34,671 nt of DNA from an uncultured Ruminococcus sp. (GTDB taxonomy: Bacteria; Bacillota; Clostridia; Oscillospirales; Ruminococcaceae), in assembly GCA_902780695.1 (NCBI GenBank), contig CACZGM010000014.1, positions 1-34,671 on the forward strand, given 5' to 3'. This document shows, in pieces, positions 1 to 34,671 of this stretch. The notes under the pieces were generated by a model. The model saw nothing but the letters and a program-made list of their open reading frames with translations, had not been told where the DNA came from and did no database searches. How positions within the stretch are numbered: the stretch's first letter is position 1; every line of letters starts with the position of its first letter. A program made the position numbers and the translations under genes.

Positions 1-150
1 ACTTACAAGTCGGTTGCCCAAATCATGATAAAGGACGATGAGTCGAGTCAGCGTCCTGTAATGAATGGAATTGCTGCCATGGTCGACATGGGAATGGACA
101 TGACGAGCAGTTTCGACAACGAGGTCTTTGTTCTGAAAAGTAAGGAGTGA
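1..150 (+). CDS. Unidentified protein, C-terminal fragment upstream of fliF
   Basis: Only the last 49 codons are inside the window, in the frame that ends with TGA at 148-150; the other two forward frames stop early, at about 26 and 41. The end reads MVDMGMDMTSSFDNEVFVLK. FliE normally precedes fliF in clostridial clusters, but I do not see the FliE C-terminal signature (a conserved VRNK...AYQEIMRM-type end), nor a clear FlgB or FlgC end. The gene stops 23 bases before fliF and is probably co-transcribed with it. No function is assigned. It may be a divergent FliE or an unrelated gene. Confidence 0.5.
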   Translation, partial: TYKSVAQIMIKDDESSQRPVMNGIAAMVDMGMDMTSSFDNEVFVLKSKE

Positions 151-173
151 CGCCCGGCAGGGCATATACATAA

Positions 174-1856
174 ATGGATAAAGTCAAGGAAATACTCGGA
201 AAGATCACCGGCGCGATAAAGACGCGCTGGGAGGCTCTCAACAAAACAATAAGGATAATAATAATAGCGGTCGCGTCGGTAATAGTCGTGTCGCTTATAG
301 TCCTTATCATAATCAATTCCATAACGCACTATGCCGTGCTGTACAGCGGCGCTTCTCCGGAAGAGACCGCCGAGGTCATATCGCTGCTTCAGGGCGATCT
401 CGGTGAGACCGATGTACGCATAGACAACAACGGCGACATACTTGTTCCCGCAAACCGGCTTGAGACTCTCCGCGCACAGCTCAGCGTCCGCGGATATCCC
501 AAGACCACGTTCAACTACAATATCTGGGACAGCGGAATCGGAATGTTCTCAACCGAGTCCGACAAGCGCGTAAAGGAAAAACAGCAGCTGCAGGAAAACC
601 TGCGCGCGACACTTGCGATGTATGACGGTGTCGATTCCGCGGTTGTAATACTCAATATCCCGGCCGATGACAATTACGTCATAGCGAGCCGGAAAGAGGA
701 GTCAAGCGCTTCCGTGCTTCTGAACCTCAGCCATGCGCTCTCCGTAAGCACGATAGAGGGTATATACAACCTTATACGCACCTCGGTGCCGAACCTCAAA
801 CAGGAAAATATAACCGTCACCGACGGCAAGGGTGAGCTGCTCACTACCGATAAGGTTGCAAGCGCACTGGAGGACGAGGACGAGACCGTGCTCTTCTACA
901 AGCGGCTTGAATTCCAGAATACACTGATAGAGATACTCAACGACAAGCTGGGCGACCTGCTGAAAAAGGTTTTCCCGGATTACAGGATAGGCGTTGATGT
1001 CCGCCTTAACTATGACCCTACGGTAAAGCAGATAACCGAATATACGCCGTCCGTTGACTCGGAAGGCAACCGCGGCGGTATGGTGCAGGACGAAAAGTAT
1101 GTGTCCGCGGGAGGCGGAAACGCGGAAGAGGGCGGACTTGTCGGCACGACCGTGAACGCCGATATCTCCCCCGATTATCCTACGCTGCGTATCGGCGACG
1201 GCGACGAGTTCTACTATGAAACGCAGAAAGAGATACATTACCTCGTAAACGAGGCTATCACACAGATAGAAAAGGACGGCTACAGCTACGACAACATATC
1301 CGCTTCGGTAATAGTTGACGGCGACCCGGAGAATTTCTCGCAGGCAAATATCGAGGACTGGGAAAAGCTTATCGCCGACGCGATAGGCACATCAACAGAC
1401 AAGGTGTCGTTTATTCCGACAAACTTCACTCTTGACAGGACCGGTGAAAGCGCGGGCGACGGCGGTATTATCGTACAGGGCGGCAACAACACGCTGGTAT
1501 TTATCATCATAGCGCTCGGCATCATGCTGATAGTTCTGCTTGTTACGGCACTTGTCGCGGCGGGCTCCAACAAGAAACGCATGAAGGCAAGGCGTGCGGC
1601 TGCCGTTGCGGCATCCTCAGCGTCAAGCCCTTCTGCCGCAAATCTGTCGAATTATGAAGAGGACGATATGGGAAGACGTGCAGCAAGACCCGAAGAAGTG
1701 GACGACAGCTACGAATTTGAGATACAGAGCCTGTCCGGCGAAGAGGACGAGTCTTCGAGAGACGCCCTCCTGAAGAAGGAGATACGCGACTTCTCGACAT
1801 CGAACCCGGAGATCGTCGCACAGCTTATCAGAAACTGGATAAAGGGCGAGGAATGA
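174..1856 (+). CDS. fliF: FliF, flagellar MS-ring protein
   Basis: Forms the membrane/supramembrane ring of the flagellar basal body, which houses the export gate and carries the rotor protein FliG. The 560 residues have family layout and length: a cytoplasmic N-terminus, a membrane segment at about 26-48 (IRIIIIAVASVIVVSLIVL), the YscJ/FliF ring-building domains from about 50 to 430, a second membrane segment at about 441-464, and an acidic cytoplasmic tail. The tail ends in ALLKKEIRDF...VAQLIRNWIK, the FliG-binding helices typical of FliF. The ATG at 174 lacks a strong ribosome binding site nearby (AAGGAG at 142-147 is 26 bases away), so coupling to the preceding gene is likely. fliG follows after 38 bases. 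Assignment is firm from domain order and the cluster. Confidence 0.96.
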   Translation: MDKVKEILGKITGAIKTRWEALNKTIRIIIIAVASVIVVSLIVLIIINSITHYAVLYSGASPEETAEVISLLQGDLGETDVRIDNNGDILVPANRLETLRAQLSVRGYPKTTFNYNIWDSGIGMFSTESDKRVKEKQQLQENLRATLAMYDGVDSAVVILNIPADDNYVIASRKEESSASVLLNLSHALSVSTIEGIYNLIRTSVPNLKQENITVTDGKGELLTTDKVASALEDEDETVLFYKRLEFQNTLIEILNDKLGDLLKKVFPDYRIGVDVRLNYDPTVKQITEYTPSVDSEGNRGGMVQDEKYVSAGGGNAEEGGLVGTTVNADISPDYPTLRIGDGDEFYYETQKEIHYLVNEAITQIEKDGYSYDNISASVIVDGDPENFSQANIEDWEKLIADAIGTSTDKVSFIPTNFTLDRTGESAGDGGIIVQGGNNTLVFIIIALGIMLIVLLVTALVAAGSNKKRMKARRAAAVAASSASSPSAANLSNYEEDDMGRRAARPEEVDDSYEFEIQSLSGEEDESSRDALLKKEIRDFSTSNPEIVAQLIRNWIKGEE

Positions 1857-1894
1857 TCCGCGTATGAAACTCATGAAGAAAGGGGAGCTTTTGA

Positions 1895-2926
1895 ATGGCT
1901 GATGTGCCTCAGACCGGTGCGACTATTGCCGATGTCAGTATGATGCAGAAAGTGGCAATGGTCATTTCCGCTATCGGCTCCGAAAACGCGTCCAAGGTAT
2001 TCAAATACTTTACCGATGAAGAAATAGAGAAGATAACCCTCGAAGTGGCAAAGATGGACTACTGGCCGGTAGAGGTCGTGACCGATGTACTGAACGACTT
2101 CTATGAGGTATGCCTTACGCAGAAGGTCATTTCGGAGGGCGGTATCGAATACGCGAAGGAGATACTCGAAAAGGCGTTCGGACCGCAGGCGGCGGCTTCA
2201 CTGTTCGACAAGATAACCAAGCAGCTCAAATCAAAGTCATTCGCGTTCGTGCGGAAGGCGGACTATAAGAACCTGCTCGCTATCGTGCAGAACGAACACC
2301 CGCAGACAATAGCGCTGATACTGTCATACGCGAGGAGCGATCAGGCATCGGCGATACTCGCGGAACTGCCGAAGGAGATGCGCATCGAGGTAGTTGAGCG
2401 TATAGCGAAAATGGAATCCGCGTCGCCTGACGTTGTAAAGAGCCTTGAAAATACGCTCGAAAAGAAATTCGCCAATATCGTAACGACCGAGAATATGGAA
2501 GTCGGCGGCGTAAACTATATAGCCGACGTACTGAACAAGGTTGACCGCTCCACCGAAAAATACATATTCGACGAGCTAAATCTGCGCGACCCGAAGCTGG
2601 CGGACGAGATACGCTCGAAGATGTTCGTATTCGAGGATATCGTAAATCTCGATTCCATGTCTATACAGGCGTTCATTTCCGAGGTCGATCCGAAGGATCT
2701 CGCGGTCGCTATCAAAGGTTCCACAGCGGAGGTCGCGGAAGTTATCTATGCAAATATGTCCACAAGAAACAAGGAGTCCACGCAGACCGATGTCGAGTAC
2801 CTGCACAATGTGCGTATGCGTGATGTCGAGGAAGCACAGCAGCGTATCGTTGCTATCATACGCCGTCTGGAGGACGAGGGCAAGCTGACTATTTCCAAGG
2901 GCGGCGACGACGAGATCATCGCGTAA
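1895..2926 (+). CDS. fliG: FliG, flagellar rotor/switch protein
   Basis: FliG sits on the cytoplasmic face of the MS ring, transmits torque from the stator and takes part in switching direction. The 343-residue length is normal. The N-terminal domain carries GGIEYAKEILEKAFG (about 82-96). The middle domain carries the hallmark EHPQTIALIL (134-143), which contacts FliM. The C-terminal torque domain has the charged helix FDELNLRDPKLADEIRSKMF followed by FEDIVNL (about 225-252). The ribosome binding site AAAGGGGAG lies just upstream of the ATG at 1895. The order fliF-fliG-fliH is canonical. Confidence 0.97.
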   Translation: MADVPQTGATIADVSMMQKVAMVISAIGSENASKVFKYFTDEEIEKITLEVAKMDYWPVEVVTDVLNDFYEVCLTQKVISEGGIEYAKEILEKAFGPQAAASLFDKITKQLKSKSFAFVRKADYKNLLAIVQNEHPQTIALILSYARSDQASAILAELPKEMRIEVVERIAKMESASPDVVKSLENTLEKKFANIVTTENMEVGGVNYIADVLNKVDRSTEKYIFDELNLRDPKLADEIRSKMFVFEDIVNLDSMSIQAFISEVDPKDLAVAIKGSTAEVAEVIYANMSTRNKESTQTDVEYLHNVRMRDVEEAQQRIVAIIRRLEDEGKLTISKGGDDEIIA

Positions 2927-2970
2927 TACAACTATTCCCGCGAAAGCAGACACGGAGGTGAGCCGCAGAA

Positions 2971-4119
2971 ATGGCAGGCGGAGTTATCAAGGGCGGTATC
3001 GGCACCGGCTATGTTTATGTCAATAATTTCGATACCGACAAGCCCGTCATGAAAACGATCTACGGCAAAAGCCCGGCGGCGGAAAAGGTCGCCGAGATAT
3101 CGAAGCTCAACAGCCGTCAGGAGAAAGCGCTCGCCGCTGTGGAGAAGATGCTTGCGGAGTCGGAAGATCACGACGGTGAAGGCGGGCAGAATGGTACCGT
3201 CGCGCTGGAGGAAGCTCGTATCGAGCGGGATAAACTGATAGCGGAATATGAGGCTATAAGATCAAAATATGAGAAGGAATCCGAGGAATTCGTGCTTCGT
3301 GCGAGATCCAAGGCTACGGAGATATACGAGCAGACAAAGGAGATAGCGCAGAAAACCGTGCAGGAAGCCCGCGACGAAGCTGCCGGGATACTGAAAGAAG
3401 CAAAGGAAGAAGCTGTAAGGGTCAGCGATGCCGCAAAGCAGCAGGGATATGACGAAGGCGTGAAGCAGGGCTACGACGAGGGTTATGTCAAAGCGTTGAA
3501 AAAATGCAAGGACAGCCTTGTGGAGCTCAAGGAGCTTGCGGGTCAGGTAACGGAGGAAAAGACCGAGCTTCTGATGCAGTACGAGCGCCAGCTGTTCGAC
3601 ACGATATTCGATATAGCGCAGCGCGTGACGCTCGGCGCACTCGGACAGAAGGACAAGGGCGTGATAACGCGCATGATACAGGAAGCCGGAAAGAAATACA
3701 AGGCGAGCAAGACCGTTAAGATAACGCTTTCAAAGCTCGATGTGAGCGATGAAGCCGAGATAGACGAGGAGCTGCTCAAAACCGTTTTCCGCAATTGTGA
3801 CAACGTAGATATCGAGATACTTGAAGACGCGCCGTCCGGAACGCTTATGATAGACGACGGCAGTGAGATAACCGATGCGAGCGTCATGACTCAGCTCAAA
3901 ATGGTGGAGCAGCTCGGCAAGGGCAAGTACCGTGACAAGAATATAACCGATATGCTCCGTGAGACACGGACTTCCAGATCAAAGAAGACAGGCGGCAGAA
4001 AGAAAGCCGCGGCAAGTGACGGTGAGGACACTCCCGCCGAAACAGGCGATGAGGGCGAACTGCCCGATGTCGTATATACAAAAGCCGGCGGCGATGAAGA
4101 TGCCGGCGGCGCAGAATAA
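2971..4119 (+). CDS. fliH: FliH, flagellar export ATPase regulator/stator
   Basis: FliH binds the export ATPase FliI and anchors it to the export gate. The protein is 382 residues, long for the family. A long Glu/Lys/Ala-rich coiled coil (about 70-170) leads to the diagnostic segment EGVKQGYDEGYVKALKK, then the FliH/HrpE-type domain (FDTIFDIAQRVTLGAL; KVKITLSKLDV-like strands) to about residue 325. A charged, low-complexity tail (RSKKTGGRKKAAA, then Asp/Glu/Gly-rich) is added at the C-terminus and is not part of the usual FliH fold. The ribosome binding site GGAGG is at about 2954-2958. The position between fliG and fliI supports the call. The disordered tail is the odd feature. Confidence 0.9.
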   Translation: MAGGVIKGGIGTGYVYVNNFDTDKPVMKTIYGKSPAAEKVAEISKLNSRQEKALAAVEKMLAESEDHDGEGGQNGTVALEEARIERDKLIAEYEAIRSKYEKESEEFVLRARSKATEIYEQTKEIAQKTVQEARDEAAGILKEAKEEAVRVSDAAKQQGYDEGVKQGYDEGYVKALKKCKDSLVELKELAGQVTEEKTELLMQYERQLFDTIFDIAQRVTLGALGQKDKGVITRMIQEAGKKYKASKTVKITLSKLDVSDEAEIDEELLKTVFRNCDNVDIEILEDAPSGTLMIDDGSEITDASVMTQLKMVEQLGKGKYRDKNITDMLRETRTSRSKKTGGRKKAAASDGEDTPAETGDEGELPDVVYTKAGGDEDAGGAE

Positions 4120-4131
4120 CGAATAACAGCT

Positions 4132-4163
4132 CCCGCCGCTGCGTGTCAGTCCGCCGCGGCGGG
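4132..4163 (+). other. GC-rich hairpin between fliH and fliI
   Basis: CCCGCCGC (4132-4139) pairs perfectly with GCGGCGGG (4156-4163) in the 118-bp fliH-fliI spacer, the longest gap within the flagellar run up to fliI. An AT-rich stretch (tattatatagtataata) follows, but no run of T. It may be a processing or mRNA-stability hairpin, or a weak attenuator. The spacer also holds the fliI ribosome binding site (GGAGGT at about 4222). Confidence 0.5.
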
Positions 4164-4237
4164 TATTATATAGTATAATATGCTTACTGCGCCTTTGGCG
4201 GGAAGCATAACAATAAAATAACGGAGGTCGTCCGGAT

Positions 4238-5545
4238 ATGGATCTTCGCGGTTTCAGAGCCGAGATAGGCAGCTTCGATATGTACCGGTATATGGGCAAG
4301 ATAGAAAAGATCGTCGGAATGACGATAGAATCTTCCGGCCCGGAATGCAGTATCGGCGATATCTGCCGCATATACTCCAAAGAGGACAGAGAAAATTTCA
4401 TATATGCCGAGGTCGTAGGCTTCCAGTCCGAAAAAGTACTGCTTATGCCGTACACCGACATAGAGGGCATAGGCCCCGGAAGCATCGTTGACAATACCGG
4501 CGACAAGCTCCGCGTTAAGACCGGCGACGCTATGATCGGACGCATTATCAACGCGATAGGTGAGCCGATAGACGGCGGCGGTGAGATAAACTATACCGGA
4601 AGCATATCAATATCCGGTATGCCGACAAATCCGCTTACCAGACCGAAGATAGCCGAGCCGATAGAGCTGGGTGTCAAGGCGATAGACGGCATACTTACCC
4701 TTGGTAAGGGCCAGCGTATCGGCATATTCGCGGGCTCCGGCGTGGGAAAATCCACGCTCATGGGTATGATCGCGCGTAAGGTAAAGGCAGATATAAACGT
4801 TATCGCACTTGTCGGCGAGCGTGGCAGAGAGGTGCGCGAGTTCATCGAGAACGACCTCGGCGACGAGGGAATGGCACGCTCGGTGGTGGTGGTGGCGACC
4901 TCCGACCAGCCCGCGATGATGCGCTACAAATGCCCGATGACCGCTACGGCGGTAGCGGAATATTTCATGTCGCAGGGCAAGGACGTTCTGCTGATGATGG
5001 ATAATCTGACGCGTTTTGCAATGGCGAACCGTGAGGTAGGATTGTCTATCGGAGAACCGCCGATAGCACGAGGCTATACCCCGTCCATTTACGCGCAGAT
5101 GCCGAAGCTGCTCGAACGCGCGGGCTGCTTTGAAAAGGGCAGCATTACCGGCATTTATGCCGTTCTTGTCGAGGGTGATGACACAAACGAGCCTATTGCC
5201 GATACTGTCCGCGGTATCATCGACGGACATATCGTGCTTTCAAGAAAGATAGCCGCACAGAACCACTACCCCGCTATCGACATATCCGTGAGCGTCTCGC
5301 GTCTTATGTCTATGATATGCTCGGAGGATCATAAGGCGGCGGCGAGCAAGCTGCGTAATCTTCAGGCGCTTTATAATTCGAACCTCGACCTTATCTCCAT
5401 AGGTGCGTACAAGGCGGGGACGAACCCGAAGCTCGACGAGGCGGTATCGAAGATAGACAAGATAAACGGCTTCCTGTGTCAGCGGACGGACGAGAGCTTC
5501 TCACTCGAAGAAACGATAAGGCTGCTCAAAGAAGCTGTGAGCTGA
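4238..5545 (+). CDS. fliI: FliI, flagellum-specific export ATPase
   Basis: FliI hydrolyses ATP to unload chaperones and drive subunits into the type III flagellar export apparatus; it is homologous to the F1 beta subunit. The 435 residues are typical. Walker A is AGSGVGKST (165-173), the conserved GERGREVREF follows at 193-202, and Walker B is DVLLMMDNLTR (249-259). The C-terminal region has LRNLQALYNSNLDLISIGAYKAG-type residues of the family. The ATG at 4238 follows GGAGGTCGTCCGGAT. It lies downstream of fliH as usual, but the next gene is not fliJ: a membrane enzyme gene intervenes. Confidence 0.97.
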   Translation: MDLRGFRAEIGSFDMYRYMGKIEKIVGMTIESSGPECSIGDICRIYSKEDRENFIYAEVVGFQSEKVLLMPYTDIEGIGPGSIVDNTGDKLRVKTGDAMIGRIINAIGEPIDGGGEINYTGSISISGMPTNPLTRPKIAEPIELGVKAIDGILTLGKGQRIGIFAGSGVGKSTLMGMIARKVKADINVIALVGERGREVREFIENDLGDEGMARSVVVVATSDQPAMMRYKCPMTATAVAEYFMSQGKDVLLMMDNLTRFAMANREVGLSIGEPPIARGYTPSIYAQMPKLLERAGCFEKGSITGIYAVLVEGDDTNEPIADTVRGIIDGHIVLSRKIAAQNHYPAIDISVSVSRLMSMICSEDHKAAASKLRNLQALYNSNLDLISIGAYKAGTNPKLDEAVSKIDKINGFLCQRTDESFSLEETIRLLKEAVS

Positions 5546-5550
5546 TTAAT

Positions 5551-5574
5551 ATATTAAATAGTATATTAAATAGT
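5551..5574 (+). repeat. 12-bp perfect tandem duplication ahead of the inserted gene
   Basis: The unit ATATTAAATAGT occurs twice head to tail (5551-5562 and 5563-5574), immediately before the AAAGGA ribosome binding site of the gene at 5589. The AT-rich stretch differs from the GC-richer spacers in the rest of the cluster. It could be a trace of the event that placed the 5589 gene between fliI and fliJ, or a local slippage duplication. Confidence 0.8.
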
Positions 5575-5588
5575 AAAGGAACAAAAGA

Positions 5589-7676
5589 ATGAAACTGCTG
5601 CTGAAACGATTTGCCCCTACCGGCCGCGCCGAAACCGTCACTGGTTGGATCATAGCCGTAATAAATGCACTTGCGGGAGCTTACATATCGTACACCTCCG
5701 GTTTGGATAAAAATCTTATAATACCCGCTGTGGTACTGGTACTTATGACGGTGCTGTTCGGATATTTCAAGCTGTACAGGGTATATTTCGGGAATATACT
5801 TCCCGTACATCTCGGTGCGCTGCTTTATGCCAATATCTTATCTTCACAACTTACAACTGCCAACGAGTACGATTCCGATACAGGAATGGCATTGGTATTT
5901 GTGTCGCGAGCAGTTCTGCTCTTTCTGGCGATAGAGACCGTATTCAGGCTGATAATGCTGCTGTCGGATAAGAAAGGCGACCATCCTGAGAATTTCAAGT
6001 GGGCGCTGCTTAGCTGTTTCCCGGTTTTTTTCACTGTAAATATATATCTGCCGACGGAGACATATCTCGGAAGCTACAGGGATTTCTATTACAGATATAT
6101 CGACTTTGCGCCGTTTATGGCAGTCAGGACTGCTGTATTCACAATCATTGCCGCAAGCGTATTATGCACATTCACGGTAAAGCGTGCCGATGTCTTAATG
6201 CGCGTTATGGCCGGTCTTATGTTCGGCATATATGTGCAGTATCTGTTTATGAACGGTGACATAAGAAGCAATGCCGGTGACCCGATAGACTGGTCGGAAC
6301 TTACCGGAGCAGGTATTATAAACGCGGTCGTCTGGGCCGTTATACTTGCTCTCCCGTTTATTGCGTTTTTCATTTCCCGGAAGCTGAAACCGGGTACCGC
6401 AAAAGATGTCGTGTCCCGCGGACATCTGTATCTCAGCGGTTTTATCGGAGCAGTAGAGCTTGTTTCGGTTATATCCATGCTTCTTACTACGGAAGTCGAT
6501 CTGTTTCACTATAACTTTGTCGGAATACTTTCAAACGAAGAGCAGTTCACTGTTTCAAGGAACAAGAACTTATTCACGCTTATCGTTGACATGGGCGATG
6601 TTGAGATGTTTGAAGAGGAAATGGAAAAAGATCCTGCTTCGTTTGAATGTCTCAAGGATTTTACATATTATGACAACTGCTGTATGACCTGCGACTCGAC
6701 AAACATATCCATACCTTCATTGCTTACCGGAGGGGAGCTGTACTCTGTCAACAATCTTGACGATTGGTACGCCGATATATGGTCATCGGAACGCACGGAA
6801 GCGTTTTATTCAAGACTGCACGAAAACAACTATAAAGTCAATATCTTTGGTGACTTCCAATTTGATTGTATAGATCTTGCCGGAAAGGCGGACAATGTCA
6901 TAAAGGCGGAAGGCAAGTTCGATGTCAACAGGATACTTTACAGCAATATCGATCATCTGTCGGCCTACAGGTATATGCCGATACTGATAAAACAGCATGT
7001 TGAACCCGATTGGAACATCATAAACCATGGTGTCGTTATGGACAAGAAGTGCTTTACAAGCAATGAAGACATACTGAATAATCTCAGACTGAAATTATCA
7101 GACGACAACAGCAATTATTGTATAATCGAACATATTACCGGAATGCACTGGCACAGCTGGTGGTCCAACGGAAAAGAGGGGGCAATGAAGAACACAAAGG
7201 CTATAATAAACTCATACATTCAGCAGTTCAAAGATCTCGGGATATATGACGACTCCGTTATTATCATAACCGCCGACCACGGCATACACGGAGAAGTTGA
7301 CAATATTCCTATCTTTTATATAAAGTGTTCTGGAGAAAGTCATGACGAAATGCGGATATCCCACGCGCCTATACATCTGCGTGACTTCCAGGCAACCTGT
7401 CTGGAAGCGCTCGGACTCAGGCAGGACGGCGATGATAAGGTATTCGGAAGCTCGATATTCGATATCGGAGAGAATGATAAGCGTGAACGTCTTGTTTTCC
7501 AGCGTGAGCAGTTTGAGGTCTTCGGTGACAGATCGTCATACGGATATGAAAATCCCGATAAAACAGATGTACTGTGGGGCTATTATTACACCGGCGACAG
7601 AAATGATCTGAAAGCCCGGGAGGAATCTGTCCCGCCCGATGTTGTTTACAGAATAGCGCTGGGCTACGACGGCTGA
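5589..7676 (+). CDS. Membrane-anchored sulfatase/alkaline-phosphatase superfamily transferase
   Basis: The 695 residues comprise a membrane N-terminus with about eight or nine hydrophobic segments (roughly 18-305) and an extracellular catalytic domain of the sulfatase/alkaline phosphatase superfamily (about 330-640). Seen motifs are the first metal strand NLFTLIVDMGD, then FTYYDN, a Thr/Ser-rich nucleophile region DSTNISIPSLLTG, and the late metal-binding IIITADHG. This architecture resembles LTA-synthase-like and surface-polymer phosphotransferases, which move phosphoglycerol or similar groups onto surface glycans or lipids; the substrate here is unknown. The gene is in line with the flagellar genes (43 bases after fliI, 35 before fliJ), so it is probably co-transcribed. 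A role in decorating flagellin or the envelope near the flagellum is only inference. Confidence 0.75.
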   Translation: MKLLLKRFAPTGRAETVTGWIIAVINALAGAYISYTSGLDKNLIIPAVVLVLMTVLFGYFKLYRVYFGNILPVHLGALLYANILSSQLTTANEYDSDTGMALVFVSRAVLLFLAIETVFRLIMLLSDKKGDHPENFKWALLSCFPVFFTVNIYLPTETYLGSYRDFYYRYIDFAPFMAVRTAVFTIIAASVLCTFTVKRADVLMRVMAGLMFGIYVQYLFMNGDIRSNAGDPIDWSELTGAGIINAVVWAVILALPFIAFFISRKLKPGTAKDVVSRGHLYLSGFIGAVELVSVISMLLTTEVDLFHYNFVGILSNEEQFTVSRNKNLFTLIVDMGDVEMFEEEMEKDPASFECLKDFTYYDNCCMTCDSTNISIPSLLTGGELYSVNNLDDWYADIWSSERTEAFYSRLHENNYKVNIFGDFQFDCIDLAGKADNVIKAEGKFDVNRILYSNIDHLSAYRYMPILIKQHVEPDWNIINHGVVMDKKCFTSNEDILNNLRLKLSDDNSNYCIIEHITGMHWHSWWSNGKEGAMKNTKAIINSYIQQFKDLGIYDDSVIIITADHGIHGEVDNIPIFYIKCSGESHDEMRISHAPIHLRDFQATCLEALGLRQDGDDKVFGSSIFDIGENDKRERLVFQREQFEVFGDRSSYGYENPDKTDVLWGYYYTGDRNDLKAREESVPPDVVYRIALGYDG

Positions 7677-7711
7677 TATTACGGAATACGTCCGGAAGGA
7701 GGATATGCCGG

Positions 7712-8164
7712 TTGAAGAAATTCGTATTTACGCTCCAGAATCTGAAAGACTACCGCGAGCAGACGCTTGACACCGAGAAAGGCACACTTGCGGAGATGCG
7801 GGCGGAGCTCGTTCAGATGGAAGCGGAGCTTGAGCATATCCTCGAAGAACTCGCAAAACTTAACCGTGATCTGCTTGCGCTGTATGCCAAGGGAACCACG
7901 GCTAACGACATATCTGTACACAAGCGCTACATAAACGCGAAGCAGCAGGAGCTTCATCAGCAGCGCCACAAGATACTGATGCAGAACCGCAAGATAGAGT
8001 CGCAGCTCCAGACCGTCATAGACGCGACAAAGGAGGTCTCCAAGCTCGAAAGGCTCGAAGAGCATCAGCTTGAAGACTACAAAGCCGCCGAACAGAAAGA
8101 GACCGAGCAGTTCATTGAAGAATTTGTCTCAAATGCCGACTGGCGCAAACAACACAACGGATAA
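7712..8164 (+). CDS. fliJ: FliJ, flagellar export chaperone/central stalk
   Basis: FliJ is a small coiled-coil protein that fits into the FliI hexamer like the gamma subunit of F1 and helps couple export to ATP hydrolysis. The 150-residue length is normal. It begins KKFVFTLQNLKDYREQTLD, a typical FliJ start (F.LQ.LLDYRE), and the rest is almost entirely heptad-rich helix. The start is TTG at 7712, set by a perfect AAGGAGG at 7696-7702; the nearby ATG at 7705 is in another frame. It is the last gene of the flagellar run: instead of fliK and hook genes there is a repeat-rich spacer and a convergent gene. Confidence 0.9.
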   Translation: MKKFVFTLQNLKDYREQTLDTEKGTLAEMRAELVQMEAELEHILEELAKLNRDLLALYAKGTTANDISVHKRYINAKQQELHQQRHKILMQNRKIESQLQTVIDATKEVSKLERLEEHQLEDYKAAEQKETEQFIEEFVSNADWRKQHNG

Positions 8165-8170
8165 ACTGCG

Positions 8171-8451
8171 CAAGCCCCCTTTAAAAAAGGGGGCTTGACC
8201 CCCTAAACATACTGCTGTATTTCAAAGTCACATCAATGGGTCGCTCTGCGAGAAATGAATGGGGGTTGGCGATATTTCAATTTATATTAATAACAAAAAC
8301 AGCTTACTTCGTAAGATACAGTAAGCTGTTTGTTTTTGTCTTGAAGTCTTTGCCAACCCCACTGCGTTACAGTCTGCACCTGAAATAAATCTGAGCTTTG
8401 AAATACTGCATTTATTTAGGGGATCCAACCCCCTTTTTTAAAGGGGGTTGG
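8171..8451. repeat. Nested imperfect inverted-repeat element between fliJ and typA
   Basis: About 280 bp framed by two look-alike perfect 12-bp hairpins: CAAGCCCCCTTT/AAAGGGGGCTTG (8171-8182/8186-8197) and CCAACCCCCTTT/AAAGGGGGTTGG (8425-8436/8440-8451). Inside, CCCCCTAAACATACTGCTGTATTTCAAAG-like sequence from about 8200 is mirrored by CTTTGAAATACTGCATTTATTTAGGGG up to about 8422; GGGGGTTGGC (8262-8271) is mirrored by GCCAACCCC; a terminator hairpin lies at the centre. No ORF is credible here. It reads as two convergent copies of the TGCAGTATTTCAAAG repeat meeting at a shared terminator, or as a MITE-like palindrome. The flanking hairpins lack a T run, so they are not standard terminators. 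Confidence 0.75.
8298..8339 (+). terminator. Bidirectional intrinsic terminator, fliJ/typA convergent spacer
   Basis: AACAGCTTAC (8298-8307) pairs perfectly with GTAAGCTGTT (8321-8330) and is followed by TGTTTTTGT. The upstream side reads ACAAAAAC, so the reverse strand also has a T-rich tail. An alternative inner hairpin CTTAC-ttc-GTAAG lies at 8303-8315. It sits between convergent fliJ (+) and typA (-), where a bidirectional terminator is expected. Confidence 0.8.
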
Positions 8452-8542
8452 CGGGGTCCGGGGTGTCTTCCCGGACGCGGGGAGGTGGCGCTTGCGCCGG
8501 AGAGGCTGACCGACAGACTCAGCGCCCCGTCTCAAATGTTTC

Positions 8543-10372
8543 TCACACGCTCTTGCGGCGCTTGGCTTCGTCTTTGGCGCGGAGTTCATGATCGAGGATG
8601 CGCTTGCGCAGGCGGATAGATTTTGGGGTTACCTCGACGAGCTCGTCATCGGAGATGAATTCGAGGCTCTCTTCGAGGCTCATATGCTTGGGCGGAACGA
8701 GACGGAGCGCCTCGTCGCTGCCGCTGGCGCGGGTGTTGGTGAGATGCTTCTTCTTGCACACATTTACGGTGATGTCACCGAGCTTCGGAGATACACCGAC
8801 GATCATTCCCTCATACACGTCGATGCCCGGATCAATGAACATCGCGCCGCGATCCTGCACATTCCATATTCCGTACGCGCTGGCGGGTCCGGTCTCAAAC
8901 GCAACGAGTGAGCCGGTGGTGCGGACGGGAATATCCCCCATGAACGGCTCATAGCCGAGGAACAGCGTATTCAGTACGCCCTCGCCCTTTGTGTCGGTGA
9001 GAAATTCGCTGCGGTAGCCGAAAAGTCCGCGGGAAGGTATTTTGAATTCAAGTCTTGTGCGGGAGCCTACGGGGTGCATTTCAAGCAGTTCCGCCTTGCG
9101 AACGCCCATTTTCTCCATTACCGCACCGACGCTCTCGTCGGGAACATCTATGACGAGCTTTTCCATAGGCTCGCACTTAACACCGTCTATTTCCTTGAAC
9201 AGCACGCGCGGAGTGCTTACCGAAAGCTCATATCCCTCGCGGCGCATGGTTTCGATCAGTATCGACAGGTGCATTTCGCCGCGTCCCGCAACGTCATACG
9301 CGTCGCGTACATCGCTCTCTTTTACGCGGAGAGATACGTCTTTCAGAAGCTCGCGCTCCAGTCTTTCGCGTATCTGGCGGGAGGTCACGAACTTTCCCTC
9401 TCTTCCTGCGAACGGGCTGTCGTTTACCGCAAATGTCATTTCGACCGTAGGTTCGCTTATTTTTACGAACGGCAGAGGCTCAACTGCGGCGGGAGAGCAT
9501 ACCGTCTGTCCTATCGTTATTCCCTCGATGCCGGAGAAGCATACGATATCCCCCACCGATGCTTCCTGCACGGGAGTCTTTCCGAGTCCGTCAAATTCGT
9601 ACAGGCTCACGATCTTGCCCTTGAAAGGCTGTGTCGTGCCGTGGTAGTCGCAGACGGTGACTTCCTGGTTCTGCTTTATAACGCCGCGCTCTATGCGTCC
9701 GATAGCTATTCTGCCGACATACTCGCTGTAATCTATCGACGAAACGAGCAGCTGCAATTCGCCTTCCGGGTCGCCCTCAGGAGCGGGTATATGTTCAAGT
9801 ATCATATCGAACAGCGGGATAAAGTTCTCGCCCATTACGTCCGGGTCGAGCGATGCGGTGCCGTTTCTGCCGGAGCAGTAGATCACCGGGCTTTCGAGCT
9901 GTTCGTCGTCAGCGTCGAGGTCGAGCAGAAGCTCCAGCACCTCGTCAACGACCTCCTTCGGTCTTGCATCGGGGCGGTCGGTCTTGTTCACAACGACGAT
10001 CACCTTGTGTCCGAGCTCCAGAGCCTTTTGCAGCACGAATCTCGTCTGCGGCATTGTACCCTCGAAGCTGTCAACGAGCAGCAGGACGCCGTTCACCATT
10101 TTGAGTATGCGCTCTACCTCGCCGGAAAAGTCCGCGTGGCCGGGGGTATCGACAATGTTGATCTTCACGCCGTTGTAGGTAACGGACGTGTTTTTTGCGA
10201 GGATAGTTATTCCGCGCTCGCGTTCAAGTGCGTTGCTGTCCATAACGCGCTCAACGACCGCCTGATTTTCGCGGTAAACTCCGCTCTGCTTGAGCATTTC
10301 GTCAACGAGCGTGGTCTTGCCGTGATCGACGTGAGCTATTATTGCGATGTTTCTCAGATCTTCTCTTTTCAA
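8543..10372 (-). CDS. typA: TypA/BipA ribosome-associated GTPase
   Basis: A translational GTPase related to EF-G and LepA that helps 50S assembly, especially in cold or stress. The 609-residue length is standard. GTPase motifs are AHVDHGKT (G1, 13-20), RGITI (G2, 53-57), DTPGH (G3, 75-79) and NKTD (G4, 129-132). They are followed by domain II and the BipA-specific C-terminal domain (PSRGLFGYRSEFLTDTKGEG region). The start is TTG at 10372, preceded by AAGGAAG on the minus strand. A consensus promoter lies at 10424-10452, giving a leader of about 45 nt. It is monocistronic; the 3' side runs into the repeat element at 8171-8451. Confidence 0.96.
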   Translation of the reverse strand: MKREDLRNIAIIAHVDHGKTTLVDEMLKQSGVYRENQAVVERVMDSNALERERGITILAKNTSVTYNGVKINIVDTPGHADFSGEVERILKMVNGVLLLVDSFEGTMPQTRFVLQKALELGHKVIVVVNKTDRPDARPKEVVDEVLELLLDLDADDEQLESPVIYCSGRNGTASLDPDVMGENFIPLFDMILEHIPAPEGDPEGELQLLVSSIDYSEYVGRIAIGRIERGVIKQNQEVTVCDYHGTTQPFKGKIVSLYEFDGLGKTPVQEASVGDIVCFSGIEGITIGQTVCSPAAVEPLPFVKISEPTVEMTFAVNDSPFAGREGKFVTSRQIRERLERELLKDVSLRVKESDVRDAYDVAGRGEMHLSILIETMRREGYELSVSTPRVLFKEIDGVKCEPMEKLVIDVPDESVGAVMEKMGVRKAELLEMHPVGSRTRLEFKIPSRGLFGYRSEFLTDTKGEGVLNTLFLGYEPFMGDIPVRTTGSLVAFETGPASAYGIWNVQDRGAMFIDPGIDVYEGMIVGVSPKLGDITVNVCKKKHLTNTRASGSDEALRLVPPKHMSLEESLEFISDDELVEVTPKSIRLRKRILDHELRAKDEAKRRKSV

Positions 10373-10423
10373 TTCTTATCTTCCTTTTTATAATAGTGTT
10401 TATTCCTGTTTCTTGACCGATAA

Positions 10424-10452
10424 ATTATATCACTTTTGAATTTATTTGTCAA
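10424..10452 (-). promoter_or_regulatory. Sigma-A promoter of typA
   Basis: On the minus strand, TTGACA (complement of 10447-10452) is followed by a 17-base spacer and TATAAT (complement of 10424-10429): a perfect consensus promoter ending about 50 bases before the typA TTG start. Confidence 0.9.
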
Positions 10453-10592
10453 TACAAAATTTGACAACATCGTAATATATGCGGGAAAAGCGGAGAAAGG
10501 GCGGAGAAGAGGTCAGATATCGCTGTCAGGTGAAATACAGAAGTTAAAGTCCTATCTATTATAATGGTATATAAAATAAAAAAATCAAAATA

Positions 10593-10820
10593 TTTTGAAA
10601 AAGCCGAAACTTTTTGCGAAAACCTGATGACTACACAAATGTAAGCAGCATTGAGGCAGTGAATTGCACGGTGCAAAGGCACGGAAACGAGAGTTTCGGC
10701 GGTTTCAAAAAATTTTAAAAAAATTTTTGAAAAAACTGAAACTTTATCGGAAAACGCAATGACTACCTAAATGTAAACAGTCAAAGCCGAGGTTGAAAAA
10801 CTGAGATCGGCGGATTTCAA
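10593..10820 (+). repeat. Duplicated structured element upstream of the surface gene at 10976
   Basis: Two 56-bp direct copies lie 132 bp apart (10593-10648 and 10725-10780), sharing TTTTGAAAAA..TGAAACTTT, GAAAAC and ATGACTAC..AAATGTAA.CAG. Copy 1 is also the left arm of a long inverted repeat: TTTTGAAA (10593-10600) plus GCCGAAACT (10603-10611) pair with AGTTTCGGC (10692-10700) plus TTTCAAAA (10703-10710), with a symmetric 2x2 internal loop. A small TTGCA-cgg-TGCAA hairpin sits inside. Copy 2 has a decayed version (TTGAAA...TTTCAA). The rest of 10453-10590 shows nothing firm beyond a TATAAT-like motif at 10560-10565 without a -35. It could be an operator array, a small RNA or a duplicated transcriptional element. 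Confidence 0.7.
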
Positions 10821-10895
10821 GGGTCACGACGACCGGATTTGTGAGATTTGTCCCGAAAGGAAAGATAAATCTCCAAAATATGGTAAAAATGACTA

Positions 10896-10924
10896 TTGAA
10901 AAAAGTTCAGAGATTATGTATAAT
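10896..10924 (+). promoter_or_regulatory. Sigma-A promoter of the 10976 surface gene
   Basis: TTGAAA (10896-10901), a 17-base spacer and TATAAT (10919-10924). Transcription would start near 10931, giving a short 45-nt leader with AGGAGG at 10962-10967. Unlike the two genes downstream, there is no structured leader RNA here. Confidence 0.85.
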
Positions 10925-10975
10925 AAACCGTAGGTAATGACAAAATTTACCGAAATTTTTTAGGAGGAATCAATC

Positions 10976-12691
10976 ATGAAGATTAACAAGATTCTCGCAG
11001 CTGGCATAGCTGCAACACTTGCTGTAACTTCCCTCTCCGCTGTTGTAGGCGCAGAAGCAGTTACAAAGGAATTCGAAATGGCTAACACTGTTGGTACTAT
11101 CGAGACAAAGGGTAGCCTCGGTGGTAGAGAGCTTGCTCTCATCGCTAAACAGGAAGGCGGCGCTCTCGTTCAGAACGATGACCTCAAGGCTGGCAAAGGT
11201 ACACCTGCCGCAGTTGACCAGTTCATCTTCGTTGAAGACGGCAACTTCGATGGCAGCAACGGCGTTGTTCTCCTGAACAGCGTTAAGCTCAACATCACAG
11301 GTATCAAGGGTCAGAAGAACTCTACTTCCAAGACATACACCTATGATTTCGCTAACTTCGATAAAAACTGGAATCAGGTTTATGACGGATCCGGTATCTA
11401 CTGGGTACTCAATTCCTACCCTTCCGGCCAAGCTCCGCTGAACGGTCTTGATATTTCTCAGTTCGTAGAAGTAACATCTATCTCTATCGACGTTACATCC
11501 AAGAACACAGGTCTTACCAAGAACGAATACAACAACTGGAAGAACTGGGATTACACAGATTCTCTCACGTGCTATGAGAAATTTAGTGATGCTACAGCTT
11601 CCGCAGTAGGCGTTGAGAAGGCTGTCAACGATGCTTTCGGTGGCTATGCAGGCGCTACAATGGAGATCACAAACCAGTCCACAAAGGATCTCTACGCTTT
11701 CCTTGAGAAGACAACAAGCGACACAACAATCAACAGAAACAAGGTACAGGTTCTTTCTTCTGCTGCTGCTTACCGTGCAGGTTCTCTCTACACGGGTTGG
11801 GGCCAGACAGAAGGCACTTCTTCCGCTACACAGTCCTACAAGGATTCTGACGGAACAGGTACAGCTCCTTTCTGGTTCGGTGGTCTCGCTTCTCAGTGCG
11901 CTGACTTCTTCAACAAGCAGACAAACGGTAAGATCACATTCCAGTTCACAGCTAAGGCTTCCAGCGGCAGCGACTGGAAGGAAGGCGGTATCGCTTCTAC
12001 TGAGGTTGGTCTCAAGAGCACACTCGCCGGCACAAACATGGGCATCTTCGTTAACTACGAGCAGTCCACAGGTTCTCTTGTAAGCCTTGGCGTAGTTGAT
12101 TCTGACGCTCTCACAGTAACATTCGACATCTCTGACATACTCGACGATATGGGCGGCCTCACAAAGGGCAACATCTCCGATATCTACTACGGTATGAACA
12201 AGGGTCTTGATTACAAGTCTGACGATTACACCTCTATCCATGCTGGTGAGGCTGGTGACGCTGTAACATACGCTCCTAACGGAATCTGGTACATCTCCGA
12301 CGATAAGCATCACGCTATCGGTTACATCGTAGAAAAGGTTATCCTTTCTTACGAGGACGGCGCAGACGTTGACGCTGCTGAAGAAGAAGTAGTTGACGAG
12401 CCTGAGGACGTTGACGAGCCTGAGGATATCGAGGAAGAGGAAGAAGAGCCTGAGGATACTGAGGAAGAGGAAGACGAGCCTGAGGATACTGAGGAAGAGG
12501 AAGACGAGCCTGAGTTCGTAATCGAGCCTGAAGAGGAAGAAGAAGAGAACAACGGCGACGTTGACATCATCGAACCCACAAACACAGCTAAGGCTGATGA
12601 CGATGCTAACCCCGGCACAGGCGTTGCTCTTGCAGTTGTTCCTGCAATCGTAGCTGCTGCTGCTGTAGTAGTATCCAAGAAGAGAAAGTAA
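10976..12691 (+). CDS. Secreted surface protein with acidic repeat stalk and NPGTG tail
   Basis: The 571 residues begin with a signal peptide (MKINKILAAGIAATLAVTSL, likely cut after VVGA). An extracellular region of unknown fold (about 27-455) is rich in Thr, Ser, Gly and aromatics. An acidic stalk of Glu/Asp/Pro repeats (about 460-530) follows, then NPGTG (545-549), a hydrophobic segment and KKRK. That end is a sortase-type sorting signal in an NPxTG variant, so covalent wall anchoring is likely; no sortase gene is visible here. The ATG at 10976 follows AGGAGG at 10962-10967. Codon choice is strongly biased (ATC over ATA, ACA, GGT), unlike the flagellar genes, indicating high expression. The function of the ectodomain is not recognised. 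Confidence 0.85.
   Translation: MKINKILAAGIAATLAVTSLSAVVGAEAVTKEFEMANTVGTIETKGSLGGRELALIAKQEGGALVQNDDLKAGKGTPAAVDQFIFVEDGNFDGSNGVVLLNSVKLNITGIKGQKNSTSKTYTYDFANFDKNWNQVYDGSGIYWVLNSYPSGQAPLNGLDISQFVEVTSISIDVTSKNTGLTKNEYNNWKNWDYTDSLTCYEKFSDATASAVGVEKAVNDAFGGYAGATMEITNQSTKDLYAFLEKTTSDTTINRNKVQVLSSAAAYRAGSLYTGWGQTEGTSSATQSYKDSDGTGTAPFWFGGLASQCADFFNKQTNGKITFQFTAKASSGSDWKEGGIASTEVGLKSTLAGTNMGIFVNYEQSTGSLVSLGVVDSDALTVTFDISDILDDMGGLTKGNISDIYYGMNKGLDYKSDDYTSIHAGEAGDAVTYAPNGIWYISDDKHHAIGYIVEKVILSYEDGADVDAAEEEVVDEPEDVDEPEDIEEEEEEPEDTEEEEDEPEDTEEEEDEPEFVIEPEEEEEENNGDVDIIEPTNTAKADDDANPGTGVALAVVPAIVAAAAVVVSKKRK
12416..12505 (+). repeat. 30-bp in-frame tandem repeat coding the acidic stalk
   Basis: Three head-to-tail 30-bp units (12416-12445, 12446-12475, 12476-12505), each starting GAGCCTGAGGATA. 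Units 2 and 3 are identical and encode EPEDTEEEED; unit 1 encodes EPEDIEEEEE. Shorter EPEDVD units precede them. Identical units point to recent slippage or unequal exchange, so stalk length probably varies among strains. Confidence 0.9.
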
Positions 12692-12729
12692 TCGGAACCC
12701 GATAACTTTTAATTCAACTTAACAAAATC

Positions 12730-12762
12730 GACCGGAACCGGAAACGGTTCCGGTCTTTTTTC
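12730..12762 (+). terminator. Intrinsic terminator after the 10976 gene
   Basis: GACCGGAACCG (12730-12740) and CGGTTCCGGTC (12745-12755) form a perfect 11-bp stem capped by a GAAA tetraloop, followed by seven T residues. It separates the first surface gene from the promoter of the next. Confidence 0.95.
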
Positions 12763-12843
12763 TGTCCCGGATAAAATAGTGTAATTATCACAAAGAATAC
12801 TACAGATCGGTAAAAATTTCGCATAAAAGCATTAAAACGGTAC

Positions 12844-12872
12844 TTGACAAATGAATGATAAAATAGTATAAT
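12844..12872 (+). promoter_or_regulatory. Consensus promoter of surface gene 13069
   Basis: TTGACA (12844-12849), 17 bases, TATAAT (12867-12872). The surrounding sequence is closely similar to the promoter at 14799-14827, so promoter and leader were duplicated together. Transcription should begin near 12879. Confidence 0.92.
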
Positions 12873-12878
12873 GTAAAA

Positions 12879-13051
12879 AGCGGTAATGATACCGATTACA
12901 TCAAGGGACAGTAATACACTGCCCCGTTCCACTGGCAGGTACCTGCGTTCCCGTAAGGGTGAGAACCTGCCGCTGTGCCGTGCGGTGCGGTAACACCGAA
13001 ACGGTTCTGACATTGCGCCTGTGCCAATTGCGCCAATGTCGAGAAAATTTT
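12879..13051 (+). ncRNA. Structured 5' leader RNA, copy A (unidentified class)
   Basis: About 170 nt of leader between the promoter and the AAGGAGG of the 13069 gene. Seen helices are: GGCAGGT (12934-12940) with ACCTGCC (12965-12971), enclosing CCC-gtaa-GGG (12950-12959); CCGT...ACGG enclosing CGGTG-cggtaa-CACCG (12983-12998); and GACATTG...CAATGTC closing the segment just before the ribosome binding site. The second copy, at 14834-14998, keeps all helices with changed base pairs (CCC/GGG becomes ACC/GGT; GACAT pairs with GTGTC by wobble). That supports a conserved RNA fold. I do not recognise a known riboswitch class: the c-di-GMP-I, SAM, cobalamin and glycine consensus strings are absent. 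Confidence 0.75.
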
Positions 13052-13068
13052 AAGGAGGACAAATTCCC

Positions 13069-14478
13069 ATGAAGAAGTTCAAGAAGATCGCGGCTTGCGC
13101 AGCTGCACTTGTATGCGCTGCTGCGATGACAGTTTCCGCAAGCGCAAAGCTCACAACAGTAGAACAGAGCGGTTATGTAAGAAGCTCTGACGGTTCTTTC
13201 CTCGTAATGCTGTACTCTGACGGTACATACGATGCAAGCGAGAAGGCAGTTACAAACTACGGTATCGATCTCAATAAGATCGCCACAGTTGAAGTAACGA
13301 TCAAGACACCCGAGGATTCGGTAGGTGATTTCGGCGGTGCTCTTATCATGTCGTCCAAGAGCAAGGACGATCCTTCGACCCACAACTGGCCGAGCAAGGA
13401 TTACTGGGGATGCAACGACAACGATCTCGGACTTGAAGCTGCTGCAAAGGCTCTTAAGTTCGATAAGGTTGGCGATCATACCTACAAGACTGTTCTTACA
13501 CTGAGCGGAAACAATGAAGTAATCAAGAACTACAACTTTGTACAGTTTGCTATTCAGGACTGGGGTTCTGAAATAATCACAGTTCAGTCCATCGTTATGA
13601 AGGACGCTTCCGGCGCAGAGCTTATTTCCTTCGACAGCAAGGGTAAGGCAAGCCTTCCGCTCGTAGAAGAGGGCGCTGAAAATGCTCAGGAAGAAGAGAC
13701 CAAGGCTGAGGAAGAAAAGCCCGCTGAGACAACAGCAAAGACCGAAAAGGAAGAGACCAAGAAGACAAAGAAGACCAAGGAAGAAGAGAAGGCTCCCGAG
13801 ACTGATAAGGAAGTCAGCGAAGAGGATACAACAGCTGCAGACGAGGAAGAGTGGGTTTCCACATTTGATTCCTCCACAGTAGAATTCGATGCTGATGAGG
13901 CTCCTTTCTATGACGGTCTCCAGTTTGCTCTCCGTGCAGACAACGAGGCTCAGGATTCTCTCGAAAAGGCTTATGGTTTTGATATCACTTCCGTTTACGG
14001 AATCCGTGTATATGTAGAAGTTGATCCCGAGGACGTTGAGCATGGCGCATGGTACGGCGGTTCCGTAGGCGCTAACTGCCCGAGCAGAGGCTGGTATCAG
14101 CACAACTTCGCTAACGGCGACGGCGACGAGCTCACATACGTTGAGGACGACGGATATATCACATTCCAGCAGGACGAGCCGATCTTCTCTGAGGACGACG
14201 GATATGCATTCGCTTTCTTCCAGCAGTGGGGCACTCCCATGGGCGTTAAGAAGTTCGAGCTTCTTGACAAGGACGGCAATGCTATAGATTTCGCTGCAGG
14301 CGCAGAAGCAGTTGAGATCGTTGAGCCTGAGGAGACAGAAGCTGCTGCTCCCGAAGCAAGCGTTGACGCAGCTGCCGATAAGGGCAACCCGGCTACAGGC
14401 GTTGAAGATGTTGCAGTTGCAGCAGGTATCGCAGCACTCGCAGCAGGCGCTGTAATTCTCTCCCGCAAGAGAAAGTAA
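13069..14478 (+). CDS. Surface protein, two ectodomains with charged linker, NPATG tail
   Basis: The 469 residues have a signal peptide (MKKFKKIAACAAALVCAAAM, cut near SASA). A first beta-rich domain (about 28-195) is followed by a Lys/Glu-rich linker (about 205-255), then a second domain (about 258-415) starting EEWVSTFDSSTVEFD. NPATG (440-444), a hydrophobic stretch and SRKRK form a sorting signal. The second domain is nearly identical to that of the gene at 15016, while the first domains differ, so the pair is mosaic. Aromatic- and Trp-rich domains of this kind suggest a carbohydrate- or ligand-binding beta-sandwich, but no family is recognised. Start at ATG 13069 after AAGGAGG (13052-13058). 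Codon bias indicates strong expression; control probably runs through the leader RNA. Confidence 0.85.
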   Translation: MKKFKKIAACAAALVCAAAMTVSASAKLTTVEQSGYVRSSDGSFLVMLYSDGTYDASEKAVTNYGIDLNKIATVEVTIKTPEDSVGDFGGALIMSSKSKDDPSTHNWPSKDYWGCNDNDLGLEAAAKALKFDKVGDHTYKTVLTLSGNNEVIKNYNFVQFAIQDWGSEIITVQSIVMKDASGAELISFDSKGKASLPLVEEGAENAQEEETKAEEEKPAETTAKTEKEETKKTKKTKEEEKAPETDKEVSEEDTTAADEEEWVSTFDSSTVEFDADEAPFYDGLQFALRADNEAQDSLEKAYGFDITSVYGIRVYVEVDPEDVEHGAWYGGSVGANCPSRGWYQHNFANGDGDELTYVEDDGYITFQQDEPIFSEDDGYAFAFFQQWGTPMGVKKFELLDKDGNAIDFAAGAEAVEIVEPEETEAAAPEASVDAAADKGNPATGVEDVAVAAGIAALAAGAVILSRKRK

Positions 14479-14669
14479 GCGGAGAACGCTCCGCCCCGAA
14501 TGCAGTATTTCAAAGTCCCCGCAAACGGCGAGGACAGACTGAAACGCGTGGGGCTGGTAAGATTCCGCAGTTATGATAAGCGGAGAACGCTCCGCCCCTG
14601 ATGCAGTATTTCAAAGTCCCCGCAAACGGCGAGGACAGACTGAAACACAGTGGGGCAGGTAAGATTCCG
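14477..14669 (+). repeat. Two tandem copies of the TGCAGTATTTCAAAG repeat
   Basis: Copy 1 (14477-14567) and copy 2 (14578-14669) share AAGCGGAGAACGCTCCGCCCC, ATGCAGTATTTCAAAGTCCCC, GCAAACGGCGAGGACAGACTGAAAC and a GTGGGG..GGTAAGATTCCG end, with only a few differences. Each contains a GCGGAG-aacg-CTCCGC hairpin. Related sequence occurs at 8345-8425 on the minus strand (ATGCAGTATTTCAAAG, CAGACTG.AAC, CAGTGGGG.TGGCAA) and, more degenerate, at 8207-8275 on the plus strand. All copies lie just ahead of an intrinsic terminator in a 3' region. No coding potential is seen. Confidence 0.85.
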
Positions 14670-14682
14670 ATAATAAAATCAG

Positions 14683-14719
14683 CAGCTTGCTGTGATTATC
14701 ACGGCAAGCTGTTTTTTTT
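14683..14719 (+). terminator. Intrinsic terminator after surface gene 13069
   Basis: CAGCTTGC (14683-14690) pairs with GCAAGCTG (14704-14711), extended inward by a T-G wobble and GTGA/TCAC, and is followed by eight T residues. It ends the transcript that carries the tandem repeat copies. Confidence 0.95.
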
Positions 14720-14798
14720 ATGTGTCGGCTGTCGGCAGGTAAAATGTTAAATTATTGCAGTCTGTATCGAAATATTGCACTTGTTGTAGTGAAAATGC

Positions 14799-14827
14799 TT
14801 GACAAAGATGATAAAAGAGAGTATAAT
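14799..14827 (+). promoter_or_regulatory. Consensus promoter of surface gene 15016
   Basis: TTGACA (14799-14804), 17 bases, TATAAT (14822-14827), closely similar in flanks to the promoter at 12844-12872. Transcription should begin near 14834. Confidence 0.92.
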
Positions 14828-14833
14828 GTAAAG

Positions 14834-14998
14834 TGCGGAAAAACCGGTTAATTGGATTTCGGCTTTGTTCCGTGTTCCACGGGCAGGTACCTGCGTTCAC
14901 CGATAGGTGCGATCTGCCGACAAGAGCCGTTCGGTGCGGTAACACCGCAACGGGAATGACATAAGCGCGTGTGCCAGTTGCGTGAGTGTCGGAATTAT
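14834..14998 (+). ncRNA. Structured 5' leader RNA, copy B (unidentified class)
   Basis: Second copy of the leader at 12879-13051. It keeps GTTCCAC.GGCAGGTACCTGC, GTTC and GGTGCGGTAACACCG nearly unchanged, while other stem positions change in a compensatory way (ACC-gata-GGT for CCC-gtaa-GGG; the ACCTGCC arm becomes ATCTGCC, a G-U pair; CCGTT/AACGG encloses the CGGTG hairpin). The final helix GACAT...GTGTC ends directly before AAGGAGG (14999-15005). This fits a cis-acting translation or stability control element, though it could also be a processed small RNA. Confidence 0.75.
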
Positions 14999-15015
14999 AA
15001 GGAGGAATTACACAA

Positions 15016-16275
15016 ATGAGAAGTTTCAGAAAAGCAGCTGCTATAATTGCTGCAGTTGCTGTTATTACAACAGCCGGTGCTGTTAACGCTTATGCGATGA
15101 CACAGGATACAGTTGCAGCCACAACTCTTGACACAAAAGACGAGGACGGAAAGCTGATCCAGTGGGATATCTCACTTCTTAACGGTGAGGCTGTAAAGAA
15201 AGTCGTTATCAAGATGAAGATCAAGGACGGCGGCGGCTGGTTCGGCGGCGGCGGAGCTTTTGGCTTCAATCAGGAAGGCGACGACTGGAATCAGACAGAT
15301 TTCGGTACTAACGAAAAGAATATGGAAATAGACGAAGAGGGTAACGCTGTTGCCACTATCGAATTCGCTACACCTGTAAAGCCTGCTGAAAAAGGTGTTG
15401 TACAGCTTGGCTGGTGGTGGGCATCGGGCGATGTTTCCGATTTCGTAGATCTTGAGATCAACGGAAAGAGCGTTCTCGGTGTAACCGGCGTTCAGAAGAA
15501 GCCCGAGGAAGAAGCTGCAGAAACAACTGCCGAAACAGAAGCTCCTGTGGAAGAAACAACTGTTGCAGAAGATGAAGTTGTTGAAGAGACAACAGCTGCT
15601 GCTGATGAAGAGGAAGAAGAGGAGTGGGTTTCCACTTTTGATCCCACAACAGTTAAGTTCGATGAGGGCGAGGCTCCTTACTATGACGGTCTCCAGTTCG
15701 CTCTCCGTGCCGACAACGACGCTCAGAATTCCATTGAGAAGGACTACGGCTTCGGCTTTGATATCACAGAGGTTTATGGAATCAAGGTATATGTTGAGGT
15801 TGATCCCGAGGACGTTGAGCACGGTGCATGGTACGGCGGCTCTGTAGGTGCTAACTGCCCGAGCAGAGGCTGGTATCAGCACAACTTCGCTAACGGCGAC
15901 GGCGACGAGCTTACATACGATGAGTCCAAGGGCTACATCGTATTCCAGCAGGACGAGCCTATCTTCTCCTCTGACGATGCTTACGCATTCGCGTTCTTCC
16001 AGCAGTGGGGTACTCCCATGGGCGTCAAGAAGTTCGAGCTTCTTGATGAAAACGGTGACGTTATCGACTATGTGACCGCAGGAACTCTTACAGGACCCAC
16101 AGGTCTTGTATCTGAGGATGAGGTTATCGAAGAAGCTCCCGCAGCAGGCGATGTTGAAGCTGCTGCAGAGTCCACAAAGGCTTCTCCTGACACCGGTATC
16201 GCTGATGTTGCAGCTGTTGCGGGTATCGCAGTAGCGGCAGCAGGTGCATTCATCGTAGCTAAGAAGAGAAAGTAA
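15016..16275 (+). CDS. Surface protein, paralogue of 13069, SPDTG tail
   Basis: The 419 residues have a signal peptide (MRSFRKAAAIIAAVAVITTA, cut near NAYA). A first domain of about 140 residues contains a GGGWFGGGGAFGF segment and several Trp. An acidic Thr/Glu linker follows, then a second domain starting EEWVSTFDPTTVKFD, nearly identical to that of 13069. SPDTG (390-394), a hydrophobic segment and KKRK end the protein. First domain and linker differ from the paralogue, so tandem duplication was followed by replacement of the N-terminal half. Start at ATG 15016 after AAGGAGG (14999-15005). Strong codon bias. Likely wall-anchored by a sortase encoded elsewhere; the ligand is unknown. Confidence 0.85.
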   Translation: MRSFRKAAAIIAAVAVITTAGAVNAYAMTQDTVAATTLDTKDEDGKLIQWDISLLNGEAVKKVVIKMKIKDGGGWFGGGGAFGFNQEGDDWNQTDFGTNEKNMEIDEEGNAVATIEFATPVKPAEKGVVQLGWWWASGDVSDFVDLEINGKSVLGVTGVQKKPEEEAAETTAETEAPVEETTVAEDEVVEETTAAADEEEEEEWVSTFDPTTVKFDEGEAPYYDGLQFALRADNDAQNSIEKDYGFGFDITEVYGIKVYVEVDPEDVEHGAWYGGSVGANCPSRGWYQHNFANGDGDELTYDESKGYIVFQQDEPIFSSDDAYAFAFFQQWGTPMGVKKFELLDENGDVIDYVTAGTLTGPTGLVSEDEVIEEAPAAGDVEAAAESTKASPDTGIADVAAVAGIAVAAAGAFIVAKKRK

Positions 16276-16296
16276 TTTCAAAACAGACTGAATAAC

Positions 16297-16335
16297 AAAA
16301 GACCGTTGAATGTTAACATTCAACGGTCTTTTTTG
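16297..16335. terminator. Bidirectional terminator between convergent genes
   Basis: A near-perfect palindrome centred on GTTAAC: AAAAGACCGTTGAATGTT then AACATTCAACGGTCTTTT, with T runs on both strands. It serves the surface gene at 15016 (+) and the lipoprotein at 16417 (-). Confidence 0.93.
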
Positions 16336-16416
16336 CAGGAAGTCTTATTTAAGCAATGCCGGCTGACTGCATTTCAGCAAAAGCAGCCCTTAGAAGAAAA
16401 GCTCTGTTGCTATCTC

Positions 16417-17295
16417 TTAACCTTCGGCTGGTGTTTTGCTCTCTTCTGCCGCTTTCTCGGCTGCGGCGCTCTGGGCAGCTGCCTTTTCGGCCGCGAGCTG
16501 CTCTTCGACAAGATCAGCGTACTTCTTCTGTTCGTAATCTGTGGGAATATTGAAGATATCTTCGTTTGTTATGCTGTTTTCCAGTGTATCTACGCGTGTT
16601 ACGTTATCGCCTACGATCGTGTATGCGAGTTTGCCGGTGTCTATATCGAAGAAATGCTGTATCTGATCTTCACCGGTGGTGATGATAACGCGGTCGTAAA
16701 CAGTTCCCTCGTACTCGGAATTATCGCAGTAGTATGAGGATTCCATAACATCGTTATAGTATATCTTGGAAAGGCAGGTTTCCGAGATGCCATCTTTAAC
16801 CTGCTCCTCGCCGCAGCTGTATGTGAATACTGTCTTGCGGGCGTGCTCTACCTGATATATCTTATCAGCATCATATACCACATCTATCCTTGCTCCGTCG
16901 GGGTCAACGGAATACAGCGCCATGTGGGAGTCATCCTTTATATAAAAGCCTGTTTTCCATTCCTTGCCGTTCTGCGTTACGGTAGATTCAAACGATACCG
17001 GTATCGAACGTCTCATGTCGAGGTATCTCTTGAACGCGGGAGCTTTTTCTTCAAGATATACGAGAGCCTGCGCGGTCGTGTCTTCTCGTTCCGGAGCTTC
17101 CATAATAAGGCTGTTATTGCCGTTTTCGTCAACAGTTGTTATTATCTGGGCTCCAAGCTCGTCTGTTGTTACGGCAGGTTTGGCTGCCGCAGCGCCGGAG
17201 GTATCGGAGGTCTGTGAGGGCGTTGTGTTTCCGCCGCAGCCCGCCGCAGTCAGTACGACCAGCATGGCAATAAACGCAGCTGTTATCTTCTTCAT
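16417..17295 (-). CDS. Putative lipoprotein of unknown function
   Basis: The 292 residues begin MKKITAAFIAMLVVLTAAGC: a lipoprotein signal peptide with lipobox TAAGC, so the protein should be lipid-anchored on the outer face of the membrane after Cys20. A Ser/Thr/Gly spacer leads to a domain (about 60-265) that resembles LolA/outer-membrane-lipoprotein-sorting-like or DUF-type lipoproteins in its pattern (FESTVTQNGKEWKTGFYIK, DKIYQVEHARKTVFTY, YDRVIITTGEDQIQHFFDI), but I cannot name the family. The C-terminus is Ala/Glu-rich. A minus-strand promoter at 17412-17440 gives a leader of about 110 nt. Monocistronic. Confidence 0.75.
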   Translation of the reverse strand: MKKITAAFIAMLVVLTAAGCGGNTTPSQTSDTSGAAAAKPAVTTDELGAQIITTVDENGNNSLIMEAPEREDTTAQALVYLEEKAPAFKRYLDMRRSIPVSFESTVTQNGKEWKTGFYIKDDSHMALYSVDPDGARIDVVYDADKIYQVEHARKTVFTYSCGEEQVKDGISETCLSKIYYNDVMESSYYCDNSEYEGTVYDRVIITTGEDQIQHFFDIDTGKLAYTIVGDNVTRVDTLENSITNEDIFNIPTDYEQKKYADLVEEQLAAEKAAAQSAAAEKAAEESKTPAEG

Positions 17296-17411
17296 TTCTT
17301 ATCGTCCTTTCAGTGTGTTTCATAAGCTGTTCCGTGTTTCCCGCAGTAAAAGCGGAAAATGTGTAATATTCAATGCTTGTATGAAACAGTATTATATACA
17401 AATATACATAT

Positions 17412-17440
17412 AATATACCGCAAATCCGTCCTTAAGTCAA
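17412..17440 (-). promoter_or_regulatory. Promoter of the lipoprotein gene
   Basis: On the minus strand, TTGACT (complement of 17435-17440), 17 bases, TATATT (complement of 17412-17417). The leader to the ATG at 17295 is about 110 nt and AT-rich; no clear fold was found. Confidence 0.75.
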
Positions 17441-17563
17441 CCTTTTTCACGCACTGTACACCGTTTTTTCAGAAAATACCATAAATATCGCAGTTTTGAA
17501 AGCCCTTTATGCGCTGTTGTTGTGCGTTTTGCGAGGACAGTGAGCGCTGTTCCTTTTACGCGC

Positions 17564-17592
17564 TTGACAATCCCCGCTGGAAATGCTATAAT
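17564..17592 (+). promoter_or_regulatory. Extended -10 promoter of the DUF1385-prmC operon
   Basis: TTGACA (17564-17569), 17 bases, TATAAT (17587-17592), with TG at 17584-17585 making an extended -10. The leader (about 17599-17751) holds an 8-bp GCCTGCCG-gaa-CGGCAGGC hairpin (17608-17626) and a C/G-rich imperfect hairpin (about 17684-17703). The rest of 17441-17560 shows nothing notable. Confidence 0.88.
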
Positions 17593-17751
17593 AAATCTAT
17601 TCTCACCGCCTGCCGGAACGGCAGGCATAGAAAGGCAAAACCGGTCTTTCTTTTACATTACAGCGGTATTCTGCGTTCTTTCCCCCCCGCCGGAGGCAGG
17701 GAGAGGGCCCGGATAAGACTTTTGGCACTGTCAGACGTATAAGGAGATAAG

Positions 17752-18747
17752 ATGTCCGAGAAAGAAAACATACACAGGACTACGATCGGCGGTCAGGCGC
17801 TTATAGAGGGCATAATGATGAAAGGCCCCGAAAAGACGGCAATGGCTGTGCGCACCAAAGAGGGCGAGATCGTAATTGAGGAAAAAGAGAACAAACAGCG
17901 CAAATGGTACAATAAAGCGCCGTTTATAAGAGGCTGCATAAACTTCGTTTCGCAGCTTATGGACGGTTACTACTACCTGTCCCGTTCGGCGGAGCTTTCC
18001 GGAATGGCGGAAGATGACAGCGAAGAGAAAATGAGCAGGTTTGAGAAATGGCTGGACAACAAGTTCGGCGATAAGATCATGGGCGTGATAATGACGATAG
18101 CAATGATATTCGGCATAGCCCTTGCGATTCTGCTTTTTGTTTTCGTACCGACGTGGCTTTTTATGCTGGTGCAGTATCTTGTCGGCGCAGCAGCAGATCT
18201 CTCGCCGTTTCAGTCGCTTTTTGAGGGAATACTGAAAATTATCATTTTCATAACCTATATGTGGATAGTCTCCAAAACACAGAGCATACGCCGCACTTAT
18301 GAATACCACGGCGCGGAGCACAAAACGATAGCCTGCTATGAGCACGGGCTTGATCTCACCGTTGATAACGTCAGACCGCAGATACGATTCCACCCCCGCT
18401 GCGGTACGAGCTTCATCTTTCTTGTGCTGCTGATAAGCATACTGATCTATTCGATATTCCCGATAACCAATCAGATGTTCATCGACACATTTGCGGTATC
18501 GGAGGGGCTTGCGATGATACTCCGCGTTTCCTGCAAGATACTGCTCCTGCCCGTGATAGTCAGCATTTCGTATGAGATCATACGTCTCGCGGGGCGCTAC
18601 GACAACATTATCACGAAGATAATATCCGCGCCGGGACTGTGGCTGCAGCGCCTTACGACAAAGGAGCCGGACAACTCCGAGATAGAAGCCGCGATAGCCG
18701 CTATGAAGGCGGTAATTCCCGCGGACAAGGAAAGTGACAAATGGTAA
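17752..18747 (+). CDS. DUF1385 (YqhQ-like) membrane protein
   Basis: The 331 residues contain the family signatures GGQALIEGIMMKGP (13-26) and YHGAEHKTIACYEHG (about 183-197), plus four or five hydrophobic segments (about 112-155, 160-180, 220-240, 260-285). DUF1385 proteins are conserved in Firmicutes directly upstream of prmC and the release factor gene; their biochemical role is not established. The AAGGAG at 17741-17746 supports the ATG at 17752. The stop codon overlaps the prmC start by seven bases, so the two are translationally coupled. Confidence 0.9.
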   Translation: MSEKENIHRTTIGGQALIEGIMMKGPEKTAMAVRTKEGEIVIEEKENKQRKWYNKAPFIRGCINFVSQLMDGYYYLSRSAELSGMAEDDSEEKMSRFEKWLDNKFGDKIMGVIMTIAMIFGIALAILLFVFVPTWLFMLVQYLVGAAADLSPFQSLFEGILKIIIFITYMWIVSKTQSIRRTYEYHGAEHKTIACYEHGLDLTVDNVRPQIRFHPRCGTSFIFLVLLISILIYSIFPITNQMFIDTFAVSEGLAMILRVSCKILLLPVIVSISYEIIRLAGRYDNIITKIISAPGLWLQRLTTKEPDNSEIEAAIAAMKAVIPADKESDKW

Positions 18748-19562
18748 GATATTCCGAAAAACTAAATGAGATAAAGCAGACCCTCGCTTCGGCGGGGGTC
18801 TTTGACCCTGCGTTTGAAGCCAGGGAGATACTGTGGGAATACGCGGGATGTGCGGCATTTCCGGGCAGTGAGCTTCCCGCGGAAGCCATAGCGGCGGCAG
18901 ACAGCGCAGTTTCGCGCCGGGTAAAGGGCGAGCCGCTGCAATACATTTTCGGCAGGTGGGAGTTCTACGGCTATCCGTTTTATGTGGGTGAAGGCGTTCT
19001 GATACCCCGCCCGGAAACGGAGCTGCTTGTTGATATCGCTGCCGGACTTATAGGACGCGGGAGCGTGATGCTCGATCTGTGCAGCGGTACGGGCTGCATA
19101 CCGGTGAGCATCGCACTTAAAACCGGGGCGAAGTGTTACGCGGTGGAGCTGTACGACGCGGCTTTCTCGTATCTCGGACGCAATATCGCGATGAACGGCG
19201 CGGACGTTACCGCTGTGCAGGCGGATGCCTGCGACGGGACGCTTTTCGGGGAAATGAAGTTCGATCTTATAACGTCGAATCCGCCGTATCTTACGGAGAA
19301 CGAAATGTGTTCGCTGATGCGTGAGGTGGCTTTTGAGCCGGAGACAGCGCTTGCGGGCGGTGATGACGGGCTTTATTTCTACCGCCGTATAATACCTTCG
19401 TGGTCGGTGAGGCTCGCGGAGGGCGGAGCGTTCGCAGTGGAGATCGGTGAAACGCAGGGTGAAGCTGTGGCGGAGATAATGAGATCCGCAGGTCTCAAAC
19501 CGCGGATAATAAAGGATTACTCCGGTCTGGACAGGGTGGTCCTGGGGTCGCACGATACATGA
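18741..19562 (+). CDS. prmC: PrmC, release factor glutamine N5-methyltransferase
   Basis: Methylates the Gln of the GGQ motif in release factors 1 and 2 using S-adenosylmethionine. The 273 residues are typical. An N-terminal helical domain contains EPLQYIFGRWEFYG (64-77) and LIPRPETE (87-94). The SAM-binding loop is LDLCSGTGCIPVSIA (111-125), and the catalytic NPPY is at 180-183. The start at 18741 lies inside the end of the DUF1385 gene, preceded by AAGGAAAG. prfA, which often follows, is absent: the next element is a terminator and an unrelated envelope module. Confidence 0.95.
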   Translation: MVRYSEKLNEIKQTLASAGVFDPAFEAREILWEYAGCAAFPGSELPAEAIAAADSAVSRRVKGEPLQYIFGRWEFYGYPFYVGEGVLIPRPETELLVDIAAGLIGRGSVMLDLCSGTGCIPVSIALKTGAKCYAVELYDAAFSYLGRNIAMNGADVTAVQADACDGTLFGEMKFDLITSNPPYLTENEMCSLMREVAFEPETALAGGDDGLYFYRRIIPSWSVRLAEGGAFAVEIGETQGEAVAEIMRSAGLKPRIIKDYSGLDRVVLGSHDT

Positions 19563-19645
19563 TCATTAGCTTTATGGGGCGCAGTCAGACAAATGAGGTA
19601 TAAATGTCTGAATTTCGGACAGACGACCCTGTTATGCCAAAATTT

Positions 19646-19710
19646 CGGTCAGTTTACCTTACCGTGTATGAGTTTTATACACGGACAGGTAAGCTGACCG
19701 TTTTATTTTT
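19646..19710 (+). terminator. Long hairpin terminator after prmC
   Basis: CGGTCAG.TTACCT..CCGTGTAT pairs with ATACACGG..AGGTAA.CTGACCG (19646-19700), about 20 bp with two small internal irregularities, followed by TTTTATTTTT. The stem is unusually long for a terminator. It lies just ahead of the next promoter, so it may also insulate it. Confidence 0.88.
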
Positions 19711-19720
19711 GCCGAAACGG

Positions 19721-19729
19721 TGATATAAT
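19721..19729 (+). promoter_or_regulatory. Extended -10 promoter for the DUF308-MMPL module
   Basis: TGATATAAT at 19721-19729 is a TGnTATAAT extended -10 without a good -35, which would fall in the T tract of the preceding terminator (TTTTAT at 19701). The leader to the ATG at 19779 is about 43 nt, with GGGAGG at 19765-19770. Confidence 0.6.
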
Positions 19730-19778
19730 GCAGTTGTAAACAAAAACAAATGGTCTCACAGACCGGGAGGCGGTAAAT

Positions 19779-20375
19779 ATGATGAGATCGGTAGCATCTA
19801 TGAGAACAGCAAAAATAGGCTATATCGTAATGTCGGCGCTGCTTATGGCGGCGGGAGTCATACTCGCTGCCGCACCGGACACTCTTGCTTCGGCAATGTG
19901 TACAGCGCTCGGTATTGCTTCCGCTGTATTCGGTGCGGTAAAGATAGCCGGCTACTTCTCGAAAGACCTGTTCAGGCTCGCGTTTCAGCATGACCTTGCG
20001 GAGGGCATACTGATGATGATCCTCGGAGTCACGGCGGCAGTACGGCCGGAGATGTTCCTCGGGTTCATAGGCGTGGTATTCGGAGTATGCGTGCTTACCG
20101 ACGGGCTGCTGAAAATACAGACGGCTATCGACGCAAGAGTGTTCGGAGTAAGCAAATGGTGGCTGATACTCGCGGCGGCGGTCGCGGCGGATATTGCGGG
20201 ATTCTTCCTTATAATCAATCCCGTTGACAGCGCTTCGGTGCTTGCGGTGATACTCGGCATAACGCTTTTCATGGAGGGCCTGCTGAACCTTGTAACAGTC
20301 CTGGTAGCGGTTAAGATAGTAAAAAATCAGCTGCCGGACGACATCATCACGGTAAACGCGGCGCATACACGCTGA
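19779..20375 (+). CDS. DUF308/HdeD-family membrane protein
   Basis: The 198 residues are almost wholly hydrophobic, with about six membrane segments in three similar hairpins separated by short polar turns. The repeated pattern of small residues (LGITAAVRPEMFLGFIGVVFG, DIAGFFLIINPVDSASVLAVILGI) matches the DUF308/HdeD family, whose E. coli member is linked to acid resistance, with no molecular mechanism known. It starts at ATG 19779 after GGGAGG. An MMPL exporter gene follows after 24 bases, so the two are very probably co-transcribed. Confidence 0.85.
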   Translation: MMRSVASMRTAKIGYIVMSALLMAAGVILAAAPDTLASAMCTALGIASAVFGAVKIAGYFSKDLFRLAFQHDLAEGILMMILGVTAAVRPEMFLGFIGVVFGVCVLTDGLLKIQTAIDARVFGVSKWWLILAAAVAADIAGFFLIINPVDSASVLAVILGITLFMEGLLNLVTVLVAVKIVKNQLPDDIITVNAAHTR

Positions 20376-20399
20376 GAATAAAAGAAAGGGTATGATAAG

Positions 20400-22514
20400 A
20401 TGAAATTTGCAAATGCGGTAGTTAAGTACCGGGTGCCGATCGTCATAATAAGTCTTGTGCTTATGGTGCCGGCGCTGCTCGGTATGATCGGAACAAGGAT
20501 CAACTACGATATGCTCGACTACCTGCCGTCGGACATGGACACGGTAAAGGGACAGGAAGAACTGATGAACGAATTCGGCAAGGGTGCCTTCTCCTTCATA
20601 GTCGTGGAGGATATGCCGGATAAGGACGTAGCGGCAATGGCGGAACGTATAAAGACCGTTGAACACGTCGATACCGTCCTGTGCTGGCAGGATATGGCAG
20701 ACATCACGATGCCGAAGGAATTCCTTCCCGAAAAGGTATATAAGGCATTCAACAACGGAAATGCCACGATGCTGGCAGTATTCTTTGACAGCTCCACATC
20801 GGCGGACGTTACAATGGAAGCAATAAAGAATGTCCGTTCGATAGCCGGAGAGCAGGCTTTCGTCTCCGGAATGTCGGCTCTGGTCACCGACCTCAAGGAT
20901 CTCTGCGAAAAGGAAGAACCGATATATGTCGGCATAGCGGTAATTCTCGCGTGCCTCGCAATGATGATCTTCCTCGACAGCTGGCTGGTGCCGTTCGTAT
21001 TCCTCGGAAGCATCGGAATGATGATACTTATGAATCTCGGCTCCAACTATTTCATGGGTGAGATATCCTACATCACCAAGGCGCTTTCCGCGGTTTTGCA
21101 GCTCGCCGTGACGATGGATTACTCGATATTCCTCTGGCACAGCTACAATGAAAAGCTGAAAACGGCAGGCGACAACAAGCAGGCAATGGCGGAAGCGATA
21201 CACGAAACGCTCACCAGCGTTCTCGGAAGCTCGGTAACTACCGTTGCGGGATTTATAGCTCTCTGCTTTATGTCCTTCACTCTCGGCGCAGACCTCGGTA
21301 TAGTAATGGCAAAGGGTGTCTTGTTCGGAGTGCTCGGCTGTGTAACGGTGCTCCCGTCGCTGATACTTCTTCTCGACAAGCCGCTACAGGCTACCAAGCA
21401 CCGCTCACTGATACCGGATATGAGCAGACTTTCGGCAGGTATAACAAAGATATTCCCCGTATTCATCGCGGTATTTGCGATACTTCTTTTCCCCGCTTAC
21501 TACGGATACAGCAAAACAAATGACGAGGTCTACTACGATCTCGGCGAGTGTCTGCCGAAGGATATAGACTATGTGATAGCGAATACGAAGCTCCGTGAGG
21601 ATTTCGACCTCGCGACCACGCACATGCTGCTCGTTGACGCGGATACACCCTCAAAGGACGTCCGCTCGATGATCGGCGAAATGGAAAAGGTCGACGGAGT
21701 CAAATATGTGCTCGGACTTGAAAGCGTGATCGGCTCGGCGGTGCCTGAGGAGATTATACCGGACAGACTGAAGGAAACGCTTGTGAGCAACAAGTGGGAG
21801 CTTATACTCGTGAACTCGGAATACAAGGTAGCGAGCGACGCGGTCAACGCACAGCTCGATGATCTGAACGCAATACTCAAAAAGTATGACGAGGGCGGTA
21901 TGCTGATAGGCGAAGCGCCCTGCACCAAGGATATGATCGAGACCACGGGTCATGATTTCCAAGTCGTAAGCGCGGTATCGGTACTCGCTATATTCGTTAT
22001 AATCGCGGTCGTTGAAAAATCCGCTTCTCTGCCGTTCATTCTGATAGCGGTAATAGAGCTCGCAACGTTCATCAACCTCGGACTTCCGCACTATATGGGA
22101 CAGTCGCTCCCGTTCATCGCTCCTATCTGCATCAGCACTATCCAGCTCGGCGCTACTGTCGATTACGCGATACTGATGACCACCAGATACAAGTCGGAGC
22201 GCATAGCCGGTGCTGACAAGCTCGGCGCGGTAAGAACGGCGCTGACCACTTCGATACCGTCGATAATCGTAAGCGGCATGGGCTTGTTCGCGGCGACATT
22301 CGGAGTTGCGGTATATTCAGATATAGATATAATAAGCTCGATGTGTATGCTTATGGCAAGGGGCGCGGTGATAAGCATGGTATGCGTAATATTCATACTG
22401 CCGGCACTGCTGCTCCTGTGTGACGCTCTGATAAGACACACGACACTGGGAATGAACAGCACAGACACAAAAGAACATCACAGCCATATCGGAAGGCTGC
22501 TGCACAATCATTGA
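20400..22514 (+). CDS. MMPL/RND-family transporter
   Basis: The 704 residues have the two-fold RND layout: N-terminal membrane helix, an extracellular domain (about 35-175), a bundle of about five helices (about 178-330), then the repeat of the same pattern. The paired signatures LAVTMDYSIFLWHSYNEKL and LGATVDYAILMTTRYKSER, each at the start of the fourth helix of a half, mark the MMPL group with the Asp expected for proton coupling. Substrates in this group are lipids, peptides or hydrophobic compounds; none can be assigned here. The next gene is a YhgE/Pip-like protein 76 bases downstream, a pairing seen in other Firmicutes. Confidence 0.92.
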   Translation: MKFANAVVKYRVPIVIISLVLMVPALLGMIGTRINYDMLDYLPSDMDTVKGQEELMNEFGKGAFSFIVVEDMPDKDVAAMAERIKTVEHVDTVLCWQDMADITMPKEFLPEKVYKAFNNGNATMLAVFFDSSTSADVTMEAIKNVRSIAGEQAFVSGMSALVTDLKDLCEKEEPIYVGIAVILACLAMMIFLDSWLVPFVFLGSIGMMILMNLGSNYFMGEISYITKALSAVLQLAVTMDYSIFLWHSYNEKLKTAGDNKQAMAEAIHETLTSVLGSSVTTVAGFIALCFMSFTLGADLGIVMAKGVLFGVLGCVTVLPSLILLLDKPLQATKHRSLIPDMSRLSAGITKIFPVFIAVFAILLFPAYYGYSKTNDEVYYDLGECLPKDIDYVIANTKLREDFDLATTHMLLVDADTPSKDVRSMIGEMEKVDGVKYVLGLESVIGSAVPEEIIPDRLKETLVSNKWELILVNSEYKVASDAVNAQLDDLNAILKKYDEGGMLIGEAPCTKDMIETTGHDFQVVSAVSVLAIFVIIAVVEKSASLPFILIAVIELATFINLGLPHYMGQSLPFIAPICISTIQLGATVDYAILMTTRYKSERIAGADKLGAVRTALTTSIPSIIVSGMGLFAATFGVAVYSDIDIISSMCMLMARGAVISMVCVIFILPALLLLCDALIRHTTLGMNSTDTKEHHSHIGRLLHNH

Positions 22515-22590
22515 GATCCCGTCTCACCCCGCTCCGCTTCCTGAAAAAGTGGAGGGAAAACAAATGTATATTGCTGAAAGGAAGATAACT

Positions 22591-24822
22591 ATGAAACAGT
22601 CACTTATTAAGAAAATATCATATATCGCCTGCTGCACAATGCTTGCGGGTGCGGTCGGAGCAACGGCAGCCTACGCCGTAAACGAGAGCGCAAACGAAAA
22701 TTCGGAGGAAGCGCAGCCTGAAACAGCAGCCGAGGCTCCCGCCGAAGAAAATGAACCGCAGAAGGACGAGACCGTATATGTGCTTGCGGACGCAAACGGC
22801 AGCACAAACAGGATCATCGTAAGCGATCATCTGACCAATGCGGATCACAGCGCGGTAATGTCGGAGGAATCCATTCTGCGGGATATAGAGAATGTCAAGG
22901 GCGACGAGACCTTCACCGAGAACGGCGGTGTAAGGACGTGGAACGCGGGCGGCAATGATATCTACTACCGCGGTACATCGGACGAGGAGCTTCCTATCGG
23001 CATAAAGGTAAGCTACAGGCTCGACGGAAACGAGATCTCCGCAGACGAGCTCGCCGGAAAGAGCGGAAAGGTCACCATCAGATTCGATTATACGAACAAC
23101 AAGTCCGAAGAAAAGATCATCAACGGGGAGAGGACTGAAATATATGTACCGTTCGCGGCTGTGACCGGTATGATGCTCGACAACGACAAGTTCCGCAATG
23201 TTGAGGTAACAAACGGCAGGATCGTCAACGACGGTGACCGTACATTCATCATAGGCACCGCGTTCCCCGGTCTTGCGGAAAGCCTTGGCGCGGAGGATAA
23301 CGGAAAGATCAGTATTCCCGGATATTTCGAGGTGACTGCGGAAGCAACGGATTTTGAGCTTATGAATACCGTTACGATAGCGACTAACGAGTTGTTCAAT
23401 GATATAGACCTTGATCTCGGCGATTCCGAAGCTACTCTTACCGAAGATATCGACAAGCTCAGTGATGCGATGAACAGCCTTATCGACGGTTCTGACAAGC
23501 TCCATGCCGGTCTGAGCGAGCTGCTTGAAAAGTCCTCGGCTCTGACCGACGGTACGGGTGCGCTTTATGAGGGCGCAGGCAGGCTGAACAGCGGTCTTGC
23601 GGACGCGAAAAACGGTGCGGCGCAGCTTTATGTCGGCTCCGGCAAGCTGTCCGAAGGGCTTGACACTCTTTCGTCCAACAGCGCGGCTCTGACCGCAGGT
23701 TCCGAGCAGGTATTCGGTTCTCTGCTGGATATCGCGAATACACAGCTTGAAGCTGCGGGTATCACGGGTCATAAGCTCACGATAGACAACTATGCCGAGA
23801 CACTCGATAAGATCATAGCCGCCCTTGACGAGGACAACGTGATAAAAACGGCGCAGGATACAGCAATGCAGCAGATAACAGAGGCTGTCGAAGAGAAACG
23901 CTCCGTGATCGAAGCGGAAGTAACCAAGGCAGTAAAGGAGCAGGTAAGCGAAAAGGTAAACGAATCTGTCAGGGCGGCAGTTGCGGAAAAGGTAAATGAA
24001 GCCGTAAGAGAAAAGGTATTCGAGGGAGTTCTCGCATCGCAGGGTATGACAAAGGTGCAGTACGAACAGCGCATAGAAGCCGGTCTTATCGGTGAGGACG
24101 TACAGAAAAAGATAGAAGCCGCTGTTGACGCGCAGATGCAGACAGCGGAAGTAAAGGCGCAGGCAGAAGCGGCGCTTGAACAGCAGATGCAGTCCGCAGA
24201 AGTGAAGGCGCAGGCGGAAGCGGCACTTGAACAGCAGATGCAGTCGGACGAGGTAAAGGCGATAATCGCGAAGACCACAGATGAAAAGGCAGCGGAGCTT
24301 ATCGAGGAGAATTACGCTTCCGAGGAAGTACAGAGCAAGATAAAGGAAGCGGCAGTTTCGGCAAAAGCGGGCGCATCCAAGCTGATCGAGCTCAAAGCGC
24401 AGCTTGACAGCTACAATACGTTCTATACCGGACTTGCGGCATACACAGACGGTGTTGCGCAGGCAGCGGACGGCGCAAAGCAGATAAACAGCGGTCTCGG
24501 TGAGCTTTCGGAAGGTACCGTTCAGCTTGCTGACGGTTCACAGCAGCTCTATGACGGTATTGCGCAGCTTAACGGCAGCGTTCCCGCCCTCATAGACGGC
24601 ATAACACAGCTCGACGACGGATCCGGACAGCTTGCCGACGGCTGCAGGGAATTCAACGAAAAAGGCATCACAAAACTGACAGACCTTGTTGACGGCGATC
24701 TCGGAAGCCTTGTTGAACGTTTAAGAGCTGTCTCCGGGGTATCAAAGAACTACGAGACATACACCGGCGGCACCGGCTCCGTAAAGTTCATCTACCGCAC
24801 AGACGCGATAGAGAAAGCCTGA
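22591..24822 (+). CDS. YhgE/Pip-like secreted repeat protein
   Basis: The chosen ATG at 22591 has AAAGGAAG at about 22576-22583 and opens a normal signal peptide (MKQSLIKKISYIACCTMLAG, cut near AAYA), giving 743 residues. An in-frame ATG at 22564 and GTG at 22549 are alternatives. After an acidic linker comes a beta-rich region (about 45-290), then repeats with the pattern L..G...L..G...L (SDKLHAGLSELL, GRLNSGLADAKNGAAQLYVG) at about 300-400 and 630-700, typical of the YhgE/Pip family. Between them is a long coiled coil of Glu/Lys/Ala/Gln (about 420-610). Unlike full YhgE it has no C-terminal membrane helices, so it is secreted or held by partners. It probably works with the MMPL exporter next to it. 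Confidence 0.8.
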   Translation: MKQSLIKKISYIACCTMLAGAVGATAAYAVNESANENSEEAQPETAAEAPAEENEPQKDETVYVLADANGSTNRIIVSDHLTNADHSAVMSEESILRDIENVKGDETFTENGGVRTWNAGGNDIYYRGTSDEELPIGIKVSYRLDGNEISADELAGKSGKVTIRFDYTNNKSEEKIINGERTEIYVPFAAVTGMMLDNDKFRNVEVTNGRIVNDGDRTFIIGTAFPGLAESLGAEDNGKISIPGYFEVTAEATDFELMNTVTIATNELFNDIDLDLGDSEATLTEDIDKLSDAMNSLIDGSDKLHAGLSELLEKSSALTDGTGALYEGAGRLNSGLADAKNGAAQLYVGSGKLSEGLDTLSSNSAALTAGSEQVFGSLLDIANTQLEAAGITGHKLTIDNYAETLDKIIAALDEDNVIKTAQDTAMQQITEAVEEKRSVIEAEVTKAVKEQVSEKVNESVRAAVAEKVNEAVREKVFEGVLASQGMTKVQYEQRIEAGLIGEDVQKKIEAAVDAQMQTAEVKAQAEAALEQQMQSAEVKAQAEAALEQQMQSDEVKAIIAKTTDEKAAELIEENYASEEVQSKIKEAAVSAKAGASKLIELKAQLDSYNTFYTGLAAYTDGVAQAADGAKQINSGLGELSEGTVQLADGSQQLYDGIAQLNGSVPALIDGITQLDDGSGQLADGCREFNEKGITKLTDLVDGDLGSLVERLRAVSGVSKNYETYTGGTGSVKFIYRTDAIEKA
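24133..24260 (+). repeat. 51-bp in-frame tandem repeats in the coiled coil
   Basis: Two full units (24133-24183, 24184-24234) encode QMQTAEVKAQAEAALEQ and QMQSAEVKAQAEAALEQ; a partial third (24235-24260) starts QMQSDEVKA. The near-identity points to recent duplication that lengthens the coiled coil by whole 17-residue steps. Confidence 0.9.
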
Positions 24823-24884
24823 GAGATGATATCAGGCTCCTTTATGACAGGATTCGCGCAGGATGATACTTAATGTCTGCTCAT

Positions 24885-24999
24885 CAGCCAACAAATTGCT
24901 TCATAGCGCAGCTTGAAGCAATTTATTGGCTGCAAAAGTGCAAGGAAAATTTATATATTTTAGGATTATCCTTGCACTTTTGTTCGTCCGAAGGACGAA
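24885..24999 (+). repeat. Three consecutive hairpins, first half of the hairpin array
   Basis: Hairpin 1: 24885-24903 pairs with 24914-24932 (CAGCCAACAAATTGCTTCA with TGAAGCAATTTATTGGCTG), one C-A mismatch in 19. Hairpin 2: CAAAAGTGCAAGG (24933-24945) with CCTTGCACTTTTG (24970-24982), perfect, directly abutting hairpin 1. Hairpin 3: TTCGTCC-gaa-GGACGAA (24983-24999), directly abutting hairpin 2. There is no spacing between the stems and no T run, so they do not look like terminators. The 64-codon ORF that crosses them is not credible as a gene. Confidence 0.85.
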
Positions 25000-25017
25000 A
25001 TGAGCTTGACATCAAGG

Positions 25018-25127
25018 AATGTGTCCGTTGTTTAAATGCACCGCAGGCGCATTTAAACAACATCTGAAAATCTGTTTTGCAGATTTTCAGCCAATAACTG
25101 CCAAAAGGCAGTTATTGAGGACACATT
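25018..25127 (+). repeat. Cloverleaf of three perfect hairpins closed by a 9-bp stem
   Basis: AATGTGTCC (25018-25026) pairs with GGACACATT (25119-25127). Inside are three perfect hairpins: GTTGTTTAAATGC/GCATTTAAACAAC (25027-25039/25049-25061, 13 bp), CTGAAAATCTG/CAGATTTTCAG (25064-25074/25080-25090, 11 bp) and CAATAACTGCC/GGCAGTTATTG (25092-25102/25107-25117, 11 bp). Junction linkers are 0, 2, 1 and 1 nt. All 44 base pairs are Watson-Crick. It is not a tRNA (no T-arm, anticodon loop or CCA). It may be a structured RNA or a DNA element that extrudes as a cruciform. Confidence 0.88.
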
Positions 25128-25152
25128 ACTTACAAAGACCAACTTTTGACAG

Positions 25153-25187
25153 ACAGCCTGTTGTCTTTTGACAGCAGGCTGTTTTTA
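25153..25187 (+). terminator. Intrinsic terminator after the hairpin array
   Basis: ACAGCCTG (25153-25160) pairs with CAGGCTGT (25175-25182), extended inward by a T-G wobble and TGTC/GACA around a TTTT loop, followed by TTTTTA. It would end a transcript that includes the hairpin array, whether from its own promoter or read-through from the 22591 gene. Confidence 0.9.
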
Positions 25188-25213
25188 TAGTTCATGATAA
25201 ACGAATTTAATCA

Positions 25214-25242
25214 TTGACAATACAGACAGGACATAGTATAAT
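25214..25242 (+). promoter_or_regulatory. Consensus promoter of mntP-vanZ
   Basis: TTGACA (25214-25219), 17 bases, TATAAT (25237-25242). Transcription near 25249 leaves a leader under 30 nt, so there is no room for the yybP-ykoY manganese riboswitch that often controls mntP. Confidence 0.92.
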
Positions 25243-25275
25243 GTTAAGGTATGCAATTAAAGGAGTGGATATAAT

Positions 25276-25863
25276 ATAGACATTCTCGTTTTTATCGTGA
25301 ACAGTATCCTGCTCGGTGTCGGGCTTGCAATGGACGCGTTCTCCGTATCCCTTGCAAACGGACTTAACGAGCCGGGAATGAAGCGCGGAAAACATTTTCT
25401 CATAGCCGGAACATTCGCGTTCTTTCAGGCGGCGATGCCGATGATCGGCTGGGTCTGCGTTCATACGATCGTGACCGTATTTTCGGCGTTTGAGAGCTTT
25501 ATACCGTGGATAGCACTCGGACTTCTGCTGTTCATCGGCGGCAAGATGATATTCGACGGCATCTCGGGAAAGGACGAAAGCGAAGAGAATGTCGGCGTAG
25601 GATTTGCAGCACTTATGGTGCAGGGCATAGCGACTTCTATAGACGCGCTTTCCGTCGGCTTCACAATAGCGGATTACGATGTGTGGTCGGCGCTCGCGGC
25701 CGCCCTCATAATCGCGGCTGTTACGCTGGTCATCTGTATGGCGGGGCTCGCGATAGGCAGAAAATTCGGTACAAAACTCGCCGGAAAAGCACAGATACTC
25801 GGCGGTGTCATACTTGTCGGCATCGGCATAGAGATATTTGTGAGCGGAGTTTTTTTCAAGTAA
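25276..25863 (+). CDS. mntP: MntP, manganese efflux pump
   Basis: Exports Mn2+ across the membrane. Six hydrophobic segments and the two family motifs GLAMDAFSVSLANGL and GIATSIDALSVGFTIADYD, whose Asp residues line the transport path, make the call firm. The start is odd: the only strong ribosome binding site (AAAGGAG, 25259-25265) points at an ATA codon at 25276 (IDILVFIVNSILLGVG...), while the first canonical start in frame is GTG at 25297, with no ribosome binding site and only 11 residues before the MDAF motif (14 in E. coli MntP). I give the ATA-based coordinate; 25297-25863 (188 residues) is the conservative alternative. A VanZ-like gene follows after 11 bases. Confidence 0.85.
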   Translation: MDILVFIVNSILLGVGLAMDAFSVSLANGLNEPGMKRGKHFLIAGTFAFFQAAMPMIGWVCVHTIVTVFSAFESFIPWIALGLLLFIGGKMIFDGISGKDESEENVGVGFAALMVQGIATSIDALSVGFTIADYDVWSALAAALIIAAVTLVICMAGLAIGRKFGTKLAGKAQILGGVILVGIGIEIFVSGVFFK

Positions 25864-25874
25864 GGAAGGGCTGA

Positions 25875-26324
25875 ATGAAGCGCAGGACGTTTATTATAAT
25901 CATGGCGGCGGTGCTGCTGTTTATATGGGGACATTCGATGATACCGCAGTCACGTTCAGCGGAGGAGAGCCTCGGAATGATGATATTTTTGCAGAAAATA
26001 CTCGATTTTCTGCATATCCCCATTCACCTCACCGACCATATTGTGCGAAAGCTCGCCCATATTACCGAATATGCGGGAGCAGGTCTGCTGCTCGGACTGT
26101 ATTTCCTGCCGCGGGTGAACGAGGACGGCAGCATAAAAGAAAAGCTGAAAAGCGCGGCTGTGCCGTTCGGAGCAGGGCTTTTCATCGGCTTTATCGACGA
26201 GAGCGTGCAGATGTTCTCCGGCCGCGGAGCGCTTGTCTCCGATGTATGGGTCGATTTTTCCGGAATAAGCATAGGAGTTGTCCTGTCTGTCATAATTTTG
26301 CTGATAATAAGAAAGAACCGCTGA
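25875..26324 (+). CDS. VanZ-like membrane protein
   Basis: The 149 residues have about four membrane segments and the VanZ-family motifs HIVRKLAHITEYAGAGLLLG (conserved RK.AH..EY) and FIDESVQMFSGRGALVSDVW followed by VDFSG (conserved DE..Q.F..GR....D...D). VanZ was named for low-level teicoplanin resistance; most chromosomal members have no proven role. The ribosome binding site GGAAGG at about 25863-25868 overlaps the end of mntP, so the genes are co-transcribed. The stop codon lies within the terminator stem. Confidence 0.88.
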   Translation: MKRRTFIIIMAAVLLFIWGHSMIPQSRSAEESLGMMIFLQKILDFLHIPIHLTDHIVRKLAHITEYAGAGLLLGLYFLPRVNEDGSIKEKLKSAAVPFGAGLFIGFIDESVQMFSGRGALVSDVWVDFSGISIGVVLSVIILLIIRKNR

Positions 26325-26354
26325 ACTACATGACGTAGTAAATGCGGTTCTTTT
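26312..26354 (+). terminator. Terminator overlapping the end of the vanZ-like gene
   Basis: AAAGAACCGC (26312-26321) pairs with GCGGTTCTTT (26344-26353) around a loop holding the stop codon and an ACTAC.tgac.GTAGT inner stem; T residues follow. It may also stop the convergent hisS transcript. Confidence 0.88.
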
Positions 26355-26383
26355 GATTTATTGTCTGTCTGAATGAAAAGCCT

Positions 26384-27610
26384 TTACATATCTATCTTGA
26401 TTATCTCATCAAATCCGAGGCTTTTGGTGCGGGAATAGATCTTATCGACCTTTTTCGGGTTCGGAACAAGGATAAGCGTTACATCAGACTCGGCTTCAAG
26501 CTCCGAAGACCTGGCTATCGCTTCGAGGACAGCGTCTTCTTTATAAAGGATAGCGGTCTTGCGGCGGGAACCTGCGAGTGTGATGTTGTTCTCGGTCACT
26601 ATCGAGAAAATGCGCTCAAAGCCTATCGAAAAGCCTACCGCGGGGATATTCTCGCCGGTGAAGCGTCCGATAAGTCCGTCATAGCGTCCGCCGCCCGCGA
26701 CCGTGCCGCCGAATTTCTCGCTTGCGACCTCGAATACCGTTCCCGTATAGTAGCCCTGCCCGCGTACAAGCGACGGGTCGTATACTACCGAGTAATCGTC
26801 CGAGAGTCTGTTTGAAGTTTCGATTATGGTTTTCAGCGACGCTATTATCTCCTTTGCGCCGTCCGAGCAGTATTCCGACATGGCATCAAGGGTTATGCTG
26901 TCCTTTTCAAGCAGCGAGCGCAGCGCGGTTATCGCGCTTTCCGGCATCTGCTTTTCGCGAAGCTCTTCGGAAACACCGTCCGCGCCAATCTTGTCGAGCT
27001 TGTCAAATGTCACCGATACGGTATCGAGAGAATCTTCTGGGAATCCCATTGTCTTCAGTGAATCGCGAAGTATGCGGCGGTCGTTCACCCGGACGGTGAA
27101 CGCGCCAATGCCTATCCTGCCCAGTGCCTTTGCGGTAACGGAGATAAGCTCGATCTCCGAGCATATCGAATCGGAGCCGAGTATGTCTATATCGCACTGT
27201 ACGAATTCACGAAGTCTGCCTCTCTGCGGCCGCTCGGCGCGGTAGACCTTGTCTATCTGAATGCACTTGAACGGATTCGGCAGGCTGTTGCGGTTGTTTG
27301 CGTAGTATCTTGAAAGCGGGAGAGTAAGGTCGTACCGAAGTCCGAGGTCGCACAGTTCCTTCTCGTCAACGGGTGTTTTTTCAAGCGCAGACGCGAGCTT
27401 TTCGCCGCGCTTGAGTATCTTGAATATCAGATTGAGGTTGTCACCGCCGTCGCTTTTATCAAGGTTTTCCGCGCTTTCTATCGCGGGAGTGTATATCCTT
27501 GTAAAACCGCACTTCGTATATGTATCAAGTATCAGCGACATGAGTCTGTCTCTCTGTGCAGCCGCTTCCGGCAGGTATTCCTGCATTCCCTTCTGTGGTT
27601 TTATGTTCAA
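26384..27610 (-). CDS. hisS: Histidyl-tRNA synthetase, archaeal/eukaryotic-like variant
   Basis: Charges tRNA-His. The class II core is clear: motif 2 region YRAERPQRGRLREFVQCD (123-140), histidine-specific LVRGQGYYTGTVFE (281-294) and GGGRYDGL (306-313). Two features are unusual. LRYDLTLPLSRY (91-102) and FVQCDIDILG match archaeal and eukaryotic HisRS (LRYDLTVPFARY, YQCDFDI) rather than the bacterial LRPEGTA form. The C-terminal anticodon-binding region is only about 58 residues (351-408), against about 90 normally. The usual RGLDYYT Asp is Gly here. The start is TTG at 27610 with AAAGGA upstream. No T-box leader is visible in the short promoter-to-start distance. It could be the main enzyme or a second, divergent copy. 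Confidence 0.88.
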   Translation of the reverse strand: MNIKPQKGMQEYLPEAAAQRDRLMSLILDTYTKCGFTRIYTPAIESAENLDKSDGGDNLNLIFKILKRGEKLASALEKTPVDEKELCDLGLRYDLTLPLSRYYANNRNSLPNPFKCIQIDKVYRAERPQRGRLREFVQCDIDILGSDSICSEIELISVTAKALGRIGIGAFTVRVNDRRILRDSLKTMGFPEDSLDTVSVTFDKLDKIGADGVSEELREKQMPESAITALRSLLEKDSITLDAMSEYCSDGAKEIIASLKTIIETSNRLSDDYSVVYDPSLVRGQGYYTGTVFEVASEKFGGTVAGGGRYDGLIGRFTGENIPAVGFSIGFERIFSIVTENNITLAGSRRKTAILYKEDAVLEAIARSSELEAESDVTLILVPNPKKVDKIYSRTKSLGFDEIIKIDM

Positions 27611-27645
27611 TGTTTTTTCGTCCTTTCCGATATTGTTATTCTATT

Positions 27646-27674
27646 ATTATATCACCCTGCGGCGGTCAAGTCAA
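27646..27674 (-). promoter_or_regulatory. Promoter of hisS
   Basis: On the minus strand, TTGACT (complement of 27669-27674), 17 bases, TATAAT (complement of 27646-27651). The leader is about 30 nt, too short for a T-box. Confidence 0.88.
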
Positions 27675-27818
27675 CCATGAAAGGAAAAAATATTGCCTAA
27701 AGTATTCCCGCAGAGATGATTACACCCTTTAACTTATCCGGCAACGGTAAATAGTATAAATAAACTCTGTTGATATCCGGAAAAATCTGTCATAGAGTAC
27801 AATTTTTGAATTACTCTG

Positions 27819-27847
27819 TTGACAAAACGGCAGTGATGCTGTATAAT
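27819..27847 (+). promoter_or_regulatory. Consensus promoter of tRNA-Ser
   Basis: TTGACA (27819-27824), 17 bases, TATAAT (27842-27847), 19 bases before the first base of the mature tRNA. The AT-rich 27675-27818 stretch shows nothing else firm. Confidence 0.93.
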
Positions 27848-27866
27848 GTACAGGTAAATCATATTT

Positions 27867-27955
27867 GGAAGCGTATCGAAGTGGTCATAACGGGCCTGAC
27901 TCGAAATCAGGTAGCCCTCACGGGCTCGTGGGTTCGAATCCCACCGCTTCCGCCA
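27867..27955 (+). tRNA. tRNA-Ser, anticodon CGA
   Basis: 89 nt with CCA encoded. Acceptor GGAAGCG (27867-27873) pairs with CGCTTCC (27945-27951). Anticodon stem CCTGA/TCAGG surrounds loop CTCGAAA, anticodon CGA at 27902-27904, reading UCG. The variable arm is long (GTAGCCCTCACGGGCTC), as in class II serine tRNAs. The T-arm GTGGGTTCGAATCCCAC is complete. Confidence 0.97.
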
Positions 27956-27956
27956 G

Positions 27957-28000
27957 AACCGCCCTTATTTCAGCCGGCGGCTGAAATAAGGGCGGTTTTA
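27957..28000 (+). terminator. Terminator of tRNA-Ser
   Basis: A perfect 19-bp stem: AACCGCCCTTATTTCAGCC (27957-27975) with GGCTGAAATAAGGGCGGTT (27979-27997), three-base loop GGC, then TTTA. It starts one base after the tRNA CCA. The promoter of the next gene, if separate, must lie in 28000-28065, where I see no good match. Confidence 0.9.
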
Positions 28001-28078
28001 CAGACAGCCGTACAATACCGTGCAGGCTTCCTGTGCGGTTTGTTTTGTGTTTTACAAGAATTAACGGAGGAGAAAAGT

Positions 28079-29113
28079 ATGAAGAAAAACAGAATAATCA
28101 GCATAGCGTGCTCTTTGCTGACGGCTCTGACAATGCTTGCGGTAAACGCTTCTGCGTACATCGAGGTCGTTTCGGGTCCGTCGTCCTATCTTGACAATGA
28201 CGATTCGCAGTGGATGATAGAGCTCGGTGAAGGCGACAAGGAGTATATCAGAGATATCACAAAGATCGAAATGGTAATTTCGATAGCGGGTGATGCCGAC
28301 CTTTACTACAGTGAGATCAAGAACGGTGTTCCGAACGGTGATTTCACCGGATTCGTGGGACTCGGCGCATTTGTAGAGGGTACGAACGTTTCCAATCAGT
28401 TCTGGCAGCAGTACGATTTCAAATCCCTGCTTGAAACTGCCGGCGACAGCAAGCATGCGGGCATAAAGAGTCTCGGCGGCAACAAATATATGTTCACCGC
28501 AAGTCTGGACGGTATCAAGGTATCCCCCACGGCAAGCGATGCTACCATATCCCTGAAGGACTGGGGCAACTTCTCCCCCGATTACCGTTTGGCAGTCGAG
28601 GAGATGACCGTTTACGGCCCCGACGGCAGCGCTGTCATTCACTCTGACAGAAACGGCAACCTGACGTTCAGCGGTACTGCTGCGGTAACAACAGCCGAAA
28701 CAACTGCTGAGACTACAGCCGAAACGACCGTGACCACCGAAGAGACAACAACTGAAACGACAACAGAGGCAACTACCGAAGCGACAACAGAGACGACCGA
28801 AGCGGCAACAGAAGAAACAACTGCCGAAACGGCTTCGGAAGAAACAACGGCTGCGACAACGACTTCGGCAGCAACTACCACTGCGGCTCCCGCTGCAACA
28901 GAAGCGGAGACCACATCTGAAGAACTTGCGGCAACGGAAGCTGCTGCGGCAGATGCTCCGGCGCAGACGACAGCTGCGGCTCCCGCAAACGCTTCAAACA
29001 CGGATTTCGGTTCCCGCGATTCTTCGCTTCTCATAGTGGGAATAGTTGCCGGTGTAGTTATCATAGCTCTGATAGTTGCTATTGTAATGGTAATGGGCAA
29101 AAAGAAGAAATAA
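28079..29113 (+). CDS. Thr-rich secreted surface protein with C-terminal membrane anchor
   Basis: The start is ATG 28079 (ribosome binding site GGAGGAG at about 28066-28072); the longer upstream frame runs through the tRNA and is spurious. The 344 residues have a signal peptide (MKKNRIISIACSLLTALTML, cut near NASA) and one beta-rich domain (about 26-205). That domain has a general likeness to the first domain of the 13069 protein: hydrophobic IEMVISI strand, a Trp/Gly-rich middle, LKDWGNFSPDY. A stalk of TTAETT/TTEATT-type repeats (about 205-310) could be O-glycosylated. A C-terminal membrane helix and GKKKK end the protein; no NPxTG motif precedes the helix. The following gene supplies one, see 29172. 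Confidence 0.8.
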   Translation: MKKNRIISIACSLLTALTMLAVNASAYIEVVSGPSSYLDNDDSQWMIELGEGDKEYIRDITKIEMVISIAGDADLYYSEIKNGVPNGDFTGFVGLGAFVEGTNVSNQFWQQYDFKSLLETAGDSKHAGIKSLGGNKYMFTASLDGIKVSPTASDATISLKDWGNFSPDYRLAVEEMTVYGPDGSAVIHSDRNGNLTFSGTAAVTTAETTAETTAETTVTTEETTTETTTEATTEATTETTEAATEETTAETASEETTAATTTSAATTTAAPAATEAETTSEELAATEAAAADAPAQTTAAAPANASNTDFGSRDSSLLIVGIVAGVVIIALIVAIVMVMGKKKK

Positions 29114-29171
29114 GCAGTACATTTGCGGGAATACTTTATATAAAGCAGGAAAGCGAAAAGGAGATAATATT

Positions 29172-29336
29172 ATGGAAATTATAGCTGCGGCGATGAACCC
29201 CGCGACCGGCACAAGCCTGCCGATACCCCTGTTTATAATATCGGGCGTTGTGCTTGTGGGCTGCGTGGTCTTCGCGATAGTTTCAAAGAATATGAAAAAC
29301 AAGAAAAACAAAAACGGTAAACCGAAAAAGAAATAA
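29172..29336 (+). CDS. 54-residue protein consisting of an NPATG sorting signal
   Basis: ATG at 29172 with a strong AAAAGGAG (29156-29163), eight-base spacing, 58 bases after the Thr-rich surface gene. The protein is MEIIAAAM, then NPATG (9-13), a short TSLPIP, a hydrophobic helix (about 20-37) and a Lys-rich tail ending KPKKK. It is thus a free-standing version of the sorting signal found at the end of the proteins at 10976 and 13069, with no ectodomain and no signal peptide beyond the helix itself. Good ribosome binding site and coding composition support translation. Options are a sortase decoy or regulator, an anchor partner for the upstream protein, or a remnant split off by a lost fusion. 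Confidence 0.75.
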   Translation: MEIIAAAMNPATGTSLPIPLFIISGVVLVGCVVFAIVSKNMKNKKNKNGKPKKK

Positions 29337-29392
29337 GAATTGTGCGGTATGGCGATGATGCGCTGTACCGCACTTTTTCTCCGCGTATATAT

Positions 29393-31444
29393 CTACTGCC
29401 GCCTGAGCAGGCATTTTCCGTTCTCGTCTATGAGGATCACCGTCTTTTCAAAGTACGCATTGACTGCGTTTTCCGGTTCCGCGTAACGCTTGTCGCACAG
29501 GACGGTAATGCCGTTGATATCGTATTCGGCAGACTTCTTATAACCGGAATATACCGCTATGTCGTGTCCTCCGTAAACGGGAGCGGAAGCCGCGTCTGTC
29601 AGCACGACTGTCACACCGTTTATTTCCATGCATACCGCGTCCTCGTATATCTCGGCGCGGTATCTCCCGGAAATGTCGTAAACATTTTCGCGGTTCCCGG
29701 GGAAGCGTTTTTCTATTGCTTTTATCGACGCGAAAGCGTCCGAATACATCTCGGAACGCTTCTTTTCCGTTATGATACAGAGCAGTGACAGCCTTTCGCC
29801 GCCGTGTGCCGCAAGTGTATCATAAGCAGCGGAGGACAAATGGCGGTTGATGTCCGACGCAAATGCCGAGATCCCCGCATCGTCCGATACCGATACAAGG
29901 AAATCGCTGCCGTCGGAATATACCGCTATCTCGGTTATGCCGGCACGGGTGACCTTGTGCGCGGTAAGAGCTCCGGCAAGCACACAAATGCATATTATGA
30001 CACCGGCGGCGCATATATGACCGCCTTTTTTCATGCGGCGTGACAGGATAACAACGGCTGTTATAAAAATGGCGGTGACTGCCGTGAACGGAAGCATGAC
30101 CGCTTCGTCCGCCGCGATGTAGCTGTACCGCAGACCGCCGATAAAGCGTATAACAGCAGCTGCCGCGCTCAGGATAACGCCCGCTGCGGGAAACAGCAGC
30201 CCCGCAGCCGCTCCGCCTGTGAGGGCGGTGAGTACAGCCGCGGACATTATTACTGTAAAGAACGGGAATATGACTATGGATGAGAATACCGAAACGAGCG
30301 ATATGCCGCCGAAAAGCAGCGAGGACACCGGAACGGTGCTGAGCGACGCGCACAGGCATACCACTGCGGCTTCCGCTTTCTGCGGGAGCCTGCCGTAACG
30401 CAGCCGGATAAGCACGCACAGGCGCGGAGCCATAACTCCCGCCCCGAAAGTACCGCATACCGACAGCAGAAGTCCCGGATCCCTGCACGCGTACGGCTCC
30501 GCGAGCAGTATAAGCAGGACTGCCGCACCGAGGGCGTTCAGAGTCGATTTGCCGCGCCGGAAAAGGTATGAACCGTAATTTATAACAAGCATGACCGCGC
30601 TTCTGCATACCGAGGGCTTCGCTTCAAAGAACACGATGAACACCGCCGATAAGATCACTGCCGAAACAAAGCATATTATATTCCTGTTTTTCCTTGAAAA
30701 GCTGCCGATAAACGAAACAACGGTAACGACTATGACCGAGATATGCAGACCGGATACGGCGGTCATGTGCGAAAGTCCGCTGCGCAGTACAGCATCCGAC
30801 ATATCCGCACTTAATCCGCTCCTGTCTCCGAAGCACATCGCGAGCATCAGACCGCTCTCGTCGCCGGTTAGATATCTGCGCACGTTCTCCCGCAGATATG
30901 CCGAGTACCTCGAAAGTGCGGAAAGTGCCGGGTCTCCGCGGGAGGTTATCGCCGCTCCGCTTACATAAGAGCGGGCGAAAACACCGTGAGAATAGCTGTA
31001 ATCGGAGTTGTATGAGGCGGAAACAACAGGTTCGGACAGCTTTACGGAAATATCCGCGGTATCGCCTGCCCGCATTCCGATATCCGGATAATAAAACGAG
31101 ATATTCAGCGGAACACCGTCCGCTTCGCAGCGCGCGGTAACATAAACGGAGTCGTTCTCCGGGCTTGATACGGATACTATACTTGCTTCGGTTTCGTATG
31201 TATTTCCGAAGAGGCGGGTGACAGGCTCGATGAATATAACGGAGTATATACCGTAAAAAGTGAATGCCGCAAAGCCTGCCGCACAAACAAAAGCGGCAGT
31301 CCTGCGCGAAAAACAGCGCAGAACTGCCGAAGCCGCGATGAGACCGATTGCGGAAACGAACGCAGCCGTACTTCCGAGATATGACGACAATACAAATGCC
31401 GAGAAAAATATCGTACCGACGACTGCGAGTCTGTTTCCTGTCAC
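29393..31444 (-). CDS. comEC: ComEC/Rec2-family DNA-uptake channel, C-terminal domain divergent
   Basis: ComEC forms the membrane channel through which single-stranded DNA enters during natural transformation. The competence domain is clear: LMLAMCFGDRSGLS and SGLSHMTAVSGLHISVIV, followed by about ten membrane helices. An N-terminal OB-like domain (YETEASIVSVSSPENDSVYV region) precedes it. The last 190 residues should be a metallo-beta-lactamase-like nuclease, but the HxHxDH-type zinc residues and the usual FLDVGQGDA entry are missing. The start is taken as GTG 31444, just after the preceding gene's stop, giving 683 residues; TTG at 31486 would overlap that gene. It is last in the minus-strand set malQ, 72-residue gene, comEC. 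Confidence 0.85.
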   Translation of the reverse strand: MTGNRLAVVGTIFFSAFVLSSYLGSTAAFVSAIGLIAASAVLRCFSRRTAAFVCAAGFAAFTFYGIYSVIFIEPVTRLFGNTYETEASIVSVSSPENDSVYVTARCEADGVPLNISFYYPDIGMRAGDTADISVKLSEPVVSASYNSDYSYSHGVFARSYVSGAAITSRGDPALSALSRYSAYLRENVRRYLTGDESGLMLAMCFGDRSGLSADMSDAVLRSGLSHMTAVSGLHISVIVVTVVSFIGSFSRKNRNIICFVSAVILSAVFIVFFEAKPSVCRSAVMLVINYGSYLFRRGKSTLNALGAAVLLILLAEPYACRDPGLLLSVCGTFGAGVMAPRLCVLIRLRYGRLPQKAEAAVVCLCASLSTVPVSSLLFGGISLVSVFSSIVIFPFFTVIMSAAVLTALTGGAAAGLLFPAAGVILSAAAAVIRFIGGLRYSYIAADEAVMLPFTAVTAIFITAVVILSRRMKKGGHICAAGVIICICVLAGALTAHKVTRAGITEIAVYSDGSDFLVSVSDDAGISAFASDINRHLSSAAYDTLAAHGGERLSLLCIITEKKRSEMYSDAFASIKAIEKRFPGNRENVYDISGRYRAEIYEDAVCMEINGVTVVLTDAASAPVYGGHDIAVYSGYKKSAEYDINGITVLCDKRYAEPENAVNAYFEKTVILIDENGKCLLRRQ

Positions 31445-31448
31445 GCGA

Positions 31449-31667
31449 TCACTTCTGTCCGAAAAGACCGCCGATAGCGTCCGCAATGTTGGAAACGCCG
31501 AGCTTTGCCTTAACGCCGGCGATAACGTTGTTGATGATATCGTCGGGAAGGTCGATGCCGAGTACCTTCTCTACCGCTCCAACGGGGTTTGTCTTGAACT
31601 CCTCCGCGATAGAGGGGTCGCTCTGGATCTTTGCCACAACTTCGTCGATCTTTGCCTTGATGTCCAT
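31449..31667 (-). CDS. 72-residue helical protein of unknown function
   Basis: Start ATG with AAGGAG (complement of about 31677-31682). The protein begins MDIKAKIDEVVAKIQSDPSI, then AEEFKTNPVGAVEKVLGIDL and a third helix PDDIINNVIAGVKAKLG. It is soluble, predicted all-helical, with no signal peptide. The DP..AEEF..NP..AVE..LGIDLP pattern has some likeness to Nif11/NHLP-type leader domains, which precede modified peptides, but there is no cysteine-rich or GG-type core region and no modification enzyme nearby. It lies 39 bases after malQ and four bases before comEC, so it is co-transcribed. Function unknown. Confidence 0.8.
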   Translation of the reverse strand: MDIKAKIDEVVAKIQSDPSIAEEFKTNPVGAVEKVLGIDLPDDIINNVIAGVKAKLGVSNIADAIGGLFGQK

Positions 31668-31706
31668 GATTGATTTCTCCTTTTCTATTATATGCGGCCT
31701 GACCGC

Positions 31707-33200
31707 TTATTGACCGTTGTTTTTCGCGGGTATTCTGTAATACGTCTTTGCAAGGTCTTTCATATACGCCGCGTTCTTTTCGGTAAAATGCTTCTTTTCC
31801 GCACGCCACTTCCAGTTTCCGCCGAGAGTTGAAGGAATATTCATTCTCGCGCGGTCGTCAAGTCCGAGGATATCCTGCATAGGCACGACCGCAAGTCCTG
31901 TTTCGCTCTTGTAGAGCTCCCGTATCATCGTGCGGTTTATCTTCTCGAACGGCAGAGGCTTAAGGTATTTGCGGCACATAGCGCGGCTCTGCTTGTCGGC
32001 TGATCTGTACCAGCCCACAACAGTGGAGTTGTCGTGCGTTCCGGTGTAGCAGACGCTGTTGCGCGGATAGCGGTGCGGAAGATGATCATTGTCTTCGGAA
32101 TCCGGATTGAATCCGAACTGGAGCACTCTCATTCCCGGAAAGCCGGATTCTTTGAGCAGCACCTTAACGCTGTCGAATATGTCGCCAAGGTCTTCGGCTA
32201 TTATCGGAGCGTCACCTATCTCCTTCTTAACCGCGTTCCAGAGGTCCATTCCGGGTCCCTGTTCCCACTTGCCGTTTATCGCTGTCAGCTCTCCCGCAGG
32301 GATAGCCCAGTAGGTGTCGAACGCGCGGAAGTGATCTATACGGACAATGTCATACATCTTCAGCGCCTTGCTGATGCGCTTTATCCACCATTTATAGCCG
32401 TCCGCTTTCATCGCGTCCCAGTCATACAGCGGGTTCCCCCAGAGCTGGCCTGTCGCGGAGAAGTAATCCGGCGGAACTCCCGCGACGCGCTTCGGACGCT
32501 TCTCGGTATCCATTTCAAACAGTCCCGTATTCGCCCAGATGTCCGAGCTGTCGGGCGCTACATATATCGGGATGTCTCCGATTATCTTAATGCCGTTGTT
32601 GTTGGCGTAGCTTTTAAGCCTGTCCCACTGCCTGTAAAAAGTGTACTGCACGAATTTCCAGAATCCGATATCCTTTTCGTGCTTCTCCGCCGCCGCTTCG
32701 AGAGCTTCCGGTCTGCGCAGACGAAGTCCTTCCTGCCATTCCGTCCATGAGAAGTTGTTGTTTTCCTCTTTCAACGACATAAACAGAGCGTAATCGTCCA
32801 GCCAGAACGCCTCGCTCTTTATGAACGCAAGATATCCCGGGTCTTCCTCAAATTTCGTGAACGCGAGCTTCAGCAGTGCCATTTTGCTGCGGGAGACCTT
32901 TTCGTAATCAACGAACGAAGGGTCGGCTCCGTAGTCTGCTTCCTCACATATCTTCTGATTGAGCAGTCCGCTTCGCACAAGGTCGTCAAGGTCGATGAGC
33001 AGCGGATTCCCCGCAAAGGTTGAGAATGACTGATATGGAGAATCCCCGTACCCGGTAGGACCGATAGGGAGCACCTGCCAGTATTCCTGTCCCGCTTCAA
33101 TGAGCCAGTCTATGAACTTTTCAGCCTGTTCGCCGAATGTCCCTATCCCGTAGGGCGACGGCAGGCTCGTTATGTGCATCAGCACGCCGCAGCTTCGCAT
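31707..33200 (-). CDS. malQ: 4-alpha-glucanotransferase (amylomaltase)
   Basis: Transfers alpha-1,4-glucan segments between maltodextrins in starch and glycogen metabolism; GH77 family. The 497 residues are typical of the short Thermus/clostridial type. It starts with SCGVLMHITSLPSPYGIG, and carries the nucleophile Asp289 in VRIDHFRAFD, the acid/base Glu336 in IIAEDLG and the third Asp390 in YTGTHDNSTV. The ATG at 33200 has AGGAG (complement of 33210-33214). A promoter lies at 33252-33280. It heads the operon with the 72-residue gene and comEC, although no functional link is obvious. Confidence 0.96.
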   Translation of the reverse strand: MRSCGVLMHITSLPSPYGIGTFGEQAEKFIDWLIEAGQEYWQVLPIGPTGYGDSPYQSFSTFAGNPLLIDLDDLVRSGLLNQKICEEADYGADPSFVDYEKVSRSKMALLKLAFTKFEEDPGYLAFIKSEAFWLDDYALFMSLKEENNNFSWTEWQEGLRLRRPEALEAAAEKHEKDIGFWKFVQYTFYRQWDRLKSYANNNGIKIIGDIPIYVAPDSSDIWANTGLFEMDTEKRPKRVAGVPPDYFSATGQLWGNPLYDWDAMKADGYKWWIKRISKALKMYDIVRIDHFRAFDTYWAIPAGELTAINGKWEQGPGMDLWNAVKKEIGDAPIIAEDLGDIFDSVKVLLKESGFPGMRVLQFGFNPDSEDNDHLPHRYPRNSVCYTGTHDNSTVVGWYRSADKQSRAMCRKYLKPLPFEKINRTMIRELYKSETGLAVVPMQDILGLDDRARMNIPSTLGGNWKWRAEKKHFTEKNAAYMKDLAKTYYRIPAKNNGQ

Positions 33201-33251
33201 ATCGTAATTCTCCTGTATAGGTTTGCTTGTTAGATTGTCCCCATATCAGAT

Positions 33252-33280
33252 ATTATACCATTTTTTTCGCGTTTTGTAAA
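33252..33280 (-). promoter_or_regulatory. Promoter of the malQ operon
   Basis: On the minus strand, TTTACA (complement of 33275-33280), 17 bases, TATAAT (complement of 33252-33257), giving a leader of about 45 nt to the malQ ATG. Confidence 0.87.
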
Positions 33281-33351
33281 GAGCTGTATAATTTTTATCC
33301 CGCCTGCATTTTTACCGCTGCGTGTGGGGGAAGAAAACGGATAATATCTAC

Positions 33352-33381
33352 TTGACATTAACCGGCAGGAAGTTATATAAT
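33352..33381 (+). promoter_or_regulatory. Promoter of the 33413 hydrolase
   Basis: TTGACA (33352-33357), 18 bases, TATAAT (33376-33381). The leader is about 25 nt, with AAAGGA just upstream of the ATG at 33413. It is divergent from the malQ promoter across about 70 bp. Confidence 0.88.
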
Positions 33382-33412
33382 ACTATCAGCGAAAAAGAAA
33401 GGAATTACTGCC

Positions 33413-34063
33413 ATGAAATACACCGATATCATTACACTTGTGCTTTCCCCTCTTGCAACAAACTGCTATATCGTGCCGACCGGAGCGGGCGAAGCCGTTG
33501 TCATCGACCCTGGCGACAACGGGGACGAGATACTCGCGAGAGCGGCGGAAGCGGGACTTACGATCAAAAAAATACTGCTTACCCACGGTCATTTCGACCA
33601 CATGGGAGCGGCAGACTTTGTGCGCGAAAAAACAGGCGCACCGATATATATCCATAAGACGGACGAGTGCCTGCTGTCTGACGCGGTCAAATCGCTGGCG
33701 TTCTTCTGTCCCGGCAAACCTTTTACAGCCTGCACTGCCGATGTCCTGCTCGATGACGGCGACACGATAGCGCAGGGGGATATTACATTTACGGTAATGC
33801 ACACTCCCGGACATACGGCGGGAAGCGTCTGCTTCCTGTGCAGCGATGAGGACGGCAGGGATATAATGTTCGCGGGTGATACGTTATTCAAGGACAGCAT
33901 CGGGCGCAGCGACACATATTCGGGTGACCCGCGCGTTCAGGCGGAAACACTGGATAAGATAAAGGCGCTGGATAAGGACTATATCATCTATACCGGTCAC
34001 GGCGCATCCACAACACTGTTCACGGAGAAGAAGTATAATCCGTTTATCGCTGATTTTGTGTGA
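33413..34063 (+). CDS. Metallo-beta-lactamase-fold hydrolase (glyoxalase II-like)
   Basis: The 216 residues fit the short clostridial MBL hydrolase group often annotated as hydroxyacylglutathione-hydrolase-like. Zinc ligands are all visible: THGHFDH (57-63; His58, His60, Asp62, His63), His134 in TPGHTAG, Asp156 in FAGDTLF and His196 in YTGHG. The N-terminus has the typical TNCYIV and VVIDPG. The substrate is unknown; members act on thioesters or similar small molecules. A DUF1653 gene follows after 13 bases. Confidence 0.92.
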   Translation: MKYTDIITLVLSPLATNCYIVPTGAGEAVVIDPGDNGDEILARAAEAGLTIKKILLTHGHFDHMGAADFVREKTGAPIYIHKTDECLLSDAVKSLAFFCPGKPFTACTADVLLDDGDTIAQGDITFTVMHTPGHTAGSVCFLCSDEDGRDIMFAGDTLFKDSIGRSDTYSGDPRVQAETLDKIKALDKDYIIYTGHGASTTLFTEKKYNPFIADFV

Positions 34064-34076
34064 AAGGAGCGGCAGA

Positions 34077-34298
34077 ATGACGTTTGAGGAAGCTGAAAAG
34101 AGCATAGTGCCGGGAAGGTACCGTCATTATAAGGGCAGCGAATATGAGGTGATCGGTGTGTCGCGTCATTCGGAGACTCTCGAACCGATGGTCGTTTACA
34201 GAGCGCTTTACGGAGATCACGGATTATGGGTGCGTCCGGCGCAGATGTGGAACGAGACGATCGATGATGCCGGAACACTGCGTTTTACGAAAATATGA
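34077..34298 (+). CDS. DUF1653 protein
   Basis: The 73 residues start at ATG 34077, set by AAAGGAG at 34063-34069; a longer frame from 34056 overlaps the previous gene and is not needed. The pattern PGRYRHYKGSEYEVIGVSRH, then SETLEPMVVYRALYGDHGLW and VRPAQMW is the DUF1653 family signature, a small beta-barrel-like domain common in bacteria, sometimes fused to other enzymes, with no proven role. It is co-transcribed with the hydrolase gene. Confidence 0.9.
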   Translation: MTFEEAEKSIVPGRYRHYKGSEYEVIGVSRHSETLEPMVVYRALYGDHGLWVRPAQMWNETIDDAGTLRFTKI

Positions 34299-34314
34299 CC
34301 GGTGCGGCGGATGA

Positions 34315-34336
34315 CTCCCCCGCCGTAGGCGGGGAG
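34315..34336 (+). other. CG-rich hairpin after the DUF1653 gene
   Basis: CTCCCCCGCC-gta-GGCGGGGAG, nine base pairs with one bulged C, without a T run. A sequence of similar make-up (CCCCCCCGCC-gga-GGCAGGGAGAG) lies in the leader of the 17752 gene at about 17684-17706. They may belong to a small family of dispersed GC-rich hairpins. The AT-rich 34345-34380 region shows nothing else. Confidence 0.55.
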
Positions 34337-34380
34337 AGAGTCCGAAAGTAGTATTACAATAAAATTTTATCAAAATAATA

Positions 34381-34409
34381 TTGACAAACAACTCTGTATG
34401 CTTTATAAT
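34381..34409 (+). promoter_or_regulatory. Consensus promoter of tRNA-Ala
   Basis: TTGACA (34381-34386), 17 bases, TATAAT (34404-34409), 16 bases before the mature tRNA. Confidence 0.93.
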
Positions 34410-34425
34410 GTTATACGGTATCTAT

Positions 34426-34501
34426 GGGGTATTAGCGCAGTTGGGAGCGCACAACACTGGCAGTGTTGGGGTCAGGGGTTCGAATCCCCTATACTCCACC
34501 A
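34426..34501 (+). tRNA. tRNA-Ala, anticodon GGC
   Basis: 76 nt with CCA encoded. Acceptor GGGGTAT (34426-34432) pairs with ATACTCC (34491-34497); the third pair is the G3-U70 wobble that marks alanine tRNAs. Anticodon stem CAACA/TGTTG holds loop CTGGCAG, anticodon GGC at 34459-34461, reading GCC. The T-arm AGGGGTTCGAATCCCCT is complete. Confidence 0.97.
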
Positions 34502-34564
34502 GCGGGGAACGCCCCGCGGCGAATCCGCCTATGGTTTTCCGTAGGCGGGTTATTTATTCACCCG
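34501..34564 (+). terminator. Terminator cassette of tRNA-Ala, repeat copy 1
   Basis: Starting on the last base of the tRNA CCA, GCGGGG-aacg-CCCCGC (34502-34517) is followed by CCGCCTATGG (34525-34534) paired with CCGTAGGCGG (34539-34548) around a TTTT loop, then GTTATTTATT. The second hairpin is the likely terminator. The whole 64-bp block is repeated exactly at 34608-34671. Confidence 0.85.
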
Positions 34565-34607
34565 TATCACCAGAGTTATCATAAAATCTAAACCGTTCGG
34601 TACAGAC

Positions 34608-34671
34608 AGCGGGGAACGCCCCGCGGCGAATCCGCCTATGGTTTTCCGTAGGCGGGTTATTTATTCACCCG
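34608..34671 (+). repeat. Exact second copy of the tRNA-Ala terminator cassette
   Basis: Identical over 64 bp to 34501-34564 and separated from it by 43 bp that contain no tRNA. The window ends on the last base of this copy. Either the copy marks a tandem array of tRNA/terminator units of which one tRNA was lost, or the assembly broke at this repeat. Confidence 0.9.

Follow-up and report, generated by a model that had tools for sequence, protein, structure and literature searches.

The stretch of DNA analysed here (the window, 34,671 nt) is contig C14 of the 3.29-Mb genome of an uncultured Ruminococcus sp. (G000), and the question raised by the locus under study is what a chain of close-set, almost perfectly paired hairpins represents and at which level (DNA or RNA) its pairing is maintained. 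The original prediction described six stems, the last three of which are closed by a further 9-bp stem (25018-25026 with 25119-25127), and an ordinary terminator hairpin following them at 25153. All of these were found in the sequence (the closing stem exactly so); the stems of the six-hairpin chain are thus real, but their description was incomplete, as a second closing stem, the bounds of the element, its target duplications and its multi-copy state had been missed. The chain belongs to a single copy of a non-coding mobile element of 254 bp (a MITE, 24873-25126; Table 1), which carries terminal inverted repeats (ATGTCTGCTCAT and ATGTGTCCTCA(A) ends), is AT-rich as MITEs are (GC 39.4% vs. 50.5% for the window) and, in keeping with a class of gene-less elements that typically measure under 500 bp, contains no listed ORF of at least 80 aa. 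Most unshortened copies measure 251-255 bp.

Table 1. Coordinates of the element and of its neighbouring features in the window (hp, hairpin; TIR, terminal inverted repeat; I and II, the left and right cloverleaf).
Feature	Position	Strand	Remarks
Left target-site duplication TACTTA	24867-24872	no strand	identical to 25127-25132
Whole composite MITE, 254 bp	24873-25126	+	bounded by inverted ends; multi-copy; other copies have empty sites
Left outer end (TIR) ATGTCTGCTCAT	24873-24884	+	5' side of closing stem of cloverleaf I
hp1	24885-24932	+	19 bp with one mismatch; L073 and L166 show the exact inverse of its apex
hp2	24933-24982	+	apex inverted between L031-type and L002
hp3	24983-24999	+	
Inner left end ATGAGCTTGACAT	25000-25012	+	3' side of closing stem of cloverleaf I
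6-nt linker CAAGGA	25013-25018	+	proposed decayed shared target duplication
Inner right end ATGTGTCC	25019-25026	+	5' side of closing stem of cloverleaf II
hp4	25027-25061	+	11 of 16 pairs changed on both sides; apex exactly inverted in L105
hp5	25064-25090	+	10 of 13 pairs changed on both sides; inverted apices
hp6	25092-25117	+	
Right outer end (TIR) GGACACAT (inward reading ATGTGTCCTCAA)	25119-25126	+	3' side of closing stem of cloverleaf II
Right target-site duplication TACTTA	25127-25132	no strand	same as left copy
Ordinary intrinsic-terminator-like hairpin and T run	25153-25188	+	outside the element

Hairpins 1 to 3 are likewise closed, by an imperfect stem (24873-24884 with 25000-25012; ATGTC-TGCTCAT / ATGAGC-TT-GACAT) that the original prediction lacked, so that the element consists of two tandem cloverleaves of three close-set hairpins each, with the 6-nt linker CAAGGA between them. 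The ninth pair of the previously described closing stem is formed by the last linker base and the first base of the right target duplication, and lies outside the element proper. The fold of 24880-25190 reaches -150.9 kcal/mol, as compared to -69.1 +/- 5.0 kcal/mol for 100 dinucleotide shuffles (z -16.4, none of the 100 folding as well), a stability far beyond chance. Further downstream, a promoter-like sequence (TTGACA...TATAAT, 25213-25242) precedes a 188-aa, putatively MntP-like ORF (25297-25863) and is kept in G071, G060 and G002.

The original prediction had proposed to look for homologous blocks in related genomes, for several copies per genome and for empty sites, and each of these searches returned examples. 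A 326-base query produced 87 alignments in G000 (self-matching palindrome parts included); six further near-full-length copies in this genome are 70-76% identical to the window copy, while G011 and G002 hold copies with about 98% identity and G007 partial ones. The linker (scanned as a 25-nt pattern with at most 3 mismatches) was present in 16 of 71 genomes of the genus, its own included, with 26 matches in G000, 52 in G002 and 36 in G077; the reversed pattern, used as control, matched nowhere in these 71 genomes. Among 394 order-level genomes the matches were confined to four, namely G000 and three genomes with one 3-mismatch match each, which we place at chance level because the reversed control matches two genomes. 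The hosts among the matches listed are uncultured Ruminiclostridium sp., Clostridia and Ruminococcaceae MAGs (several of them named from rumen, omasum or abomasum), and the assemblies among these matches stem from several projects. No carriage by phages or plasmids was seen, either in viral contigs (exact 20-nt pattern) or in plasmids and phages (blastn). The element is a MITE, and in some gut Clostridia its copy number rises to dozens per genome. Single exact matches of the 20-nt linker pattern were also noted outside the group, in Syntrophaceae (L224) and Xenorhabdus (L246), perhaps by chance.

With regard to their surroundings, the copies lie close to genes and are mostly intergenic. In 64 gene contexts (repeated sites and copies with less than 350 bp of flank being dropped, L060 and L187 still counting twice) no ORF called by a mechanical caller spanned a copy, and in 10 of the 64 the same kind of mechanical check indicated that the copy may interrupt an ORF. 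Eight contigs of G000 (C3, C11, C13, C17, C29, C57, C62 and C69) start inside or beside a copy, which makes the repeat a probable cause of fragmentation when these bacteria are assembled from short reads.

Past mobility of the element, which the original prediction had listed among DNA-level possibilities, is evident from its many sites, its target duplications and its empty sites. From 78 end-bounded entries (a few overlapping or degenerate) we used the 77 flanked ones (one with N in its flank was dropped, and site L060 is entered twice), and found 51 exact 6-bp duplications, 4 exact 7-bp ones, 15 with one mismatch and 7 other cases, where 11.9 exact duplications would be expected with shuffled partners. 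All 51 exact 6-bp duplications end in TTA (TAATTA 18, TTATTA 13, TATTTA 8, TACTTA 6, others 6), and the element would accordingly be one that inserts into NNNTTA (mostly TNNTTA) sites and duplicates 6, sometimes 7, bp. An empty site was found in the congener G088, in which a single TTATTG occupies the place of a G011 element (L061) situated between two TTATTA, with 83 of 86 flanking bases identical; moreover, the position of another copy (L063) is contiguous, unoccupied sequence in G077 (111/131 identical) and G007 (108/143). At the window locus itself G071 and G002 hold the neighbouring genes without the element, and no base-exact empty site was found there, the spacer being too diverged in G071 and G002, and G060 having N runs.

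The double plan of the element looks like a fusion of two neighbouring mini-elements. In the simplest history, two simpler palindromic MITEs would have landed side by side sharing one target duplication, this duplication would have become the 6-nt linker, and the fused pair would then have moved as one; each half appears to keep a pair of inverted ends, which would yield the two closed cloverleaves. The linkers of diverged relatives are informative in this respect (entries of at least 190 bp, without N and with a readable junction). CAAGGA is found in 47 of 54 members of the window's family. Both G026 copies have CAATTA, the three G025 copies used show either CAAGTA or CGAGTA, and the three of G019 carry TAATCA (one base from TAATTA); CAATTA also serves as a real target duplication in two G000 copies (L009, L022). 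The linker of the window's family has probably drifted to CAAGGA, a sequence that no longer fits the target site and that counts against the fusion. The same two-cloverleaf plan is common to the diverged families of G025, G026 and G019, so that the very recent palindromic origin considered in the original prediction finds no support. Right ends of the GTGTGTAC kind characterise G025 and G026, where the inner right end has altered in step with them; the left unit of G019 reads GTGTCTGCT...AGCAGACAC. Furthermore, six head-to-tail pairs of neighbouring copies with exactly one shared 6-bp spacer were identified (L116, L117, L021, L240, L285 and L293) among nine listed rows, the other three being partial or doubtful.

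The junction between the two halves is as conserved as the outer boundaries. Mean column identity amounts to 99.0% at the internal junction versus 98.4% (left; columns 1-15, 29 copies) and 99.2% at the outer ends, with hairpins ranging from 73 to 94%, and 22 of the 27 junction columns (133-159) are invariant. The inner right end is complementary to its own outer end at 8 of 8 positions in 35 of the 40 family A copies listed (7 of 8 in the other five) and at 6-8 of 8 in five family B copies, as compared to 4-6 when A and B are swapped; in G019 the pairing covers 5-6 of 8 positions only. That each half retains its own inverted ends could by itself account for the complementarity of the closing stems. 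A stricter version, in which the element would be an obligate two-unit MITE with all four ends still read by the transposase, each half folding into a four-way junction of its own and the pair of junctions, beyond the outer ends alone, forming the unit that is recognised and copied, appears doubtful to us. Several smaller or mixed forms were encountered as well: a divergent family of multi-hairpin MITEs, which has ends of the GTGTCTGCTCAAC type and whose target is similarly AT-rich (L356-L359 in G019, L353 in G025), of which L356 looks single-unit; a mixed locus in G007:C19 (L360), composed of a short copy and of a rearranged, diverged one whose left ends are doubled; and near-perfect palindromes of 44-45 bp (L194, L213, L145, L299 and others) with right ends on both sides, several of them beside a linker-like TTGATGT and some apparently alone.

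We propose that an IS5-family-type DDE transposase would act in trans on the two ends of the gene-less 254-bp element. That the mobiliser belongs to this family is probable, judging from an insertion sequence of a congener with the same 6-bp TAATTA duplication and similar ends. This element (L321 in G091) is 1,601 bp long, has perfect 11-bp ends (GTCTCTCCTCA, to be compared with ATGTGTCCTCA of the MITE) and TAATTA at either side, and its transposase frame attains 340 bits with NF033578 (cut-off 275). Its right end has the ten bases TCCTCAACAA in common with the right end of the MITE in 34 of 74 entries, or about half of the copies; another 37 of the 74, the window copy included, carry TCCTCAATAA, which deviates by one base. 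The right end of the insertion sequence continues with AACAAGCC, and that of the MITE, read inward, is ATGTGTCCTCAAYAACTGCC. The two differ in length, in the insertion sequence having its transposase gene in two pieces, in three of the first five end bases, and in that the insertion sequence was not found in G000. Matches to its protein occur in 3 of the 71 genus genomes, all three being among the 16 linker carriers (C(16,3)/C(71,3) ~ 0.01). Of the remaining accessible copies of this insertion sequence, each displays a single end, next to an AT-rich site of similar kind. The IS5_1 transposase model matched in 6 of the 16 carriers (two of the matches weak), with no match at E 1e-4 in the many-copy genomes G000, G002 and G011. 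Pairs of ATGTSTSCTCA ends 0.5-5 kb apart were not seen in G000 or G011 (list read by eye), pairs of a duplication plus an end were not obtained within the ranges set at 6 of 10 order-level transposase loci, and a partner with the exact MITE ends was not found, none occurring in G000. With no model match in G000, G002 and G011 and no pair of MITE-like ends seen in G000 or G011, the exact mobiliser was either not found or is gone.

Length variants set bounds on any role of the structure in movement. Shortened copies are common (30 were analysed, 12 of which share at least one deletion with another), and a 212-bp form lies at two unrelated sites (G073 and G002), both with duplications and 206/212 identical to each other. 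This points to mobility of a form from which most of hairpin 1 is gone, and suggests that an intact cloverleaf I may not be needed for movement. At the lower extreme, a 51-bp one-hairpin form with intact target duplications is present in G011 and G002 (50/51 identical), and may arise repeatedly between near-direct repeats. Longer copies occur too, namely three in G060 (L150, L151 and L153; 322-323 bp), of which L150 and L153, when folded, show hairpin 4 with an additional multi-arm structure nested in its apex.

We investigated the upkeep of the stems in 29 of 39 full-length, N-free copies, retained after dropping those at least 98.5% identical to one already kept. With a consensus structure obtained by vote among the RNA folds of these 29 copies themselves (and hence biased toward that structure and toward G-T pairs), 95.0% of stem cells are paired (88.3% in shuffles), 38 of 107 pairs have changed on both sides (25.4 in shuffles) and the covariation score is 0.230, versus 0.108 for shuffled and 0.035-0.070 for slid partners; of the pairs that differ, 41% are of Watson-Crick type in either of the two copies compared (8% in shuffles), and the number of further pair types (81 vs. 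80.0) is not above that of shuffles. Where two copies are 95% or more identical, double changes make up 12% of the pairs that differ, and 46% where identity is below 80%; that is, close copies show mostly broken pairs and distant ones more double changes, which indicates that single copies decay and propagating lineages stay paired. Four hairpins have apices that are inverted in some copies, the mismatches (direct/inverted) being 8/0 in hp1 (L073, L166), 10/2 in hp2, 5/0 in hp4 and 3/0 in hp5 (a short loop). PMC8604942 gives arm homogenisation and spacer inversion as marks of template switching between inverted-repeat arms, and according to PMC8794818 such switching can help to maintain stems. 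We infer, from patterns of change rather than from ancestral reconstruction, that replication template switching between hairpin arms would homogenise the arms, invert the loops and largely keep the stems near-perfect, with individual copies decaying after insertion. The G-T to A-C mismatches number 39:26 cells and 22:21 types in 94 strict pairs, and 90:60 cells and 34:29 types in all 107 pairs (a tRNA control, 8:3 from 16 tRNAs, is too small to decide); being not far from balance, they lend weak weight to the argument of the original prediction that pairing without wobble suits a DNA-level function. Together the stem data support, and do not prove, upkeep at the level of DNA.

To the explanation as a whole, that is, a MITE moved in trans by an IS5-family-type DDE transposase, consisting of a fused pair and maintained by template switching, we assign a probability of roughly 0.78. 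It competes with an account of the same MITE in which the four-way junctions would themselves be selected, a transposase or a host protein recognising extruded cruciform DNA or its arms. The strong covariation of the hairpins, the conserved closing stems and, in diverged families, the complementarity of inner right ends to their own outer ends are in agreement with such a signal; yet template switching explains the homogenisation of arms without selection, closing stems are expected where each half retains its own inverted ends, the derivative without most of hairpin 1 looks mobile, and the 51-bp forms with their target duplications retain one hairpin only. We regard this account as unlikely. 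Selection on RNA, with a transcribed element acting as a BOX- or ERIC-like module of mRNA stability or attenuation, would draw on the extremely stable fold and on the closeness of copies to genes (the L063 copy, in G011:C2, separates the ATG of one gene from a TATAAT-like sequence, and is possibly transcribed there), and PMC3049150 and PMC10969869 report that transcripts of MITEs fold stably and that genes nearby are affected. Against it stand the orientation of the copies, which shows no clear bias (the mechanical ORF caller gave a gene on either side in 52 of 64 contexts, and of these 9 have the copy along and 16 against neighbours that share a strand, 13 are convergent and 14 divergent), the fact that G-T is not clearly favoured over A-C, and the Rfam comparison, in which the best weak match at the element (PyrR, 31.5 bits vs. 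54) falls short of its threshold, and we hold selection on RNA to be quite improbable. A riboswitch or other known RNA family was rejected, as no covariance-model score exceeded the gathering threshold at the element; the window gave only two tRNAs, both elsewhere.

IS200/IS605 elements and REPINs, mobilised by Y1 tyrosine transposases, carry subterminal hairpins instead of inverted ends, and Y1 elements are not known to make a target duplication on insertion. A folded single strand moved by such an enzyme would fit the hairpins throughout, the mostly intergenic position and the multi-copy state, and was among the suggestions of the original prediction, as were REP and attC sites; the copies, however, have inverted ends and lie between target duplications of 6-7 bp, and a clean empty site exists. 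We consequently rejected a Y1-type element, which the target duplications contradict and which we deem very improbable, and the REP and attC readings find no support, given the inverted ends and the target duplications. An assembly artefact or a product of chance, which the position of many copies at contig ends might suggest, is scarcely credible: the window copy lies inside a 34.7-kb contig with its own flanks, no shuffle folds as well, and copies, target duplications and empty sites recur in other assemblies (from several projects, among the matches listed), on which account it was rejected. Likewise, the two outcomes named by the original prediction as speaking against it, that is, the lack of any homologous array or an artefact, are at odds with a linker shared by the genus genomes counted above and by MAGs of several projects.

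The window element is a composite, double-cloverleaf variant of the MITE, a known class. It shares with bacterial MITEs moved by IS transposases its short, gene-less, AT-rich body, inverted ends, target duplications, many copies, stable fold and an insertion sequence with similar ends, and differs from them in its two tandem closed multi-hairpin units, its conserved end-linker-end junction and its stems that covary throughout. PMC10969869 describes one such element, QMITE2 of Coxiella, with direct repeats of 7-9 bp. BOX of Streptococcus pneumoniae, as portrayed in PMC3049150, is likewise a composite, modular, structured dispersed repeat of variable length with IS-like ends; by that description it varies through tandem boxB modules, whereas the element reported here has two end-bounded halves joined by a target-site-like linker. 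No description of a double-cloverleaf MITE was found among the matches listed in the open-licence literature. REPINs and BIMEs with their RAYT transposases are dispersed repeats of several palindromes too, from which the target duplications set the present element apart.

Taken together, neighbours that share a duplication, fused pairs with a target-like linker and fused pairs with a decayed linker form a natural series that shows how a composite MITE may arise in these bacteria. Moreover, the inverted apices point to template switching in DNA, and perfect stems and covariation therefore need not mean an RNA function. A possible role of cruciform structure in DDE transposition thereby becomes a testable question.
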